Shown: positions 1 to 64,000 of the stretch, one piece after another
How positions within the stretch are numbered: position 1 is the first letter of the stretch
Layout of the letters: each line of letters starts with the position of its first letter
Source: Ruminococcus flavefaciens
Lineage (GTDB): Bacteria > Bacillota > Clostridia > Oscillospirales > Ruminococcaceae
Length of the DNA stretch: 64,000 nucleotides
Assembly: GCA_902760805.1 (NCBI GenBank)
Contig: CACWHY010000010.1
Location: 1 to 64,000, forward strand
Direction: 5' to 3'
Notes under the pieces: model-generated
The model's input: the letters and a program-made list of their open reading frames with translations, nothing else
Database searches by the model: none
What the model was told of the DNA's origin: nothing
Position numbers and translations under genes: made by a program

Positions 1-1
1 G

Positions 2-640
2 CAGCAGGAGTTTGACTTGGTGCAGGAGCTTCGCAAGAACAAACGTCGCCCGACAAAGCATGAGGAAGTCAATCCGTTTTCAGGCATCTGTTACTGTGCT
101 GACTGTGGAAAGAAATTGTATCTGTGCCGTGCGACAACCATGACCGCTGACCAAGAGCATTTGAAATGTGGAACCTATGCAAAGGACAAGAATGGCTGTA
201 CTATTCACTTCATCAGGACGATCGTACTGAAAGAGATCATTCTCGGTGAGTTGAACAAGATGATTTCCTTTGTCAAGGAGAACGAGGACGAGTTTGTGCA
301 GGCTGCAATGGATAATTCCGTTCGGAAGCAGTCCTCAGAACTTGCCAAATCCAAGAAAAAGCTGAAAGAAGCAGAGAAGCGTATTGCAGAACTGGATCGA
401 CTGTTCACAAGGCTCTACGAAGACAATGTATCTGGCAAGATCTCCGATGAGCGCTTTTCTATGATGTCCACAGGATATGAGGACGAGCAGAAAAAGCTGA
501 GAGTAACCGTAGCAGAGCTGACTGCTTACATTGATACTGCCGAACAGAAGTCAGCCGATGTGACCGCATTCATCAGGGCAGTATACGAAAAGTGTATTCT
601 GACAATGAGCTTCCCGACACCAAAAAGTTCTTCCCACTAA
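2..640 (+). CDS. Large serine recombinase, 3' part only (gene starts before the window)
   Basis: The reading frame is open to the left edge, so this is the C-terminal part of a larger protein. It begins with a recombinase zinc beta-ribbon (cysteines in GICYCADCGKKLYL and, further on, LKCGTYAKDKNGC) and continues into a long charged coiled coil (roughly residues 105-185), the layout of the C-terminal half of TnpX/Tn4451-type large serine recombinases that move mobile elements. The usual C-terminal stretch of the family after the coiled coil is missing. Around base 590 the frame runs into a short unrelated tail ending SFPTPKSSSH, while another frame from 592 to 720 encodes about 42 protein-like residues. 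This looks like a deletion or recombination junction, so the enzyme is probably inactive. The family call is firm; the junction is inference. Confidence 0.8.
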   Translation, partial: QQEFDLVQELRKNKRRPTKHEEVNPFSGICYCADCGKKLYLCRATTMTADQEHLKCGTYAKDKNGCTIHFIRTIVLKEIILGELNKMISFVKENEDEFVQAAMDNSVRKQSSELAKSKKKLKEAEKRIAELDRLFTRLYEDNVSGKISDERFSMMSTGYEDEQKKLRVTVAELTAYIDTAEQKSADVTAFIRAVYEKCILTMSFPTPKSSSH

Positions 641-988
641 TGTCTGTTGAGTTTGTCAGAAATGAACAGTATACTGTTATACCGTTCCCGTTCAAGTATT
701 TAAGGGAATATTCTGAGTAGTATACAATTATTCTGAATAACAGGTGCTACTTTGTAATAACTTCAGAAATATATAATTCAATTATTGGCATAGTGGTTAA
801 ATTAAATGCAAACTATTACACAAAACTCCATGCAAGATCTATGCATGGAGTTTTGTTCTATAAAAAAGTTTTTAAGAATACCATTCAATACATTTTTGCC
901 TTGCATAAAAATGATTTTCCTCGATCTGCTTGGATTCAAGTTTTCAAAAAGATGCTTGTCTTGATTTTCTTTTTTGAAACATTCATTT
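641..988. other. AT-rich gap between recombinase remnant and helicase
   Basis: No convincing gene is present. The first 80 bases continue, in another frame, a protein-like tail (592-720) that is probably the end of a gene lost at the recombinase junction. The only other clear element is the hairpin at 821-855. The rest is AT-rich sequence in which I see nothing further. Confidence 0.5.
821..855. terminator. Bidirectional intrinsic terminator
   Basis: A perfect 14-bp inverted repeat, CAAAACTCCATGCA (821-834) and its complement (842-855), flanks a 7-base loop. It lies between the + strand recombinase remnant and the - strand helicase and has A/T runs at both ends of the stem, so it can end transcripts from both sides. 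Confidence 0.8.
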
Positions 989-3249
989 TTATGAAATTCT
1001 ATTGTAATATGCCTCCAGCTTCTCCTCACATATCTCCAGAATCTCCGCCTTTTCCTCCTCTGTCAGATTTCTCCACACAGTCGGTTCGACTTCAATGATG
1101 CCGAGAGTTTTGGTATGACGCAGCATCTGCATATCTTCAAAGCGTTTGAACGGATTTGAAAGAATATTCCGTTGGGCTTCCTTGTCGGTGTAACCGCCCT
1201 TTGCAAATATGCTGTTTGGCTTCTCTACTACAAGTCCCGAACTTCTGCGTTCCTCATAAAAACTGCGGAAATATGCGGAGATATCATCGAGCTTTACGCG
1301 ACCTTTGTTGTCTGCATTGGCGAATATCGCTTTCAAGAGAACGGGCTTATATGAATAGCTCATATCCATCTGCCCGACCATCTCCATAAACAGCTCTTGG
1401 CGGTTGCTGTCGTTTATCAGCTTCCAGCCGTTGGCTTTTTCAGTGGCTTCGAGCGTTTCCTCGGTGAAATATTTAAGCTGCTTATGCTCGCTCATAGGAA
1501 CTATCAGATCGGGGATGATCTTCCCTTCACGGATATATCTTTCGACAGTCTCGGACTGCACATCCACACGGCGGATAAACTCCATCTGAGATATCATTCC
1601 TGCCGCTTCCTCCTGCCAGTTGAAAACATCAACAGTTTCGTAGTCGGTCACACTCACGGGATAGTCTATCAACGCTTCTGGCTTTTCGCCTCTTTCATAT
1701 AACGCTTCTTCGGCGGTACGGTCTTTCCCGAGGACTGTCTGCCCGGGACGATACTTTTTCAGTTTGAATAATCTGTGCAGAGAATACGGCATATTGTACT
1801 GGCTTGCGTTGTCAACGAAGTCGAATACCATGAGAAAATCCTTGCTGTCTGCAAGTCTCATACCCCGACCTAACTGCTGAGTGTACAGCACTTTAGACAT
1901 AGTGGGACGAGCCATAAACAGCACTTCCGTTTCAGGACAGTCCCAGCCTTCGTTGAGCAGATCACAGGCACACATCGCCTTGATCTCACCCTTCTGGAAC
2001 TTTGCAAGCATCTCTTTGCGTTCCGAGGACTTCATACTTCCGCTGACTGCGGCAGCGGTAACTCCTCGCTCCCTTATCATTTCCGCTATCTGCTCGGCGT
2101 GCTTTACACTTGCACAGAAAATGACAGTGCGCTTATCGCTGACATATTCCATGAACGTATCCACGATCAGCGTATTCCGTTCTGGAACAAAGATCTTGCT
2201 TTCAAGGTCACGGATATTATACTGCACACTGTTAAATCGCACCTTCGTCAGGTCGATATTGGTATGTATACGGATACAGCGCACAGGCACAAGTTCGCCT
2301 ATCTCAACGGCAGTTTGTATATCAAGTTTATGTGCGGTATTCTTGAATATTTCTATGATGTCCTTATCGTCGGCACGTTCGGGAGTAGCGGTAAGTCCCA
2401 ACGTGAATTTCGGCTTGAAATATGCAAGGACCTTCTGATATGTATCTGCAGAAGCGTGATGAGCTTCATCTATAATAAGATACTCGAACTCGTCCTCACG
2501 AAACATTTCGAGGTTCAGCGCAACACTCTGGATACTTCCGCAGACGATAAAAGCGTCTTTCTCCTTTACGGCATCTCCGAACTTACCAACAGAAACGCCT
2601 TCCCACAGAGTATTGAAAGTTTCATAAGCCTGATTTACAAGCTCTATCGTATGTGCGAGGAACAGTGTGCGTTTGCCGAACCGCTTTGCATCGCTGACTG
2701 CGGTAACGGTCTTTCCCGTTCCTGTTGCGTGATAAAGAAGTGCGATAGTTTCATGACGTTCGCGCATTTCTTCAAGTGACTTCAAAGCTGCAAGCTGATG
2801 CTCTTTCAGCTGTAAATTATCTGTATTGATCGTCTTGGCACGCTGTGTGGGAAGATAATCTGCTATCTCACGGAACAGCGGGTGCGAACCGAGAAATATA
2901 CGCAGTTCGTCCTTGACAGTATCGGGCTGTACCTGCAACTGACGCACTGCCCAGCGGTAAACGTCCCATCTTTTGAAGATCATGCTGTTCTGTTTGAGCA
3001 GGTCGTCATAGAACTTGTTGCGTGACACGACCGACGGGTTATGGCTTGCTTCATCGTCGATCTCGATAGCGATACGCTTTCCGCCGTTTTCAAGGAAGAA
3101 ATCGGCATAACGGTCATTCTGATAAATGTCGGTGAAGTGGTACTGCGGATAAAGAAACGCCGCTTTTTCTACACCGAAAGCATCGGAGAAAAGTTCTATG
3201 AACAGGTTTAGGGAGCACTCCCACTTGGCGTTACAAGTTTTTCACTCAT
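989..3249 (-). pseudogene. SF2 DEAD/DEAH helicase with nuclease-like N-terminus, frameshifted
   Basis: The main open frame (GTG at 3028 down to 989, 679 residues) has the full superfamily 2 helicase set: Walker A ATGTGKT, DEAH box IIDEAHH, motif III LTATPER and motif VI QQLGRGMR, as in type III Res-subunit-like helicases. The same frame is open for about 70 residues upstream of the GTG and encodes a nuclease-like block (FFLENGGKRIAIEIDDEASH) with acidic residues of a PD-(D/E)XK or DUF559-type fold, but contains no ATG, GTG or TTG. The natural start is the ATG at 3249, overlapping the stop of the gene before it by 8 bp. That frame (MSEKLVTPSGSAP) hits TAA at 3208-3210. A -1/+2 frameshift near 3208-3212 therefore separates start from body. 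The helicase part could still be made from GTG 3028. Confidence 0.8.
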
Positions 3250-3565
3250 TTCCGTCCTCCACATACTCAAGGTATATTTTCTTTTTGAAGCCACCACGCT
3301 TTTCAGCCTTAGACTTACGGACAGCTTCAAGCTCAGATACCGACCATCCTCTTGCTTCGGCGATAGCATACATAATTTCCAGCATATCGGCAAGTTCTTC
3401 TATGTTCTTGTCAGCCTGGTACTCGGCAAATTCCTCGCCAAGCTTTTTGTCAAGCTCGGAGAGATATTCGTCATCGGGAAGTGTGTGAGTTACGGGTATT
3501 TTGCCAGCCTGTTTGATGATCTCTGGTATGTTGTCACGGACGAGTTTGTTATGTACTGCTCTCAT
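3242..3565 (-). CDS. MazG-like nucleoside triphosphate pyrophosphohydrolase
   Basis: This small all-alpha protein (about 107 residues) opens with VHNKLVRDNIPEII, typical of the MazG-like/phosphoribosyl-ATP pyrophosphohydrolase fold. It has the acidic metal-binding pattern KLGEEFAEYQ...EELADMLEIMYA (EExxE and ExxD). Family members hydrolyse non-canonical or excess NTPs to NMP and pyrophosphate. The start is ATG 3565, preceded by GGGAGCGTGATAAA; a longer reading from 3586 would bury that ribosome binding site. A consensus promoter lies just upstream (3605-3633). The gene is translationally coupled to the helicase that follows (8-bp overlap). Such small pyrophosphohydrolases are common cargo on mobile elements. 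The exact substrate is unknown. Confidence 0.8.
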   Translation of the reverse strand: MRAVHNKLVRDNIPEIIKQAGKIPVTHTLPDDEYLSELDKKLGEEFAEYQADKNIEELADMLEIMYAIAEARGWSVSELEAVRKSKAEKRGGFKKKIYLEYVEDGNE

Positions 3566-3604
3566 TTTATCACGCTCCCAAAGCAAAAGCTATTATTTGT
3601 TTAA

Positions 3605-3633
3605 ATTATACCATTTTACATACCGTATGTCAA
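3605..3633 (-). promoter_or_regulatory. Consensus promoter with inverted repeat in the spacer
   Basis: Read on the minus strand, TTGACA (3633-3628) is followed after 17 bases by TATAAT (3610-3605), upstream of the MazG-like gene. The spacer and -35 overlap a perfect inverted repeat ACATAC-C-GTATGT (3618-3630). On the plus strand 3614-3630 matches the spacer of the promoter at 5595-5623 at 15 of 17 positions. The repeat is a likely operator. Confidence 0.85.
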
Positions 3634-3680
3634 TGAATAAAAAGCTATAATTTCAGTTGTTTCAGTAAAATCTCCATATG

Positions 3681-3718
3681 AAGCAAGGCTCCCAGAATAC
3701 ACTCTGAGAGCCTTGTTT
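3681..3718. terminator. Bidirectional intrinsic terminator
   Basis: The stem CAAGGCTC (3684-3691) pairs with GAGCCTTG (3708-3715), with partial pairing inside. It lies downstream of the minus-strand ssb gene and upstream of the minus-strand promoter at 3605, insulating the two units. Confidence 0.75.
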
Positions 3719-3748
3719 CAGCTATATGTTAGTAGATTGCCTGTCTTG

Positions 3749-4078
3749 TCAGAAAAGCTGTCCCGAATCAACGTCCACCTTGACAGCAAACCTATTCTGG
3801 AAGTGCAGTTCCTCTACGATAATAACTGCAGTATTATCAGGAGCCTTTCTGAGTGATCCAACAAATGTAATAATACCACCTTTTGAGTAGAGGAAACTTA
3901 CTGATTTTGCGTTATCATCAAAAGCAATGCAGGTGAACGTATCTGTCTCAATGGTATCAATGCCCTTTTGTTTTTGCTGGTCTACTGCAATGCAAAATTT
4001 GCAGTAGCTGCGATCCTCCTCAGTTACAACGTTCAAATCAGTGGTGATGCGTCCTGTCATCATTATCTTGTTCAACAT
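3749..4078 (-). CDS. ssb: Single-stranded DNA-binding protein, short form
   Basis: The protein (109 residues) is an OB-fold SSB: MLNKIMMTGRITTDLNV at the start, then SYCKFCIAVDQQ, TDTFTCIAFDDNAKSV and GGIITFVGSLRKA, in the same order as bacterial SSB. It binds single-stranded DNA during replication, repair or transfer. It is much shorter than chromosomal SSB (about 150-180 residues), has no Gly/Gln/Pro-rich linker, and ends DVDSGQLF, which may replace the usual acidic tip ending in PF. This short form is typical of mobile-element SSBs. It is the second gene of a two-gene operon after the 69-residue gene (12-base gap) and is followed by the terminator at 3681. Confidence 0.85.
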   Translation of the reverse strand: MLNKIMMTGRITTDLNVVTEEDRSYCKFCIAVDQQKQKGIDTIETDTFTCIAFDDNAKSVSFLYSKGGIITFVGSLRKAPDNTAVIIVEELHFQNRFAVKVDVDSGQLF

Positions 4079-4090
4079 AGTCTGCTCCTT

Positions 4091-4300
4091 TCAGTCCACG
4101 TCACTGCACTCGTCAAGCCCGTGCAGGAGCTGAATGTATACGCACTCCGCACGTTCATGCTCCTCACCGTCCGTGGACATCATAAGTTCCAGGAAATATG
4201 CTTTTGCTTCATCATAGTCTGTCCAGACCTCACGCTTACCTTTGTATACAGTAGTGACTTCGTTTGTTCTCGGCATTGCCAATTCTGGTGTTTTCAACAT
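4091..4300 (-). CDS. Small acidic hypothetical protein upstream of ssb
   Basis: This 69-residue protein (MLKTPELAMPRTNEVTTVYKGKREVWTDYDEAKAYF..., cut short here) is not one I recognise. It is acidic, without membrane segments, and ends LLHGLDECSDVD. The start at ATG 4300 is chosen because GGAGGTAACAGCT sits just before it; upstream in-frame codons read through the promoter. It heads the operon with ssb, with a promoter at 4334-4362. Its place next to ssb suggests an accessory DNA-processing or maintenance role on the island, but that is only association. Confidence 0.65.
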   Translation of the reverse strand: MLKTPELAMPRTNEVTTVYKGKREVWTDYDEAKAYFLELMMSTDGEEHERAECVYIQLLHGLDECSDVD

Positions 4301-4333
4301 AGCTGTTACCTCCAAAAGTTTTATTGTGACTCC

Positions 4334-4362
4334 ATTATATCCGATAAAACTACCAAAGTCCA
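4334..4362 (-). promoter_or_regulatory. Promoter of the small protein-ssb operon
   Basis: On the minus strand TGGACT (4362-4357), a 17-base spacer and TATAAT (4339-4334) precede the ribosome binding site of the gene at 4300. The -35 differs from consensus but the -10 is perfect. Confidence 0.65.
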
Positions 4363-4445
4363 GCAATGTGGAATGATTGTAATAATTCTTGTGAAATGCG
4401 CAGCAAAAAGTGGATTTTCCCCGGTGCATTGCGCTGTAATGGCGA

Positions 4446-4474
4446 TTGACTTTTTCCCCGCTATGTGATATGAT
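4446..4474 (+). promoter_or_regulatory. Promoter of the MGQYYCWV protein gene
   Basis: TTGACT (4446-4451), a 17-base spacer and TATGAT (4469-4474) lie 38 bases before the start codon. The promoter resembles the one at 5595-5623 (same -35 plus T-tract and same -10), suggesting shared control on the island. Confidence 0.75.
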
Positions 4475-4512
4475 ATTATAAACTACAGCACATTGATTGT
4501 GAGGTGAAAACT

Positions 4513-5187
4513 ATGGGACAATATTACTGCTGGGTGAATGTCGATAAGAAAGAATACTTATGCCCTGATGATTTTGATCTTGGAAACAAACTCCATGAGT
4601 CCATGGGTGCAGACAATGCGTTGCTTCGTGCCTTGTGGGAACTCCTCTCGGCTGAGTGGAAAGGCGACCGTCTGGTATTCCTCGGAGACGAATGCTACGC
4701 TCTTGATGAAGTGTCAAATGAGGTGCTTGATATTCTGGTAAAACATCAGGCAGAAAGCGAAATTTCAGGCTACTTGTTCGACAATGTTTATGAAACATAC
4801 CAGAATGTAAGTGGTCTTTTCAAGTCAGCAGAAGAATCTGTCCGTGATGAAATAGCTTTTTATCTCAATGTTGTGAGATCAGATCCTCCGATCAGTCCAA
4901 ATGTTTATGGTGTAGATATCAATGATCCATACAGAGGATTATTTCTCAGAAACGGCAGTTCATTCAAGTATATCATCAACCGCACGAAGAAGGTATGCTA
5001 TTCCCACGAAGAAACAAAGATCCTTCTCAGTGATAACAGCGAATTAGATCATGCAGATCCGCTTCCTGTTCTTATGGCATACGGCGGCAGAAGATGTGAT
5101 ATCGGAGAATGGCTCGGAGATATAATTGATGTTAGTGATACGCTGCCGGAAGGCTGTAAACTGTTAACTGAGATTCATATTGATTGA
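4513..5187 (+). CDS. Hypothetical protein, MGQYYCWVNVDKKEY family
   Basis: This 224-residue soluble protein starts MGQYYCWVNVDKKEYL and is acidic, with many aromatic residues and no signal peptide or membrane segment. I recognise the N-terminal style (MGxYYxWVNVDKxEY) from scattered uncharacterised bacterial proteins but can give no function. ATG 4513 is preferred over the upstream GTG 4504 because AGGTG lies at the right distance only for the ATG. It has its own promoter (4446-4474) and is followed by terminators at 5274 and 5430, so it is monocistronic. On a mobile island such a protein could be cargo or an immunity-type protein; nothing in the sequence decides this. Confidence 0.65.
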   Translation: MGQYYCWVNVDKKEYLCPDDFDLGNKLHESMGADNALLRALWELLSAEWKGDRLVFLGDECYALDEVSNEVLDILVKHQAESEISGYLFDNVYETYQNVSGLFKSAEESVRDEIAFYLNVVRSDPPISPNVYGVDINDPYRGLFLRNGSSFKYIINRTKKVCYSHEETKILLSDNSELDHADPLPVLMAYGGRRCDIGEWLGDIIDVSDTLPEGCKLLTEIHID

Positions 5188-5273
5188 TAGCGCAGGAAAT
5201 CGGGCGCTCTGACAGCTATCAGCAAGCGGTTTAATGGGACAGTATTTCAGTGACAATAGATGAAGATCAATCA

Positions 5274-5306
5274 AGGTCAGGAATTGTTTTTTCCTGTCCT
5301 TTTTTC
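5274..5306 (+). terminator. Intrinsic terminator
   Basis: AGGTCAGGAA pairs with TTCCTGTCCT (one G-T pair) and is followed by a run of seven T (5300-5306). It ends the transcript of the gene at 4513-5187. Confidence 0.75.
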
Positions 5307-5429
5307 GTTCTTGTTAAAGGAAGAATGGTGGCTGTCACCAGAACTTCCAGCACATTGTTTATCAGGTTTCTGTATTACAGTGTGCAGAGCTTGCTGGGTG
5401 TGAATCTGAGCTTTAATTATTGTTTTCTT

Positions 5430-5457
5430 CCGAGCTGTTTAGCTCGGTTTATTTTTC
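5430..5457 (+). terminator. Second intrinsic terminator
   Basis: CCGAGC (5430-5435) and GCTCGG (5442-5447) flank a 6-base loop, followed by TTTATTTTT. Together with the terminator at 5274 it makes a tandem stop. Confidence 0.7.
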
Positions 5458-5594
5458 CTTTTTGATGTTCGGGGGCCAAGGGGTGGAAACCTCTTGCAAG
5501 CTGAGTATCGGAGCATTCAATTTTCTAAAATTGTAATGCGAGGATACCGTGATTGCTGGAAAAGCTTTCGTTTTTATGGAGTACGTGTTTTGAA

Positions 5595-5623
5595 TTGACT
5601 TTTTACGCACCGTATGTTATGAT
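5595..5623 (+). promoter_or_regulatory. Promoter with island-type spacer element
   Basis: TTGACT (5595-5600), a 17-base spacer and TATGAT (5618-5623) precede the ribosome binding site AAAGGAGG. The whole spacer (TTTTACGCACCGTATGT) matches 3614-3630 in the ssb-side promoter region at 15 of 17 positions, so the two units may share a repressor. Confidence 0.75.
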
Positions 5624-5644
5624 AAAACAAAGGAGGTGAGTAAT

Positions 5645-6268
5645 ATGAATGAACCAATATATTTTTCCAAGATACAATTTGTTGAGGGTTTTATATATAA
5701 TGAGCCCAGGTCTGTTATTTTTATCGATCTTCTAAAACGAGAATTGTCTTATCAAGTATTCTCGTGGAAAAGAAATATGCCCACCATTCAAGGTGAGAAA
5801 AAGGATGAAGAATGGGAACGACTGACAGGTAAAGAAGAGATATATCCATTTACAGCGCCTGCAAAAATGATTCGAAGTGGGAAAAATGGTTTTCAGACTA
5901 CACTCATTCCCGATGAATCGTTTGTAAAAAACGTAGAGTTCAGCTATGGGCTACATCTTGATCAGCGGCAATATGAAGATTTGCTTCCGTATTGTAATGC
6001 ACTTGATTTTGAACCTTATCGCAACAGAACCATGTCTATGGATGATAAAGGATATATAGGCTATCGTGATGAGATAAATGTTTCTTTTTGCGGTGTAACT
6101 GATTCATATATTCCGTACATAGAACTTCCAATGGATTACTACTACGACGAGGATCATATATGGCCCAGTGAAAAACTATATCGTTATATTTATCAGACAT
6201 TTCTTAACAATGATAAAAAATTGAAAAAATGGGTAATGGGATATGGTGCATTATCATTATTTTTCTGA
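5645..6268 (+). CDS. Hypothetical soluble protein
   Basis: This 207-residue protein (MNEPIYFSKIQFVEGFIY...) has no signal peptide or membrane helix and is rich in Tyr, Asp and Glu. I do not recognise a domain. ATG 5645 fits the ribosome binding site AAAGGAGGTGAGTAAT better than GTG 5636, which lies inside the Shine-Dalgarno region. It is transcribed from its own promoter and its 3' end overlaps the ogt-like frame by 26 bp, so the two may be co-translated. The end of the protein (KKWVMGYGALSLFF) may have been created where the two genes were joined. Confidence 0.6.
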   Translation: MNEPIYFSKIQFVEGFIYNEPRSVIFIDLLKRELSYQVFSWKRNMPTIQGEKKDEEWERLTGKEEIYPFTAPAKMIRSGKNGFQTTLIPDESFVKNVEFSYGLHLDQRQYEDLLPYCNALDFEPYRNRTMSMDDKGYIGYRDEINVSFCGVTDSYIPYIELPMDYYYDEDHIWPSEKLYRYIYQTFLNNDKKLKKWVMGYGALSLFF

Positions 6269-6776
6269 TAAACATATATTATGCAAGAACTATATCTATC
6301 ACTATAACTCTCCCCTCGGCAGTATCACCCTCGCCAGTAACGGTGAATCACTCACAGGCTTATGTTTCGACGGACAGAAATACTTTCCCCATAATCTCAT
6401 ATCCGAAAGCATCGAATCAGAGCTGCCGATATTCACTCAAACCTGCAACTGGCTCGACATATATTTCAGTGGAAGAATTCCAGACTTCATACCGCCTATC
6501 AGCTTGAACACAACACCGTTCCGCAAGGCGGTATATGATATACTGCTCACGATTCCATATGAACAAACCATGACCTATGGTGAGATCGCCAATATCATAG
6601 CAGAGCAGAATGGTGTGGAGCGTATGTCCTCCCAGGCAGTTGGCGGTGCTGTGGGGCATAATCCTGTCTCGATCATTATCCCGTGTCACAGAGTGGTCGG
6701 TGCGGACGGAAGTCTGACCGGATACGCAGGCGGTCTTGATAGAAAAATAGAATTGCTGAAACTGGAAAAACAATAA
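6243..6776 (+). CDS. ogt: Methylated-DNA-protein-cysteine methyltransferase (Ogt type)
   Basis: The C-terminal half carries the family signature: MTYGEIANII, VGGAVGHNPVSIIIPCHRVVGADGSLTGYAGG, in which the Cys of PCHRV accepts the methyl group from O6-methylguanine or O4-methylthymine. The N-terminal ribonuclease-like domain is also present (YIYHYNSPLGSITLAS...). It directly reverses alkylation damage and is consumed in the reaction. The 5' end is odd: ATG 6243 has hardly any ribosome binding site and adds about 17 residues not expected in the family, while an ATG near 6282 leads after a few codons into the wrong frame (MQELYLSL then stop). A small indel at the true start, or dependence on translation from the preceding overlapping gene, would explain this. 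Confidence 0.85.
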   Translation: MVHYHYFSDKHILCKNYIYHYNSPLGSITLASNGESLTGLCFDGQKYFPHNLISESIESELPIFTQTCNWLDIYFSGRIPDFIPPISLNTTPFRKAVYDILLTIPYEQTMTYGEIANIIAEQNGVERMSSQAVGGAVGHNPVSIIIPCHRVVGADGSLTGYAGGLDRKIELLKLEKQ

Positions 6777-6791
6777 TCGAATAATTCACTG

Positions 6792-6813
6792 AAGCAATGA
6801 GCGTTGATTGCTT
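6792..6813 (+). terminator. Weak hairpin after ogt
   Basis: AAGCAAT (6792-6798) pairs with ATTGCTT (6807-6813). Only a short T run (CTTTTC) follows a few bases later, so termination would be inefficient. Confidence 0.4.
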
Positions 6814-6889
6814 AGTGCTTTTCATATTTCCAGTGCAAATTACACCGGGGAAAACTGAAATTCGACCTAAAGTTCGTGCGCATTGAATC

Positions 6890-6919
6890 TGGACTTTTAC
6901 TATCGGTGTGCGCTATAAT
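6890..6919 (+). promoter_or_regulatory. Promoter of the recombinase operon
   Basis: TGGACT (6890-6895) and TATAAT (6914-6919) are 18 bases apart, upstream of the small protein and recombinase genes. The spacer again begins TTTTAC and contains CGGTGTG, weakly like the spacer element of the other island promoters. Confidence 0.6.
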
Positions 6920-7002
6920 ATTATCAGCCGATGAAATTCGGCAGAAAAACAGAAATATAAAAAGATAGAAAGCAGGGGAAGTACCTGCTATGGAGGGACA
7001 AA

Positions 7003-7218
7003 ATGACATCTGAGAAAAATAAAAAGAATGTCACACAGAATGCGACCAAACAAGAGATCGGTGCAGCTTTGAAGCTCATCGGTCTTCTGTACGAACAGGG
7101 TGAGATACCCAAACACGTTTACCGCAATATCTGCAACGAGTATTACGGCAAAGGCCTTGACAAGGGTGCAGATGCGCGCTATACTATACCAAACGCAGAA
7201 GATAAGGAGGCGGTATGA
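7003..7218 (+). CDS. Small SHOCT-like protein preceding the recombinase
   Basis: This 71-residue basic protein (MTSEKNKKNVTQNATKQEIG..., cut here) has a C-terminal helix pair, ALKLIGLLYEQGEIPKHVY, of the kind found in SHOCT-like short domains and in small proteins encoded just before large serine recombinases. ATG 7003 follows GGAGGGACAAA. Its stop overlaps the recombinase start (ATGA type), so the two are translationally coupled. A role as accessory or regulatory partner of the recombinase is plausible from position only. Confidence 0.65.
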   Translation: MTSEKNKKNVTQNATKQEIGAALKLIGLLYEQGEIPKHVYRNICNEYYGKGLDKGADARYTIPNAEDKEAV

Positions 7219-8807
7219 TGTACGGATATAATGCGGTAGCTGTGCCGAAGAATGTGGTCATTTATGCGAGAGTTTCCACCGAACATGAGGCTCAGCTATC
7301 TGCTCTGGAGAATCAGCTGGACTGGTACAAGCCGTTGCTTGAACAGCATCCTGAATGGACATTCGTCCGCAGTTATGTTGACGAGGGTATCACGGGAACA
7401 TCGGCGAAGAAACGTCCGCAGTTCATGCAGATGCTCAGTGATGCAAAGGACGGCAACTTCAACCTGATACTTACCCGTGAGGTATCACGTTTCGCACGAA
7501 ACACGGTGGACACTCTGCAATACACCCGTGACCTGAAAAGGCTGGGTGTGGAGGTGTTCTTCATCAACGATAACATCAGGACATTTGACGGTGACGGCGA
7601 GCTTCGTCTGACTATCATGGCGACCCTTGCACAGGACGAGAGCCGAAAAACTTCTATCCGTGTGAAAAGCGGTCAGCAGACATCTATGGAGAATGGCGTG
7701 TATTACGGCAACGGAAATATCCTCGGGTACAACAGGGTCGGCAAAGAACTTGTTATTGATTCTGAACAGGCTAAGACGGTGCGGAAGATATATGACTGGT
7801 ATCTGGACGGTATGGGTGTCAGACAGATACAGTTCGAGCTTGAAAAAGAGGGTGTACTCACTGCTATGGGCAAGACCAGGTGGTACGAATCAAACATCAG
7901 CAAGATACTCAAGAACCCGTTCTATGCAGGCATACTGGAGTACCACAAGCAGTTCACTCCCGACTTTCTTGAACAGAAGAAGATCAACAATTTCGGTGAG
8001 ATAGATCGTCTGCGAGTTGATGGCAGACACGAGCCTATCGTTACACTGGAGGAATTCAACAGGGTGCAAGAGATAATGGAAAGTAAAAGGCTGAAAAATC
8101 CTGCCAACAAGACAGGACGCAAGGAAAAGGGCAAGAAGCCCGTTTCGGACGTATGGTGCAGGCTGTTGGTATGCTCCTGCGGATGCACATTCAACCGCAA
8201 GGTATGGCACACCACATCAAAGGGTACCCAGTACGGGTATATGTGCTACTCGCAGATACGCAACGGCACTATACGGACAAGGTTGAAAAAAGGACTTCCT
8301 ACGGACGGTATCTGCACCTCGCAGATGATACCCGGCTGGAAGTTACAGTTCATGGCGAAGAACCTGTTCCGTGAGTTTCTGAGGAACACCGACAGGATAC
8401 TTGACATCGCCGAGGAGATGCTTGAAAAACACATCGACGATGAAGAGGTCACTGAGGATAATACCGAACTCATCGTACAGAAAAAGGCAGAGCTTGAAAA
8501 ACTGGAAAAGCGTCTGAACAAACTCATATCCATGAGGGCTGACGATGAGATCACAAAAGAGCAGTTCATGAACATGAAGTCGGAAGTCGATACGCAGATA
8601 GCTTCTTTGCAGGAGCAGATATGCGAGCTTTCGCCCACGGAGAAAGTCACAGAGACAAGTGATGTTCCCGACTACAACGAGCGTATCACTCTGCTGAGAT
8701 ATGCTCTTGAACGGTACACGAATTTCGACTCAGACGAGGATATTCCCGAGGCAGTTATCGAAGCATTTGTTGAAAAAATAGTGGTGAATGAGAACTCCTT
8801 CGATTGA
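7215..8807 (+). CDS. Large serine recombinase, probably shortened by a nonsense codon
   Basis: The N-terminal resolvase domain (about residues 10-150) has the nucleophile motif YARVSTEHE, then GITGTSAKKRPQFMQML, LTREVSRFARNTVDTL and ATLAQDESRKTS. A Recombinase domain (about 170-290), a zinc ribbon (WCRLLVCSCGCTFNRK... YMCYSQIRNG) and a coiled coil (about 400-480) follow. This is the order of TnpX-like large serine recombinases that excise and integrate mobile elements. The reading ends ...VVNENSFD then TGA (8805-8807), but the same frame continues open for 55 codons to TAA at 8973-8975 (YLHFSGDDKTPKTC... KIELFGASYAPALVE). Family members commonly read FDWYL at this point, so TGA is probably a mutated TGG Trp codon. 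The truncated enzyme may be weak or inactive. Confidence 0.85.
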   Translation: MMYGYNAVAVPKNVVIYARVSTEHEAQLSALENQLDWYKPLLEQHPEWTFVRSYVDEGITGTSAKKRPQFMQMLSDAKDGNFNLILTREVSRFARNTVDTLQYTRDLKRLGVEVFFINDNIRTFDGDGELRLTIMATLAQDESRKTSIRVKSGQQTSMENGVYYGNGNILGYNRVGKELVIDSEQAKTVRKIYDWYLDGMGVRQIQFELEKEGVLTAMGKTRWYESNISKILKNPFYAGILEYHKQFTPDFLEQKKINNFGEIDRLRVDGRHEPIVTLEEFNRVQEIMESKRLKNPANKTGRKEKGKKPVSDVWCRLLVCSCGCTFNRKVWHTTSKGTQYGYMCYSQIRNGTIRTRLKKGLPTDGICTSQMIPGWKLQFMAKNLFREFLRNTDRILDIAEEMLEKHIDDEEVTEDNTELIVQKKAELEKLEKRLNKLISMRADDEITKEQFMNMKSEVDTQIASLQEQICELSPTEKVTETSDVPDYNERITLLRYALERYTNFDSDEDIPEAVIEAFVEKIVVNENSFD

Positions 8808-9033
8808 TATCTGCACTTCTCGGGCGATGACAAAACTCCGAAAACGTGCAATGTGGAAGGTGACAAAAAAGCCCATAAAATCGAGCTTTTCGGGGCATCC
8901 TATGCGCCTGCGTTGGTGGAGGACTGCTCAGGCTGCTATCGCAGACAAGAAGTGATCATAACTCAACAGAGTTAAGTGCAAAAGCGAGATAACATTTTGA
9001 TCTGCATAAGCGGATAACTGATGTTAATAACAG

Positions 9034-9070
9034 TCCCCCTGGATCGTATCGGTTCAGGGGGATCTTTGTA
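9034..9070 (+). terminator. Intrinsic terminator after the recombinase
   Basis: TCCCCCTG (9034-9041) pairs with CAGGGGGA (9054-9061), followed by TCTTTGTATCTTT. It closes the island transcript. Confidence 0.75.
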
Positions 9071-9165
9071 TCTTTAAGGCACTATTCTCGTTCTAAACAT
9101 TAGGCAGCCTTTTTTGATGGATCCAACATATATTCAGTGCTGCTCAAAAAAAGCAGCCACCGCTG

Positions 9166-9194
9166 TTGACAGCCAGCGAAGGGTCTGGTATAAT
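9166..9194 (+). promoter_or_regulatory. Consensus promoter of the kinase-Nudix pair
   Basis: TTGACA (9166-9171), a 17-base spacer and TATAAT (9189-9194) form a perfect consensus promoter, leaving a leader of about 80 bases before ATG 9281. Confidence 0.85.
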
Positions 9195-9280
9195 TTAAGC
9201 AGAAACTATCGCTGCCGCTCATCTCTCGGCGGAAGCCTTGGCCGAAAAGCCGGACCGCTTGAGCCGGAAAGGAGAACTTC

Positions 9281-9895
9281 ATGTGTAAGGCCATTCTATT
9301 TATCGGTGGCTCGCCGTGCAGCGGCAAAAGCACCGTCGCTGAGCGGATCTCCCGAGAATTCGGCGCATACTACTTCAAGGTGGATGAGATCCTTGGGGAG
9401 CTTTTGGACGAGGCCGCTGCTCAGGGCCACTCCGCCTGTGCCTTGGTGCGCACGCTCTCCCCAGAGGAGAACTGGATGCGTGACCCCTTTGTGCAATGCA
9501 GTGAGGAATCTCAGATCTACCAGGAGATTGCGCCGCTTGTTTTCCACAGGATAGACCAGATCCAGGCTGACCTGATCATAACCGAGGGCGCTGCTTATAC
9601 TCCCCAGGTCATGGCCGCCCGAAAGGAGCGCTACATCACTATCGTTCCCACTCCCGACTTCCAGATCAGCCACTACCGCCAACGTGAGTGGGTGCCATTC
9701 GTACTGGCAGAGTGCACAGACAAGGAGGCCGCCTTCCGCAACTGGATGCAGCGTGACGTACTCTTCGCTAAGCAGGTGCAGGAGGACTGCCAAAGATCAG
9801 GAGTCCCCTGCATCGTCAACGGAGGGGATATTTCGGAGGACGAGATGTTCCAGCAGGTGACTGAGCTGCTGGGACTAAACACCAAGGAGGCATAA
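9281..9895 (+). CDS. P-loop kinase-like protein
   Basis: The 204-residue cytoplasmic protein begins MCKAILFIGGSPCSGKST, with Walker A at residues 10-18 like that of small nucleotide or metabolite kinases. A Walker B-like segment, ADLIITEGAAY, lies near residues 97-107, and RxxxR-type basic residues (HYRQREW) that could form a lid are further on. It therefore probably phosphorylates a small molecule, but the substrate cannot be read from the sequence. The start follows AAAGGAGAACTTC. The Nudix gene begins one base after its stop, so the two form an operon and may act on related nucleotides or metabolites. Confidence 0.7.
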   Translation: MCKAILFIGGSPCSGKSTVAERISREFGAYYFKVDEILGELLDEAAAQGHSACALVRTLSPEENWMRDPFVQCSEESQIYQEIAPLVFHRIDQIQADLIITEGAAYTPQVMAARKERYITIVPTPDFQISHYRQREWVPFVLAECTDKEAAFRNWMQRDVLFAKQVQEDCQRSGVPCIVNGGDISEDEMFQQVTELLGLNTKEA

Positions 9896-9896
9896 A

Positions 9897-10361
9897 ATGG
9901 GCTACATTATGGAGCTGCGCAGGGAGCTTGGCAGCCGGCCGATCATCATGGCAGGCACCGGCGTGATCCTTGTGAACGGCAAAAATGAGATCCTGCTTGG
10001 CAGGCGCACGGACAACGGCTTCTGGGACTACCCCGGCGGCTCAATGGAGCTGGGTGAGAGCTTTGAGGATTGCGCCCGCAGAGAGGTGCTGGAGGAGACC
10101 GGCCTTACCTGCGGCAAGCTGGAATTCCTCATGGACGTGTCCGGTCAGGAGTCCTTCTACCGGTACCCCAACGGGGATCAGGTCTACATCGCCGGGATCG
10201 TTTACCTGTGCCGGGACTTCACCGGGCAGATGAAGGTCCAGGAGGAAGAGGTGGCTGAGCAGCGGTTTTTCCCCATAGACCGGCTGCCGGAAAACCTAGT
10301 CCCCGGGTCTTTGAAGAAGAGGATCTTCGATAAGGTCAGAGAGATCCTGCTGGAAAAATAA
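9897..10361 (+). CDS. Nudix hydrolase
   Basis: The 154-residue protein carries a complete Nudix box at residues 48-70 (GGSMELGE...RREVLEETGL), matching GX5EX7REUXEEXGU, which binds Mg2+ and cleaves nucleoside-diphosphate-linked compounds. The upstream strand TGVILVNGKNEILLGRR and the GFWDYPGG turn are typical of the ADP-ribose/8-oxo-dGTP-type members, but substrate is not predictable. The start has AAGGAGGCATAAA before it; the in-frame ATG at 9909 is possible. It ends the two-gene operon and is followed by a strong terminator. Confidence 0.85.
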   Translation: MGYIMELRRELGSRPIIMAGTGVILVNGKNEILLGRRTDNGFWDYPGGSMELGESFEDCARREVLEETGLTCGKLEFLMDVSGQESFYRYPNGDQVYIAGIVYLCRDFTGQMKVQEEEVAEQRFFPIDRLPENLVPGSLKKRIFDKVREILLEK

Positions 10362-10369
10362 GATAAATT

Positions 10370-10413
10370 CGCCCCGAAGCAGCCGCACAGGTCACTTCGG
10401 GGCGATCGTTTTT
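10370..10413. terminator. Strong bidirectional terminator
   Basis: CGCCCCGAAG (10370-10379) pairs perfectly with CTTCGGGGCG (10395-10404) and is followed by TTTTT. It separates the convergent Nudix and methyltransferase genes. Confidence 0.8.
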
Positions 10414-10415
10414 AT

Positions 10416-11753
10416 TCATTTCAAGCCGGAGATCTCGACATTTGCATCAGGGATCTCCTGAGAAAAGCGCAGCTCCATGAGCTCACGGAAGCCCTCGTTG
10501 TACTCAAAGCCGATGCACCTTCTGCCGCACTGCTCGGCAGCTATCAGGGAGGTGCCGCTGCCCAGGAAAGGGTCCAGCACCGTATCGCCGGGAGCCGTGG
10601 CTGCACGGACTATCCGTGCCACCAGCTCGTTGGGATAGATCGCCGGGTGGATGTACTGCTTGCCCACACTTCCGGCCTTGCGGTTGATATTCCAAAGGGC
10701 GCCGCCGTTCATCCGGTCGGACTTGTAGTCGCAGCAGCTCTCCATGGCCTGAGGATCTGCGAAAAATTCCTCGCTCTTAGAGAACACCAGCACATATTCA
10801 TGGCGGTCAACGATGTTTTTCTCCCCTGTAGGTATGCCGGAGGACTTGTGCCAGATCAGTATCCCCTTATAATAGTAGCCGATCTCACGGCACATCTTGA
10901 TGATGTCGTGGGGGATCGTGATCACTCTTCCGCCATGTATGCGAATGTTGATGTTGATCCAAAGCGAGCCGTCCAATGTCAGCTTCCTGTAGCACTGCGC
11001 CCAGACCGCCTTCATTCGCTCAAGGTAGACCCAGTAGTCCTCCTGACCGATCTGTCCCTTTTTGAAATAGTCCTTCAAATTCCAGTAAGGAGGCGAGGTA
11101 ACAGCCAGCCGCACCGACTCGTCAGGTACCCCGGACATATCCTCTGAGCTTCCGAAGATCACCTTACTCTGCTCCAGTTTTTCGGCAGAGAGCCTTTCCT
11201 TGGGCAGCCTTCTCTCCAGCTGTCTCAGCTCACGCTCCTCACGAATGACAGTGCAGTCATCTCCGCAGCCGGACATATCCAAAAGCCGCTGTATAACGCC
11301 CTCATCTCCAAGCATGATATGCTCGGTGATATGAGCCATGCCGTCGTCCTTGGTGGGGATCCAAACATTTCCCGGATCCTTGCCCTTGGGATTATAGTTC
11401 TTGGCTCTTTTTCCCCATTCTACGTTCTTCCAGATGTGCTTTTCACGGATAGCGTCCTTGTTGAACTTCATGGCAGAGCGGTTTTTGCAAAGCCAGACGA
11501 CATACTTCACATTGTCAGTGAAGGCAGCCCTCTGAGGAAGTGCTGTGGGGTAAACGATGGTGTTCACATACACATACCCTATCTCCACCGCTGAGGAAAC
11601 CACGTCCATCAGGTCATGGAGCACGTTCCCCTTCTGGTCGTATTCAGTTCTGACTATGGCAAAAAAGCAGCCGTTCTCACTCAGCTTTTCGTACTCAGAC
11701 CTCATCAGCAAGAGGGTCCTGTCATAGCTTACATCAGTTATCACTGTCTGCAT
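10416..11753 (-). CDS. Beta-class DNA methyltransferase (N4-cytosine or N6-adenine) of an R-M system
   Basis: The C-terminal 240 residues are a full beta-class amino-methyltransferase. The catalytic motif IV TSPPYWNLKDYF comes first, the AdoMet-binding motif DPFLGSGTSLIAAEQCGRRCIGFEYN near the end. TSPPYW is most often seen in N4-cytosine enzymes. The N-terminal 200 residues (...SYDRTLLLMRSEYEKLSENGCFFAIVRT...) look like the second half of another methyltransferase without its catalytic and AdoMet motifs, perhaps a target-recognition or degenerate domain. It is the third gene of the HNH nuclease-methyltransferase-methyltransferase operon, overlapping the one before by 20 bp. It methylates host DNA at the nuclease's target to protect it. 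Confidence 0.85.
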   Translation of the reverse strand: MQTVITDVSYDRTLLLMRSEYEKLSENGCFFAIVRTEYDQKGNVLHDLMDVVSSAVEIGYVYVNTIVYPTALPQRAAFTDNVKYVVWLCKNRSAMKFNKDAIREKHIWKNVEWGKRAKNYNPKGKDPGNVWIPTKDDGMAHITEHIMLGDEGVIQRLLDMSGCGDDCTVIREERELRQLERRLPKERLSAEKLEQSKVIFGSSEDMSGVPDESVRLAVTSPPYWNLKDYFKKGQIGQEDYWVYLERMKAVWAQCYRKLTLDGSLWININIRIHGGRVITIPHDIIKMCREIGYYYKGILIWHKSSGIPTGEKNIVDRHEYVLVFSKSEEFFADPQAMESCCDYKSDRMNGGALWNINRKAGSVGKQYIHPAIYPNELVARIVRAATAPGDTVLDPFLGSGTSLIAAEQCGRRCIGFEYNEGFRELMELRFSQEIPDANVEISGLK

Positions 11754-12558
11754 TTTGGATACTCTCCAATCTTTCTCTTGCGATCTCGCAGTAGTCCTTC
11801 ACAGCCTCGATCAGCACCCACTCTCTTCCCATTTTCTGAGCAGCCTTTGCAGTTGTGCCGCTTCCGCCGAAGGGATCCAAGACCAGGTCTCCCGGATCGC
11901 TCCATGAGGCGATGTGATCCTCAGCCAGCTTCTCCGGAAAGATCGCAGGGTGCTTGTAGGCCAGCTTGTCCTTTGTGGCAAAGCCCCTGCCGTTAGCATA
12001 GCGCCAGATATTCGTCCTAACGCCGAACTCACTGATCACCTTCCTGCCCTTATTTGTCAGGCTTCCGTCCTTCTCACGGCGTGTCACCTCGCCGTATGTT
12101 GAGCAGCCCGCCCACTTGTTCGGCTTATCCCGGAGGATATTCACAGTCTTGGGACGACCCTTGCTGAGAACGAACATATACTCAAAGGCGTTGAAATACC
12201 TGTTGGGGTGGGGCGGTCCGGAACCGGCCTTCTCATAGATGATCACATCGTACATATCGAAGCCGATCTCCTGGAAGAACAGCGCCTGCTTGAAGCTGGT
12301 CAGGGTCTTGCTGCCCTTCAGGGTCTTATCCCCTACCACCCAGACAACGACTCCGCCGGGCTTCATCACACGGTAAAGCTCCCTAGCGATGGTCTTGAAG
12401 ACCTCCATATCCCACGAAGCCACGCCCTCGTAGTCTCTCAGGTCGTCGTAGGGCGGACTAGTCACCACAAGGTCGATGCACTCCGCCGGGAATTCCTTCA
12501 GCAGCCGGTCGGATCTGTCGTTGAAGATCCTGCCCTTTATATCATTTACGCTCTTCAT
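11734..12558 (-). CDS. Beta-class DNA methyltransferase, second of the pair
   Basis: This 274-residue enzyme has motif IV TSPPYDDLRDYEG near the N-terminus, the conserved LYRVMKPGGVVVWVVGDKT region in the middle, and motif I DPFGGSGTTAKAAQKMGREWVLIE near the C-terminus, the beta order. The start is ATG 12558, preceded by GGGGGAGGTACA; a longer reading lies wholly inside the upstream gene. It overlaps the HNH gene by 17 bp and the next methyltransferase by 20 bp, so all three are translationally coupled. Two different methyltransferases with one nuclease usually means an asymmetric (type IIS-like) recognition site, each enzyme modifying one strand. Confidence 0.88.
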   Translation of the reverse strand: MKSVNDIKGRIFNDRSDRLLKEFPAECIDLVVTSPPYDDLRDYEGVASWDMEVFKTIARELYRVMKPGGVVVWVVGDKTLKGSKTLTSFKQALFFQEIGFDMYDVIIYEKAGSGPPHPNRYFNAFEYMFVLSKGRPKTVNILRDKPNKWAGCSTYGEVTRREKDGSLTNKGRKVISEFGVRTNIWRYANGRGFATKDKLAYKHPAIFPEKLAEDHIASWSDPGDLVLDPFGGSGTTAKAAQKMGREWVLIEAVKDYCEIARERLESIQNADSDN

Positions 12559-14791
12559 TGTACCTCCCCCATGAGATCTCTCCGTAATCGCTCTCGGAGA
12601 TCGCACCGTCGGCCTGTAGATAGTCCAGCTGATAGGATCTGAGCAGGCCTTCGCTCCTGAGCTTTTTCAGCCGCTTAACAAATGGCAGCTCCAAATAATT
12701 ATTGCTGCTGAGCTTCTGATACTCCTCCGCCTTGTCCTTAGCTCCCATAAAATGGATCTTTCTGTGGCAGCTTGGACACATAGCGAACAAATTCAGATAG
12801 TGATCCGGACCGTCGGCTATGTTGAACGGGATCAGGTGGTGGAACTCAAGATACGGATCCCCCGAAGCGGTAATGAAGGTAGTGCTGCCGCAGCATTCGC
12901 ATTTCAGCAGGCCGTTTTCCGAGAAAAGCTGAATGTAGTAGGCCTTCATCAGATTTACAAGAGCACTGCTGCGCTCTCTTTGTCCGTCGGTCACGCTTGG
13001 TGCAGACCCCGAGATCTGGTGGATCTTGTTTTTCAGGTCAGCGCTGTTCTCGGCCTTGTATCCGGCAAGGCGCCCGACGGAGCGGCGTTCATCTGTAAGG
13101 AGATAGCTGCTGTAATTTTCCGCAGCAAGGGCGGTCAGCGCCGCAATGACCTTCTTTTTCACGCCGGCCTCCGTGCGGGCTCCCAGAGCCCGGAAAAGCT
13201 CCGGCATCTTCTCCCAGATATATCTGCTCAGTCTTGTCACCCGATCCGGAGAGATGTCCTCCAGGTCGGTGATACCGCAGCCTGCTCCGGCACAGACCAG
13301 AGCTGCGGATACCATTAAGAATGTATCCGGGTGGATGATGTACAGATCCCAGCCGATCTTCACCTTGCTGTCGCAGGGAGCTGTGTTCCCGGATACCGGC
13401 TGGGCGTAGCGCCTTCTCAGGTCGGCCTCAGTATCCATGAGAACATCCTCGTATCTCATCAGCTTGTACTTGCCCAGCTTAGTGTAAACGCCGTAGATGA
13501 AGCTCAGCTTATCCCTGTCGCTGATCCTCACGCATGAGCTCCCAAAGCTCACAGCGCCCATGGGATCGGTGCCCTTATCTGCTGGGATATCGCTGCGGAC
13601 TCCCAAAAGGTATTTCAGCAGCTCCTTGCGGCCGTCCTCATCGGTGATGTCGCTCTTTCTGCGGAAGGAACCAACTCTCTCCATGATCTGTGGCAGATGC
13701 TGCCAAAGAGTGCTCTCCTCAGCGTTCCAGCTGTCATCATCGAAGCAGCGCTTTCGCCTTGAAACGATGTATTTGTACTCATCCAAGGTCATAGAGCCAT
13801 GACGGAGAACAGCTCCCAGGATATCGGTGTAGGGAGTGAAGCTGACGAAGAAGTTCTTCTCCGGATCATCCACCGCAGGGATCTGCTTGATCTCAGTCGT
13901 AGCCGGCTGAGAGATCATCTTCAGCTTCTGATGCTCCCAAATGACCAGAGACCCGTAGTAGCCGGCCTTCAGCGCCAGCTCGCCTATGGGAGTAAGGCTG
14001 CTGAATTCCATATCCGAAGCGCCGGTGGATTTTGAGTGGAAAAAGCCGTAATAATAGAGGATCTGGCGCTCGTTCCGGATAAAGGCAGCCATGTCGTTCT
14101 CTATCATGCGGAATTTGGGCTTGGCGTGAGGATAGCGCTCATTGAGTCGTGCCACGTCCTCCTCAGTGACCGCTCCCCTTTCCGCTAAACGGCAGGCAGC
14201 AGCAATAGCCTCCTCAGAAAGGATGTACTTCACTGAATTATCGCAGATCTTTCCGGCAGTATTCAGGTCATCGGCACAGGTGCTTATGGCAGCCCTCATC
14301 AGGATCTTGTCGATATTTTCGTGGGAGTAAACAAATCCCGGCTGCTGAACAGCTTCCTTCAGCAGCTTTTTTATGCCTGTCTGTCCACCTGAGCCCATGA
14401 GCAGCGAGAAGTAATACTTTCTTGCGTCCTGGTAGTAGGCATCACGCTCCTCCTGATCCCGGAAGACCTGAACGCCGGCAAACTGCGAGAACAGGTTGAA
14501 CTTAGGCGACTTGAAATTTATGGCCTCGCTCTTGGGGTAGAAGTATTCACGGGCGCTGGGCTGGATATTCTCAGGAAGGCTCTCGATGAAGCTGTCGAAG
14601 ATCTGGATCACCTCCCTCTGATACTGGGTGGTGAAGATCTGGTTGGACAAAAATATGAAGTAATAAAGGGTCAGGAACTTCTTGGTGTACCAAAGAGTTC
14701 CGGAATTATGTATCTTTGTAAGCTCCATGGACTTGGTCAGAGCATAATTCCCGGGAAGCAGCCGGCTGTAAAAATCGCTGTATAATGACAT
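12542..14791 (-). CDS. Putative type II restriction endonuclease with C-terminal HNH domain
   Basis: This 749-residue protein has a C-terminal HNH nuclease with zinc ligands C631/C634 and C672/C675 and the catalytic pair H651-H652 in LEFHHLIPF. H676 and H680 follow in the SCHRKIH segment. The 600 residues before it have no family I recognise and presumably bind DNA and recognise the target. It heads an operon with two DNA methyltransferases, overlapping the first by 17 bp, and has its own promoter (14882-14910). That context makes it the restriction enzyme of a type II system, similar in plan to HNH restriction enzymes paired with two methyltransferases such as MnlI. A defence (non-R-M) HNH role is less likely given the coupling. 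No controller protein gene is visible. Confidence 0.75.
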   Translation of the reverse strand: MSLYSDFYSRLLPGNYALTKSMELTKIHNSGTLWYTKKFLTLYYFIFLSNQIFTTQYQREVIQIFDSFIESLPENIQPSAREYFYPKSEAINFKSPKFNLFSQFAGVQVFRDQEERDAYYQDARKYYFSLLMGSGGQTGIKKLLKEAVQQPGFVYSHENIDKILMRAAISTCADDLNTAGKICDNSVKYILSEEAIAAACRLAERGAVTEEDVARLNERYPHAKPKFRMIENDMAAFIRNERQILYYYGFFHSKSTGASDMEFSSLTPIGELALKAGYYGSLVIWEHQKLKMISQPATTEIKQIPAVDDPEKNFFVSFTPYTDILGAVLRHGSMTLDEYKYIVSRRKRCFDDDSWNAEESTLWQHLPQIMERVGSFRRKSDITDEDGRKELLKYLLGVRSDIPADKGTDPMGAVSFGSSCVRISDRDKLSFIYGVYTKLGKYKLMRYEDVLMDTEADLRRRYAQPVSGNTAPCDSKVKIGWDLYIIHPDTFLMVSAALVCAGAGCGITDLEDISPDRVTRLSRYIWEKMPELFRALGARTEAGVKKKVIAALTALAAENYSSYLLTDERRSVGRLAGYKAENSADLKNKIHQISGSAPSVTDGQRERSSALVNLMKAYYIQLFSENGLLKCECCGSTTFITASGDPYLEFHHLIPFNIADGPDHYLNLFAMCPSCHRKIHFMGAKDKAEEYQKLSSNNYLELPFVKRLKKLRSEGLLRSYQLDYLQADGAISESDYGEISWGRYNEERK

Positions 14792-14881
14792 TTTTCTGCT
14801 CCTTCACAAGTATTTGCCGAAGAGCTCCCCCTATATTAAAGGTATAGCTCCGAGCTGGGGCAGCCTTGGCAGTCACCTATC

Positions 14882-14910
14882 ATTATATCATTTTCCTGAG
14901 TTTTTTTCAA
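14882..14910 (-). promoter_or_regulatory. Promoter of the R-M operon
   Basis: On the minus strand TTGAAA (14910-14905), a 17-base spacer and TATAAT (14887-14882) lie about 90 bases before the HNH gene start. Confidence 0.8.
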
Positions 14911-14994
14911 TAGCTAAGGCTGAAAACCATGCCTTCTCCCGCTTTTCCGAAGAGCCTTCACCGTGCAAAAATTGCGATTTCATGCAGACTGACC

Positions 14995-15064
14995 AAAATC
15001 CATGCGTTTTGTCCACCTTATCTATGGATTTTAAGTTGAAAACAAATTGTGAACAGGTTATAAT
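14995..15064 (+). promoter_or_regulatory. Xylanase promoter with upstream inverted repeat
   Basis: TTGAAA (15036-15041), a 17-base spacer and TATAAT (15059-15064) form the promoter. Three bases upstream of the -35 ends a perfect 9-bp inverted repeat (AAAATCCAT 14995-15003, ATGGATTTT 15024-15032) with a 20-base spacer, a good candidate binding site for a regulator. Confidence 0.75.
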
Positions 15065-15186
15065 ATACATAGCAAATAACGGGACAGACTGCGCTTCAGG
15101 CTGGCGCCTTCGGGTAAAGGGAGCCCGGAAGAAAAATACAGATCCCGTTCTAAATCGTTTACATCACTTTCAAGGAGGGTAATCAA

Positions 15187-18100
15187 ATGAAAAAAAGACG
15201 TTTTCTCTCCGGCTTGACCGCTCTTAGCGTTACGGCCGGAATGCTCAGCGTTATGCCGGCTATCACGTCGCAGACATACGCTGCTGAGATCGTTAAGAAC
15301 GACTTCGAGGCTTCCTACGACGGTTGGTTCTCTGACGGCGCTGAGATCTTAGCTGCTGACGGCGAAGGCTTCGGCGGCTCAAGAGCTATGACGCTCATCA
15401 ACAGAGATTCCGCAGATGACAGCGCTTCTTCCGCTAAGGGCTTCTACCTCTGGGGCGGAGTTGAATACGACTACAGCGTGAAGGTATCCGCTGAAACAGC
15501 CGAGCACTTCACCCTGTCTCTCACCTACGCCATTGACAACGACGGCACCGAGGAAGAGACTACGGTCATCCTGGACGATCAGTATGTTCCCGCAGGACAG
15601 TGGGGTACTCTGGGCGGCAAATTCAAGGCTCCTAAGAACGCCTATGAGTTCAAGATCAGCATCAAAACTGATTCAACTAATGATTTCGCATTCGACGACC
15701 TGCTGGTAACTGCTGACAAGGAAAAGCACACCGCAAATGCTGCTCCTGCCGGCAAGGGCCTCAAGGACGAGTTCGCAAACTACTTCCTCTGCGGAAACAT
15801 CCTCAACACAAACACTGTAGAGCAGTCCGCTATCACTGCTAACATCCTCAAGGACTGCAACGTTATCGAGTGTGAGAACGAGACAAAGCCCGATGCTACT
15901 ATCGTTCAGAACGGCTCCACCAACACAAATGTCAAGGTGCAGTTCGGCAAGGGCGCTGCTGCTATCCTGGACTTCTGTTCAAGGAACAACATCGGCTTCA
16001 GAGGCCATACAATGGTTTGGCACAGCCAGACACCCCCCTGGTTCTTCAGAGAGAACTTCAACAGCAACGGCAATTTCGTAAGCACTTCTGTAATGGATCA
16101 GCGTATGGAGAGCTACATCCACAATATGTTCGACCTCTACGCTAACCAGTATCCTTCAGTAAACCTTGTAGCATACGATGTCTGCAACGAGGTAATTTTC
16201 GACGGCACAGCCAGAAACGGCGGTGTAAGACCCACATCAGGCGACGGCCACTCTGACTGGGTAAATGTTTACGGCAACAACAGCTTCGTCGAGAAGGCCT
16301 TCACCTACGCAAGAAGGTACGCTCCCGATACCTGTAAGCTGTTCTACAACGACTACAACGAGTTCGCCTACGATAAGCAGAACTGCATCATCGACACTAT
16401 CATCAAGCCCCTCCACGATAAAGGACTTCTGGACGGTATGGGAATGCAGTCACACCTGGACTGCTCTGCTTCCAACGCATGGGGCGACACAAATTCCTAT
16501 CTGGCAGCAATGGATAAGTACCTGGCTCTGGGTATCGATGTTCAGGTAACTGAGCTGGATCTTTCAAGAGACGGCGGAAAATTCTCCGACGACCAGCAGG
16601 CAGCCAAGTACAAGGCTATCTTCCAGCACTGCGTAGATGTGAACTCCAGCGGAAAATTCCCCGGAAAGGTTACCCTCGTTCAGGTATGGGGACCCAATGA
16701 TAACAACTCATGGGTAGGCAAGGACAGAAACGGCAACCCCAACTATCCCCTCCTCTATGATGGAAACAATCAGCCTAAGTCGGCTTACAATGCTATCACC
16801 TCTATCATCCCCGATGATCAGTGGGGCGACGGATCCAATCCCTCACTGGAAGTCAAGCAAATCGAGCCCGATGAGAACGGCTACTACTTCACACATTCCT
16901 TCGAGGGCACAGACCACGGCTGGGAGCCCAGAGGCGGCACTTCCCTCATGACAAGCGGCAGAACTGCTCTCGACGGCAAGGAGGCTCTCCTGGTTTCCGA
17001 GAGAACAGGTTCTTGGAACGGTGCTGCTTACGCTATCAGCCCTAATCCCTTCACTCCAGGCGAGGAGTTCAGCTTCTCCGCAAATGCTATGGCATTCGAC
17101 GGCGCTGACACAACTGATTTCAAGTTCACTCTTGAGTATACAGGTTCCGACGGCGAGCCTCACTACAGCGAGATCGCACACGGTACTGCTCCTAAGGGCG
17201 AGTGGGTACAGCTGGCTAACACCAACTACAAGATCCCTGAGGACGCTAAGAACATGAAGATCTACGTTGAGACATCTGACGACTCAACAGAGAACTTCTA
17301 CATCGATCAGGTCTCCGCTGCTGTTGCCGGCACAGATATCCCCGGCGCAGGACAGCCCAAGATCAGAACTATGATCCCCGGCGACATCGACGGCGATGAG
17401 AGAGTTACTGTATTCGACGTTATCGCAGGCCGTGACGGTCTGATCAACGGCTTCTCAGACAACATCGCTGCTAAGGCTGCTGACGCAGACCAGAGCGGCA
17501 AGTATCAGATCAACGACCTGGTACTCATCCAGGAGTTCGTTCTCCGCAAGATCACTGAGTTCCCCATTGCTGAGCCCGAGTATCCCGTTATCGACGAGCC
17601 CGCTATGAAGTCACTCTTCAGCGGCATCACTCCCGCATCAAGCTGGAAGAAGGACGGCGAGAACAACCCCATGACTACTCAGCGTTTCGGCGCTGATCCC
17701 GGCTGGATGGTTTACGACGGAAGACTTTACATCTACACAACTGACGACCAGTATGAGTATTACAACGACGGAAGACTGAAGATCAACACATACAACTCCG
17801 GAACTATCAACTGCGTTTCTACAGCAGATATGGTAAACTGGACAGACCACGGCGCACTTCCTATCGCCGGCGGAAACGGCAGAACTAAGAACGGCTGCGC
17901 TAAGTGGGCATACGCTGCATGGGCACCCGATGCCTGCTGGAAGATGATCAACGGCAAGCCTAAGTTCTTCCTCTACTTCGCAAACAGCGCAGGCGGTATC
18001 GGCGTTGTTACAGCCGACAGCCCCACAGGTCCCTGGTCCGATCCTCTGGGCCACGCACTCCTCACAGGACAGTCACCCAACTGCTCAGACGTTGAGTGGA

Positions 18101-19086
18101 TGTTCGACCCCGGCGTTTACTACGATGAGACCTCTGACGAAGCATACCTCTTCTTCGGCGGCGGCAGAAAGAGCAACATCCCTGCTGATTCTCCCGGAAC
18201 AGGAAGAGTCGTTAAGCTGGGCAAGGATATGACTTCACTGGCAGGCAACCCCGTTAAGATGGATATCCCCTACCTCTTCGAGGATTCCAGCGTTATCAAG
18301 ATCGGCGACACATGGTACTACTCCTACTGCTCCAACTGGAACGTTCCCGGCGGTACCAATATCAACGGCGTTAGCTTCGGAAATGCAGACATCCTCTACA
18401 TGACCTCCAAGGATCCCCTCTCATGGAGCAAGAACAACCTTGCAGGCAACGTTTTCAAGAACACAGGATCACAGAGAATAGATGCTGGCGGTAACAACCA
18501 CCACTCTATCATATATTTCAAGGACAAATACTACGTTGCATACCACTCACGTCAGCAGGCTATGCGTGAGTTCAGTGAGAAAGGCCTTGTAGCTTACACT
18601 CTCAACAACGACGGCTCTGTTAAGGAAACAAATAAGAGCGACGGTAACTACCGTTCAACTCAGATCAATGAGTGCTCATTCTCAAACGGAAAGCTCAGCT
18701 GCTCCGGCGATATGAAGGGCTGCTCACAGATCGAGGCTCTCGATCCCTTTACAAAGGTACAGGCTGAGACAATGTCCAATCAGTCCAAGGGCGTTGAGGT
18801 AAACGGCCTCTATGACACAACAGTTACCGGTAAGAAGGGCGACTGGATCAAGGTATCCGGTGCTGACCTGAAGGACGGTATCAAGGCTATCACAGTCAAG
18901 GGCTCCGGCGGCGCAGTTAAGTTCTGCACAGGCTCTCCCACAGGAACAGTTCTGGGTTACGCTGACCTGGGCAGCTCCGGACAGGAAGTGACCTTCGCAG
19001 CAACAGGCTCCGCATCTGGAAGCAAGGACATCTACATCGTATTCGGAAGCGACAACATCTCACTTGACTACTGGCAGTTCTCATGA
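15187..19086 (+). CDS. Secreted cellulosomal xylanase: CBM-GH10-CBM-dockerin-GH43-CBM6
   Basis: The 1,299-residue enzyme starts with a signal peptide (MKKRRFLSGLTALSVTAGML...). A CBM22/CBM4-9-type module follows (about 32-180), then a GH10 catalytic domain (about 195-545) with acid/base E335 in YDVCNEVIFD and nucleophile E456 in VQVTELDL. A second similar CBM (about 560-715), an internal dockerin (about 732-795, loops DIDGDERVTVFD and DADQSGKYQIND), a GH43 domain (about 806-1150, starting FGADPGWMVYDGRLYIY) and a C-terminal CBM6 (about 1175-1299) complete it. GH10 cuts the xylan backbone; GH43 probably removes arabinose or trims xylo-oligosaccharides. The dockerin would plug it into a cellulosome scaffold. 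The gene is monocistronic with its own promoter and terminator. A dockerin in the middle of two catalytic modules is known from Ruminococcus cellulosomes. Confidence 0.93.
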   Translation: MKKRRFLSGLTALSVTAGMLSVMPAITSQTYAAEIVKNDFEASYDGWFSDGAEILAADGEGFGGSRAMTLINRDSADDSASSAKGFYLWGGVEYDYSVKVSAETAEHFTLSLTYAIDNDGTEEETTVILDDQYVPAGQWGTLGGKFKAPKNAYEFKISIKTDSTNDFAFDDLLVTADKEKHTANAAPAGKGLKDEFANYFLCGNILNTNTVEQSAITANILKDCNVIECENETKPDATIVQNGSTNTNVKVQFGKGAAAILDFCSRNNIGFRGHTMVWHSQTPPWFFRENFNSNGNFVSTSVMDQRMESYIHNMFDLYANQYPSVNLVAYDVCNEVIFDGTARNGGVRPTSGDGHSDWVNVYGNNSFVEKAFTYARRYAPDTCKLFYNDYNEFAYDKQNCIIDTIIKPLHDKGLLDGMGMQSHLDCSASNAWGDTNSYLAAMDKYLALGIDVQVTELDLSRDGGKFSDDQQAAKYKAIFQHCVDVNSSGKFPGKVTLVQVWGPNDNNSWVGKDRNGNPNYPLLYDGNNQPKSAYNAITSIIPDDQWGDGSNPSLEVKQIEPDENGYYFTHSFEGTDHGWEPRGGTSLMTSGRTALDGKEALLVSERTGSWNGAAYAISPNPFTPGEEFSFSANAMAFDGADTTDFKFTLEYTGSDGEPHYSEIAHGTAPKGEWVQLANTNYKIPEDAKNMKIYVETSDDSTENFYIDQVSAAVAGTDIPGAGQPKIRTMIPGDIDGDERVTVFDVIAGRDGLINGFSDNIAAKAADADQSGKYQINDLVLIQEFVLRKITEFPIAEPEYPVIDEPAMKSLFSGITPASSWKKDGENNPMTTQRFGADPGWMVYDGRLYIYTTDDQYEYYNDGRLKINTYNSGTINCVSTADMVNWTDHGALPIAGGNGRTKNGCAKWAYAAWAPDACWKMINGKPKFFLYFANSAGGIGVVTADSPTGPWSDPLGHALLTGQSPNCSDVEWMFDPGVYYDETSDEAYLFFGGGRKSNIPADSPGTGRVVKLGKDMTSLAGNPVKMDIPYLFEDSSVIKIGDTWYYSYCSNWNVPGGTNINGVSFGNADILYMTSKDPLSWSKNNLAGNVFKNTGSQRIDAGGNNHHSIIYFKDKYYVAYHSRQQAMREFSEKGLVAYTLNNDGSVKETNKSDGNYRSTQINECSFSNGKLSCSGDMKGCSQIEALDPFTKVQAETMSNQSKGVEVNGLYDTTVTGKKGDWIKVSGADLKDGIKAITVKGSGGAVKFCTGSPTGTVLGYADLGSSGQEVTFAATGSASGSKDIYIVFGSDNISLDYWQFS

Positions 19087-19175
19087 TCTAATGCAATCAT
19101 CTGCGGTCTCTTTTCTGCACATTTAGGGGCCGCAGACGATATAAAGAAATTTGTTGTAAGGGACAAATCAGAAAA

Positions 19176-19207
19176 CCGCTCTGGCGAAAGTCAGAGCGGT
19201 CATTCTT
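19176..19207. terminator. Terminators between convergent xylanase and esterase genes
   Basis: CCGCTCTG (19176-19183) pairs with CAGAGCGG (19192-19199) around an 8-base loop, followed by TCATTCTTT. A second stem, TCTGCGG (19100-19106) with CCGCAGA (19130-19136), lies nearer the xylanase stop. Confidence 0.7.
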
Positions 19208-19234
19208 TGTCCTGATATTTTGCAAAGGCCTATG

Positions 19235-20677
19235 TCACTTGAGGCGTGAGTTCAGATCCTCAGAGGTAATGGGCAGCTCATCCTCTTTGACCATATCAGC
19301 GTCGATCATCATGATCGCAAGAGCATCCATGCCGGTGATGCCGCTGTCGCCGGTGTCCACAACGTCTGCGGCACGCCTGCCATACTCGCTGAGGCCGTAC
19401 TTTTTCTCCAGCGCAACGTGCTGAAGAATGGCAACAGCATCGTTAAGGTCTACGTCCTGATCCTCATTTGCGTCGCCCCACAAAACATCGTAGGCCGGCT
19501 CCTCTGAAGTTGGCTCGGTGGTGGGCTCAACGGGAGACTCAGTAGTGGGCTGTTGGGGTGAGTCAGCGGTGTACACTCTCTCGTACATGGTCTCAGCCCA
19601 GAGCTTTCTCATGGCGTCCTGACCCTCGCTTGTGGGGTGGACTCCGTCCTGCTCGCTGAGATACTCAGGGTGCTCGGTGAAGAAGGCCTCCAGGTCAGGG
19701 CCCTGCACCAGCTTATCGCCGTATTCCTCCCAGAGCTGCTCCACCTTTGCGTTGTAAAGGGGAACGTTCGGGCCAACGTCCTTGTTGGTGGAGCCGGGGA
19801 TCTTGCCCAGAACAGGCACCTTTCCCGCTGCAAGGATAGCGTCGATCATGTACTTGGTGTTCTGATAGTAGGTCTCGGTGTTGCCGGGATTTCCCCAGCA
19901 GTCATTGGTGCCGTAGGCGATGCTGACGTACTTGGCCGGAGAAAAGCTGAGCCAGCGGTCGATGTTCTCCTTGCCGTCGGTGGATGTGATACCGCCGATG
20001 CCGCCGTTCTCCTGCACAGGGAAATACCTGCTGTCGATCTCATTGACGTGGGTGGCAAAGCCCGTGCCGTAGCAGTTGTTCATGCTCATAGCTGTGATAG
20101 AGTCGCCGAAGAAGATCCAGCTGTCGGAAACTCCCTCAGAAACATTGTGTATGTCGAAATTCACGCTTGCCTGGCTGCCCTCCTTGCCGTCTGCCTTGGA
20201 AACGTTCAGCCGGATCCAGTTGTAGCCCTCAAAGTCCACCAGGTGCTGGCGTGAGCCGTAGGTGGAGCCCTCAACGGTGTCAACTACCACCCAGCCGTCC
20301 TCGGGATAGGTGCCGCCGGGAGCCGCATTCACCTCAATGGTGTAGTCAGAGGGCTCCATGTTGGCGTTTGCGTAAGCTCCCAGCTTGTCGTAGGAGCTGG
20401 TGTTGTACCAAACGGCGATGACCTGCTTGCGTTCTGCCTCGGGAACTGCCGACAGGTCGTAGGCCAGATAGTCCGGTGCCTTCAAAAAGGCAAAGGAGAA
20501 ATAGTGCTCGTCGTTTGCAGAAACAGCCGTTGCAGGGTTGTCTCCGGAATAAGCCGGACAGTTCCTGCTGATCACGGGATTAGGCGTGATCGCTGCCAGG
20601 GAAGTGCAGGGCGTTACAGAGGCCGCTGCAAGAACGGCTGCCGCTGCGGAAACAATGATCTTCTTGTGATTTTTCAT
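19235..20677 (-). CDS. Secreted SGNH-family carbohydrate esterase with dockerin
   Basis: The 480-residue protein has a signal peptide (MKNHKKIIVSAAAAVLAAAS) and an N-terminal beta-rich domain (about 30-180). An SGNH hydrolase domain (about 185-375) follows, with catalytic Ser193 in FFGDSIT, block II GGIGG, the AYGTNDCW block and D344/H347 in DGVHP. A Thr/Pro/Glu linker (TTESPVEPTTEPTSEE) and a dockerin (about 405-475; loop DANEDQDVDLND) complete it. It most likely removes acetyl groups from hemicellulose, as CE2/CE3-like enzymes do, extracellularly and attached to a scaffoldin. The dockerin is nearly the same type as that of the GH2 protein at 39821, unlike those of the xylanase or GH26 enzyme. 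It is a single gene convergent with the xylanase. Confidence 0.88.
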   Translation of the reverse strand: MKNHKKIIVSAAAAVLAAASVTPCTSLAAITPNPVISRNCPAYSGDNPATAVSANDEHYFSFAFLKAPDYLAYDLSAVPEAERKQVIAVWYNTSSYDKLGAYANANMEPSDYTIEVNAAPGGTYPEDGWVVVDTVEGSTYGSRQHLVDFEGYNWIRLNVSKADGKEGSQASVNFDIHNVSEGVSDSWIFFGDSITAMSMNNCYGTGFATHVNEIDSRYFPVQENGGIGGITSTDGKENIDRWLSFSPAKYVSIAYGTNDCWGNPGNTETYYQNTKYMIDAILAAGKVPVLGKIPGSTNKDVGPNVPLYNAKVEQLWEEYGDKLVQGPDLEAFFTEHPEYLSEQDGVHPTSEGQDAMRKLWAETMYERVYTADSPQQPTTESPVEPTTEPTSEEPAYDVLWGDANEDQDVDLNDAVAILQHVALEKKYGLSEYGRRAADVVDTGDSGITGMDALAIMMIDADMVKEDELPITSEDLNSRLK

Positions 20678-20732
20678 TCTCTCAACTCCGATTTTCCGAT
20701 GAATGGACGCCCCCGCAGGAGCGTCCGCATCA

Positions 20733-22061
20733 TCAATAATTTTCCTTCCTCACCTCAAAATAGCTCTGAGGGTGGAAGCATACAGGACATACCTCGGGTG
20801 CCTCTGTGCCAACAACTATGTGGCCGCAGTTACGGCACTCCCAGACCATGACTCCGCTCTTCTTGAAGACCTCCATGGCCTCAACATTCTTCAGCAGAGC
20901 ACGGTAGCGCTCCTCATGGTGCTTCTCAATGGCGCCTACTCCACGGAACTGAGCGGCAAGCTCCGGGAAGCCTTCCTCCTCGGCCTCTCTCGCCATGCGC
21001 TCATACATATCGGTCCACTCGTGGTTTTCGCCCTCGGCAGCGCTGAGCAGGTTAGCTGCTGTGTCGCCTATGCCGCCAAGTGCCTTGAACCAGAGCTTTG
21101 CGTGCTCCTTCTCGTTTTCAGCAGTCTGGAGGAACAATGCTGCGATCTGCTCGTAGCCGTTCTTCTTGGCAACTGATGCGAAGTAGGTGTACTTGTTTCT
21201 CGCCTGTGACTCACCTGCAAAGGCCTCCATCAGGTTTTTCTCAGTTTTGGTGCCGGCGTACTTATTGCCGGACTGAGCCTTGGGAGCCTCAGCGATCTTC
21301 TCGAACTGGTCAGCGCCCACTCCGCAGAGAGGACATTCAAAGTCAGCCGGAAGCTCATCGCCGATGTACTCATATCCGCAGACGGTGCATCTCCAGATAG
21401 TATGGCCGTCGTCGGTCTTGCCAACGGGGACAGCCTCCTCCTTGACCACCTTCTCGAAATCAGAAGCGGGGTGCTTGCAGATCGGACAGATGAAGTCCTC
21501 CGGCAGCTCCTCGCCAACATACTCATAGCCGCAGATCACGCATCTCCAGATAGTCTGGCCGTCGCTGGTCTTGCCAACAGCCTCAGGCCTCGGCTTGATA
21601 TTGCTCTGGTAGAACTCATATGTTGCTGAGGGAGCGTCACTGAGCACCTCCATTCCGGTAACGTCTGCGATGAACATGGTGTGGCTGCCAAGGTCAACTG
21701 ACTGGATCACCTTTCCTGAGATCACAGCGTTGGTGCCCTTAGTCACGGCCAGAAGCCCGTTGTCTAGGCGCTTTGTGTCGGTGAAATCCGCAAACTTGTC
21801 TGCGTCCCTGCCCGACTGGAAGCCGAAGCGCTTGAAGAGTGCAAAGTCCGCCTGCTCACTGATCACCGACGCAGAGAATATCCCTGAGGAGAGGATCATG
21901 TCGTGAGTGAGATTAGCCTTATTCACGCATAGACTGACTCTGTTAGGCTCAGAAGTGACCTGTGCCAGAGTGTTGGTGATACAGCCGTTATCCCTGCCGT
22001 TTTCGGCGGATGTTACGACGAATAGTCCGTATGAGATCTTATACATTGCTTTCTTGTCCAT
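20733..22061 (-). CDS. Flavin reductase-rubredoxin-rubredoxin-rubrerythrin fusion
   Basis: This 442-residue cytoplasmic protein joins four units. A flavin reductase-like FMN domain comes first (about 1-160: [26 protein letters not shown]). Two rubredoxins follow (about 168-205 with [10 protein letters not shown]...[11 protein letters not shown]; about 217-253 with [10 protein letters not shown]...[11 protein letters not shown]). A rubrerythrin di-iron domain (about 265-400, with [12 protein letters not shown] and EKEHAKLW) ends in its own rubredoxin-like site (CRNCGHIV...CPVCFHP). It should pass electrons from reduced flavin through rubredoxin iron to the di-iron centre to reduce peroxide, protecting an obligate anaerobe. 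High-molecular-weight rubredoxin (flavin reductase + rubredoxin) and rubrerythrin are usually separate proteins. GGAGG precedes ATG 22061, and a consensus promoter lies upstream. Confidence 0.92.
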
Positions 22062-22094
22062 AATGGCGGACCTCCTTTTTCATGGTATACAATA

Positions 22095-22123
22095 ATATTA
22101 ACAGATACTGGCATGGCTGTCAA
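22095..22123 (-). promoter_or_regulatory. Promoter of the rubrerythrin fusion gene
   Basis: On the minus strand TTGACA (22123-22118), a 17-base spacer and TAATAT (22100-22095). The AT-rich stretch over the -10 (AATAATATT) could hold a PerR-type site, but the match is weak. Confidence 0.75.
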
Positions 22124-22188
22124 TAGCTTTTTGTGAATTTTGCAAGTCTCTTAAACAAATTGCCCAACGGGCTCTTGTGCTGTTTTCA

Positions 22189-22217
22189 TTGCCTTTTTGG
22201 GAGAAGTGTGCTATAAT
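22189..22217 (+). promoter_or_regulatory. Promoter of the permease gene
   Basis: TTGCCT (22189-22194), a 17-base spacer and TATAAT (22212-22217) lie just upstream of GGAGG and ATG 22245. The leader is too short for a purine riboswitch. Confidence 0.75.
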
Positions 22218-22244
22218 GGAGAAAAACATCTTCGGGAGGTACTT

Positions 22245-23621
22245 ATGGATCTTATTTTTGACGTAAACGACAAACCCAAGGGCGGACAGCTGATCTTCTT
22301 CGCCTTGCAGCAGATGCTGGCGATCCTTGCCGCAACTATCGCTGTTCCCATGATCATCGGCAACGGCCTTACCCCTGCCGCAGCAATGCTTGGCGCCGGC
22401 GTGGGAACGATCGTGTACGTTCTCTTCACTAAGCGGAAAAGCCCTGTTTTCCTGGGATCCTCCTTCGCCTTCATCGGATCCATGCTGGCGGCCTTCGCCG
22501 GTGGAGTTTCCATGGAGCTGGGTATGCTGGGACTTCTCATCGGCGCTCTTGCAGCCGGTCTTGTATACGTTGTCATAGCGGCTCTGGTCAAGGCTGTGGG
22601 AGTTGAGTGGCTGAACAAGCTCATGCCGCCGGTAGTCATCGGCCCTACTGTGTCGATCATCGGTCTATCTCTTGCAGGAAATGCGATCGGCGACCTGACA
22701 AAAGGCAGTGTCCTCCGGGCAAACGCTGAGGGAGAGCTGATGCCTGTTGCCTCGCCCTATGCGGCAATGCTCTGCGGACTTGTAACTCTGGCGGTGGTCA
22801 TGATCTGCTCGGTTTACGGAAAGAAAATGGTGCGGCTGCTGCCCTTCGTCATCGGTATCATCGCCGGATATGCCTGTGCAGCCCTCCTGACTGTCATCGG
22901 AAATGCCGCCGACCTTGACAGCCTGAAGCTGATCGATCTCTCAGTTTTCCGAAGCTATATGTTCTCAGACGGCCTGTCGGTCAAGACCTTCTTCTCAGTG
23001 CCTGACCTGGTATTCGTAAGCGCTTTCAAGGGCACCGGAGAGCTCTCCGCCTCATACCTGCTGACCATACTTGTGGCCTATGTGCCGGTGGCGCTGGTTT
23101 GCTTTGCGGAGCACGTTGCCGACCACAAAAACCTCAGCTCAGTCATCGGACGTGACCTGCTGGAGGACCCCGGACTTCCCTCAACTCTCATGGGCGACGG
23201 AGTGGGCTCTATCGCAGGCGCCTTCTTCGGAGGCTGCCCCAATACCACCTACGGCGAGAGCGTAGGCTGTGTTGCGATCACAAGGAACGCCTCTGTGGTA
23301 ACGATCCTTGCCGCAGCCGTAGGCTGTGTGATCTTCTCATTCATCACGCCCTTCATCGCACTCATCGCCTCTATCCCCTCCTGCGTCATGGGCGGAGTTT
23401 GTATCGCTCTGTACGGATTTATCGCAGTTTCCGGCCTGAAAATGCTGAAGGCCGTGGATCTTGACGACAACCGCAACCTCTTCACGGCCTCGGTGATCCT
23501 CATTGCCGGTATCGGAGGACTGAGCATCAGCTTCGGCTCCGTAACTATCACCGAGATCGCAGCTGCCCTTATCCTGGGTATCCTGACGAACATCATGCTC
23601 TCCAAGAAAGCAAAAAACTGA
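22245..23621 (+). CDS. Uracil/xanthine permease (NCS2 family)
   Basis: The 458-residue protein is very hydrophobic with 12-14 predicted membrane segments and starts MDLIFDVNDKPKGGQLIFFALQQMLAILAATIAVP, the usual NCS2 opening. The substrate region carries AEHVADHKNLSSVIGRDLLEDPGL and the signature CPNTTYGESVGCVAITRNASV. Members import nucleobases with protons; similarity to UraA-type proteins favours uracil, but xanthine or guanine transport cannot be excluded. ATG 22245 follows CGGGAGGTACTT; an earlier in-frame ATG at 22197 lies upstream of the -10. It is monocistronic, ended by a strong terminator. Confidence 0.88.
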   Translation: MDLIFDVNDKPKGGQLIFFALQQMLAILAATIAVPMIIGNGLTPAAAMLGAGVGTIVYVLFTKRKSPVFLGSSFAFIGSMLAAFAGGVSMELGMLGLLIGALAAGLVYVVIAALVKAVGVEWLNKLMPPVVIGPTVSIIGLSLAGNAIGDLTKGSVLRANAEGELMPVASPYAAMLCGLVTLAVVMICSVYGKKMVRLLPFVIGIIAGYACAALLTVIGNAADLDSLKLIDLSVFRSYMFSDGLSVKTFFSVPDLVFVSAFKGTGELSASYLLTILVAYVPVALVCFAEHVADHKNLSSVIGRDLLEDPGLPSTLMGDGVGSIAGAFFGGCPNTTYGESVGCVAITRNASVVTILAAAVGCVIFSFITPFIALIASIPSCVMGGVCIALYGFIAVSGLKMLKAVDLDDNRNLFTASVILIAGIGGLSISFGSVTITEIAAALILGILTNIMLSKKAKN

Positions 23622-23638
23622 CCGGATAAAAAAGAACT

Positions 23639-23673
23639 CCCCCGAAGCACTAATGGCTTCGGGGGAATTTTTT
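23639..23673. terminator. Strong terminator between permease and RHS operon
   Basis: CCCCCGAAGC (23639-23648) and GCTTCGGGGG (23656-23665) form a perfect 10-bp stem followed by TTTTTTG. It can serve both convergent transcripts. Confidence 0.85.
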
Positions 23674-23677
23674 GTTT

Positions 23678-23953
23678 TTAGCGGAATATCATGCTGAATA
23701 TCAAGCGTATGATAAGAGGTATGCTTCCCGGGTCGATGAGCAGAGGCAGCAGGATCAGCAGCGGGTGGCTGAAGCCAAATGCTGCTGTTACTGCAACTGC
23801 GCCTGCTATGCCGCCGATAAGGGGCACCATTGACGGGATCTTCTCAGCTTTTTTCAGCCAGAGATACACGACCCTGTAGTTCATGGAGGTGAATAGCAGG
23901 AATGCACCGCCGGTCAGCAGATAGCCGAATACTTTATCAGCTATTTCTTCCAT
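23678..23953 (-). CDS. Small membrane protein after the RHS gene, candidate immunity protein
   Basis: The 91-residue protein has three hydrophobic segments (about 10-32, 42-62 and 63-90), with basic residues in the first loop (YLWLKKAEKIPSM) and at the end (IFSMIFR). It belongs to no family I recognise. Its ATG overlaps the stop of the RHS gene by one base (TAATG), giving obligatory co-translation, and it is the last gene of the operon. In polymorphic toxin systems the small gene directly after the toxin's variable 3' end encodes the immunity protein; membrane immunity proteins go with membrane-active or inner-membrane-delivered toxins. The role is inferred from position only. Confidence 0.65.
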   Translation of the reverse strand: MEEIADKVFGYLLTGGAFLLFTSMNYRVVYLWLKKAEKIPSMVPLIGGIAGAVAVTAAFGFSHPLLILLPLLIDPGSIPLIIRLIFSMIFR

Positions 23954-26900
23954 TACTCATCGTCTCCCAGTCCAAAGAACAGATCCCAGAGGTATGCGAA
24001 CAGCGGGAATTCTGCTATATAGTCATAGTGATAAGTACCCGGCTCATATACTCTCTGTCCGTAGAAGAACTTCCAGCATCCGTCCATACTGAATATCCTG
24101 CTGCCGGTCGCAGGGTGCGGCCATGACAGACTGCTGTATGATGCGTATCCGTCTGAGCCATAGTAGCTATAGGGAGTATTGGGATTTCCATTTACATTAT
24201 TATGCCAGAAATAGATCGGGTCATTTGTCTTAGACCAACGGTCCCATTTGAACGTTCTGATGAAGTTCCAAAGGCTCTGTTTACCGGTCATTACCCAGTC
24301 TCCGTCCCTTACTCCGGGACGACCCCAGCGGCTGATAGGCGTTCCGCCTTCGTTAGCCATAGTGGTCAGCTTCTTGATACCGAAGATACTCATTATAGCC
24401 AGCACAACATAGCCAGCGCCCTCCCAAGGCTCGTCATTTGCAAATGACTCTATCGCCTTTGTGATAGAAGTTACGAGGCCGAAGGCAGCTATAATGATAG
24501 CGATAGCTATACACTTTGCAACAAGCAATGCAAATATCGCTCCAAAGAATGCACCCTTGAGCATTGCCCAGAATACTCCCTTCAGCGGATGATAGCCCTC
24601 CTCAGGGTGGTCGAAATACCGGAGTATATTCATTCCGATAGTGATCGCAGCGCTGGATATCGCGCCAACGATCGCACCGGCTACAACTGCCTCACAGAGA
24701 GTGAAGTGACCGGATGGGTCGATGTTCATGATCGGGTTTGCACTTGCGTAGAGATACTTGTTAAGGCTGATCGGGTCGAAGGGGTTGCCCTGGTAGGTAT
24801 CCATTGAGGTGAAGGTGCCTGTTGCAGGATCCATGTACCTTGCACGAAGGTAATAGTAGCCTGTAGTCTCATCGTGCTGCTCGCCGCAGTAGAGATAGGT
24901 GTTGGGAGTCTCTCCCTCACTTGAGGCGATCTGTCCCCATGGGTCGTAATTGTACCAGTCGGTCACGGTGCCCTCACTGTCTGTGAGCTGTCTTACTGAG
25001 CCGTGTCCGTCTGTCATGAAGTAGGAGGTGTTCTGGTCTCTTTCCTGAGAAATGAGCTGTGAGCCTCTTGTGTAGAAGCACCTCTCATTTCCGCTGGCGT
25101 CCAGCTCCTCCAGTACCTGAGTGTAGTCTCCCAGAATGGTCTCGTTAAGGTAGTAGACCTTATTTCCGTCAGTTGTGCGGCTGATACGGTTGCCGTTGTA
25201 GTCGTACTGGTACTCCTCGGTGACAACGATGCCGTTTTCGGTAACTGCTGCGCTCACAAGGCGGTTATCCCCGTCGTAAACGTAGTTTGCAGACTTGCCG
25301 CCGCCCTCCATGGAGATGCGGTTTCCTGACTGGTCATAGGTGTACAGGATGTCGCCCTCAGTGATAAGCTGTCCGGCCTGGTTGTAGGTGTATTCTGTGA
25401 ACTCGCCGTCAACTGTCTTGCTGATGAGGTTGCTTGCTCCGTCGTACTCATACTCAGTGAGAGAAGTCTCGCCGTTTTCTGTTACGGACTCGCTGGTAAG
25501 GCGGAAGAGCTCATCGTAGGTGTAGCTGATAGTTCTTTCAAGCTCCTGTACCTCCAGCTTTTCGCCGGCTGCACCAAGAGTATAGCTGTACTGAGCGATG
25601 ACCTCTCCTGCGCTGTTTGAAACGATCTCCTCCACAAGTCTGCTGAGAGCATCGCAGGTATACTCAGCTGTAACGCCGTTGGGATACTCGACCTTTGTCA
25701 GGAATCCGTTTCCGTTGTAGGTGTAGTTGGTAACGCCGCCGCTGCGGTCTGTAACAGAAACAAGTCTGTCAAGCTCATCGTAGGCGTAAAGTGTGCTTCC
25801 GCCGGGTGCAGATACCTTGATGACCCTTCCGGCGCTGTCGTAGGTGTAGTCCACAGTTCCGGTCGCGGAATTGGAAACCGATGTGATCTGGCCGTTTTCG
25901 TCATAGTTGTACCTGACCACACAGGAGTTGTCAGCAACTGAAAGGAGCGCTCCATCATAGTTGTAGCTGAAGCTGGTGTTGCCGTCATCGTTTCTCTTAT
26001 AGATCACTCTGCCTGCCTTGTCGTAGGAGTAGCTGATCTGCTTTCCGCCAAAGTCGGTGGCAGAGGTCACGTTGCCGTCTGCGTCATAGGTGAAGGTCAT
26101 GGACTGACCCAGAGCATTGGTCACTGATACAGGACGAAGTGAGCTGTCATAAGCGTATTCGGTAACGTTTCCGTTTGCGTCAGTAACAGCTGTGAGCTCG
26201 CCCATAGTGCCGTAGCTGTAGCTTGTAACTCCGCCGCAGGCATCGGTAACGCTGGTAAGTCTGTCGGAATTGTCGTAGGTGTAATAGGTGGTATTACCGT
26301 ACTGATCGGTGCTGCTGACCATTCTTCCACGAACATCGTACTCTGTGCTGATGGAAGAGCCGTCAGGGAAGATCGTAGATGTGCGGTTTCCGCCGGCATC
26401 GTAGGTGTAGCCAAATACGTTGCCCTCAGCATCGGTCATAGCTGTGATCTCAGAAGCATCGTTGTAGGTGTAGTAGAAGGTGTTTCCGAGAGCGTCTGTC
26501 ACTGATGTGTTGCGGTTGAGCTCGTCGTAGGTGTAAGTGGTGACTCCGCCGTTGATACCTGTCTTTGAGATCAGACGGTAGCCGTTGTCGTAGGTGAAGG
26601 TCTCCTCAGCGCCGCCGGGATAGATCTTCTTAGTCATGTTTCCGACTGCGTCGTACTCCATGGTGACAGTTCTTCCGGAGCGGTCTGTTGCAGAGGTGTT
26701 GTAGTTCTCATTGTCGTAGGTGAAGCTCTCTGATGTTCCGTCAGGATAGCTTACCTTGGTCATGTTTCCACGGTTGTCATAGGTGTAGTTGATCTGATCT
26801 CCATTAGGACCAGTCTCACGGATCACCTTTCCGAATGAGTTGTACTCCTTGGTAGAAATGCTTCCGTCGCTGCCAATCACCTTTACAATCTGATCGTAGT

Positions 26901-29900
26901 CGTCATAGGAGTAGGTCTCTGTCAGCTCCTCGCCTGAGGTGGTGCTGTAAGTCTTAGTGAGGCATCTGCCCTTGTCATCGTAGGTCATTTTGGTAACTGC
27001 GCCTGATCCGTCGATGATAGAAACAGGGTTGCCGCTTCCGTCATAGGTGATGTTGATCACCTCTCCGATGCTGTCTGACATGGAGGTCAGCTTGCTTCCG
27101 GAGTAGGTCATGTTGGAGGTGTTGCCCATGATGTCGGTCATGGAGGTGATGTTGCCCTTGTCGTCATACTCGTTGGTAAGAGCAGTCATTCCCATGAACT
27201 CAACACTTGTTACCTCTCCCTTTGAGTTATAGGTATTTGCGGTAACAACGCCTGCTGCGTTCTTTGCAGTGAGGACGTTTCCGTTTTCGTCATAGGTGAA
27301 CTCCTGAGTATTGCCCAGAGCGTCAGTAACTGTGAGCACATTGCCGTTTTCGTCATAGGAACGCTTCTCGGTGTTGCCCATGGGATCGGTCACAGAAACG
27401 ATATTTCCGGCGTTATCGTAGATATAGCGTGTAACTCCGCCGTTTCTGTCGGTGACGATCTCCTCTCTGCCGTCGATGTCATGCTCATAGGTAACAGCAT
27501 TTCCGTCGGCGTCGATGCTCTTGGAGAGCCTGCCCTCGTCGTCGTACTCGTTGCGGACAGCCTTTACTCCTCTGGGATCGGTGATCTCGGTGAGGTAGTG
27601 GTTCATGTAGCCGAAGGTGGTATCCTCGCCGCCTACGTCAGTTACCTTCACAAGATCTCCGGCTGCGCTGTACTCATAGGAAACGCTCCTGCCGTTGTTG
27701 TCGGAAACGCTTGTGATCCTGCCTGCGCTGTCGTGGGTGAAGCTGAATGAGCTTCCGCTGTCTGACTTGATGCCGTTTTTGCCGAATGTGATGTTCTCGC
27801 CGGAGGGAGTTTTTATGCTCCTCAGGCCGTCCTTAGCGCCGATAACGTACTCTGTGCCGTCCTTTGCGGTGTATCTGAACACCTGAGGATCGTATTCCTG
27901 GAAGTCCTCAGTTACCAGCTGGCCTGAATTGTAGACCAGGTAGTTTGAGTGCATATCCACAGGGGTGAGAGTTGCTCCGGAGCCTGTTGTTGAAACGTAG
28001 TTTGCTGAGATCTCCAGCTGGAGCGGGAAGAAGGGCTGTGATGCCGGAGAGAGGATCATTGCGAACTCATCCGAAATGCCGTTGCCCAGATCCACGAAGA
28101 TCTTGTGAGGACGTGCCTCTGAGAGCGAATAGGTGGTGATGAAGGAGCCGCTCGACGTCTGCTGCCAATCCTCGCTCTGGTTGCCGCTGATACGCAGCTT
28201 TACACTGCTGTAGGAGAGCTCCCAGCCGCAGCCGAAGCTGCCGGAGCGGTCCTTTCTGCGGCTGTCGTAGGTGCGCTTTACTGAAACAGGGATACCGCCT
28301 GCGTCGATCTCCATATCGTTGAAGGTGATGGTGAAGTTGCCCACCTTCATGCCGCCGGTAACGCTTACGGTAACAGTGTCCTGAGCGCTGCCGTTGTCTC
28401 CCCAAACAGTAAGGCGGATGTCATAGATGCCGTTGTAGAGGATCGTGGGGTCGAAGTCAGCTGTGAGTTCGGTCTCGCTGGCGATAGAGCCTGAGCCGAA
28501 AACAGTGAAGCTGTCCTCGCCCATGGGTGAATACTCGAACTTGTACTTGCTGAAGCCATACTGAGTCACCTCAGCGGTAACAGTGGTCTTCTCGGTGACC
28601 TCCTCTGAGCCGTCAGGTGAAAGGATCTTGCACTGATACTGCTCGTCAGCCTCAGTCAGGCCGTGGTCGATAACAGTATCTGCTGTCTTTGTCAGAGTGT
28701 TTCCGTCAGAGTCCTTGACTGTCACGATAACTGTATAGCTTCCCTCATCGTAGAGAGAGGTGTCAACGTCAGCCTGGATCTTGCCGGAGCTATCTATAGT
28801 TCCGCTGGAGACTGGGATCATATCGCCGCTGCTCTTTCCGATAGTCACGGAGAACTCTCTTCCGGCAATGGAAGGATCTGCCTGAGCCTCGATATGGAGC
28901 TGGCCGTCCGCAGAAGTTCCGGAAGCAGGTCTCTCGATAACGATGAGGTCGCTTCCAAGCTGCTGCTCGTTGGCAGGAACTGTATTGCTTACTGTATAGC
29001 CTGTAGTAACATAGGAGATATTTCCGCCGTTGTCGGTAACTGTGAGCTTGACCTCGTAATTGCCGTCAGGGATATTGGTGGTGTCCCAAACGCCAAGCTC
29101 AGTGTCTCTGCGCTCATTGAACGAGGAGGAAATGGGGGTGAAGCTGCTGCCGCCGGACTTGCGGTATTCCAGCTTGTAGCTGCGCATACCGGTCTCGTCA
29201 TAGGCGGAGCCCACAACTGATACCTTTCCGGAAACGGTCTGACCGTTCTCGGGAGAGGTGATCACAGCCTCGGGAGGTGTGCGGTCGGAGTTGTCCTCGA
29301 AGATGATCTCCTTGGACTGCTGTGAGGTGCCGCCGTTTGCATCGGTGGTCTCCACACGGATAGTAACTACGCCGGCCTCGCCCTCGCTGAAGCGGAACTC
29401 GCAGGGAGCGTCTGAGATGAGCTCGTCCCCCTTATAGACCTTAACGGAAACAAGTCCGTCGTCGTCGGAGGCAAGAGCTGTAACGTTCACGATCTGGCCG
29501 ATCTCAGCCTTCTCGGGATCTGCTGTGATAGTGATCTTTGCAGGATGATCCGTTCTCTCAGCAGGAGGCTCTGTAACGGGCTCAGTGCTCTGCTCAACGT
29601 CAGAGGTCTCGCCCTCCTCACCGGGCTGACCGGTGATCACTGTGAACTTGATGTAAGAGGAATTGCCTGCTTCGTCTGTAGCAGTCAGAAGGATGTCATA
29701 CTCAGTTCCGGCCTCGGGAAGAGTGAACTCAGCGATAGTGCCCTGGCTCACCTCATCGGAGGATCCTGCGATCTGAGTGTAGTCGTCACTGTCCTTGGGT
29801 GCGTAGGAAATGCTGTAGTCGCTGAACTGGCCGCCGTCAGCAACGCTTCCTGTGATCTTTACATCGTTCCCGTTTACAGAAACTCCGGTCTCCGGGTCGA

Positions 29901-32900
29901 TAGTGATCACCGGTGCGGAAGCGTCACGGGGAGGTCCAACGGTAATGGTCTTTGTGGCTGTAGCAGTGTTTCCGCCGATGTCGCTGCACTCCAAAACGAT
30001 CTGGAGCTCGCCGGCTGACTTGCAGTCGTAGAGCACGCTTCCGGCGTAAGCGCTGACAACGCTGCCGTTTACCGTAGTCTTTACATAGGAGATCGCGGTG
30101 TCGTCCTTTGCATCGGAGGAGATAAGGATCTGGTCACCAACGCAGGGCTCCTCGTCAGAAACTGTGAGGATAGCCTCAGGCGCCTGATCATCGGTGAAAA
30201 CTGTAGTGTCCTCGGTCTTCTCGGCTATGATCAGAGCAACTGCCGGGTCGCTCCACTGTCCCTGCTCGTCCAGCACCTGGTACTTCTGGAGGAGCACATC
30301 TCCGGCGTTTATGATACCGGGAACTGTTCCCTCCTGCCAAGCGCTGTCGTCAACACGCTTCCACTGGAACTTCTCCTCGACGATGCCCTTGGAGTCATGG
30401 CTCTCGCAGTCAGGATCCATGCTGTCGAAGCTGAGTGAGCAGATGAACTTTCCTGTCTCCTCAGAGGAGCTCAGGTCATAGCTGATATTTGCCATAGGCT
30501 TGGAGTGTACCAGCAGATCCTCAGTCCAGTCAACGTGGTCTGCCCACTTCTTATATGAGTCAAGGGCAGGATTGCTTCCGGTAGGATCATCGCACAGGTC
30601 GAAGGCGATGCTGTACTTTCCGGTATGGTCAAACTGAGTGATAGGCTCGTTTGTGGTGAAGCTGCCTGTTGTGCCGGTGCTGTTCTCATAAACAGAGGCA
30701 TCAAGTTCATAGCTCCAAACCTGATCTCCCACAGGATCGTTCTCTCGGTCAGAGAAGCTGTTGCTGTAGACGATCTGGTCGGAGGTAGTGATCATATTGT
30801 CGGGGATGTCATAGCTCTCCTCAGCAAGACTGCTGTAGATCATGTTCCTCAGAACGCTCTTGTCCTTGAGAACATCGTACCAGTCAGCATACTGTCCGTC
30901 AGCAGATCTCAGGAGCAGGTCGTACTGCTGCTTTGAGGCTGCTGATCCAAGGCCGATGAGCTCAGCCTTATTGCTGATCAGTGAGCTTACCGCAGAGCCT
31001 GCTGAGCTGTTGTCACGAAGGTCGTAGACCTTCTCCTTGCTCAGATTGACTGCGAAGTGCTTAGCGCTGTCACGCCACTGGAACTTGTCCAGAGCGTCAC
31101 CCAGCTCGCTTCCCATAACAGTTGTCATGCGGATATTGCTGAAGGTGAAGTAGGACTGCTGTCCGCAGGAATGTGAAGCGTGGCAGATGATCGGACCGAA
31201 GCCGCTGCCGGTCTGGTCATCGGGGAGCACGAAGTTGTCGATAATGGGCTCGTCGTCGATATAAACTGAAACAAGTCTGCTGTCGGCAACGATCTTTACG
31301 CTGTAGTTGTCGTAAACGTCCTGAACGCCCACGCTTTTGAGGACAGTTCCAACGCTTGTAATGGAATAGCCGCTGCCGTTGCGGAAGCTCTCAGCATCTA
31401 CGTCCTTGAGCTGGACCAGCTGGAAGCCGCTCTGTGTAAGGAGCACGCAGTAGCCGCTCATCTTCTTGACGGTGGTCTTTTCGTCGCCCTCGCCGGTGGT
31501 CTCCTCCTTTATAGATGTGTTGAAGAGGAAGCCGCCGCCCTCCATGCTGTGCCAGTCAGTTCTGTCTCTTACCATGTCGAAGGAGAGGACTCTCTTAGCT
31601 CTTATGCCGTCATCAACGAAGAGCCAGTCACGGAGAGGAGCTGCACTGTAGCCCAGCATCTTGATGGAGTCGTCCTCATAGATGATGTGCTTATCCAGTG
31701 TGGGGAGGTAGTAGTCCTGATAGTTGTAATGGTCGTACTCGTCCCAAGCGAAGGTATCTCTTGCAGTAAGGGTCGAGGTGCTGACTGTGGCAACATTGAC
31801 GGAATAGCCGTCGTCCTCCAGCTCCTTGCTGATCTCGCTGATATTCTTGTTGAGAGTATTGATGTCGTCAAGATCGGCGTTGCCCACGGTAACTACCATG
31901 TCAACGTTCTTGGCCTTGCTGATGCCTGAGCTTGACTGAGGAGCGTCGTTGGAGACCTCAATGGTGTCCTTCACGTTCTCTCTGTCAGTTGTGCTGTCGT
32001 AGCGATAGGGCATATCCGGCAGGAGCTGCGGGATAGTGTCGCTGAACATCTCTGCGGCAGTCAGGCGGAAGCGGTACTTTCCGACTGAATTTGCGGTATA
32101 GGTGGTCTGTGTTTCGTTGCCGGTGCAGAAGACCTCCTCGTTATCGTCGGAGAAATCGCCGTTGTTGTTGCTGTCGAAGGTAACTGCCCAGACACGGCTT
32201 GCGATCTGGTCGCCGTCGGGAGAATAGGAGGCGTCCTTGAGAGTGATCTGAGCCTGACCGTTCTCGTCACGGCCGATCACCTCTGAGTCCTTGGTGAAGG
32301 CAGCCACAGGAGCGATGTCCTCCTCAACTGTGAGGAGCTGGGTGTACTCCACAGGAGCGCCCTTCTTGTCGTTGCCGGTGATCACCACCTGGTAGATACC
32401 GGGAGTTGTTATGATCAGCTCCTTGTGGAGAATGCCGGAGTGGTCCTCGTCGATGCGGATGCTTCCGGAGGATCCTGTGGTGGTGGGAGCAAAGCTCCAC
32501 TGGATAGAGTCAGTGTCAAGCTCAGGAAGGCCGTAGCTTTCCGAAATATCAAGCTCGATCTTTCTGTTCTGCTTGTGTACTGACTCAGCGCCGGCGATGA
32601 CTACCTGAGGATAGAGCTTTTCCAGGTCTTTTCCGGCCTTTGTCAGAGGATCCATCACCAGGTCAGTACCGTTGATCTGAACATTCTGAGCGATGATGCT
32701 TCCGTTTATGTGAAGGTGCTTGCAGTTGAGGATGATCTTTCCCTTAGGAGCGTAGAGGACGCCGTTGAAGGTGAGCTCTGCGCCGGAGAAAATGATGTCG
32801 CCGTTCTCAGAAGCAATGAAGAGCTCAGTATCATCACTGTTCTGAACAGCATCGTATCTTATGTCGCCGGAGGCCTTTATGTAGCCGCTTCCCGTGAAGG

Positions 32901-33339
32901 CAGTCCTGTCGATGTGAAGGCTCCCCTGAGCCGAGATAGAGCCTGAGGCGTCCAGCTCCGGAGCGTCGATCAGAGCATCTCCCGGATAAGCGGTCTTGTA
33001 GTCAACTCTTGTGTTGAGGCGGTCGATGTAGTCGGGCATAACGGTGCGGCTGTCCCTCTCAGTGAGAGCGACCACCTGTCCGCTGATCCTGCCTGCGTTG
33101 AGAGAATTGTTGATATAGCAGGTCTCTTCGCCCAGATAGCTCAGCGAGTCACCTGTGAACACGTTTCCGTTGATAACTGCCTTGTGGGTGTTTACGGTGA
33201 TGTCATCGTCGGAGTAGATAACGAAGTCTGTACCGGTCTCCACAGCAAAAACAGACTGAGGAAGTGCCGCTGTGCAATACTGTGCAACTGCGGCAGCTGA
33301 GATCATAGCAGAGAGCACTCTGCGGAGCTTCTTACCCAT
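23953..33339 (-). CDS. Secreted giant RHS/YD-repeat protein, candidate polymorphic toxin
   Basis: The protein has about 3,128 residues. ATG 33339 is preferred to ATG 33348 because AGGAGG abuts the latter directly. A signal peptide (GKKLRRVLSAMISAAAVAQYC) leads to a beta-rich N-terminal region (about 40-240), PKD/Ig-like domains (about 340-1650) and a DUF6531-like start of the RHS shell (VSVKRTYDSRRKDRSGSFGCGWELSY, about 1685-1710). Several dozen YD repeats of the type YTYDELNRNTSVTDALGN follow (about 1850-2815), then the RHS core (YYLRARYMDPATGTFTS...NPIMNIDPSGH, about 2820-2875). The last 255 residues diverge: a long hydrophobic segment, then SRWGRPGVRDGDWVMTGK and an aromatic tail ending FFGLGDDE. 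RHS shells encapsulate and deliver C-terminal toxins; the tip here has no known catalytic motif I can name. The operon adds an SPKTG-tailed protein before and a membrane protein after. Confidence 0.9.
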   Translation of the reverse strand: MGKKLRRVLSAMISAAAVAQYCTAALPQSVFAVETGTDFVIYSDDDITVNTHKAVINGNVFTGDSLSYLGEETCYINNSLNAGRISGQVVALTERDSRTVMPDYIDRLNTRVDYKTAYPGDALIDAPELDASGSISAQGSLHIDRTAFTGSGYIKASGDIRYDAVQNSDDTELFIASENGDIIFSGAELTFNGVLYAPKGKIILNCKHLHINGSIIAQNVQINGTDLVMDPLTKAGKDLEKLYPQVVIAGAESVHKQNRKIELDISESYGLPELDTDSIQWSFAPTTTGSSGSIRIDEDHSGILHKELIITTPGIYQVVITGNDKKGAPVEYTQLLTVEEDIAPVAAFTKDSEVIGRDENGQAQITLKDASYSPDGDQIASRVWAVTFDSNNNGDFSDDNEEVFCTGNETQTTYTANSVGKYRFRLTAAEMFSDTIPQLLPDMPYRYDSTTDRENVKDTIEVSNDAPQSSSGISKAKNVDMVVTVGNADLDDINTLNKNISEISKELEDDGYSVNVATVSTSTLTARDTFAWDEYDHYNYQDYYLPTLDKHIIYEDDSIKMLGYSAAPLRDWLFVDDGIRAKRVLSFDMVRDRTDWHSMEGGGFLFNTSIKEETTGEGDEKTTVKKMSGYCVLLTQSGFQLVQLKDVDAESFRNGSGYSITSVGTVLKSVGVQDVYDNYSVKIVADSRLVSVYIDDEPIIDNFVLPDDQTGSGFGPIICHASHSCGQQSYFTFSNIRMTTVMGSELGDALDKFQWRDSAKHFAVNLSKEKVYDLRDNSSAGSAVSSLISNKAELIGLGSAASKQQYDLLLRSADGQYADWYDVLKDKSVLRNMIYSSLAEESYDIPDNMITTSDQIVYSNSFSDRENDPVGDQVWSYELDASVYENSTGTTGSFTTNEPITQFDHTGKYSIAFDLCDDPTGSNPALDSYKKWADHVDWTEDLLVHSKPMANISYDLSSSEETGKFICSLSFDSMDPDCESHDSKGIVEEKFQWKRVDDSAWQEGTVPGIINAGDVLLQKYQVLDEQGQWSDPAVALIIAEKTEDTTVFTDDQAPEAILTVSDEEPCVGDQILISSDAKDDTAISYVKTTVNGSVVSAYAGSVLYDCKSAGELQIVLECSDIGGNTATATKTITVGPPRDASAPVITIDPETGVSVNGNDVKITGSVADGGQFSDYSISYAPKDSDDYTQIAGSSDEVSQGTIAEFTLPEAGTEYDILLTATDEAGNSSYIKFTVITGQPGEEGETSDVEQSTEPVTEPPAERTDHPAKITITADPEKAEIGQIVNVTALASDDDGLVSVKVYKGDELISDAPCEFRFSEGEAGVVTIRVETTDANGGTSQQSKEIIFEDNSDRTPPEAVITSPENGQTVSGKVSVVGSAYDETGMRSYKLEYRKSGGSSFTPISSSFNERRDTELGVWDTTNIPDGNYEVKLTVTDNGGNISYVTTGYTVSNTVPANEQQLGSDLIVIERPASGTSADGQLHIEAQADPSIAGREFSVTIGKSSGDMIPVSSGTIDSSGKIQADVDTSLYDEGSYTVIVTVKDSDGNTLTKTADTVIDHGLTEADEQYQCKILSPDGSEEVTEKTTVTAEVTQYGFSKYKFEYSPMGEDSFTVFGSGSIASETELTADFDPTILYNGIYDIRLTVWGDNGSAQDTVTVSVTGGMKVGNFTITFNDMEIDAGGIPVSVKRTYDSRRKDRSGSFGCGWELSYSSVKLRISGNQSEDWQQTSSGSFITTYSLSEARPHKIFVDLGNGISDEFAMILSPASQPFFPLQLEISANYVSTTGSGATLTPVDMHSNYLVYNSGQLVTEDFQEYDPQVFRYTAKDGTEYVIGAKDGLRSIKTPSGENITFGKNGIKSDSGSSFSFTHDSAGRITSVSDNNGRSVSYEYSAAGDLVKVTDVGGEDTTFGYMNHYLTEITDPRGVKAVRNEYDDEGRLSKSIDADGNAVTYEHDIDGREEIVTDRNGGVTRYIYDNAGNIVSVTDPMGNTEKRSYDENGNVLTVTDALGNTQEFTYDENGNVLTAKNAAGVVTANTYNSKGEVTSVEFMGMTALTNEYDDKGNITSMTDIMGNTSNMTYSGSKLTSMSDSIGEVINITYDGSGNPVSIIDGSGAVTKMTYDDKGRCLTKTYSTTSGEELTETYSYDDYDQIVKVIGSDGSISTKEYNSFGKVIRETGPNGDQINYTYDNRGNMTKVSYPDGTSESFTYDNENYNTSATDRSGRTVTMEYDAVGNMTKKIYPGGAEETFTYDNGYRLISKTGINGGVTTYTYDELNRNTSVTDALGNTFYYTYNDASEITAMTDAEGNVFGYTYDAGGNRTSTIFPDGSSISTEYDVRGRMVSSTDQYGNTTYYTYDNSDRLTSVTDACGGVTSYSYGTMGELTAVTDANGNVTEYAYDSSLRPVSVTNALGQSMTFTYDADGNVTSATDFGGKQISYSYDKAGRVIYKRNDDGNTSFSYNYDGALLSVADNSCVVRYNYDENGQITSVSNSATGTVDYTYDSAGRVIKVSAPGGSTLYAYDELDRLVSVTDRSGGVTNYTYNGNGFLTKVEYPNGVTAEYTCDALSRLVEEIVSNSAGEVIAQYSYTLGAAGEKLEVQELERTISYTYDELFRLTSESVTENGETSLTEYEYDGASNLISKTVDGEFTEYTYNQAGQLITEGDILYTYDQSGNRISMEGGGKSANYVYDGDNRLVSAAVTENGIVVTEEYQYDYNGNRISRTTDGNKVYYLNETILGDYTQVLEELDASGNERCFYTRGSQLISQERDQNTSYFMTDGHGSVRQLTDSEGTVTDWYNYDPWGQIASSEGETPNTYLYCGEQHDETTGYYYLRARYMDPATGTFTSMDTYQGNPFDPISLNKYLYASANPIMNIDPSGHFTLCEAVVAGAIVGAISSAAITIGMNILRYFDHPEEGYHPLKGVFWAMLKGAFFGAIFALLVAKCIAIAIIIAAFGLVTSITKAIESFANDEPWEGAGYVVLAIMSIFGIKKLTTMANEGGTPISRWGRPGVRDGDWVMTGKQSLWNFIRTFKWDRWSKTNDPIYFWHNNVNGNPNTPYSYYGSDGYASYSSLSWPHPATGSRIFSMDGCWKFFYGQRVYEPGTYHYDYIAEFPLFAYLWDLFFGLGDDE

Positions 33340-34360
33340 TGTTCTCATCCTCCTTTCTTCTGAGGAGCAGGCAGCATGCCGCAGAAGCAGCTGAGACTCC
33401 CAGCAGTGACCAGCCCACAGCAGGCAGAGTTCTTCCTGTCTTAGGAGATGAGACCTTGGCTGTGTTGGTGGTGGTGGTCTTCTTGTCTGAGTCCTTATCG
33501 TCAGACTTAGGCTTTACCTCGGCAGTATTTCTAACGCCGTAATATGTAACGAACTCCTTGCCCTCCATATCAGCAGCAGGCTGCCAAAGAACAGCCGCAG
33601 CCGAGTCGGAAAGAGCTCTTGTGATGTCGGGAGAGTAGCCCCACTTATTGTTGTAAAGGCTGGTCCAGTCCGCAAAGATCAGCTGATCGGGAGCCGGATC
33701 TGCACCGGAGGTCTTTCCGTAGCCGGCAGCCTCCTCGCCGGATACCAGCTGAGCCTTCCAGTCAGCAGGTATATCCTGGCCGTTGAAAACAGCCTCGTTG
33801 TCAACAGCTGTTCCCGCAACGGAGATCCTGAGGGCGTCATCACGCTCGATCTGAGGATCCACCATGATCCTTGCGCCGATGTAGTCGTCGGGAGCCGCCT
33901 CCTTGACCTTGTAGGAGATCCTCAGCATATCCTCACAGCCGGGAGTGTAGCCCTCTGCAAAGCCAAGACGCTGCTCGATCACAACGTCGCCGAAGCGCTG
34001 GCTGGAAACGTGGCACTTGCCCTCCTCGTCATAAGCAGGAGCGTCCACGTCCTCACCAAGGCCGTAGATGTATGGGGATCCGTTGATGTTGATAGTTGTG
34101 TATGCTGAACAGTAGTTTGAGTAGGTCAGGTTTTTCTCGTCGTCCCGTGTAACTGCGGTACGTCCGCCGGTGGTATCAAGGTGGTATTGCAGATACTCGC
34201 CGGAGCTCTTTTCCTGCTCAACAGTCAGGCGCAGATAGCCGTTTTCCAGAGAAACGCCGTCTGCGGAAACAGCATTCCCCGCAGCAAAAGCAGTGATACT
34301 GCCTGCCAGGGACATTGCTGAGACCACCCCGGAGATAAGCGCCGCTTTGGTCCTTTTCAT
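33332..34360 (-). CDS. Secreted cell-surface protein with SPKTG tail, upstream of RHS gene
   Basis: The 342-residue protein has a signal peptide (MKRTKAALISGVVSAMSLAGSITAFA), a beta-rich body of about 250 residues that I do not recognise, a charged Lys/Asp/Thr linker (KPKSDDKDSDKKTTTTN) and a C-terminal SPKTG, hydrophobic helix and basic tail (CCLLLRRKEDENNG). SPKTG plus membrane helix plus basic tail is the layout of a sortase substrate with a non-canonical LPXTG-like motif. Its stop overlaps the RHS start by 8 bp, so the two are made together. A role in anchoring or presenting the RHS protein at the wall is a reasonable inference. Confidence 0.75.
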   Translation of the reverse strand: MKRTKAALISGVVSAMSLAGSITAFAAGNAVSADGVSLENGYLRLTVEQEKSSGEYLQYHLDTTGGRTAVTRDDEKNLTYSNYCSAYTTININGSPYIYGLGEDVDAPAYDEEGKCHVSSQRFGDVVIEQRLGFAEGYTPGCEDMLRISYKVKEAAPDDYIGARIMVDPQIERDDALRISVAGTAVDNEAVFNGQDIPADWKAQLVSGEEAAGYGKTSGADPAPDQLIFADWTSLYNNKWGYSPDITRALSDSAAAVLWQPAADMEGKEFVTYYGVRNTAEVKPKSDDKDSDKKTTTTNTAKVSSPKTGRTLPAVGWSLLGVSAASAACCLLLRRKEDENNG

Positions 34361-34444
34361 ATCTTTATTCCTTCCTTATATCAATTTTTGGCTGTAACTC
34401 GGTAAAAGATCCAGCCTTGCAGCCGTCAGACTGCTTCATAATAA

Positions 34445-34473
34445 AGGATAACATAGTTACCGAAGCAAGTCAA
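34445..34473 (-). promoter_or_regulatory. Putative promoter of the RHS operon
   Basis: On the minus strand TTGACT (34473-34468), a 17-base spacer and TATCCT (34450-34445) lie about 85 bases before ATG 34360. The -10 is imperfect. Confidence 0.55.
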
Positions 34474-34747
34474 TTGATGAAACAGCTAACATTAAATATT
34501 GTAAATAACTCATTTTTGTTATATCTTACCATAATATTACGCTCTGTATAGCAAGATTTGGCAAACCGCTATTTTTCCGCAAAAATCGCCCATTCCAGCT
34601 CTGCCGGTGAAGCTCCCTCAGCGGCAAAAATGCTCCATTCAGACAAAGTTACCAGTTTTATCTTCACCGCTGTCAGACCAAACAGCAATATTGACATAAT
34701 GTTTCCAAACTGTAATAAAAAAAGCCGAAAAATCGCAATTTTTGCTA

Positions 34748-34776
34748 TTGCATTTTTGTTTTGAAAGTGGTACTAT
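34748..34776 (+). promoter_or_regulatory. Promoter of the PTEA-repeat surface protein
   Basis: TTGCAT (34748-34753), a 17-base spacer and TACTAT (34771-34776) precede GTAAAGGAG and ATG 34839. Confidence 0.65.
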
Positions 34777-34838
34777 GTAGGTGGAAGAGGAAGAGACTCT
34801 TCCTTTCGAGGCTTTATGCTAGGTAAAGGAGAATAATT

Positions 34839-35567
34839 ATGAAAAGAAAAGTTTCTATCATCGCAGCTGCCGCTCTGGCAGTTTCACTGACAATGGCTGG
34901 CGCCGTAAATTCATTCGCTTCTGAGGAGGCTCCCACTGAGGCTCCTGTTGCAGAGCAGCCCACCGAGGCACCCACTGAGGCTCCTACAGAGGCTCCCACT
35001 GAAGCTCCCACTGAGGCTCACACTGAGGCTCCTACTGAGGCTGCTGAGGTTGCTGAGCCTGCTATCGCTATCGCTGACATCGTTGGCAAGTGGACATATC
35101 AGGAGGCTGACGGCAACGTTTCCGTTGAGGAGAAGTCCAAGGACAACGGCACTGTTGAGATCAAGGAGGACAGCTCCTACACTTACACAAACGCTGAGGG
35201 CAAAGAGACTGCCGGCAGCGTACAGATCACAGTTGAAGAGATCGGCGGCACACCTCTGACAGCTGTTCATTTCTACAACGGCCAGGAGGTAGCTTTCGGC
35301 GGCTACTACCAGAATGAGAACGAGATCTCTCTGGGCAACGGCGGCACAGCTCGTCTTGTTCGTGCAGAGGAAGAGGCTGAGGTAACAACAACTACCACAA
35401 CTGCTGCAACTACAACAACTACTACAACTACAGCAAAGGCTACAACTAAGGCTGCTGACAAGAACACCTCTCCCAAGACAGGCGTTGCATTCCCTGCTCT
35501 TCCCGTTGCAGGCATGGCAATGGCTGCTGTAGCAGTTGCATTCTCACTGAGAAAGAAAGAGGACTGA
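34839..35567 (+). CDS. Secreted surface protein with PTEA repeats and SPKTG tail
   Basis: The 242-residue protein has a signal peptide (MKRKVSIIAAAALAVSLTMAGAVNSFA) and a Pro-Thr-Glu-Ala repeat stretch (about 30-68). A lipocalin-like or DUF-type beta domain (about 75-180: IVGKWTYQEADGNV...ITVEEIGGTPLTAVHFYNGQEVAFGGYY) follows, then a Thr-rich linker, and C-terminal SPKTG with a hydrophobic helix and RKKED. The repeats and linker would span the cell wall; SPKTG is a likely sortase signal. It is a single gene with promoter and terminator. The tail is nearly the same as in the protein at 54666, so one sortase probably serves both. Function of the beta domain is unknown. Confidence 0.75.
   Translation: MKRKVSIIAAAALAVSLTMAGAVNSFASEEAPTEAPVAEQPTEAPTEAPTEAPTEAPTEAHTEAPTEAAEVAEPAIAIADIVGKWTYQEADGNVSVEEKSKDNGTVEIKEDSSYTYTNAEGKETAGSVQITVEEIGGTPLTAVHFYNGQEVAFGGYYQNENEISLGNGGTARLVRAEEEAEVTTTTTTAATTTTTTTTAKATTKAADKNTSPKTGVAFPALPVAGMAMAAVAVAFSLRKKED
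34959..35042 (+). repeat. Seven tandem 12-bp repeats encoding PTEA
   Basis: Seven consecutive 12-base units of the form CCCACTGAGGCT encode PTEA (one unit reads HTEA). Near-identical tandem units can change copy number by slippage and so alter spacer length in the surface protein. Confidence 0.85.
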
Positions 35568-35593
35568 TCCTCTAAACCCTGCGTAACGCAAAT

Positions 35594-35624
35594 GTCCCCG
35601 GAATGATCTCCGGGGACTTTTTTT
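35594..35624 (+). terminator. Intrinsic terminator
   Basis: GTCCCCGGA (35594-35602) pairs with TCCGGGGAC (35609-35617) and is followed by TTTTTTT. It ends the surface-protein transcript. Confidence 0.85.
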
Positions 35625-35640
35625 ATGATGATATGGAAAA

Positions 35641-35664
35641 GCCGCCCAAAAGGACGGCTTTTTT
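35641..35664. terminator. Second hairpin, shared with the alkylation repair gene
   Basis: GCCGCCC and GGACGGC pair with one mismatch around AAAA, followed by TTTTTT on the plus strand and by a T run on the minus strand. It probably ends the minus-strand gene at 35667. Confidence 0.7.
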
Positions 35665-35666
35665 CG

Positions 35667-36296
35667 TCAGCTCAAGGCTGAACGCAAACTCTTGAATTTT
35701 TCCTTCCACTCATCACTGATCCGGAAGGAATCGCAGATCTTCTGGATAGCTTTTCCGTTGATGCTGTACCTCAGACCGTTGTCCTTCATCCAGTCAAAGA
35801 CTCTCTCCGGCTCAAAGATCGCCAGCTCGGCAATGAGCCAGGCCTGACCCATTTGGACGTAGTAGTGATCGTCGTCGTGGATAAGTGGGAGAAGCTCCCC
35901 GGCATGACCGGCGCAGTTCTTTGAGATGAACATAACATAGCCCCAGCGCCTGATGAACGGATCCTGGGAAACAACGTAATCCCGGGCATAGCTCAGTCCG
36001 ATCTCGTGATCCAGCTTGCTGACGAAGCCGATGAGCTGGTCCGTATGCCACCAGTCCGAAAACAGCAGATTTTTGTGGATGAAGGCCATTTTCTCCCTGA
36101 CACCTCTGATCTGCTTCAGCGCCACATAGAAATAGATCCGGTGGAGCCGCTGCTCCGTGAGGATATGCTCCCTGAGAGCTGAGGGGTCGGCCTTTTCCTT
36201 CACATAGCCTGCGATCAGGCGGTCGATGTCCTTGGTCTTGTAGTTTTCCGGCAGAGCGCTGATGTCCTTCAGCACTCCCTCTTTAGTCAGCTTCAT
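35667..36296 (-). CDS. DNA alkylation repair protein (AlkD-like HEAT fold)
   Basis: The 209-residue all-helical protein resembles the AlkD/AlkC-type repair family: repeated helix pairs, with the conserved LLFSDWWHTDQLIGF and RRWGYVMFISK segments and the later QMGQAWLIAELAI. Family members are DNA glycosylases that remove N3- or N7-alkylated bases without flipping them out. The protein is a little short for AlkD (about 235). ATG 36296 follows CAGGAGGAAGCCC. It is monocistronic, from the promoter at 36327-36355. With the ogt-like gene on the island it is the second alkylation repair gene in the window. Confidence 0.85.
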   Translation of the reverse strand: MKLTKEGVLKDISALPENYKTKDIDRLIAGYVKEKADPSALREHILTEQRLHRIYFYVALKQIRGVREKMAFIHKNLLFSDWWHTDQLIGFVSKLDHEIGLSYARDYVVSQDPFIRRWGYVMFISKNCAGHAGELLPLIHDDDHYYVQMGQAWLIAELAIFEPERVFDWMKDNGLRYSINGKAIQKICDSFRISDEWKEKFKSLRSALS

Positions 36297-36326
36297 GGGC
36301 TTCCTCCTGTTGTGGTAGATGCGACC

Positions 36327-36355
36327 ATTATATCACAGTCTCCGGCAGAAGTCAA
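36327..36355 (-). promoter_or_regulatory. Promoter of the alkylation repair gene
   Basis: On the minus strand TTGACT (36355-36350), a 17-base spacer and TATAAT (36332-36327). Confidence 0.8.
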
Positions 36356-36366
36356 CCTGCGCAGGA

Positions 36367-37122
36367 TCATTTCAGCTTTCCGTAGTCCTCATCGGAAACA
36401 GCCTCGCACCACTCTGTGCTGCACTCCTCGCCGGCTATCTCCAGGGCAAGGTGTGAGAACCAGCTGTCCGGAGCCGCACCGTGCCAGTGCTTTACGTTGG
36501 CAGGGATATTGATAACGCAGCCGGGAGCCATCTCCACGGCCTCCTTGCCCTCCTCCTGATAGAAGCCTCTTCCGCCGACGCAGATCAGCATCTGTCCGCC
36601 GCCGCTCTTAGCGTGGTGGATATGCCAGTTATTGCGGCAGCCCGGCTCAAAGGTCACGTTGTAGACCGGCACCTGCTCAGTGGATAGGGGCGCCAGGTAG
36701 CTCTGGCCAACGAAGAACTGGCCGTAGGGATTTTCCTCACCTATGGGGAAGAAAATGGTGTTCTGGTATCTATCCTTGTCTGTCAGCTCAGGAGAAGGCT
36801 CGTTCCAGACCTCCTTGGCAAGCCGGAAAACTGCCCAGCCCTTTGGCCAGCCGACGTACATAGTTGCGTGGGTGATGATTGCAGCTATCTCCTCCTTGGA
36901 AACGCCGTGAGCCTTTGCGTTTTGCAGGTGGTAAAGCAGCGAACTGTCCGTGATCCCGGACGCCATAAGCGACACCACCGTAATTATGCACCTGGTCTTA
37001 ACGTCGATAGCCTGCTCATTCCAGACCTCACCGAAAAGCACATCATCGTTGAGATGTGCGAACATAGGGGCGAACTCTCCCAGCTGTTCTCTGCCGGCAG
37101 TCTGTACGATCTTTTCACTCAT
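36367..37122 (-). CDS. Carboxymuconolactone decarboxylase-like/cupin fusion protein
   Basis: The N-terminal part (about 1-110) is a CMD/AhpD-like helical domain (RCIITVVSLMASGITDSSLLYHLQNAKAHGVSKEEIAAIITHATMYVGWPKGW). The C-terminal part (about 125-251) is a cupin with a metal site in WHIHHAKSGGGQMLICVGGRGFYQEEG and NIPANVKHWHGAAPDSW. The CMD domain lacks the CXXC of peroxidase-active AhpD, so its activity is uncertain; the cupin probably binds a metal. Such fusions occur next to flavodoxins and NADPH:FMN reductases in gut Firmicutes. Its promoter (37173-37225) carries two half-conserved copies of the TetR operator at 39657-39703, so it probably belongs to the TetR regulon of this cluster. 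Confidence 0.85.
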   Translation of the reverse strand: MSEKIVQTAGREQLGEFAPMFAHLNDDVLFGEVWNEQAIDVKTRCIITVVSLMASGITDSSLLYHLQNAKAHGVSKEEIAAIITHATMYVGWPKGWAVFRLAKEVWNEPSPELTDKDRYQNTIFFPIGEENPYGQFFVGQSYLAPLSTEQVPVYNVTFEPGCRNNWHIHHAKSGGGQMLICVGGRGFYQEEGKEAVEMAPGCVINIPANVKHWHGAAPDSWFSHLALEIAGEECSTEWCEAVSDEDYGKLK

Positions 37123-37172
37123 AAAATGACCTCCTCGAAGTGTTATTTGGCGGTGATCTGCCGCCTGTTTAT

Positions 37173-37225
37173 TCTGAAACTGTGTAACTGCGTTTTATTA
37201 TACCAGTATCCTGACACAGCGCCAA
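37173..37225 (-). promoter_or_regulatory. CMD-cupin promoter with TetR-like paired sites
   Basis: On the minus strand TTGGCG (37225-37220), a 17-base spacer and TATAAT (37202-37197). Plus-strand sequences ATTCTGAAACTGTGTAAC (from 37171) and ATCCTGACACAGCGCCAATG (from 37208) correspond to the two operator copies upstream of the TetR gene, with nearly the same spacing (37 versus 36 bases). Confidence 0.7.
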
Positions 37226-37307
37226 TGATCTTCCGCTAGTTTCTGATCATCAGCACTTTGTACTGTTTTGACTTGGCAAGATCGTGCCATTCCACCAAGG
37301 GTCAGCT

Positions 37308-37841
37308 CTACAGGGATCTCCCCAGCTCATAGGCCTTCTCAGGAAAGCCGCTGGCTCTTGTCATTGAGGGCGTGCCGCAGCCATAGCCCAGTACCATTCC
37401 CTGATCCCTGAGATCAATGTAGCGCACCAGTGCCTTGTAGTGAGCCGTCAGCGCATCAAAGGTCCAGTCATCGGAATTCCACGCAGCAGTCAGCAGTGCC
37501 GACTTCAGCTTTCTCCTGTTGAGACTGCTGTTATAGGCGCAAAACCGGTCCACCACAGCCTTTAGCTGAGCCGTCATGCCGTAGTAGTAAAGAGGCGTTG
37601 CAAACACCACCATATCGCAGGAAAGCAGAGCCTTCCGCACGATCTCATTGTCGTCAGCCTGCACACAGTCCCCCTCGTATCCGCAGGCCACACAGCCTGT
37701 ACAAGGCCTTATATCCAGCCCACAGACCCGGATCAGGCTCACACTGTGGCCGGCCTCCTCTGCCCCCTTTTTGAAGCTCTCCGCAAGGATATTGGTGGAG
37801 CCCTGAGGGTTGGGGCTTCCCATAAGTATCACGATTTTCAT
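37308..37841 (-). CDS. NADPH-dependent FMN reductase / flavodoxin-like oxidoreductase
   Basis: The 177-residue protein has a flavodoxin-like fold: MKIVILMGSPNPQGSTNILAESF forms the FMN phosphate loop (GSPNPQGST), and CTGCVACGYEGDCVQADD is a ferredoxin-like or redox Cys cluster seen in iron-sulfur flavoproteins of this group. ATPLYYYGMTAQLKAVVDRF is the flavin-ring region. It reduces FMN or quinone-like acceptors using NAD(P)H. ATG 37841 follows GAGGTGCAGT; it begins 8 bases after the stop of the flavodoxin lipoprotein gene, so it is in the TetR operon. Confidence 0.85.
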   Translation of the reverse strand: MKIVILMGSPNPQGSTNILAESFKKGAEEAGHSVSLIRVCGLDIRPCTGCVACGYEGDCVQADDNEIVRKALLSCDMVVFATPLYYYGMTAQLKAVVDRFCAYNSSLNRRKLKSALLTAAWNSDDWTFDALTAHYKALVRYIDLRDQGMVLGYGCGTPSMTRASGFPEKAYELGRSL

Positions 37842-37849
37842 ACTGCACC

Positions 37850-38992
37850 TCATTTCTTTATGGAGAGCTCTGCGGAAACATCGCCCTGGCCAAGTATCTC
37901 GCTCAGCTCCTCCTGCGAAAGTCCGTCAACGTGGCCAAGAGGAGTATAGCTCCAGGAATTCGACCCGTAGAAAATGGTGATCTGGCTGCCCTGATAGAGC
38001 ATGATGTCGCCGGCCTGGGTGACGGTGCTCTCGTCGCTCCTGGTCAGTGACCATGGCAGAGCTCCCACTTTCTCGAAGCCGCCGTATTCGCCCAGCTCCA
38101 CGGTAACGGAGCCGGACTCCAGCTTCTGGGCGAGCTCCTTTGCGGCAGAGCTGTCTGCAAGGGTGGCGGTCAGCTCCTGACCGTTTACTGTGATATTCAG
38201 CTTCATCTCGGTCTCCTCCTTTGTGAGCGGAAGGCTGTCGTACCACTGCTGCACCTCGTCCTTGGAGGCGCTGGCGGAGAAGCGCTTTCCGGCGAGCTGC
38301 TCACCTATTGGCACCAGAGCAGCTATATTTTTTTCGCTGACAGAGATCCCGCTGCTGCCAGATGTGCAGAATGGGATCACGGTCTTTTCGGAAAGGTCAT
38401 AGCTCTCCAGGAATGTGTCGATGATCCTGGGCTCCTCGCCCCACCAGATCGGATAGCCCAGAAATACCGTATCATAGCCATCCAGCGAGCTTATTGGGTC
38501 GGCGATCTCCGGCCGGACGGTCTTGTCGTTCTGCTCCTGATCTGCACGGCAGGAGGAGTTGTTATAGGCGATGTCCTCGTCGGAATAAGGCACAGCCGCC
38601 TGGATCACATAGCTGTCTGCGCCAGTGATCTCCAGCAGGTAATCAGCGATCTTCTCGGTGTTTCCTGTCCGTGAGAAGTAGACCACGATCGTGTCGCTTT
38701 GAGGCTCCTCCGCCGGCTGAGCCTCGATCTGCTCCTTCAAAAGGCACAGGTCGAAAACGTCCCAGCGGCCGTTGCCGTTCAGGTCGTAGTTCTTTCCGGA
38801 AAGATCTGTCTCCACAGGTCTGCCAAGGAGATAGCTCTGCAAAAGAGCCCCATCCTCGGCGGAAAAACGGGTGTCTGCTGTTGCTGCGGAGGCCAGATCC
38901 TCTTCCGCCTGATCATCCGCAGAGGTCTCTCCAGCGCATGACAGGCTCATGAGCATAAGGACTGACACAAAGGCCGATAACAGTTTTTTCAT
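37850..38992 (-). CDS. Lipoprotein with dockerin-like, flavodoxin and cyclophilin-like domains
   Basis: The 380-residue protein starts with a lipoprotein signal (MKKLLSAFVSVLMLMSLSCAG, lipobox LSC-A). A dockerin-like region follows (about 45-90) with only one clear calcium loop, DLNGNGRWDVFD. A flavodoxin domain comes next (about 98-255: IVVYFSRTGNTEKIADYL, then FLGYPIWWGEEPRIIDTF). A cyclophilin-like domain closes the protein (about 262-380: MKLNITVNGQELTATLADSSAAKELAQ... LGHVDGLSQEELSEIL). The last domain, including its start-like Met, is usually a separate protein next to flavodoxin genes, so this looks like a gene fusion. It would place flavin-dependent redox chemistry on the outer face of the membrane. 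It follows TetR by 20 bases and precedes the FMN reductase by 8, in one operon. Confidence 0.82.
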   Translation of the reverse strand: MKKLLSAFVSVLMLMSLSCAGETSADDQAEEDLASAATADTRFSAEDGALLQSYLLGRPVETDLSGKNYDLNGNGRWDVFDLCLLKEQIEAQPAEEPQSDTIVVYFSRTGNTEKIADYLLEITGADSYVIQAAVPYSDEDIAYNNSSCRADQEQNDKTVRPEIADPISSLDGYDTVFLGYPIWWGEEPRIIDTFLESYDLSEKTVIPFCTSGSSGISVSEKNIAALVPIGEQLAGKRFSASASKDEVQQWYDSLPLTKEETEMKLNITVNGQELTATLADSSAAKELAQKLESGSVTVELGEYGGFEKVGALPWSLTRSDESTVTQAGDIMLYQGSQITIFYGSNSWSYTPLGHVDGLSQEELSEILGQGDVSAELSIKK

Positions 38993-39012
38993 AGCGCCTC
39001 CTTTCGGAACAT

Positions 39013-39633
39013 TCAGCGGTTTTCTCCTAAAAGCCGCATAACACAGGCAAATATAATATCAAAGACCTCGTGCATCTCAAACTTGATCTTAGCCTCACGC
39101 ATAGCGTCAAGCTGCTTTTGAGTCGCCACACAGTAGGGGTAAACTCCGAACAAAAACGGGAAGAATGCGAAGATGAAGCCCTCTGTGTCAGTGCCGGGGA
39201 AGAACTTTTTCAGGCAGGCTCTCATGCCGTCCAGTGAGGCACCGTAGGCCGCCTTGAAATCCGTCAGGCGCTCCAGCCGTGAGTTCTCCTCCATGTCATA
39301 GTGATTCATCGCAAGCAGCTTCAGCAGCTGGCGGCGCTCATCTAAAGAGCCTGCCACGGCCTTAGCAAAGGCCTCCGGGGAAAGTCTCTCGTTCTCCTGA
39401 CAGAGAGCGAAAAGCTGATCCGCCCAGCCCTGATATTCACGCTGCATTATGGCCAGGAAGATCTCCTCCTTGGTCTGGAAATAGTTGTAGATCGACGGCC
39501 GGGAGAAGCTGGTCTCCACACTGATCTCCTTGAGAGTGATCTCCTTGAAGCTCATGGTCTGGTAGAGCTTTTCGCAGGCGGAGATGATCTCATCTCTGCG
39601 AGAAGCGGTAAGTTCGGGGGAACCCTTTGGCAT
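39013..39633 (-). CDS. TetR-family transcriptional regulator
   Basis: The 206-residue protein has an N-terminal helix-turn-helix (TASRRDEIISACEKLYQTMSFKEITLKEISVETSFSRPSIYNYF) followed by a helical ligand domain with many aromatic residues (FPGTDTEGFIFAFFPFLFGVYPYC). ATG 39633 is chosen over an upstream in-frame ATG because GGAGG lies before it and the promoter with operators falls in the extra stretch. It is the first gene of the operon with the flavodoxin lipoprotein and FMN reductase. Two copies of GACA-N3-TGTC flank the -10 of its own promoter, which suggests autorepression. The inducer is unknown, perhaps a redox-active or toxic compound given the regulated genes. Confidence 0.88.
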   Translation of the reverse strand: MPKGSPELTASRRDEIISACEKLYQTMSFKEITLKEISVETSFSRPSIYNYFQTKEEIFLAIMQREYQGWADQLFALCQENERLSPEAFAKAVAGSLDERRQLLKLLAMNHYDMEENSRLERLTDFKAAYGASLDGMRACLKKFFPGTDTEGFIFAFFPFLFGVYPYCVATQKQLDAMREAKIKFEMHEVFDIIFACVMRLLGENR

Positions 39634-39656
39634 GATACAGCCTCCTTCAGCATTCT

Positions 39657-39705
39657 GACATTGTGTCACTATAGATATTATAGCAGTATTCTGACATAGT
39701 GTCAA
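39657..39705 (-). promoter_or_regulatory. TetR promoter with two operator copies
   Basis: On the minus strand TTGACA (39705-39700), a 17-base spacer and TATAAT (39682-39677). Two near-identical palindromic sites, GACATTGTGTC (39657-39667) and GACATAGTGTC (39693-39703), lie 36 bases apart; one overlaps the -35, the other the start of the transcript. Confidence 0.85.
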
Positions 39706-39786
39706 TGTTTTTTCGGATCTTTTAGGATCTTCAGCGATATGCACTGTCAGCCGCCCTGTGTTTTGTGACATTCTGACAATGGGCAG

Positions 39787-39814
39787 AAAAAGACCCGGAG
39801 ACTTGCTCCGGGTC
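39787..39814 (-). terminator. Terminator of the GH2 gene
   Basis: On the minus strand GACCCGGAG (39814-39806) and CTCCGGGTC (39800-39792) form a stem followed by TTTTTC, just after the GH2 stop codon. Confidence 0.8.
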
Positions 39815-39820
39815 ATGAGT

Positions 39821-42800
39821 TTATTTCAGAAAAGAATTCATGGTCTCGCTGGTCATAGGCCACTTGTCAGCCGTAAAGAGCTTCGCATCGTACATCTGTA
39901 TCGCCAGCGCATCGATGCCGTTAACTCCGCTGCTTCCGTTGTCCACAACATCTGCGTTGAGAGCTCCCTGAGGCTCAAGGGGGTACTTTCCGGGCAGAGC
40001 CGAATACTGGAGAATGGCAACTGCGTCGTTCAGATCCACTTTTCCGTCAAGATTTGCGTCGCCCCAATCTTCCTCCTCTTCAGGCTCGGCCTGAGCGATA
40101 TTGTCGAAGTCCACCCAAAGCTGGACATAGGGGCTGTCAGGGGAATATGCCGGTGAAGCGGTGTTCTGGGAAGCCAGCTCCGCCTCGGTGAGAGCCTTGC
40201 TGTAGATCCTTGCCTCGTAGAAATCGGCCTGAGAAGCACGCCCTGTCTCCGGACAAGCGCCAATGGTCAGCGGGAAGGCCGTCGCCTCAACGCCTGCGGT
40301 GGTGTTGGTCTTAGCTGTGCCGATGATCTTTCCGTCAAGGTAAACGCTGAGAGTGTTGTCCTCGGCGTTATAGATACCGGCCACCTGGTGCTTGCTGCCG
40401 ATCCAGCCGGAGGTAGTTGTGTGTTCAACGTAGAGCGAGCGCCAATTTCCGTCTGCACGAACAAAGAAGTCGATCGAGTTGTTCCTTGTTCTCAGTGCGA
40501 AGCCGTGGTCGCCGTCGCCTATGAACATATTGAACTCGGGGTTGCCTGTGGGAACAACGTTCACCTCCGCCGTGAAGGAATTGTGTCCGCTAAAGCTGCT
40601 CTTCAGCTTCTCGCAGTCAGGTATGGCGACCGAGCCGGAAACTGCATTGCCGGAGTCGGTGGACTTCAGCTTTGCGCTGCTGCCCAGGGGGATGCTCAGC
40701 TGGTTGGAGCTCTTATCCTCGATAGTCACGCCGTCTGAGCGGAGCCTTGCAGCCATGTCGGTGAGCTCCTTTCCGTCAGCAGAAGAGCTTGCCGGCATGA
40801 TCGTGTAGCCCCAGCTGTAGGTGCGGCTGGAGGGAAGACGGTATTTCTCCAGAGTTGCCTGACCGCAGGTGGCACTTCCCACGCCCAGTGAGCCGTAGTC
40901 CACATTCAAATAGGTCTCGCTGCGTGGACGGAGCTTATAGGGGTGATCTGCGTATTGCAGGTCTGAGGGAGTAAAGTGGAGAGCGCTGGCCTCCACAGTG
41001 CCATCGGCTGCGATAAGCAGGCAGTTCTCACTGCTGGGATCCTTCACTGAGATCCACTTCACGTCTGTGAGATTTCCGCAGTCGTCAGCCTTCATGTATG
41101 GGAAGAACTCCTCGGAAACGCTGGTCTCCCAGACGCCCTGTCTTCCGCCGGACTTTCGGTCGTTGTAGGTCTCAACAGGGCCGTTTCCGTACCAGGTCAG
41201 CTGCTCAGCGCCCGAGGGAAGGGCCATGGCTGAGCCTACTCTTATGAAGCCGCCCATGCCGGACTTTGTTGCGTCCACATTCAGCGATACCTTCACCTTG
41301 CCGTCAGCAGCGATGTCGTACTGGATATCCACCTTTGTATTGCCGGCGTTGGGGAGGGTCAGGTGAGAGACAACGGTCTTTCCGCCGTCAGCGCCCTCCT
41401 TCACGTCTATGCCGTCCACGCTGATCCTCTCCGCAGCCTTCTCCCAGGCCTTGTCGAAGATCTTATCTCTTGCGTTTCCGCCGTCGTTTTCAACATTTCC
41501 ACGCCAGAAGTTCAGATCCGGACCCTTGTCGATGAGCTGCTCGCCCTTGTAGGTGTACTTTGTCATAAGTCCGGTGGACTTCTCTATGCGGAAGCTGAAA
41601 TCGCTGCCCTTCACGTTATAGCAGTCGCTGCTGTCAGCGATCTCCACGCTGCCCTCTGCTGCATTGCTGACAGCTCGTCCTGAGGAGGAGATCGGGATCT
41701 GTTCGTAGGCCACCTCAGTGCCTGCCGGGATCATTCTCTCATCGCTGCGCTTGACCACAGACAGGTCAAGGATGAACTCGTCACCTGCAAGGCGCTTCTC
41801 CGGCAGCTTAAAGGGAACGGTGATGTCTGCCTTAGTGAGAGGAGCTGCGGAGGCTCCCTCAACAGTGCCGCTCTGGATAGAGATGCCGTTTTTCAGCAGG
41901 CTCCAGTTCAGGTCGAACTCGTTAAGGTCGGTGAAATCGTTCTCGTTGAAAACGCTGATCTGGTTCTTTGAGAGCTGCTCAGCGCTGGCAGAGAACCAGA
42001 AGCTCTGGTACTGATACCGCACCTCAGCCGCCTCAGGCTGTTCAGTTCTGTCGGGGCTGATGATGCCGTTCTCACAGAAGCTGTTGTCGTTGGGCTTGTC
42101 GCCCCAATCACCGCCGTATGCAAAGAACTTGCCCTTGCTCTCCTCAGCATAGAGGTTTTTCCGGGCATAGGGCTCGGAGTAGTAGTCCCAGCCTCCGCCC
42201 ACCTTGTCAAGAGGAACTGCACGGGACTGATCCACCCAATCCCAGATGAAGCCGCCCAGCATATTCTGGTGAGCTCTGACTACGTCCCAATACTCCTTGA
42301 GAGCGCCCAGGGAGTTGCCCATGGCGTGGTCGTATTCGCACATAACATAGGGGATCTTGCCGTTGCCGCCATTTCCGCCCAGCCACTGAGAGGCCGGGTA
42401 CATATTGCTTCCCATGTCAACGCCCATAGTATTTCCCTGACCCTCGCTGTGAACAGGACGAGTGGGGTCGTTCTTCTTGAAATACCAGATCATATCCCGG
42501 AACATTCCGCCGGCTGCATTGGGGTCACTGGTGTAGGCCATTTCGTTTCCGATAGACCAGGCCACGATGGAGGGGTTGTTCTTCAGCCGCTTATAGGCGG
42601 TCTCAGTTCTGTCCATGGCCAGCTCGTAAAATCTGGCCTTGTTGTCGTTGTCGTTCATCAGAGCGTGAGACTCCATATTGGTCTCGCCCATGACGTACAT
42701 TCCGTACTTATTGCACAGCCAGTACAGGTAGGAATCATTGCTGTAGTGGGAGGTACGGATCGCATTGACGTTGTTCTTCTGCATAAGGAAGATGTCCTCA

Positions 42801-44122
42801 CGCATGGTCTCCTGGGGAACAGCCTTTCCGTGGAAGGGGTCGGTGTCGTGGCGGTTGACGCCCTTCAGCAGCAGCCGCTTGCCGTTGATAGTCATGGGCT
42901 GCCAGCTGGTAGTTGTCACCTTGTAGCTGCTGTCCACCTGAGTGGAAGTAAACCCGATCTCACGGAAGCCCAGCTGCGTGGAAAGGACCTCCTGCTCGTT
43001 CCCGAAGCTGTCCCTGAGAGTTAGGATCAGCGCATAGATGTTGGGGTGTTCAGCAGACCAGAGCTTGGGAGAGTCCACGTTTGCGGAGATCTTGACGGCT
43101 GTTTTGCCGCCTCTTGAAACATTGCCGATCTCTGCGGAGGCTCCGGAGAAAAGCAGCTCGCCGGTCTCATCATAAGCATCGGCAGTAACGCTCCAGCCGC
43201 TCTTATCGCTGCCGGAGAAGTTAGCGATCTCTGCATCTACAGTCAGTTCAGCAGCAGTGAAGCTGTCGTTCAGGTCAGTGCGGACGGTGTAGTCTCTGAT
43301 CTGCACCTCTGGAGCCGATACCAGGAAAACATCACGGAAAATTCCGCCGTCGTAGATCATATCCTGACCCTCGAACCAGGTGCCGTCGCAGAATTTGTGT
43401 ACCTCCACCGCAAGGGTGTTCTCCCCCTCGGTGAGATAGTCGGTGATGTCGAAGCGGTGAGGACTGAAGGTGTCCTCGCTGTAGCCTACGGCCTTGCCGT
43501 TGAGGTAAACGTAGTATGCAGATTCCACTCCGTCGAACTGGATATAGACTCTCCTGCCCGAGGAGAGGATACTGCTGTCGGGAGTGAATTTCTTCCGGTA
43601 AAGTCCAACGGGGTTGTACTTGGTGGGAGCCGTTGGGCAAGGCACATAGCCGTCGTAGTTGCTCTGCCAGGGCATTATGACGTTGTCATAAATGGGAAAA
43701 TCAAAGCCCTGAGCCGTCCAGCTGTTTGGCAGAGAAACGCTCCTCCAGCCGTCAGCCGGATCTGGGTAGAAATCAGCGCCCGCAAATCCTGACATGAACA
43801 CGCCCTGAGCCTGCTCCGCATTTTGGACGACCCGAAGGTCCCAGTCGCCGCCGGATCCCGTGAGCATTTGAAGATAGTCGGAATTCTCACGTTCATTGTA
43901 CTCCCACACCGCCGCAGCAGCACTTGCTGCGTCCTGGAAGGGCACCGGATCAACGGACGCCGCCTCACGGTTTACAGCGAAGATGTCCTCAGCGCCGTTT
44001 TTTCCTGTCCATTCCTCGTGAGTGAAATTCACCTGTGCAGCCTTGACGGGCATCTCCGGCAAAGCCGACACGCAGGTGGCTGCCATGGCCGCCGCCATGA
44101 CAAGAGAAGCTGCCTTTTTCAT
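39821..44122 (-). CDS. Secreted GH2 beta-galactosidase with LamG-like domain and dockerin
   Basis: The 1,433-residue enzyme has a signal peptide (MKKAASLVMAAAMAATCVSA) and the five-domain GH2 layout: sugar-binding (YDGYVPCPTAP...GLYRKKF), immunoglobulin-like, and a TIM barrel with acid/base E527 in WSIGNEMAYTSD and nucleophile E596 in VMCEYDHAMGNS. A large C-terminal beta-sandwich (about 900-1150) follows. A LamG/concanavalin-like domain (about 1180-1350) and a C-terminal dockerin (about 1360-1430, loop DANLDGKVDLND) complete it. It should remove terminal beta-galactose from plant hemicelluloses outside the cell, attached to a scaffoldin. The dockerin closely resembles that of the SGNH esterase. 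It is monocistronic with promoter, structured leader and terminator. Confidence 0.92.
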   Translation of the reverse strand: MKKAASLVMAAAMAATCVSALPEMPVKAAQVNFTHEEWTGKNGAEDIFAVNREAASVDPVPFQDAASAAAAVWEYNERENSDYLQMLTGSGGDWDLRVVQNAEQAQGVFMSGFAGADFYPDPADGWRSVSLPNSWTAQGFDFPIYDNVIMPWQSNYDGYVPCPTAPTKYNPVGLYRKKFTPDSSILSSGRRVYIQFDGVESAYYVYLNGKAVGYSEDTFSPHRFDITDYLTEGENTLAVEVHKFCDGTWFEGQDMIYDGGIFRDVFLVSAPEVQIRDYTVRTDLNDSFTAAELTVDAEIANFSGSDKSGWSVTADAYDETGELLFSGASAEIGNVSRGGKTAVKISANVDSPKLWSAEHPNIYALILTLRDSFGNEQEVLSTQLGFREIGFTSTQVDSSYKVTTTSWQPMTINGKRLLLKGVNRHDTDPFHGKAVPQETMREDIFLMQKNNVNAIRTSHYSNDSYLYWLCNKYGMYVMGETNMESHALMNDNDNKARFYELAMDRTETAYKRLKNNPSIVAWSIGNEMAYTSDPNAAGGMFRDMIWYFKKNDPTRPVHSEGQGNTMGVDMGSNMYPASQWLGGNGGNGKIPYVMCEYDHAMGNSLGALKEYWDVVRAHQNMLGGFIWDWVDQSRAVPLDKVGGGWDYYSEPYARKNLYAEESKGKFFAYGGDWGDKPNDNSFCENGIISPDRTEQPEAAEVRYQYQSFWFSASAEQLSKNQISVFNENDFTDLNEFDLNWSLLKNGISIQSGTVEGASAAPLTKADITVPFKLPEKRLAGDEFILDLSVVKRSDERMIPAGTEVAYEQIPISSSGRAVSNAAEGSVEIADSSDCYNVKGSDFSFRIEKSTGLMTKYTYKGEQLIDKGPDLNFWRGNVENDGGNARDKIFDKAWEKAAERISVDGIDVKEGADGGKTVVSHLTLPNAGNTKVDIQYDIAADGKVKVSLNVDATKSGMGGFIRVGSAMALPSGAEQLTWYGNGPVETYNDRKSGGRQGVWETSVSEEFFPYMKADDCGNLTDVKWISVKDPSSENCLLIAADGTVEASALHFTPSDLQYADHPYKLRPRSETYLNVDYGSLGVGSATCGQATLEKYRLPSSRTYSWGYTIMPASSSADGKELTDMAARLRSDGVTIEDKSSNQLSIPLGSSAKLKSTDSGNAVSGSVAIPDCEKLKSSFSGHNSFTAEVNVVPTGNPEFNMFIGDGDHGFALRTRNNSIDFFVRADGNWRSLYVEHTTTSGWIGSKHQVAGIYNAEDNTLSVYLDGKIIGTAKTNTTAGVEATAFPLTIGACPETGRASQADFYEARIYSKALTEAELASQNTASPAYSPDSPYVQLWVDFDNIAQAEPEEEEDWGDANLDGKVDLNDAVAILQYSALPGKYPLEPQGALNADVVDNGSSGVNGIDALAIQMYDAKLFTADKWPMTSETMNSFLK

Positions 44123-44146
44123 AGATCGATCCTCCTTATTCCCGAT

Positions 44147-44190
44147 CGATCCGCATTTTTCTATACGCTCTGAATAGAGCGGGCGGATCG
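44147..44190 (-). other. Structured 5' leader of the GH2 gene
   Basis: CGATCCGC (44147-44154) pairs with GCGGATCG (44183-44190), and inside it CGCTCT (44166-44171) pairs with AGAGCG (44176-44181). The outer stem ends about 10 bases upstream of the GGAGG of the GH2 gene, so it could protect the 5' end or influence translation. Confidence 0.65.
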
Positions 44191-44214
44191 TTTCAACACA
44201 TTGTATTAAATACT

Positions 44215-44254
44215 ATTTTATACACATTCCGTTCAAAAATCAACCTACAGAACG
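44215..44254 (-). promoter_or_regulatory. GH2 promoter with adjacent repeat
   Basis: On the minus strand TTGATT (44243-44238), a 17-base spacer and TAAAAT (44220-44215). Directly upstream of the -35 is CCTACAGAACG (plus strand 44244-44254), repeated at 44301-44311, and further upstream an inverted repeat AACGTTTCCG (44308-44317) / CGGAAACGTT (44355-44364). These are candidate regulator sites. Confidence 0.6.
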
Positions 44255-44380
44255 CAGTTTTAGTGGATAAAATGCAGAGCAAATGCGGATCTCGTTCGCC
44301 CCTACAGAACGTTTCCGCACACGCTCTGGCAAAAGGCCGGGCGCACGATGTTTCCGGAAACGTTGCCAAAGCGGCAAGGC

Positions 44381-44407
44381 AAAAAAAGGACGCACAGCTG
44401 TGCGTCC
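44381..44407 (-). terminator. Terminator of the Xre regulator gene
   Basis: A perfect 20-bp palindrome (44388-44407, arms GGACGCACAG and CTGTGCGTCC) is followed on the minus strand by seven T (44387-44381). Confidence 0.85.
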
Positions 44408-44413
44408 CTTGCG

Positions 44414-44860
44414 TTATTTGCGGTCCTTCCAGTATTTCAGCTCCGGGAGAACTCCCCTCAGATAGGTCTTGACCTCATCCTCTGAATGCTCGGGGCTGAC
44501 CATGTGCTGTGCACAGACATCGATCAGGCTGTCCAGATCTGTATAGGCGAACTTCCCCTCAGAATAGCACCACTGGCAGTAATCCTCGTTGTATGAGCCG
44601 TCCTTTTCGTGACTCATGATCCCGTCCTCCAGCGGCATACCGCAGCACTGGCAGATCAGCTTTCTGGGAGAGCCCAGAAGCGTGTTGATAGACACTCCAA
44701 AGAGCCCCGACAGCAGCTTGAGAGTTTCGGTGTTGGGGACGGTCTCCCCTGTCTCCCAGCGGCTGACAGCCTGGCGTGTGACGAAAACTTTTTCCGCCAA
44801 AGCGTCCTGTGAAAGGCCTGCTTTGGTTCGGAGCTGGTGAAGAATTGTTTTTGTTTCCAT
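44414..44860 (-). CDS. Xre-family regulator with zinc-ribbon domain
   Basis: The 148-residue protein begins with a Xre-type helix-turn-helix (about 3-58: LHQLRTKAGLSQDALAEKVFVTRQAVSRWETGETVP...LSGLFGVSINTLLG). A zinc-binding domain follows (about 65-140) with CQCCGMPLEDG and CQWCYSEG, the pattern of the putative zinc ribbon found after Xre domains in many Firmicutes. ATG 44860 follows AAGGAGGGATCTTACC. It probably senses metal or redox state through the Cys cluster, which is inference. It has its own promoter (44884-44912) and terminator. Confidence 0.85.
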   Translation of the reverse strand: METKTILHQLRTKAGLSQDALAEKVFVTRQAVSRWETGETVPNTETLKLLSGLFGVSINTLLGSPRKLICQCCGMPLEDGIMSHEKDGSYNEDYCQWCYSEGKFAYTDLDSLIDVCAQHMVSPEHSEDEVKTYLRGVLPELKYWKDRK

Positions 44861-44883
44861 GGTAAGATCCCTCCTTGCTTTCA

Positions 44884-44912
44884 ATTATAGCACGAAGCTC
44901 TCACCGGGTCAA
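44884..44912 (-). promoter_or_regulatory. Promoter of the Xre regulator
   Basis: On the minus strand TTGACC (44912-44907), a 17-base spacer and TATAAT (44889-44884). Confidence 0.8.
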
Positions 44913-44933
44913 GCAACCTGCTGTTGCCCCGGA

Positions 44934-46643
44934 TCAGGACTGCTCAAGGGAAAGATAATACTCCTCAAGCCTAGGCCGAGCGGCAACATATACCTCCCTG
45001 AGAGCCGGGTCGAATTGGCTGCCCATGCCCTCCATGATGATCCGGTCAGCCTTCTGGAAATCGAAGGCCTCCTTATAAACACGCTTGCTCACCAGGGCAT
45101 CGTAAACGTCTGCGACCGCCATGATCCTGGCCTCAAGAGGGATCTGCTCCCCGGAGAGAGCCGCCGGATAGCCGGAGCCGTCCCAGCGCTCATGGTGGTA
45201 ATGAGCAACGTTTTCCGCAACGATCTTGAAGGACTCGTCATCGGTCTGGCGAAGGATCTCATGGATGACTCTTGCGCCCTCCTCAGCATGGTGCTTCATT
45301 TTTTCGTACTCCTCATCGGTAAAGCGCCCCGGCTTGCGGAGAACAGCGTCATCAACGTTGATCTTGCCAAGGTCGTGCATAGGCGCCGCCTTCACAACGT
45401 CCCGGCAGAATTCCTCGGAAAGCGCAAAGGCATTTGACCGAACGATCTCCTCCACAAGGATCCTCACGCCCTGACTGGTGCGCTTGATGTGGCCGCCGGT
45501 GGAATTGTCACGGCTCTCCACCATCATTGCAAGGCTCATGATCAGATTGTCATGCATCTCAACGATGTGGCGGGTCTTGACCTCCACCTCCTGACGAAGA
45601 TCCTCGTTATAGCTGTCCAGGAGCCGGATATACTTCTGATTGGCGGTATCGTCGGTAAAGGTGACGATGTAGCCTCGCCGGCGGTCGTTGTCGTAGAGGT
45701 AGTTCACCTTTGCGCTGTAGATCAGCTCCTCGTTTTCGGCGGTGCGGAAGGTATACAGGAAGGTGTTCTTCTCCGGGTCGGACTTGAAGCTGTCAAGAAA
45801 ATGCCTGATCTTTCGCTGAGAGGGCTTATAGCCGAAGAGCTCGTCCACGGCGATGTCCCTAAGCTCAGGCACCAGCCTTTTGGCAACGGAATTGCTGCCC
45901 AGGTATCTGCTCTTGAAATCGAAGGAAACATAGCCTATCGCCCTATCCTTCACCATTGAGTCGATCACTGTATCGCTGACGTCGTAGAGGTTGACCCTGT
46001 AGGCGATGATCAGGAAGATCACCTCAGCGATCACATAGCCAAGGGGAACGAATTCCACCTCAGGCACGATCTTGCGGATCAGGTAATAGCTCACCACGCA
46101 GATCAGGTACGGCAGCACAAGAAGTCCCAGGACAGTTCTCGGGACTTGTTTCTTTTTCAGCCAAGAATAGATCACCGCAGCCAGTCCCACGGCGAAAAAC
46201 ATGAAGATCGCACCGTATGTGACCGTATGAGCCGGACCATATTCCTTGATGAGAGTACCGCTTTTCTCGCCCATCTCAAAGGTAACGCTTTTGTAGAAGC
46301 TGGTACCGTTGCCGATGTTCAGAATGGGCATATAGAGGGCTGTGCAGATGAGGAAAAGGGCAGTCCTTGTCCAGCGGCTGATCCGGATCTTGCACAGCCC
46401 GAAAATATTCAGCACGATGAACAGCTGCAAAAAGCAGCCGCCCAGGTAGATGATCTTTACGGCAAACAGCGCCTCGCCCAGAGTCTCCGCCATTGATGAC
46501 AGGAAATATCCCAGACAGGCCACTGGCACAAGGGTAAAGATCATGGTGAAATTCACGTCGAAATGCCTGTGCCACATGAAAATATATATCACTGCGCAGA
46601 TCAGCGAGGCCGCCAATGTTCCGCAGTAAAACAGCTGTATCAT
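44934..46643 (-). CDS. Membrane HD-GYP domain protein (candidate c-di-GMP phosphodiesterase)
   Basis: The 569-residue protein has seven N-terminal membrane helices (about 1-225), like the 7TM sensor region of some histidine kinases. A PAS-like domain (about 235-350: IGYVSFDFKSRYLGSNSVAKRL...GYIVTFTDDT) and a C-terminal HD-GYP domain (about 375-565) follow, with HIKRTSQGVRIL, the HD pair in APMHDLGKI, HHAEEGARVI, and the GYP motif in HHERWDGSGYPAALSGEQIP. HD-GYP proteins hydrolyse cyclic di-GMP. The start at 46643 is set by AGAGGAGGTTTAT. It lies immediately after the terminator-like hairpin behind the DUF4097 gene, with no obvious promoter of its own, so it may be expressed by read-through. 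Confidence 0.88.
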   Translation of the reverse strand: MIQLFYCGTLAASLICAVIYIFMWHRHFDVNFTMIFTLVPVACLGYFLSSMAETLGEALFAVKIIYLGGCFLQLFIVLNIFGLCKIRISRWTRTALFLICTALYMPILNIGNGTSFYKSVTFEMGEKSGTLIKEYGPAHTVTYGAIFMFFAVGLAAVIYSWLKKKQVPRTVLGLLVLPYLICVVSYYLIRKIVPEVEFVPLGYVIAEVIFLIIAYRVNLYDVSDTVIDSMVKDRAIGYVSFDFKSRYLGSNSVAKRLVPELRDIAVDELFGYKPSQRKIRHFLDSFKSDPEKNTFLYTFRTAENEELIYSAKVNYLYDNDRRRGYIVTFTDDTANQKYIRLLDSYNEDLRQEVEVKTRHIVEMHDNLIMSLAMMVESRDNSTGGHIKRTSQGVRILVEEIVRSNAFALSEEFCRDVVKAAPMHDLGKINVDDAVLRKPGRFTDEEYEKMKHHAEEGARVIHEILRQTDDESFKIVAENVAHYHHERWDGSGYPAALSGEQIPLEARIMAVADVYDALVSKRVYKEAFDFQKADRIIMEGMGSQFDPALREVYVAARPRLEEYYLSLEQS

Positions 46644-46662
46644 ATAAACCTCCTCTGGCAAA

Positions 46663-46707
46663 AAGGTACGTCATACACACAGCAGGCAGCTCTGCCGTGT
46701 GTATGAC
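46663..46707 (-). terminator. Long hairpin terminator between DUF4097 and HD-GYP genes
   Basis: GTCATACACACAGCAG (46670-46685) pairs with CTGCCGTGTGTATGAC (46692-46707), 15 of 16 positions. On the minus strand it is followed by CTTTTT a few bases before the HD-GYP ribosome binding site. It may act as an attenuator, leaving partial read-through into HD-GYP. Confidence 0.75.
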
Positions 46708-46716
46708 ATTCAATAC

Positions 46717-47670
46717 TTACCGCAGGCTGATATTGATGTCGCCGGTATCGGTAGTGATCTCGCAGCGGCCGCCGCTGATAGAGTTAGGAACGTTCACATC
46801 GCCTGTATCGGTCTTTGTGATGAAGACCTTTTCGCTAAGGAGAGTTCCCTTGACATCGCCGGTATCTGTAACGATAAAGATCTCATCAGCATCGCAGTCC
46901 TCAAGATCTATATCGCCTGTGTCACGGTCAAGATCCATTTTCTGAGAGACCTCCACCTTTGTCATTTTAAGGTCGCCGGTGTTGCCCTTTGAATAAAAGT
47001 CCTTGCAGGTCATGCCGTCGATGATCACATCGCCTGTGTCCTCCTCTGAGCGAAATCCCTCAGTGAGCTGGATATTTGTCAGCTTGATATTGCCTGTGTC
47101 AGACTTCATCTCCATGCTGTCAGCGCTGATGTCAGAAGCGGTGATGCTGCCGGTATCAGTTCTGATACTGATGCTCTCCTTAACAGGAGCATACCAGGAA
47201 ACATCGCCCGTGTCCAGCTCTGCCTTCACCTTATCAAATGAGAACTCCTTGGGAACATCCAGGTCGCCTGTGTCGGAAATGACGCTGAGCTCCTTATACT
47301 GGCTCTCCGGCAGATAAACAGTGGTCTTGAAGTTGGGACCCACAGACATGAAGTGCCAGCTGATCTTATTTTCATCCCTCTGGTCGATGAGCAGGGTATC
47401 GTTCTCCACACGAACATCGTGCAGGCGTTCTGAGTCCTCAACGCAGACAACGCTGCACTTGCCGTCCTTTGAGGGTACGAAAATGACGTCATCGGTATCT
47501 GCCTTGATGCTGATGCTTGAGAAGTCACCGCTTACCGGGTATGTGTTTGTAACTGAGTTGGCCGTATCCAGCTTGCTGAAGTCAAATCCAAAGGCTGCAC
47601 CGGCTCCTGCGCAGATAACTGCTCCGGTGATCACAAGTGCTGTGCCTGCTATCAATAATTTCTTAGTCAT
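46717..47670 (-). CDS. DUF4097 beta-repeat protein
   Basis: The 317-residue protein has an N-terminal membrane segment (about 5-28: LLIAGTALVITGAVICAGAGAAFG) and then a right-handed beta-helix-like run of short repeats containing the motif (D/N)TGD(I/V), about ten times (for example SDTGDLDV, TDTGSITA, EDTGDVII, TDTGDVNV). This is the DUF4097 family. It is probably exposed outside the membrane; its function is unknown, though it always travels with PadR and DUF1700 genes that respond to envelope stress. It is the third gene of that operon, 3 bases after the DUF1700 stop. Confidence 0.88.
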   Translation of the reverse strand: MTKKLLIAGTALVITGAVICAGAGAAFGFDFSKLDTANSVTNTYPVSGDFSSISIKADTDDVIFVPSKDGKCSVVCVEDSERLHDVRVENDTLLIDQRDENKISWHFMSVGPNFKTTVYLPESQYKELSVISDTGDLDVPKEFSFDKVKAELDTGDVSWYAPVKESISIRTDTGSITASDISADSMEMKSDTGNIKLTNIQLTEGFRSEEDTGDVIIDGMTCKDFYSKGNTGDLKMTKVEVSQKMDLDRDTGDIDLEDCDADEIFIVTDTGDVKGTLLSEKVFITKTDTGDVNVPNSISGGRCEITTDTGDINISLR

Positions 47671-47673
47671 GGT

Positions 47674-48270
47674 TTATTCTCCCTTTCCAACAAATGATTT
47701 TTTGATCCCTAATAATACTTTTCCTGTGCCCTTGACGACTGCTTTTGACAGCCATACGCAGAAAACGAACATCAGTATGGCCAGGCCTGCGCAAAGGACA
47801 GCTGCTCCGCCTGCGAAAAGTGCCTGAGCCGGTCTTCCCATTCTCAGGTAAGCAAAGATGCCAACGATGCAGCCGAGGGCGCTTCCGGCCAGTGCAGCTG
47901 CCACAGCGTAGAAGCAGATCACCACTGCCCAGACCACGATGTAGAGCGACAGCAGTACCACTACAGCTGAGGCTGCAAGAGGCAGCCATACCGGTGACCC
48001 CAGCACCAGCAGCACGATCTCCCAGGCCTTCAGCTTCCGCTTAGGCTTCACCTTTTCCTTCACCAGAGCGGTGATCGGTATCTCGCTCATGATCTGCTCC
48101 ACGATCCCGTCAACGCTGCCGATCTCAGCAACGGCCTCCTCCTCGGAAAGTCCGTCCTCCATGCGGTCGTTGATCATCTCGCTGTAGAATTCCACCCGCT
48201 CGTCGATATCGCTTTGTGAAAGTCCGTACAGCTTTTCTCTTAACTCGCTGATAAATTTCTCCCTATTCAT
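47674..48270 (-). CDS. DUF1700 membrane protein
   Basis: The 198-residue protein starts MNREKFISELREKLYGLSQSDIDERVEFYSEMINDRMEDG, the hallmark helical region of DUF1700, followed by EEEAVAEIGSVDGIVEQI and then four membrane helices (about 90-185). It is the membrane partner of the PadR/DUF4097 system. ATG 48270 overlaps the PadR stop by 8 bp, which gives tight coupling. It might sequester or sense with the regulator; the mechanism is not established. Confidence 0.88.
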   Translation of the reverse strand: MNREKFISELREKLYGLSQSDIDERVEFYSEMINDRMEDGLSEEEAVAEIGSVDGIVEQIMSEIPITALVKEKVKPKRKLKAWEIVLLVLGSPVWLPLAASAVVVLLSLYIVVWAVVICFYAVAAALAGSALGCIVGIFAYLRMGRPAQALFAGGAAVLCAGLAILMFVFCVWLSKAVVKGTGKVLLGIKKSFVGKGE

Positions 48271-48583
48271 TGCCAATATCCTCTCTTGTAATAAAATCGT
48301 AGATGGAAAGGATCTCCTTCCAATCCTCTTTGAATTCATCTAAGCGGCTGAGCCCGACATCGGTGATGTGGTAATACTTTCTCAGCCTGCCCTCGTGCTC
48401 GACGCTCCTGACCGTGATCTGGTCAGCGGACTCAAGCCTTTTGAGTATAGTATAGAGCGTGGACTCCGACAGCTCGATATAGGGCTTCATTTCTTTGATT
48501 ATCTGATAGCCGTAGGAATCCTCGCTTTTAATGGCCGCAAGAACGCACACATCCAGCAAGCCACGTTTAAGCTGAACATCCAT
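48263..48583 (-). CDS. PadR-family transcriptional regulator
   Basis: The 106-residue winged-helix protein (MDVQLKRGLLDVCVLAAIKSEDSYGYQIIKEM, SESTLYTILKRLESADQITV, HEGRLRKYYHITDVG) is a short PadR of the kind found ahead of DUF1700 genes. It is presumably the repressor of its own operon with DUF1700 and DUF4097. Its promoter (48608-48636) contains a direct repeat GTGATAT spaced 12 bases apart, which may be its operator. ATG 48583 follows AAGGAGGAGTATTCT. Confidence 0.9.
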   Translation of the reverse strand: MDVQLKRGLLDVCVLAAIKSEDSYGYQIIKEMKPYIELSESTLYTILKRLESADQITVRSVEHEGRLRKYYHITDVGLSRLDEFKEDWKEILSIYDFITREDIGNE

Positions 48584-48607
48584 AGAATACTCCTCCTTCC
48601 GTAATAC

Positions 48608-48636
48608 ATCATATCACGAAGTATATCACTTGTCAA
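48608..48636 (-). promoter_or_regulatory. PadR operon promoter
   Basis: On the minus strand TTGACA (48636-48631), a 17-base spacer and TATGAT (48613-48608). The spacer is made of GTGATATACTTC followed by GTGATAT, a direct repeat that may be the PadR site. Confidence 0.8.
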
Positions 48637-48722
48637 GGTATTATTTCCGAAATTTACAAATCGTTAAAAACTTATGGAAATTCCCACTGTAATATTACGA
48701 ATAGTTGATTTTTCGGCGGCTC

Positions 48723-48751
48723 TTGATTTTCTCTCACGATCGTCTTATAAT
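48723..48751 (+). promoter_or_regulatory. Promoter of the flavin reductase gene
   Basis: TTGATT (48723-48728), a 17-base spacer and TATAAT (48746-48751). Confidence 0.8.
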
Positions 48752-48797
48752 AAAAGTGCGGAGATCTCCGCACAATGACTGAAAAGGAGTGTTTATC

Positions 48798-49361
48798 ATG
48801 AGAAAAAACATCACCACTACCGAAGCTATCTTCCCCATGCCTGTGCTTATGGTCGCCACCTACAACGAGGACGGCTCTATCGACGTAATGAATGCCGCCT
48901 GGGGTACTATGGTGGAGCGAGACATCGTTGCACTCAACCTGACCGAAACTCACCAGACCGTTGTGAACATCAAGAAGAGAAAAGCCTTTACCGTTGCCAT
49001 AGCTGACGCAGCTCACGTTGTAGAGGCCGACTTTTTCGGCGTGGTCTCCGGAAAAAACACACCGGATAAGTTCGCAAAGAGCGGCATGAAGGCTGAGAAG
49101 TCTCAGCTGGTAGACGCCCCCGTGATCACGGACTTCCCCATTGTGCTGGAGTGTGAGTTCATCGAGTATCAGGACAGCGAATACGGCCTTGGTGTTATCG
49201 GCAAGGTGGTAAATGTTTCCGCAGATGAGAGCGTCCTGAAGGACGGAAAAGTGGACATCGACGCCCTTGGTGCGATCGCCTTCGACCCCTACACTCACGG
49301 CTACTACAAGGTAGGCGGAAGAGTGGGCGAAGCCTTCAAAGACGGTCTTAAACTGAAATAA
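48798..49361 (+). CDS. Flavin reductase family protein
   Basis: The 187-residue protein belongs to the FMN-binding split-barrel flavoredoxin/flavin reductase family: FPMPVLMVATYNEDGSIDVMNAAWGTM near the start, LNLTETHQTVVNIKKRKAFTVAIA in the middle and a C-terminal DPYTHGYYKVGGRVGEAF. It binds FMN and may pass electrons to other acceptors in the cytoplasm. ATG 48798 follows AAAAGGAGTGTTTATC. It is a single gene, divergent from the PadR operon, with its own promoter and terminator. Confidence 0.88.
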   Translation: MRKNITTTEAIFPMPVLMVATYNEDGSIDVMNAAWGTMVERDIVALNLTETHQTVVNIKKRKAFTVAIADAAHVVEADFFGVVSGKNTPDKFAKSGMKAEKSQLVDAPVITDFPIVLECEFIEYQDSEYGLGVIGKVVNVSADESVLKDGKVDIDALGAIAFDPYTHGYYKVGGRVGEAFKDGLKLK

Positions 49362-49384
49362 TAAGGGATCCTTCCCATAAAAAA

Positions 49385-49418
49385 ACAGGCACCTTGCTAT
49401 GAAGGTGCCTGTTTTTTA
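49385..49418. terminator. Bidirectional terminator
   Basis: AACAGGCACCTT (49385-49396) pairs perfectly with AAGGTGCCTGTT (49403-49414), with an A run before and T run after. It serves the convergent flavin reductase and CotH genes. Confidence 0.85.
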
Positions 49419-49420
49419 TA

Positions 49421-52039
49421 TCAGTTGGAATTGATCTGCGCCACAAGATCCTTCATGAGGATCATGTCGTAAACGTTCAGTCTTTCGTCCCGGCAAAGGT
49501 CTCCTGCCCGCCAGTCTGCCAGCTTTGTGTCAGGCACTGCAAGGAGCCATTTCTGTAGGAGAACAGCGTCGTTCATATTTGTATCTCCGTCAGCGTTCAC
49601 ATCGCCGGTAGGAACGTACTCGCCGAAATTCGCCGTAAGCTCCATGTCGCCGTCCAGAGTGAAGGTGTACGCTGTCTCACTGCCGGAATAGCTGCCGCTC
49701 CAGCAGTCAAAGCCCTTGCCCTCTCCGGGGACTGCGCTGACAGTGATCTCAGAGCCCTCAGGATAGGTGCAGACCAGGCTGCCCTGCTGATCCTTCACGG
49801 GGACTCCGTTCACCATGACAGTACCCTCACCGCTGGTGTTCAGGGTCAGCTTGTGCATAGCCTTATTTGAGCCGCAGAAGTTCATCATAAACTTAACAGC
49901 GTAGTCCGGGCGTCTGCGGAAGAAGTTCCTGACGTTGCCGATCTCGCCGGAAAGGTAGCTCTGCTCGCTGTTGTAGAGCTGATCGTTAGGCTGAGAAGCG
50001 GCGTTCCACCTGAGCTGGCTCTCCACGAAATAGCTCAGGTACCGGTCGGTGATCCGGTTGATCTCGGCCTCCATTTTATCCGGTGCAAACACCACGTTTG
50101 CATAGTCGCAGAAGCGTGTCATGAACTCCTCCTTGAACTGCTCGTTCTTCATCAAATTCAAGAAGGCCGCCGCAACATACTTGGTGTTGCCGCCCAGCTT
50201 TTGGAAGTGGTCATAGCTGAAGCTGCTCTGTCCGTGATCGTAATCCAGTCCGCAGGTGTAGTCGAAATCGTAGGTGCCGAAGCGCCATTTTCCGTCGGAA
50301 TATGGGTTGCCCTGTATCGGTGCGCCGTTTGAGCGCCAAGCGATGTAGTTGTGGTTTGGCCAGTCCCACATACCCGTATAAAGGCAGGTGCAGAAGTGGT
50401 CGATCATTGAGCCGGTGTCCAGCTTATCGGTAACGCTGCTGTAATACTCAGCATTAGTCATATCCATTTCTGTGGCAAAGGCGATCATCTCGTCGAATTC
50501 CGCCTTGTCAGTCTCAGTTCCCTCCTCCAGCGCATTGTCCTTTATCATGGCAACGTCCTTGTCGTCGATGCCGTAATTGCTCTGGATAAAGCTGTCGGAG
50601 ATCTTCTCCTGGATCTCATATAGTCCCCAATACTCGCCGTTGAGGAAGAGCACCGCCTTCTCACGGTCGATAGTCGCCATGTCAGCGATGTCCTTCAATG
50701 GCTCCTGCACCAGATGGTCACGGTAGCGGTTTATCCAGCTGCACGCCCTCAGCGAGAAGGAATCGAATTTCTTGATCTGCTTGTTATCGTCATAGGAGCG
50801 GTTATCAGGGATCAGGTCGAAATTCAGCTTAGAGTCGCCGTATTCGCTCCTTGCGTAAACGTTGAAGCTCTTCATCTGAGCGTTGCGAGTGGAGGCTCCC
50901 TTGATGCGGATACCCATATCCTGCATAAGTGTCAGCTGGCCGTTCTGGAAAAGGCTTATGGTGGCCGGCCGCTCCCATTCCTTGCCCTTTGAGAAGAAAT
51001 TTGCAACGTTGTCGGTATCCCACTCGCTCTTGTTGGGCTTATAGTCAGAGCTGTTCTTCCAGTCAAGATACTGCTGGCCGCAAACGTAGATGCCTGTGTC
51101 CTTGTTGAAAAGGTTTTCACCGTCAGTGACCAGCGAGACCACGGGGATATCCCGGTAATGCTCAAGGCGCTGGCTGTCCAGGACGAAGTATGTGTTGGTG
51201 ACCACCTTGCTCCAAGCTCCGCCGCTTTTTGCAGCAGCACGGATAACGCTGGCCTTCTCCACCGGATAGCTGGGAGCATTGTACTGAGTCTTCAAGGTGA
51301 TAGAATAGGGGCTGTTGTCCTTGTGGTCGTAATTGCTCCAGATATTGGGATCCGATGAGCGGTCGCTGAGCTCCAAGGCTCCGCTGTAGAGCTTGGCGCT
51401 GTCAGAGGTGGTAGGGTCGCTGCCGTCTGTGGTGTAATAGATCTCCCCTGAAGCGCTAAGCTCCAGAGTATTCCTCTGAGCCGCATCGTAAAATCCCGAT
51501 GTCAGCGAAAACCTAGGCTCTGCCACAGAAGCGTTGTTCTCCCGCCCCGGAGAAGCAGCCATTTCCGCCCATTCCTCTGTTCCCGGCAGGAGCCCGTAGG
51601 TCCTGTCCTCCCCCAATCCGGGGATCGTGATGTCCTGAATCACCGCCCCGGAAGCGTCTGCAAGGCGAAGGGTGTCTCCGCTTTTGCTTAGGCCAAATCC
51701 AGTGTGGAGCTCGCTTTCGGTGGACGATGCCTTGTCTGCGAAGACGATAAGGTACTCCCCGGCGCCGATCCGGACATTGTCCGGGAAAGTCCAGCTCTTG
51801 CTGGTGTCGGAAAGCGTCCAGCCTCCAATGTCTGCGGCACTTCCCGAGCCGTTGTACAGCTCGATCCAGTCCGCCGGACTGCCGCTGCTGTCCAGCAGCG
51901 ATGTTTTGTTTTGTGTGCAGATCTCCGTGATCCTGACCCCGGAGCCTTCACCTGCCGCACTCACCACAGCGCCGGGCATCGAAGCCGCCGCCATAGCTGC
52001 CGAGAGCAGCACGCCTGTGATCTTTTGTAATTTTTTCAT
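49421..52039 (-). CDS. Secreted CotH-kinase-like protein with lamin-tail domain and dockerin
   Basis: The 872-residue protein has a signal peptide (MKKLQKITGVLLSAAMAAASMPGAVVSA). A lamin-tail domain follows (about 38-150: ITEICTQNKTSLLDSSGSPADWIELYN...LSDTSKSWTFP), then a chitobiase/FN3-like region (about 170-290) and a CotH kinase domain (about 295-690: IPVVSLVTDGENLFN, MGIRIKGASTRNAQMKSFNVYAR, VLFLNGEYWGLYEIQEKI, FGTYDFDYTCGLDY). A bacterial repeat (about 715-800) and a C-terminal dockerin (about 805-868, loop DVNADGDTNMND) complete it. CotH proteins of other bacteria are atypical protein kinases; CotH-dockerin proteins are a known feature of Ruminococcus cellulosomes, with unknown job. ATG 52039 follows AGGGAGGTCAGCT. 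Confidence 0.88.
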   Translation of the reverse strand: MKKLQKITGVLLSAAMAAASMPGAVVSAAGEGSGVRITEICTQNKTSLLDSSGSPADWIELYNGSGSAADIGGWTLSDTSKSWTFPDNVRIGAGEYLIVFADKASSTESELHTGFGLSKSGDTLRLADASGAVIQDITIPGLGEDRTYGLLPGTEEWAEMAASPGRENNASVAEPRFSLTSGFYDAAQRNTLELSASGEIYYTTDGSDPTTSDSAKLYSGALELSDRSSDPNIWSNYDHKDNSPYSITLKTQYNAPSYPVEKASVIRAAAKSGGAWSKVVTNTYFVLDSQRLEHYRDIPVVSLVTDGENLFNKDTGIYVCGQQYLDWKNSSDYKPNKSEWDTDNVANFFSKGKEWERPATISLFQNGQLTLMQDMGIRIKGASTRNAQMKSFNVYARSEYGDSKLNFDLIPDNRSYDDNKQIKKFDSFSLRACSWINRYRDHLVQEPLKDIADMATIDREKAVLFLNGEYWGLYEIQEKISDSFIQSNYGIDDKDVAMIKDNALEEGTETDKAEFDEMIAFATEMDMTNAEYYSSVTDKLDTGSMIDHFCTCLYTGMWDWPNHNYIAWRSNGAPIQGNPYSDGKWRFGTYDFDYTCGLDYDHGQSSFSYDHFQKLGGNTKYVAAAFLNLMKNEQFKEEFMTRFCDYANVVFAPDKMEAEINRITDRYLSYFVESQLRWNAASQPNDQLYNSEQSYLSGEIGNVRNFFRRRPDYAVKFMMNFCGSNKAMHKLTLNTSGEGTVMVNGVPVKDQQGSLVCTYPEGSEITVSAVPGEGKGFDCWSGSYSGSETAYTFTLDGDMELTANFGEYVPTGDVNADGDTNMNDAVLLQKWLLAVPDTKLADWRAGDLCRDERLNVYDMILMKDLVAQINSN

Positions 52040-52074
52040 AGCTGACCTCCCTCTCATTGGTAGCTTATAGCACG

Positions 52075-52103
52075 ATTATACAATACAGTTCCGAAAAAGT
52101 CAA
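52075..52103 (-). promoter_or_regulatory. Promoter of the CotH gene
   Basis: On the minus strand TTGACT (52103-52098), a 17-base spacer and TATAAT (52080-52075). Confidence 0.8.
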
Positions 52104-52135
52104 CAGTTTTCGTCGATCTTCTCCCAGATCCTGAC

Positions 52136-52164
52136 AAAAACAGGGCAGACCTTAGCCTGCCCTG
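52136..52164 (-). terminator. Terminator of the GT2-serine hydrolase operon
   Basis: On the minus strand CAGGGCAG and CTGCCCTG (52164-52157 and 52148-52141) form a stem followed by TTTTTG. Confidence 0.8.
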
Positions 52165-52168
52165 AAAG

Positions 52169-53659
52169 TTATTTTTTCGCTCCTGCGTGAATGAAGCGCT
52201 TTATGCTGGAAATGATCAGCATGGATACCAAGGCCGCCAGCGCCGCCGCTGCGATCAGCAGAGTGTACGGCATCCAGACCCCGATCATATAGCAGCTTGC
52301 GAAGCCATAGCCAACCGCCATAAACAGCAGCTGCGGCAGGAAAATGACCAGAGCCAGCAGAGGTATCAGCAGCACCAGCCGCCTGATCAGCTTTTTCTTC
52401 TCGCCGGGATAGGTGGTGTTGTCCTTGGCCACACGTTTTTTCTGGGTGAACATCAGCACCAGTATCAGCAGAATGAAGGCTGCGCAGATGATACAGATGA
52501 TCGTCGATACCAGGTCGACTAAAGCCATGGTGTCCGGCACATCAAGCTGTCCACGATCGATGCCCTCGCCCTTCATGATCTGATGCAGAGAATTTCCTGC
52601 GTAGTCGGGAGTGTTGATCCATGCGTTGGAAACTGCGAAAACTCCCATATCGTGCTCCTCGTCCACCATGGTAAAGGAGCTGAACTCCGGGTTAGTGCCA
52701 AGGTGGAAAATATATCCGTTGTAGTGATTCCAGCCGTTGTAGTAGGTCACGCCCTCTCCCTGCTCGATACGGTAGTCCTCGGGCGTTTCGTGGGAGGCCT
52801 TGATCGCCTTTGTCAGCTTTTCCGGCAGGTCAAGGTGTCCCAGCTGAGCCTCCAGCCACAGCGCCATATCGCCGGAGGTGGACCTTAGGCCGCCGTCGCC
52901 GTAGGTGGAAAGGTTTTCCGGGGAGTTATAAGGCCGCAGCTTTCTGAAAAACCACCGATAGCCGGTAGTTGGCTTGATCCCGTAGCCGCTGTGGGTCATA
53001 CCGATGGGCTGCAAGATCTCCTGAGAAACGTAGTCCTCAAAGGGCATACCGCTGACCTGCTCCACGATGTCGGCCAGCACGTCATAGCCGATATTGCAGT
53101 AGTGGAACTTTGTTCCCGGCTTGTAGACCAGCTTTGCGTTCTCGGCGATGTGCGCCTGGAAGTCGGTAGAGTTCTCGCCGTCCTTCTCCAGCTTCATCAT
53201 GGTCGTGTTGGAGATGCCGGAGCAGTGCTCCAGCAGCTGCCAGATCCGGGTGTCCTGGGAATTGCCCTCCCAGGTGACGTTCCACCAGGGCAGATGCTTG
53301 GAAACGCTGTCGCTGAGCTTGAGCTTGCCCTCCTCCTGAAGAAGGAATATAGCCAGGGCGGTGAAGGCCTTTGAGCAGGAGCCTATACCGAAAACAGTCT
53401 CCTCAGTCACCGGGGTCTGCGACTCCAGGTCGGCGCTCCCCCAGCTCTTGAAGGCCAGCTCCTCCCCCTTCGCCACAGCTACCGCCAATCCGGGAGTGCT
53501 GTCCTGCTGGATCTTTTCCTCCACGAAGGCGTTCCAGTTCGGGTCATTCAGGTATTCCTCAGCCTCATTTGCCGAGGCTCTCATGGGCGAGGCAATAATC
53601 ATGGGCAGAGCAAGTGCTGCTGCAATGAATTTTTTCACGGTCTTTTTCAATCCAAACAT
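52169..53659 (-). CDS. Membrane-anchored serine hydrolase (beta-lactamase/DD-peptidase fold)
   Basis: The 496-residue protein has a signal peptide (MFGLKKTVKKFIAAALALPMIIASPMRASA) and a class C beta-lactamase/penicillin-binding fold (about 35-375). S94 and K97 form SxxK in GSCSKAF, the Tyr motif is YCNIGYD, and a conserved HLG segment lies later. Four membrane helices follow (about 385-490) with basic loops. It acts outside the membrane, perhaps as a peptidase or esterase on the cell wall; true beta-lactamase activity is not implied. Its ATG lies one base after the stop of the GT2 gene, so they are an operon and may work on the same surface polymer. Confidence 0.85.
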   Translation of the reverse strand: MFGLKKTVKKFIAAALALPMIIASPMRASANEAEEYLNDPNWNAFVEEKIQQDSTPGLAVAVAKGEELAFKSWGSADLESQTPVTEETVFGIGSCSKAFTALAIFLLQEEGKLKLSDSVSKHLPWWNVTWEGNSQDTRIWQLLEHCSGISNTTMMKLEKDGENSTDFQAHIAENAKLVYKPGTKFHYCNIGYDVLADIVEQVSGMPFEDYVSQEILQPIGMTHSGYGIKPTTGYRWFFRKLRPYNSPENLSTYGDGGLRSTSGDMALWLEAQLGHLDLPEKLTKAIKASHETPEDYRIEQGEGVTYYNGWNHYNGYIFHLGTNPEFSSFTMVDEEHDMGVFAVSNAWINTPDYAGNSLHQIMKGEGIDRGQLDVPDTMALVDLVSTIICIICAAFILLILVLMFTQKKRVAKDNTTYPGEKKKLIRRLVLLIPLLALVIFLPQLLFMAVGYGFASCYMIGVWMPYTLLIAAAALAALVSMLIISSIKRFIHAGAKK

Positions 53660-53660
53660 A

Positions 53661-54404
53661 TCATTCTCCTATCTTGTCGTTGTAGTCGTAGAACAGCTCG
53701 TCCAGCATTTTGTTAAGGCCCCTCCTGTCTCCAAGAGCAGCTCTGATGAAGGTGCCGAAATTGGCAAAGATCAGCTTCAGATAGAGCCAGTCCCCCATAT
53801 CGTCGTATTTTCTGGTGGAATTTATCAGCACATTTTTCCGCAGACAGGTGTACCTCCTGCCCAGCTTTTTTCCGTAGGCCTTCAGCCGCTTAGCAGTTGC
53901 AGCGTCCTCCATGGCCTTTTTCTCCACAAATCCGCCAACTGCCTGAAATGTGGATCTTTCCGCCCAGAAAATGCCGCAGTACAGGCCTGTCACCTTGAAC
54001 GACACCCGGCACAGCAGGTCGTTGAGCCAAAGTGGGAGCGAGTACCGCTCAAAGCGAATGGGAGCTCCGCCGCCGATGTACCTGCCGGTGCTGAGAAGGT
54101 ATCCGATCTCCCGAAGAGTGCCACGGGTCATGCGGTTGTCGCAGTCGATAGTCACGATGATCTCTCCCCGTGCCGCAGCGATACCGGCGTTGCGCACCCT
54201 TGCGATACAGCGGTCCTGGTTGGGCACTGTCCTTGCTCCGAGGCTCTCTGCGATCTGCTGAGTTTTGTCCGTACAGCGGTTGCAGACCACGATGACCTCC
54301 ACCGCTCCCTTGTAATTTCGGGCAGCGGCTCTTATCGAACGGATACATCGGGCGACGTATCTCTCCTCGTTATGAGCAGGGATGATCACTGAAATGCTCT
54401 TCAT
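53661..54404 (-). CDS. Family 2 glycosyltransferase
   Basis: The 247-residue protein opens SISVIIPAHNEERYVARCIRSI and has a nucleotide-sugar binding acidic motif in VTIDCDNRMTRGTL (DxD-like DCD) and a later KKAMEDAATAKRLKAYGKKLG that matches the ED and acceptor region of GT-A enzymes. It probably transfers a sugar to a lipid or polymer at the inner face of the membrane; no membrane helices are obvious. It is the first gene of the operon with the serine hydrolase. Confidence 0.88.
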   Translation of the reverse strand: MKSISVIIPAHNEERYVARCIRSIRAAARNYKGAVEVIVVCNRCTDKTQQIAESLGARTVPNQDRCIARVRNAGIAAARGEIIVTIDCDNRMTRGTLREIGYLLSTGRYIGGGAPIRFERYSLPLWLNDLLCRVSFKVTGLYCGIFWAERSTFQAVGGFVEKKAMEDAATAKRLKAYGKKLGRRYTCLRKNVLINSTRKYDDMGDWLYLKLIFANFGTFIRAALGDRRGLNKMLDELFYDYNDKIGE

Positions 54405-54503
54405 AGCTGACCTCCTTCTGTCAGATCTTTTCTTTTATTATAACATACACATCTGCTTTTGGGAAGTCCCTTGTTGCTGTTTTTTACGATCTCAGCCTAT
54501 TTT

Positions 54504-54598
54504 GTAGCTTAGGCTACACACTGCTCTTCCTCAGTCGCTTAGGCTACAAATCAAGGGAAAACTGAATATTGAACGATCGCCCATATCGTGGTATCATA
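54504..54598 (+). promoter_or_regulatory. Promoter of the small SPKTG protein with TAGGCTACA repeats
   Basis: TTGAAC (54570-54575), a 17-base spacer and TATCAT (54593-54598) form the promoter. Upstream lies a palindrome TGTAGC-TTAG-GCTACA (54504-54519), and its half GCTTAGGCTACA is repeated at 54538-54549, 30 bases (about three helical turns) downstream. These are good candidate operator sites. Confidence 0.65.
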
Positions 54599-54665
54599 TG
54601 ATCATGGAAGGGGGAACGCCCCGCCGAAAATGAAGATCTATCGTAATGAAAAAGGAGAAAAAAAT

Positions 54666-54917
54666 ATGACAAAGTTAGTATCTATCATCACCACCGCAGC
54701 TATCGCAGGCACAATGGCTATTGCAGGAGCAATGAGCTCCTTTGCAGCTGAGGAAGCAGCCGGAGCCGAGATCCAGCAGTCCATTCAGGAAGCCCAGACT
54801 GAAAGTTCGGAGAGCAGCTCTCCCAAGACCGGCGTTGCAGCACCTTCACTGCCTGCTGCCGGTATCGTCCTGGCTTTCGCAGCAGTCGTACTCACCCTCA
54901 AGAGAAAGAAGAACTGA
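54666..54917 (+). CDS. Small secreted protein with SPKTG tail
   Basis: The 83-residue protein has a signal peptide (MTKLVSIITTAAIAGTMAIAGAMSSFA), a short acidic Gln/Ser/Glu-rich middle of about 25 residues, and a C-terminal SPKTG, hydrophobic helix and basic end (LTLKRKKN). The tail matches those of the proteins at 34839 and 33332. It is so short that the mature product would be a peptide anchored at the surface, perhaps a sortase-linked peptide or a precursor. ATG 54666 follows AAAGGAGAAAAAAAT. Confidence 0.7.
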   Translation: MTKLVSIITTAAIAGTMAIAGAMSSFAAEEAAGAEIQQSIQEAQTESSESSSPKTGVAAPSLPAAGIVLAFAAVVLTLKRKKN

Positions 54918-54933
54918 TCCTCTCACAGCCCAG

Positions 54934-54962
54934 TCCCCGGAGATCCTCCGGGGATCTTTTTT
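54934..54962 (+). terminator. Intrinsic terminator of the small SPKTG gene
   Basis: TCCCCGGAG (54934-54942) pairs with CTCCGGGGA (54946-54954), followed by TCTTTTTTATT. Confidence 0.85.
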
Positions 54963-54967
54963 ATTTT

Positions 54968-55031
54968 GGGGCAAAATGCAATGTAATTGGGGCAAAATGT
55001 CATTCCATTTCCGGCTGATGTCGGCTATAAT
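54968..55031 (+). promoter_or_regulatory. GH26 promoter with two GGGGCAAAATG sites
   Basis: TTCCAT (55003-55008), a 17-base spacer and TATAAT (55026-55031) form a promoter with a poor -35. Two copies of GGGGCAAAATG lie upstream at 54968-54978 and 54989-54999, 21 bases apart (two helical turns); the second ends three bases before the -35. This is the arrangement expected for an activator such as an AraC-type protein. Confidence 0.8.
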
Positions 55032-55076
55032 TTGAGTAAAGTCAGACGGAAAAATATACTGACAGGAGGAATTGGA

Positions 55077-57551
55077 ATGAAAAAGATCATATCAGCAGCT
55101 CTTGCTGCTATCACCATGTGCGCTGCTCTTCCCGGGCTGCCTGCATCGGCTGCGGGCGTGACCTATGAGTTTGAAAGCGGCTCGATCTACGACACAGGCG
55201 AGAACGAAACTGCCGTTGTGTCTCTGACAGGAGCAAGCGGCGGAAAGGCCGTCGACCTTCGTGATGCCGGAGACTCAGTCACCCTCAAGGTGAAAGCCGA
55301 AAGCGCAGGCTTGCAGAAGCTGACTATCCGCTACTGTCAGCCCTACGATGAGGGCGGAAAGTACCAGGACGTACTGGTAAACGGTGAGAACGTGGGACAG
55401 ATCTTATGCGGCTATACCGGCGACGGAAATTTCGCATCGGTGAGCATTTCCGCAAGCCTGAGAGCCGGAGAGAATACCGTTGCAGTTCAGGGCTCATGGG
55501 GCTGGACCTACCTTGACAGCCTTACCGTGGAGGCCGCAGAGAGCTTCTCATCGGACATAAGCGGAGCTCTCTCAAACCCCAATGCTACGGCAGAAACCAA
55601 GTCTCTCTACAGCTATCTCTGCGACACCTACGGCAGCTACATCATCTCCGGACAGCAGGAGTCCACTTGGATGGGCAGTGAGAACTATGAGTTCGACATC
55701 ATCAAGAGAGCAAGCGGAAAATACCCGGCTCTCAGAGGCCTTGACTACATGGGCGATGACTTCTCCGGCTGTAACCGCAGGGCAAAGTCCTGGTATCAGC
55801 AGGGCGGCATCGTTACGATCTGCTGGCACTGCGGAAGCAATTTCTCCGGCAGCCATACCGAGGCTATGAACTCCGACCTGAACTGGAGCGCTGCTCTCAC
55901 CGAGGGAACTGCGGAGTACAACACCCTCATCGCCGGCATGGACAAGGGCGCTAAGGCTCTGAAGGAATTGCAGGATGCCGGTGTGCCCGTTATCTGGAGA
56001 CCCTTCCACGAATTCGACGGAAAGTGGTTCTGGTGGGGCAAGGGCGGTGCCGAGAATTTCAAGAAGCTCTGGCAGATCATGTACGACCGCTACACGAACT
56101 ATTGGGGACTGAACAACCTTATCTGGAATTTGGGCTACAGCGGCACAGTAACTGACGGCTGGTACCCCGGCGACGAATACGTTGACATCATAGGCGCCGA
56201 CACCTACGTTGACCACACCAATTCCCTGGTGGGGATCTACGCAAAGACAGCTCAGGTGGCTGACAAGCCGGTCTGCCTCCACGAGAACGGCCCTATCCCG
56301 GATCCTGACAAGGTGAAGGCTGACGGTGCGAAGTGGCTGTGGTTCATGACCTGGCACACCTCATTCATTGACAGCGACCCGATAAATACTGCCGACTATC
56401 TGAAAAAGGTCTACAACAGCGACTATATGCTGACCCTTGACGAGCTGCCTGACGTTTACCACTATCAGTCCGACGACCCCAAGCCCACTGAGCCCCCTGT
56501 AAGCGTTAAGGGCGATGTGAACGGCGACGGCCAGTTCAATATCGCAGACGCTGTCCTTCTGCAAAAATGGCTGCTGGCTGCTCCCGATGCACAGCTTGCT
56601 GACTGGCAGGCCGGCGACCTTACGGAGGACGGAAAGCTGAGTCTCTTCGACCTGATCTCCATGAAGGAAATGCTCGCCCAGCCTCAGACTCCTCCCGAGG
56701 AGCCCAAGCAGAGCTACTCCTACGATCCGGCCAAGAAGTACACCGAGTACGACTGGAGCTACAAGAACGAGGCCTCTCAGAAGGGCACTATCGTCAAGGA
56801 GAGCTACAACGGCATAAACGGCATGAATTCCCTGAACGTATACCTGCCCTACGGCTACGACAGCAGCAAGAAGTACAACATCTTCTACTTCATGCATGGC
56901 ATGGGCGACAGCGAGAATTCCCTGTTCTACAACGACAACGGCGAGTCTCAGCGGCTGCTGGACAACATGATCGCAAAGGGCGACATCGAGCCTATGATCA
57001 TCGTTACTCCCACATTCAACAAGGTCAGCAGCGATACCTTCTACAATGCCGAGAACTTCTACAAGGAGTTCCGTGAAAGCGTTGTTCCCTTCGTTGAGGG
57101 CAAGTATTCCACCTATGCAGCCTCCACCTCTGCCGCTGACATCAAGGCCTCAAGAATGCACCGTGCATACGGCGGCTTCTCCATGGGAAGCGTTTCCACA
57201 TGGGCAGTTTTCGAGAACTGCGTGGACATCGTCGGCTACTTCATGCCAATGAGCGGCGCTCATCACTGGGGAACAGGCACCGCTGATGCAGGCGCTCTGG
57301 CAAGGGCTGTCACAAACGCCGGACTTTCCAAGGATCAGGTGTTCATCATGTCAGCTACCGGCACATCGGACTTCGCCTATCCCGTCCTTGGACCTCAGAT
57401 CGAGGACATGAAGAAGCAGAGCGTTTTCGAGTACACCTCTGACTTCTCCAAGGGCAACCTGTGGTTCATCCTGGCAGACGGCGGCGAGCACAGCTGGTAC
57501 TATGTAAGACAGTACATCTACAACTGCCTGCCATTCTTCTTCCACCAGTAA
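55077..57551 (+). CDS. Secreted cellulosomal CBM35-GH26-dockerin-CE1 enzyme
   Basis: The 824-residue enzyme has a signal peptide (MKKIISAALAAITMCAALPGLPASA) and a CBM35-like module (about 28-150: YEFESGSIYDTG...). A GH26 catalytic domain follows (about 160-455) with acid/base E312 in WRPFHEFDGKWFWW and nucleophile E403 in CLHENGPIPDP. A dockerin (about 478-540, loop DVNGDGQFNIAD) and a C-terminal CE1 esterase (about 560-824) with nucleophile S702 in GGFSMGS complete it. GH26 cleaves beta-1,4-mannan (some members cleave xylan-related glucans), and CE1 would remove acetyl or feruloyl groups, so the protein attacks decorated mannan from both sides. ATG 55077 follows ACAGGAGGAATTGGA. It is preceded by an activator-type promoter and followed by the gene for its likely regulator. 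Confidence 0.93.
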   Translation: MKKIISAALAAITMCAALPGLPASAAGVTYEFESGSIYDTGENETAVVSLTGASGGKAVDLRDAGDSVTLKVKAESAGLQKLTIRYCQPYDEGGKYQDVLVNGENVGQILCGYTGDGNFASVSISASLRAGENTVAVQGSWGWTYLDSLTVEAAESFSSDISGALSNPNATAETKSLYSYLCDTYGSYIISGQQESTWMGSENYEFDIIKRASGKYPALRGLDYMGDDFSGCNRRAKSWYQQGGIVTICWHCGSNFSGSHTEAMNSDLNWSAALTEGTAEYNTLIAGMDKGAKALKELQDAGVPVIWRPFHEFDGKWFWWGKGGAENFKKLWQIMYDRYTNYWGLNNLIWNLGYSGTVTDGWYPGDEYVDIIGADTYVDHTNSLVGIYAKTAQVADKPVCLHENGPIPDPDKVKADGAKWLWFMTWHTSFIDSDPINTADYLKKVYNSDYMLTLDELPDVYHYQSDDPKPTEPPVSVKGDVNGDGQFNIADAVLLQKWLLAAPDAQLADWQAGDLTEDGKLSLFDLISMKEMLAQPQTPPEEPKQSYSYDPAKKYTEYDWSYKNEASQKGTIVKESYNGINGMNSLNVYLPYGYDSSKKYNIFYFMHGMGDSENSLFYNDNGESQRLLDNMIAKGDIEPMIIVTPTFNKVSSDTFYNAENFYKEFRESVVPFVEGKYSTYAASTSAADIKASRMHRAYGGFSMGSVSTWAVFENCVDIVGYFMPMSGAHHWGTGTADAGALARAVTNAGLSKDQVFIMSATGTSDFAYPVLGPQIEDMKKQSVFEYTSDFSKGNLWFILADGGEHSWYYVRQYIYNCLPFFFHQ

Positions 57552-57586
57552 TTCCCTATATCACTCCACACTCAGATAATAGCCAT

Positions 57587-57612
57587 AGCTCCGCAGATCG
57601 TGCGGAGCTTTT
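57587..57612 (+). terminator. Intrinsic terminator after the GH26 gene
   Basis: AGCTCCGCA (57587-57595) and TGCGGAGCT (57601-57609) form a perfect 9-bp stem followed by TTTT. Confidence 0.8.
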
Positions 57613-57618
57613 GGCGTA

Positions 57619-57647
57619 TTGACGAAAGCTGCATGGTGCTGTATAAT
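57619..57647 (+). promoter_or_regulatory. Promoter of the AraC-type regulator
   Basis: TTGACG (57619-57624), a 17-base spacer and TATAAT (57642-57647). No GGGGCAAAATG site is seen here, so the regulator appears not to control itself through that motif. Confidence 0.8.
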
Positions 57648-57668
57648 AAAACAAAAAGGGGTGACATT

Positions 57669-59882
57669 ATGGAAAGCAAGGGCAGGATCGGGCTCATCGT
57701 CCCGCATATACTTTACAATCCGGACGTAGCTCTGGTGGACGTTATCCACCGTCAGGCCATGCAGTACGGCTACGACACGGTGGTGCTCACCGGAGTCATA
57801 AACTACGTTGACGAAATGCTGGAGGACACCTACGCCAAGGGTCAGACCAACCTCTATGACCTTATAAGCTGCGGAAAATTCGACGGCTTCATCTTCGAGG
57901 CAGGCATTTTTTGCAGCGAGCGTCAGCGGAAACGCATCATCGAGCTTCTGGGGAAGCAGTCTGCGCCGGCGGTGGTGATCGGCTACGAGCAGGACAGCTT
58001 CCCAAATATCACGGCGGAGGAGAGCTCGCTCCTCTACCAGACCACCAAGCATTTAGTGCAGCTCCACGGCTGCCGGAGGATCTTCTGCATAGGCGGCTAC
58101 AAGGGCCACCCTCAGTCCGAGGAGAGGATCCAGGGCTTCCGCAAAGCTATGGAGGAGGCAGGTCTTGCCTACTCAGAGGAGGACATCATCTACGGAGACT
58201 ACTGGCGGACAGTTCCCCATCAGGTGGCGCTCGACATTGCGAATGGCCGCCTTGAAAAGCCGGACGGCATAGTCTGCGGCAGCGACATCATGGCTGTGGA
58301 GCTGTGCCGTACCCTCATGGCGAACGGTATCCGTGTGCCTGAGGACATCTGCGTTACAGGCTGTGACGGAAACATGGTCTCTCAGACAGAGGCGGTCACG
58401 ATCACAACTGTCTCCTCTCAGGAGAGCCGCCTGGGAATGGCTGCCGCAAGAAGGCTGCTGTCCCTTATGGGCGAGGAGGTGCCCGATGAGGAGCTCTCTC
58501 CGGCGCTTGTCATCGGCGAGAGCTGCGGCTGTGCTGAGCTGGGAAGGATCGTCCGCAGCCGGGAGCTCTCCGACATCAGATCCTACGCCGGCAGCCTTCT
58601 GGAAAAGCTGGAGGCTCGCCGCACCAGCAGCACCGGCGAGATCCTTCGGCGAATGAGCGAGGCCTCCACTCTTGACGACGTTATGGGGACCGTAATCGGC
58701 TGCTGCTACATGATCCCAAATAACCTCCGGGGGGAGGTATGCCTTTGCAGCGACTGGTGCAAGGACCTGGATCACCCCTCAGTCTACCGGCGGGGAGGCT
58801 TCTCCGAGAAGATGATCCTGGGAACTGAAGTGTGGGAGGGCGGCTTTTTCAACAAGCACATCGAATTTCCTGTTGGGGAGCTCCTGCCCTCTCTCAGCGA
58901 AAAGCACTCTCCCCGGCTGATCGTGCTTTCGTCCCTGCACTATAAGGGACAGATCTTCGGCTACATCTCCCTGACCTACCCAAAGGCCGCCGACATTCTC
59001 ATGGACGAGTATTTCATGCAGTGGTGCGATGCGGTGAGCAGCGGCCTCAACACTGTCCAGAACAAGCTGTACAAGGCCTACGTCAACGCCCGGATCGAGG
59101 CTCTGTCGGAATTCGCCCCGGTGCTTGGTATCTACAACCGTCGAGGCCTGATCAGCCGGCTGACTGGACTTCTCTCAGACAGCAGCGATACCGTCTACGG
59201 ACTGTGCCTTCTGACCTATCTCAAGCAGGAGCGCCAACACGACACAGTTCCCCCGATCAACGCCATAGTCCACGCAATGCGGCTTTCAGAAAAGGATCTG
59301 CTGCTGGCCAGCTTGGACGAGGGGACCATCGCATTCCTTGCGCCGGAGAAGGAGCTTTCCGGCTCGCCCCAGGCTCTCTCTGCGCAGATAGCAAAGCAGG
59401 TAGGCCAGGTCTACCGCACGGCTCTGAACATAAAGGAGGAGCAGATCGTTATCGTCCGCTCCACAGTGACATACGAGAATATTTTCAGCATCGAGGAGCT
59501 CCTCCGCAGCATGGAGTCCGAGCTCAAGGGCAAGGCCCTCTCCCTCAGATCCGGCGCATTCAGCTATCAGGAGCGGCTCCAGGCCCTCCGTGAGACGATC
59601 TTCCGTGAGCCTCAGCGTGACTGGAGCATGGACGAGATCACCCGCTCGCTGGGCGTCAGCAAGAGCCATTTCCAGAGGATCTACAAGGAGCTCTTCGGCA
59701 CCACCTGCAAGGAGGACATCATCCAGAGCAGGCTCAGCCGGGCAAAATGGCTGCTGGAGAACACCCAGCTGCTGATCGCTGATGTGGCGGAGCAGTGCGG
59801 CTACAGCAACACCAGCCATTTCGTAAGACAATTCACCGCCAGGATCGGCGAGCCGCCCTCAGCCTACCGAAAGCAAAAATGA
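57669..59882 (+). CDS. Regulator with LacI-type ligand domain and AraC-type DNA-binding domain
   Basis: The 737-residue cytoplasmic protein has an N-terminal LacI/periplasmic-binding-like ligand domain (about 8-275: RIGLIVPHILYNPDVALVDVIHRQAMQYG...ITTVSSQESRLGMAAARRLLSLMGEEVPDE) without its own N-terminal helix-turn-helix. A middle region (about 290-625) includes a degenerate GGDEF-like segment (LGIYNRRGLISRLTGLL, without the GGDEF loop). A C-terminal AraC/XylS DNA-binding domain (about 640-737) has two helix-turn-helix units: MDEITRSLGVSKSHFQRIYKELFG and IADVAEQCGYSNTSHFVRQFTARIG. The ligand is presumably a sugar, and its neighbours suggest a mannan oligosaccharide. It has its own promoter and lies between two promoters that share GGGGCAAAATG, so activation of the GH26 gene and the RNA at 59951 is the natural hypothesis. 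Confidence 0.88.
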   Translation: MESKGRIGLIVPHILYNPDVALVDVIHRQAMQYGYDTVVLTGVINYVDEMLEDTYAKGQTNLYDLISCGKFDGFIFEAGIFCSERQRKRIIELLGKQSAPAVVIGYEQDSFPNITAEESSLLYQTTKHLVQLHGCRRIFCIGGYKGHPQSEERIQGFRKAMEEAGLAYSEEDIIYGDYWRTVPHQVALDIANGRLEKPDGIVCGSDIMAVELCRTLMANGIRVPEDICVTGCDGNMVSQTEAVTITTVSSQESRLGMAAARRLLSLMGEEVPDEELSPALVIGESCGCAELGRIVRSRELSDIRSYAGSLLEKLEARRTSSTGEILRRMSEASTLDDVMGTVIGCCYMIPNNLRGEVCLCSDWCKDLDHPSVYRRGGFSEKMILGTEVWEGGFFNKHIEFPVGELLPSLSEKHSPRLIVLSSLHYKGQIFGYISLTYPKAADILMDEYFMQWCDAVSSGLNTVQNKLYKAYVNARIEALSEFAPVLGIYNRRGLISRLTGLLSDSSDTVYGLCLLTYLKQERQHDTVPPINAIVHAMRLSEKDLLLASLDEGTIAFLAPEKELSGSPQALSAQIAKQVGQVYRTALNIKEEQIVIVRSTVTYENIFSIEELLRSMESELKGKALSLRSGAFSYQERLQALRETIFREPQRDWSMDEITRSLGVSKSHFQRIYKELFGTTCKEDIIQSRLSRAKWLLENTQLLIADVAEQCGYSNTSHFVRQFTARIGEPPSAYRKQK

Positions 59883-59901
59883 TCTAAAAGTGCATTGATT
59901 T

Positions 59902-59944
59902 GGGGCAAAATGTAATTGCTACTCTGACTGGGATAGTTTATAAT
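59902..59944 (+). promoter_or_regulatory. ncRNA promoter with GGGGCAAAATG activator site
   Basis: TTGCTA (59916-59921), a 17-base spacer and TATAAT (59939-59944). GGGGCAAAATG at 59902-59912 ends three bases before the -35, the same geometry as at the GH26 promoter. Confidence 0.75.
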
Positions 59945-59950
59945 TGTATT

Positions 59951-60170
59951 AAAGGAAAGCACCCGTCGTGAGGATCTTCACAGGATAGCTCGCAAAGGCA
60001 TAAAGGCTTCATCACTCCTGAACACCAGCCCGAAACGACCGACAGCTTCATTCCTTTCAGATCGAAGCACATATCACGGCATCTGCACAATAGCCGTGAA
60101 AATGTGGTTTATAAAAGCCTAAGGGGGCAGATCAGATACCGCACTCACAAGAAGTGCGGTATCTTTTTTT
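59951..60170 (+). ncRNA. Putative structured small RNA with terminator
   Basis: A promoter with start near 59951 and a strong terminator (AGATACCGCACT 60134-60145 with AGTGCGGTATCT 60153-60164, then T run) define a transcript of about 215 bases with no credible protein gene. Inside, AAAGGAA (59951-59957) can pair with TTCCTTT (60051-60057). A long hairpin forms from CACAT/TCACGGC (60068-60080) and GCCGTGA/ATGTG (60093-60106). It does not match a riboswitch, 6S, SRP or tmRNA pattern I know, and the gene after it is convergent, so it is not a leader. It may be a regulatory RNA under control of the regulator encoded just upstream. Confidence 0.55.
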
Positions 60171-60206
60171 GCAAAAAGCCGGAAGACAGCTCTCCCGGCC
60201 TTGCGT

Positions 60207-62561
60207 TTATTCCTGTATCAGACCGTAAGCCGACAGCCTCTTCATCCTGCCGGACATGAGATAGCAGAGCAGGAAGATCATGGCGGTTATGGCCACTACC
60301 GGGATCACCATGAGACCTGCCTTCACGATAAGGTCTGAGTTCTTTATGCCGTAGCCGTGAAGCACCAGGCCAAACAGCGGATTTACCAGAAAATAGCCTG
60401 CCAGAGCCCCTGCTGCCGAGGCAATGAGGGCGGTGGGGATCAGAGACAGCGCCAGCTGATACCTGAGCTGAGTGCTGGTGAAGCCAACTGCCTTCTTTAT
60501 GCCGAACTCCCTCTCTCGCTTGACAAAGACGGTCTTCAGCAGCAGCCTGATCACCAGGATCATTGTGGCGATGTTGAGCACCACCAGAAATGCTACCACG
60601 AAGCCTATGGCCAGGACGGGAGTATTCTCGTCGCTGTGCTGATACTTGAACTGGTTTTCTGTGTTCACGATCTGGTCTCCGCAGAGCTCCCTTCCCTGCT
60701 CCAGCACCCGGTCAACGCTCTCGTTATCCGGCTTATGGAGCCTTACACGGATCATTCTGTAGTTCGCAGGGACTCCGGCTCTCAGCGCTGCCTCCTGAGT
60801 AACATAGATCCTTTCGTTCATGACGGACTGCTGAAGGCCGGTCACCAGAAAGCGGACAGATCTTTCACCAAAGCAGACCTCCACCTCATCGCCAACGCCC
60901 ACGCCCATTCTCTCGGCCACAGGCAGACCCAGTACGGCCTCGTTGTCCTCAGCCATCATCTCTCCCTCGAACAAGCCGCAGTCGATCGGGTCGGGATCGG
61001 TGACGTAGATGAAGTTGACCTCCTCGCCGCCGATGATCCCGGTCACTGAGCTCATGCTGTACACCTGAGAAACTCCCTCTATGGTGCGGAGCTTCTCCAT
61101 AGTTTCGTCAACAGCCTCCGCCGAGGTGTCCTTCACATAGAAATATGCGTCGCCCACGTCCCCCTGAACGATACGCTGGAAGTGGGAGATGTCCACCTTA
61201 GTGTTGTAGTACAGCACTCCCGAAAACATGGTCACGAAGGCCACCGCCAGCACGATCACGAAGATGATCAGGTTCTGAGCTTTGTTTTGAAGAGCGCTTT
61301 TCAGTGCCAGCAGCAGATCCAGCTTCCCCCTGGTCTCACTGAGAGGCAGGTGGTTTTTCCTGAAGCTGTTGGACTGTAGTCCGAAGCGCAGAGCTGTTGC
61401 CGGGTGGAGCTTTCGGATCCTCATGGTGGAGAGGAAAGCTGTCACCAGGATCACAGCCATAACTCCCAGCAGCACGCCGAAGCTGGCAGAGGGCATGAAG
61501 CGTTTCTCCCACACAAGGCCTGTGATCTCACGGATGTACAGGTACTCTAAGGCGGGATAAAGGGCGTAGGACAGGACGATCCCCATGAAGGATCCGGCTG
61601 CTCCCAGAATGAGATACTCCCCGGTAAGCGCTCCCCGGATCTGCCCCACGGTGAAGCCCACAGCCTTCAGAGCGCCGATATTGGCAACGTCACGGCTGAT
61701 ATTGTTGTTGATAGTGAACACTATGATGATCAGGCATATCGCCATTATGATCACAGCGAATGCTCCGATGAAGGCCGCAAGGATGTTCACCACCGCAGTA
61801 TAGGCGTACTCACGCTGCTCGTTGGCGGAGATGCCGTCGCAGAAGACCACTCTTTCGCTGAGCCCGGCCTTTGAGTCCTTGACGCACTCCTCCACATCAC
61901 AGCCCTCGCCGACATCAACATAGGTAACTGTGCGGATCGTACGGGCGTCCGGCTGCTGATAGAACTCCTCCTGCACCTGCCTGAGATCCGCAAAGACCTC
62001 CGGCTCCACCATTGCGGAGAGGTATGTGTAGGAGTTGCCCAGGAATTGGTGCTGGAAGATACCGGCGATGGTGAATTCCTGCTGGTAAACGTCCGATGAG
62101 ACCGTTACCCTGTCCCCAACGCAGAGGCCGCTGCTGTAGGCGGAATAGAGGTTGAGGTAGAGCTTGTTCCCGGGAACGCTGTCATCTCTTTCGATGAAGT
62201 ACAGATGTGAGAAGTCGCTGGCTCCCTCAGTGGACTGGAAGATCCAGTCCGCAGCATTCCTCTTCTTGGAAAACTTGGCGGAGTCCAGCTCCAGGGACTG
62301 TATCAGCACCGCCTCAGATGAGGAGCTCTCCTTAACGTAAGCCTTCTGGCTGAGGAAGTCCTGCACAGTGTCACAGTCACTGCTGCTGACCAGTATATAG
62401 TCCGCCAAGCCCGTGGCCTCACCGTGCCTGTCGTAAACGTTTTTGTAGTCCGAGGCCATAAGTCCCGTGTGCATCAGTAAGGTGGACAGCATCATGATCA
62501 GCAGAAAGATCACCAGCACTGTCCTGTCCTTGCGCAGATCGGCCTTTATCAGCTTTACCAT
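60207..62561 (-). CDS. ABC transporter permease (MacB/FtsX type)
   Basis: The 784-residue protein has one N-terminal membrane helix, a large extracytoplasmic domain (about 40-245), three helices, another helix and large outside domain (about 430-660), and a final three-helix FtsX domain ending RMKRLSAYGLIQE. Two FtsX-type units (LKAVGFTVGQIRGALTGEY and KKAVGFTSTQLRYQLALSL carry the coupling motif) show the tandem permease layout seen in Firmicutes. With the ATPase before it (7-bp overlap) it forms a MacB-like mechanotransmission or export system, often for peptides or lipoproteins. The substrate is unknown. A histidine kinase gene lies upstream on the same strand. Confidence 0.88.
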   Translation of the reverse strand: MVKLIKADLRKDRTVLVIFLLIMMLSTLLMHTGLMASDYKNVYDRHGEATGLADYILVSSSDCDTVQDFLSQKAYVKESSSSEAVLIQSLELDSAKFSKKRNAADWIFQSTEGASDFSHLYFIERDDSVPGNKLYLNLYSAYSSGLCVGDRVTVSSDVYQQEFTIAGIFQHQFLGNSYTYLSAMVEPEVFADLRQVQEEFYQQPDARTIRTVTYVDVGEGCDVEECVKDSKAGLSERVVFCDGISANEQREYAYTAVVNILAAFIGAFAVIIMAICLIIIVFTINNNISRDVANIGALKAVGFTVGQIRGALTGEYLILGAAGSFMGIVLSYALYPALEYLYIREITGLVWEKRFMPSASFGVLLGVMAVILVTAFLSTMRIRKLHPATALRFGLQSNSFRKNHLPLSETRGKLDLLLALKSALQNKAQNLIIFVIVLAVAFVTMFSGVLYYNTKVDISHFQRIVQGDVGDAYFYVKDTSAEAVDETMEKLRTIEGVSQVYSMSSVTGIIGGEEVNFIYVTDPDPIDCGLFEGEMMAEDNEAVLGLPVAERMGVGVGDEVEVCFGERSVRFLVTGLQQSVMNERIYVTQEAALRAGVPANYRMIRVRLHKPDNESVDRVLEQGRELCGDQIVNTENQFKYQHSDENTPVLAIGFVVAFLVVLNIATMILVIRLLLKTVFVKREREFGIKKAVGFTSTQLRYQLALSLIPTALIASAAGALAGYFLVNPLFGLVLHGYGIKNSDLIVKAGLMVIPVVAITAMIFLLCYLMSGRMKRLSAYGLIQE

Positions 62562-63319
62562 CCCATCTCCTCCAGTGATCCTCTGATCCTTTCGTGGCGC
62601 TGCTTGTCGCCGCTGACGTATTTTCCCAGGTCGAACTCGCCCATTACGCCGCCGTCCTGCAAGTAGATCATGCGGTCGCCTCTTCTGGCGGACTTGATGT
62701 CATGGGTGACCATGACGACGGACTGTCCGGCATTGTTTATGTCAGTGAGCACATCCAAGACTGCCTTTACTCCGGCAGAGTTGAGAGCTCCTGTTGGCTC
62801 ATCTGCGAAGATCACATCCGGGTCGTTTATCAAAGCCCTTACCACTGCGCAGCGCTGAGCCTCGCCGCCGGAGATCTGAGCCGGGAACTTCCTTGTGAGC
62901 TCCTCGCTTATGCCCACTCGCCTGAACAGCTCCATGGCCTTTTCCTTCAGGTCCTTCTGCTTCTGCCCGGTGAGCATACCTGTGCTGATAACGTTGTCCA
63001 TGATGCTCATGCTGTCCACAAGGTGGATCTGCTGAAAGACAAATCCGCAGTGCTTTCTCCGAAAAACAGCCAGCTTGTCATCGTTCATGCCGGTGATGTC
63101 CTGACCGCAGTAGGTGATCCTGCCAAGGGAGGGCTTATCCATTCCGGAAAGAGTATAAAGCAGGGTGGACTTTCCGGCTCCCGATGAGCCCATGATCACA
63201 GTGAAGTCCCCCTTATAGATCTCAAGATCCAGATTTTTGATGACGTGCTGCTGCTTTCCGCCCACAGAAAAGCTCTTTGACAGCTTTTCGGTCTTTATGA
63301 TAACTTCCTTCTCAGCCAT
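62555..63319 (-). CDS. ABC transporter ATP-binding protein (MacB/LolD type)
   Basis: The 254-residue ATPase has Walker A GSSGAGKST (in FTVIMGSSGAGKSTLLYTLSGMD), Q-loop FVFQQIHLVDSMS, signature ISGGEAQRCAVVRAL, Walker B DVIFADEPTGALN and switch His in VMVTHD. This matches the MacB/LolD/FtsE group that partners FtsX-type permeases. The start follows TTAGGAGGAAGCT. It overlaps the permease gene by 7 bp. The upstream histidine kinase may regulate it, as in peptide-sensing BceRS-like modules, but no response regulator gene is visible in the window. Confidence 0.92.
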   Translation of the reverse strand: MAEKEVIIKTEKLSKSFSVGGKQQHVIKNLDLEIYKGDFTVIMGSSGAGKSTLLYTLSGMDKPSLGRITYCGQDITGMNDDKLAVFRRKHCGFVFQQIHLVDSMSIMDNVISTGMLTGQKQKDLKEKAMELFRRVGISEELTRKFPAQISGGEAQRCAVVRALINDPDVIFADEPTGALNSAGVKAVLDVLTDINNAGQSVVMVTHDIKSARRGDRMIYLQDGGVMGEFDLGKYVSGDKQRHERIRGSLEEMGW

Positions 63320-63330
63320 AGCTTCCTCCT

Positions 63331-63372
63331 AAAAAACAAAGGCCATACAGCCTTCTGTATGACCTCATTATA
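63331..63372 (-). promoter_or_regulatory. ABC operon promoter with hairpin at the transcript start
   Basis: On the minus strand an extended -10 (TGC-TATAAT, -10 at 63372-63367) is followed at once by a hairpin CATACAG-AAGG-CTGTATG (63361-63344) and TTTGTTTTTT (63340-63331), then AGGAGG. The hairpin plus T run could end the histidine kinase transcript or attenuate the ABC genes. Confidence 0.6.
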
Positions 63373-63433
63373 GCACATAGTTCTCCGAAAATCTTTGTCA
63401 GTTCTTTAACTGTTTTTTATTTTCCGGCAAAGA

Positions 63434-64000
63434 TCAGGCAAGGATGAAGCGCAGCTCCACGGTGAAGCCCTCGCCGTTATTTCGGCAGGAGAGCTGGCCT
63501 CCCATTCTGTTCATCAGGTAATTTGAGATGTAAAGTCCTATGCCGGAGCCCTCCTTCCCCTGAGAATTCGAGCCCCTGCGGAATTTCTCCGTGACCAGCT
63601 CGATCTCATCCTCAGGCACGCCGCCGCCCTTGTCGGAAAGCTCCACCAGAAGGCAGTTCCCCTCAAAGCGGCTGTTCACAGTCATGGGCGTGTGGGCGTA
63701 TTTGTAGGAGTTGGAAATGATGTTGCCGATGATCTGCTCAAGCCTGAGCTTGTCCGCCATGATCACGCAGTCCTGCACATCGAGCCGGGAGACCATTTTC
63801 AGGTGGTCGGCCTCCGTGATAATCTGGGTCAGCTCCCGGGAGGACAGCTCCTCCGTGCGCACCTCAAGCTGCTCCAGCTCCTCCAAGGTCGCATGGAAGA
63901 GGTTTGACACCAGCTTGTCGATACGGTCAGCCTTGCTGTTTATTGAGGCAAGAGTCTCCTTCTGAGCCTCGTTTTCAGTGGTCAGCTCCAGGAAATCCAC
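63434..64000 (-). CDS. Sensor histidine kinase, C-terminal part (start lies beyond the window)
   Basis: The 188 residues to the window edge show the end of a dimerisation helix (ASINSKADRIDKLVSNLFHATLEELEQLEV) and a full HATPase domain: N-box NIISNSYKYAH, G1 LSDKGGGVPEDE, F/G2 FRRGSNSQGKEGSGIGLYISN, and the closing GGQLSCRNNGEGFTVELRF. The sensor part and the phospho-His are outside the window. It is the only two-component gene seen here and lies just before the ABC transporter operon, so it may regulate that transporter. Confidence 0.88.
   Translation of the reverse strand: MDFLELTTENEAQKETLASINSKADRIDKLVSNLFHATLEELEQLEVRTEELSSRELTQIITEADHLKMVSRLDVQDCVIMADKLRLEQIIGNIISNSYKYAHTPMTVNSRFEGNCLLVELSDKGGGVPEDEIELVTEKFRRGSNSQGKEGSGIGLYISNYLMNRMGGQLSCRNNGEGFTVELRFILA

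Follow-up and report, generated by a model that had tools for sequence, protein, structure and literature searches.

The window, by which we mean the whole 64,000-nucleotide stretch of Ruminococcus flavefaciens DNA that was analysed (contig CACWHY010000010.1), comes from a draft genome of 2.73 Mb in 44 contigs that is 96.5% complete. In rumen and gut, bacteria of the genus Ruminococcus play a central part in breaking down fibre. The locus under study carries two genes, followed by a predicted small RNA:

55077..57551, + strand: GH26 enzyme with CBM35, dockerin and esterase domains, 824 aa (Pfam)
57669..59882, + strand: XylR-like regulator with a LacI/periplasmic-binding-like sensor and a C-terminal AraC-type helix-turn-helix (HTH), 737 aa (Pfam, PDB matches)

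An earlier note on this DNA had placed a regulator with an AraC DNA-binding domain between two similar promoters. The domain was recovered at the C-terminus (Pfam HTH_18, E = 2.3e-20; HTH_AraC, two stretches), but the protein is not a plain AraC protein: its N-terminus matches Peripla_BP_3 (E = 5.5e-26), and the LacI-type sensor fused to the HTH makes it XylR-like. In E. coli XylR (PDB 4fe4, 4fe7) a LacI-type sugar sensor is likewise joined to an AraC-type HTH. Tandem half-sites lie beside the -35 here, an arrangement known from AraC-type activators. The present regulator is, however, much longer, with a middle stretch that has no Pfam match, and the XylR entries match its HTH only (E = 2e-11), whereas its sensor half matches other LacI-family sensors. 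The predicted targets, a dockerin-bearing enzyme and an RNA, also set it apart. A first contig scan with the regulator as query returned no match.

Two promoters share a tandem operator

The elements upstream of the GH26 gene and of the small RNA are as follows:

54968..54978, + strand: distal half-site of the GH26 promoter, GGGGCAAAATG (exact match; 21 bp from the proximal copy)
54989..54999, + strand: proximal half-site of the GH26 promoter (exact match and architecture search)
55003..55008, + strand: weak -35 of the GH26 promoter, TTCCAT (read from the sequence)
55026..55031, + strand: -10 of the GH26 promoter, TATAAT (sequence and architecture search)
59881..59891, + strand: distal half-site of the RNA promoter, GATCTAAAAGT (overlaps the regulator stop codon; 21 bp upstream of the proximal one)
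59902..59912, + strand: proximal half-site of the RNA promoter, GGGGCAAAATG (exact match)
59916..59921, + strand: weak -35 of the RNA promoter, TTGCTA (read from the sequence)
59939..59944, + strand: -10 of the RNA promoter, TATAAT (sequence and architecture search)

The earlier note had reported three copies of GGGGCAAAATG and no other in the window, and our search returned exactly these, at 54968, 54989 and 59902. Five copies with at most one mismatch occur in the window, whereas shuffled windows contained 1.0 on average and none of 100 reached five. The promoter geometry described there was also found: the proximal copies stop three bases before the -35, the spacing is 17 bp and the -10 is TATAAT, so that the proximal half-site begins 37 bp before the -10 in both promoters. 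The degenerate distal half-site of the RNA promoter, GATCTAAAAGT, was absent from that description; a matrix trained on relatives scores it above the proximal one (9.1 vs 7.3).

TTGGGGCAAAATG has three exact copies in the genome, all at the GH26/regulator/RNA locus, and with up to two mismatches it occurs at 59 places, compared to 23 for a reversed control. The bare 11-mer has one extra genomic copy, CAGGGGCAAAATG, at position 9046 of contig C29. We defined the full architecture as two half-sites spaced by 21 bp, with a TATNAT -10 that follows the proximal half-site by exactly 37 bp. Its only two exact matches in the genome are the GH26 and RNA promoters; up to two mismatches gave nine places vs three for the reversed control. 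Across 125 genomes of the genus, 31 exact matches were obtained in 25 genomes, five of them RNA promoters, compared to three matches for the reversed control.

The operator accompanies the regulator

In relatives whose regulator is 53-59% identical, the order GH26 gene, regulator, RNA recurs together with both promoter sites. The half-site core is kept at -58 and -37 from the start of the -10 in 17 of 17 GH26 promoters, with the -10 assigned by hand in one of them (L073). A matrix built from the relatives' GH26 promoters placed its best match on the RNA sites in 14 of 18 cases and its two best in all 18, the RNA -10 having been chosen independently of the motif. The RNAs of two paralogous loci (L102, L112) are also preceded by this tandem, with half-sites at -37 and -58.

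To count co-occurrence, we used the 44 of 78 loci that hold the 5' end of the GH26 gene (query start at or before residue 9) and set the other 34 aside. Orthologs were separated from paralogs at 50% identity, the next lower values being 40% and less. All 20 GH26 genes that have an ortholog next to them carry the operator, as do four of the 24 with no ortholog in view, one of these four (L240) lying at a contig end. A-rich halves upstream of a -35 could in principle reflect coincidence or a UP-like promoter element, but this reading has a negligible probability, given the architecture's two exact genomic matches, the 31 against three in the genus, the fixed offsets of 37 and 58 and the dependence of the operator on the presence of the regulator.

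The operator might instead be read by a paralog rather than by the product of the gene between the promoters. Paralogous XylR-like regulators are indeed present in the genome, similar tandem sites (two mismatches) lie upstream of a pectinesterase gene, and the four GH26 genes with no visible ortholog keep the operator. Against this stand the confinement of the exact architecture in this genome to the neighbourhood of the regulator gene 57669-59882 and its occurrence at every GH26 gene with an adjacent ortholog. Because of this co-occurrence count, we lowered our estimate for a paralog from improbable to very improbable.

One sugar-sensing regulator appears, on sequence grounds, to switch on both the GH26 gene and the small RNA. 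The earlier note predicted a local regulon made up of a single enzyme gene and a single RNA, which agrees with the synteny, with the co-occurrence of operator and ortholog, and with the lack of a third exact promoter in the genome. In two relatives (L074, L077) the motif also stands at a second CBM35 gene, and the regulon can therefore be larger.

The small RNA belongs to a genus-wide family

The small RNA comprises the following predicted elements:

59950..60170, + strand: small RNA, predicted ends (5' domain, then family core)
59951-59968/60040-60057, + strand: closing stem of the 5' domain (stem search)
60068..60106, + strand: CUGCAC hairpin with a 12-nt loop at 60081-60092, AUCUGCACAAUA (fold, family alignment, covariation)
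60123..60136, + strand: conserved strand GGGGGCAGAUCAGA (family alignment)
60134..60170, + strand: intrinsic terminator with T run (inverted repeat 60134-60145/60153-60164)

Its fold has a z-score of -4.35, and none of 200 shuffles was equally stable. 6S RNA or another known RNA was rejected, as Rfam 15 gave no match at the gathering cut-off in the window; around the RNA, a search at E ≤ 5 gave four matches only, all far below their cut-offs, and the loci of 11 relatives yielded T-box and tRNA matches only. A small protein was rejected as well: in the first 200 nt of 18 syntenic RNAs the longest frame opening with ATG, GTG or TTG had 6-39 codons, and visual comparison showed no peptide in common. 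A DNA search with the RNA in 100 genomes of the genus returned, besides itself, only two short matches. Sequence alone therefore misses the RNA family.

Two family models recovered it. Model R1, built with neither window copy, found the core of the small RNA in its own genome with E = 3.8e-6. Model R2 was trained on rows that include both window copies, whose R2 scores are therefore high by construction; it matched 108 of the 125 genus genomes, with one to seven matches per genome that had one, and 85 of the 102 genomes that contributed no training row. The comparisons support the earlier note in counting an RNA in the local regulon, but this RNA is not private to the locus; it is a member of a genus-wide family. 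The core has three parts: a covarying hairpin whose 12-nt loop presents CUGCAC, a strand reading GGACARAUCAGA, and a terminator. Among 297 genomes at the family level, 15 matched at E ≤ 0.01. Five of these, the present genome included, belong to the genus; the other ten matches were marginal (26.6-31.8 bits), and the two that we examined (L129, L130) lacked CUGCAC.

RNAalifold found no structure in a plain MAFFT alignment of 15 RNAs, and a structure-guided alignment with loop-anchored counts was used in its place. In an alignment fitted to the R1 structure, 92.5% of 292 cells were paired, compared to 30-45% when the arms were slid. An unfitted test on the 18 syntenic RNAs also had its pairing maximum at the 12-nt loop (66%), and the runner-up (64%) was the same register shifted by one pair. 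All four inner pairs formed in only four of these 18 RNAs vs 18 of 33 in the model-found set. The hairpin arms were distinct in 24 of the 33, and the CUGCAC loop and the GGACARAUCAGA strand were kept as sequence.

Position of the family copies

The RNA lies downstream of 18 of 19 regulator orthologs of at least 53% identity, the window included, and beside 18 of 24 at a threshold of at least 50%. For six of these 24, no neighbouring RNA was seen (L078, L243, L247, L248, L261, L262); except for L078 they are more distant (50-55%), and two are from R. albus. Two RNAs known by synteny (L224, L228) are missed by R2. They are among the 27 loci with no R2 match when 43 of the 78 loci were searched; the 16 matches all fell in genomes already counted and add no new evidence. 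The present genome holds a second regulator-linked copy, but this RNA has no clear tandem site, which, like the orthologs with no RNA, counts against the mechanism proposed below.

Copies of the family adjoin XylR-like regulators or sit in 3' UTRs of carbohydrate-active, dockerin, serpin and leucine-rich repeat (LRR) genes. Location was analysed at 39 loci taken from the best matches. A same-strand stop codon lies within 60 nt upstream of the loop at 18 of the 34 loci with a located core, which we class as 3' UTRs, and in all 18 the gene just upstream encodes domains of the enzyme, CBM, dockerin, serpin or LRR kind; the products are probably secreted. One such copy lies in the window itself:

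15187..19086, + strand: host gene of the second copy, with GH10, two CBM4_9 stretches and GH43 (Pfam; CBM6 below its cut-off)
19095..19207, + strand: second RNA copy, in the 3' UTR of 15187-19086 (R1 34.7 bits, R2 68.1 bits)

The fold of 19087-19210 around this copy has a z-score of -7.82. We conclude from the sequence comparisons that this is a structured RNA family linked to carbohydrate-active and cellulosomal genes; it is absent from Rfam, and we found no description of it. A literature search gave no small RNA described for Ruminococcus among the matches listed.

The many 3' UTR copies are what would be expected if the element acted in cis only, stabilising or processing the 3' ends of mRNAs for abundant enzymes and for the regulator, with no target in trans. 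There is a precedent in the cip-cel operon of C. cellulolyticum, where 3' stem-loops are reported to set transcript abundance (PMC4423207). In that account RNA structures likewise stand at the 3' ends of cellulosome genes, but as processing-site stem-loops within one operon, whereas the present element has a conserved sequence and occurs at unlinked genes and as a stand-alone RNA. A plain stabiliser would not need the conserved CUGCAC loop and GGACARAUCAGA strand, and the copies of L102 and L112, each under a promoter of its own that shows the operator architecture, are convergent with the regulator gene and do not lie downstream of it. We consider an exclusively cis-acting element unlikely, though a serious possibility.

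Search for targets

The genome encodes Hfq (106.9 bits). Pairing of the RNA with the leaders of its neighbours was evaluated at 15 loci using RNAduplex, a crude measure that ignores intramolecular structure; mean z-scores of -0.66 (GH26) and -0.04 (regulator) gave no average advantage over shuffled leaders, although three of the 15 GH26 leaders reached -2 or lower. Sites complementary to GGACARAUCAGA with at most one mismatch numbered 44, compared to six for the reversed control. Two of the four exact sites are family copies; the site at C11:96066 has no hairpin, and that at C37:10500 has the strand, with no adjoining CUGCAC hairpin. No target site was identified by this search.

This null result would suit CsrB-like decoys: one RNA-binding protein would recognise stand-alone RNAs and 3' UTRs alike, and induction of the stand-alone copy would draw that protein away from the enzyme mRNAs; the motifs shared by both kinds of copy fit such a role. 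CsrB-type decoys carry many sites, however, and each RNA here has one. As no candidate protein was identified either, we regard decoys as improbable.

Proposed mechanism and relation to known systems

Our preferred explanation, to which we assign a probability of about 0.6, combines an operator-bound regulator at two promoters with a trans-acting, multicopy small RNA family that tunes the expression of fibre enzymes. The XylR-like regulator would bind the tandem operator, two GRNNYRAAA half-sites 21 bp apart just upstream of a weak -35, and would thereby activate, rather than repress, the two promoters that flank its own gene, yielding the GH26-CBM35-dockerin-esterase protein and the presumably transcribed small RNA. 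The sugar sensed may be a mannan fragment. Some family members would be made from their own promoters beside XylR-like regulators, while others form mRNA 3' ends. The family most likely acts in trans as Hfq-type small RNAs that respond to the sensing of a given polysaccharide by adjusting the expression of other genes, either for fibre degradation or competing ones. More tentatively, and with the odds somewhat against it, a genus-wide RNA network could be layered on the cellulosome: the element would end the fibre-enzyme mRNAs of unlinked genes, and XylR-like regulators that respond to sugar would also drive its separate synthesis, so that the sensing of one polysaccharide would send an RNA signal to the expression of the other fibre enzymes.

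What emerges from the analysis is a precisely defined operator for a XylR-like regulator, together with a structured RNA family that Rfam lacks. Action of the RNA in trans would mean that Gram-positive gut bacteria also coordinate their fibre enzymes at a post-transcriptional level, in a way comparable to FopS in Bacteroides. The FopS small RNAs of Bacteroides thetaiotaomicron have 14 copies, each with a single-stranded 5' seed stretch followed by a terminator (PMC11697453). As described there, they too form a multicopy family tied to polysaccharide use, with intergenic and 3' UTR members, a conserved motif and a terminator; we claim no sequence relation. Compared with that description, the core of the present family is a CUGCAC hairpin plus terminator instead of a seed stretch and terminator only, matches number one to seven per matched genome, and many copies lie at enzyme 3' ends, some under XylR-type operators. 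The 3161 candidate structured RNAs predicted from human microbiomes (PMC8040213) could hold the family unnamed.

A XylR-like regulator and a tandem site at two promoters

The window represents contig C10 of a draft genome of 2.73 Mb, on which the GH26 gene, the regulator gene and the RNA lie in the following order:

55077-57551, GH26-CBM35-dockerin-esterase gene, first in locus order
57669-59882, XylR-like regulator gene, between the GH26 gene and the RNA region
about 59950-60170, predicted RNA region, with a terminator at its end

Relatives of the GH26 gene were found in Ruminococcus flavefaciens FD-1, ND2009, SAb67, XPD3002 and YRD2003, in R. albus and in many MAGs, the better matches among the MAGs being mostly labelled Ruminococcus or Oscillospiraceae; the source of the window is therefore most likely a Ruminococcus. 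Directly upstream of the GH26 promoter, an 83-aa small ORF (54666-54917) matches an LPXTG-type anchor with a score at the cut-off of Pfam. In the regulator, Pfam recognised a sensor resembling periplasmic-binding proteins and an AraC-type HTH domain; among PDB sequences, its N-terminal part matched LacI-family sensors and its HTH matched XylR (4fe4, 4fe7).

The earlier note had described an 11-mer placed identically, next to a poor -35, at the GH26 and ncRNA promoters, and both the 11-mer and the promoter geometry were confirmed in the sequence. TTGGGGCAAAATG has three exact copies in the draft genome, all at this locus. Its double site at the GH26 promoter stood, but the site at the RNA promoter is not single: 32 half-sites from the GH26 promoters of 16 relatives were used to train a matrix, which revealed a second, degenerate half-site at 59881-59891, 21 bp upstream. 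When both strands of the window were scanned with this matrix, only these two promoters combined both half-sites with TATNAT at +37, and a fixed IUPAC pattern had two exact matches in the draft genome, again the GH26 and RNA promoters. Tandem repeats 21 bp apart that abut the -35 fit the class of AraC-type activators. The position of the site and the weak -35 suggest that the regulator would activate rather than repress.

The operator accompanies the regulator across the genus

In 125 genus genomes, the IUPAC pattern gave 31 exact matches in 25 genomes, compared with 3 for the reversed pattern. Sixteen of these were assigned by position to GH26 promoters of the same locus and five were RNA promoters adjoining a model match (genomes G000, G110, G044, G024 and G119); among the other ten, at least two (G035:C311 and G092:C139) precede further GH26 genes (loci L240 and L257). 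At the loci with a regulator ortholog, window included, the GH26 gene retains its 5' end in 17 cases, and in 17/17 the core stands at positions -37 and -58, counted from the first base of the -10. Upstream of the 18 RNAs next to these orthologs, the best matrix match has TATNAT at exactly +37 in 14/18 cases, any other offset occurring at most twice, and one of the two best matches does so in 18/18.

Regulator orthologs with 53-59% identity occur in 18 other genus genomes. Every one adjoins a GH26 match of 68-74% identity (81% for the partial L050), which lies upstream of the regulator in 17/18 (partial in L075 and L050) and is convergent with it in L080. Of 78 GH26 loci from named genomes, the 44 that contain the 5' end of the gene were counted. 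The operator was present at 20/20 GH26 genes adjoining a regulator of at least 50% identity, many of these loci coming from the same genomes as the 18 orthologs, and at 4/24 genes where a regulator was either not visible or at most 40% identical (L221, L240, L257 and L259); the L240 sequence stops 12 nt past the GH26 match, so that any regulator there would be out of view. This difference argues that the operator is tied to the XylR-like regulator of this locus.

For 18/19 orthologs (window included; the exception is L078), the regulator gene is followed by a promoter and an RNA that contains CUGCAC and a GGACARAUC-like element; most of these RNAs have a terminator. In L066 and L076, long insertions split the RNA gene and fold into extended hairpins. 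In the fetched stretches around five further orthologs of 50-55% identity (L243, L247, L248, L261 and L262), no match to R2, the second model of the RNA family, was detected; L248 and L262 are from R. albus. Four of these orthologs (L248, L262, L243 and L261; 50-51%) are divergent from GH26, and there GH26 carries the tandem operator. Overall, the RNA adjoins 18/24 orthologs and, judged from these loci, is less constant than the operator.

Models and structure of the RNA family

The RNA matches no family in Rfam. Model R1, built from the RNAs of eight relatives with the window RNA left out, recovered the window RNA with 37.2 bits (E 3.8e-6 in the draft genome) and an unexpected second window copy at 19095-19207 with 34.7 bits, which begins nine positions past the end of a GH10-GH43 gene, in its 3' UTR. 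Model R2, built from 24 aligned copies including both window copies, matched 108/125 genus genomes at E<=0.001, with four of the matches in the draft genome. On contig C22, a fifth, weak copy (25.6 bits) comes after a dockerin-like end; GGACARAUC is missing from it.

The family core is made up of a hairpin, a spacer, GGACARAUCAGA and a terminator; the 12-nt loop of the hairpin has two bases ahead of CUGCAC and four after it. Pairing was seen in 92.5% of the 292 cells of the aligned set, with 90 double changes, compared with 30-45% for slid structures. When anchored on CUGCAC alone, pairing was maximal at a 12-nt loop, reaching 66% for the 18 syntenic RNAs and 75% for 33 model-found RNAs; the arms were distinct in 12/18 and 24/33, and all four inner pairs were formed in 4/18 and 18/33, respectively. 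Ahead of the core, the window RNA has a 5' domain whose closing stem is imperfect and 18 nt long (78%); no such domain was seen in the relatives' RNAs. By hand count, AUUCCUUU follows the CUGCAC hairpin in 12/17 relatives; in the window it precedes it. The complement of the conserved strand, TCTGATYTGTCC, occurs with at most one mismatch at 44 places in the draft genome, compared with 6 for the reversed control; few of the 44 are family copies.

Regulators controlling an enzyme together with an sRNA are already known, as are multicopy sRNA families; this RNA family and its double placement appear to be new. Among the matches listed from the open literature on Ruminococcus RNAs, no mention of the family was found. 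It is possible that the 3161 predicted microbiome RNAs reported as a set (PMC8040213) include an earlier, unnamed prediction.

RNA elements in 3' UTRs and a proposed mechanism

We inspected 39 loci with RNA copies and located the core in 34. In 18/34, L119 among them, a gene on the same strand ends at most 60 nt upstream of the loop. Domain scans of all 18 host genes identified eight with GH43 and/or CBM6, four serpins, and one each of GDSL-dockerin, GH26-CBM35, rhamnogalacturonan lyase, CBM6-dockerin and BspA-type LRR; the eighteenth encodes CBM6 with a dockerin-like end that has no Pfam match. The serpin hosts are L101, L114, L140 and L144, with a dockerin match in L101 and L114. Their domains suggest that the host proteins are secreted. 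Seven of the 34 copies come after an orthologous regulator, and further copies are unclassified. Across a sample of 297 genomes of the family, among them members of the genus, the genus alone yielded convincing copies.

The RNA and the 3' ends of enzyme mRNAs from unlinked genes have conserved loop and strand sequences in common, so both probably contact the same partner through these parts, be it a target mRNA, Hfq or another protein; an Hfq gene is present in the genome. We favour trans-acting sRNAs, comparable to FopS of Bacteroides (PMC11697453). That the elements stabilise their transcripts in cis (compare PMC4423207), or that the RNAs act as decoys, appears less likely to us. Pairing of the RNA with the GH26 or regulator leader was, on average, unsupported. 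We propose that a polysaccharide fragment, which the GH26 enzyme suggests to be mannan-derived, would bind the sensor of the regulator, which would then occupy the tandem site and raise the GH26 enzyme and the RNA jointly.

Related promoters at other loci

L074 and L077 each have another CBM35 gene, located after the RNA, that bears the operator motif. At two paralogous loci, whose regulators are 33-35% identical to that of the window, the RNA is convergent with the regulator gene, and its promoter carries GGCTCAAAATG/TGTGCAAAACA (L102) or GAATCAAAATG/GGTGCAAAATA (L112) at -58/-37. The RNA promoters of L111 and L150 (genomes G085 and G088), where the copies follow an FkbM-methyltransferase gene and precede an aquaporin-like gene (by eye), resemble the tandem site. 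On contig C1 of the draft genome (region 6725-12375 of L159), an RNA copy lies downstream of a second XylR-like regulator (Peripla_BP_3 and HTH_18); this regulator is divergent from a gene that encodes CBM4_9, dockerin and esterase domains. No clear tandem site was found at the promoter of this RNA. On contig C2 (L084, 51940-52003, minus strand), tandem AGCACAAAA sites at a distance of 21 bp, followed by TATAAT at +37, precede a pectinesterase gene, and this promoter of the same architecture is perhaps read by a paralogous regulator. At C2:83144 (L083), GGAACAAAATG occurs as a single site and has TATAAT at +37; next come a gene that by eye resembles a transporter component and a second, uncharacterised ORF.
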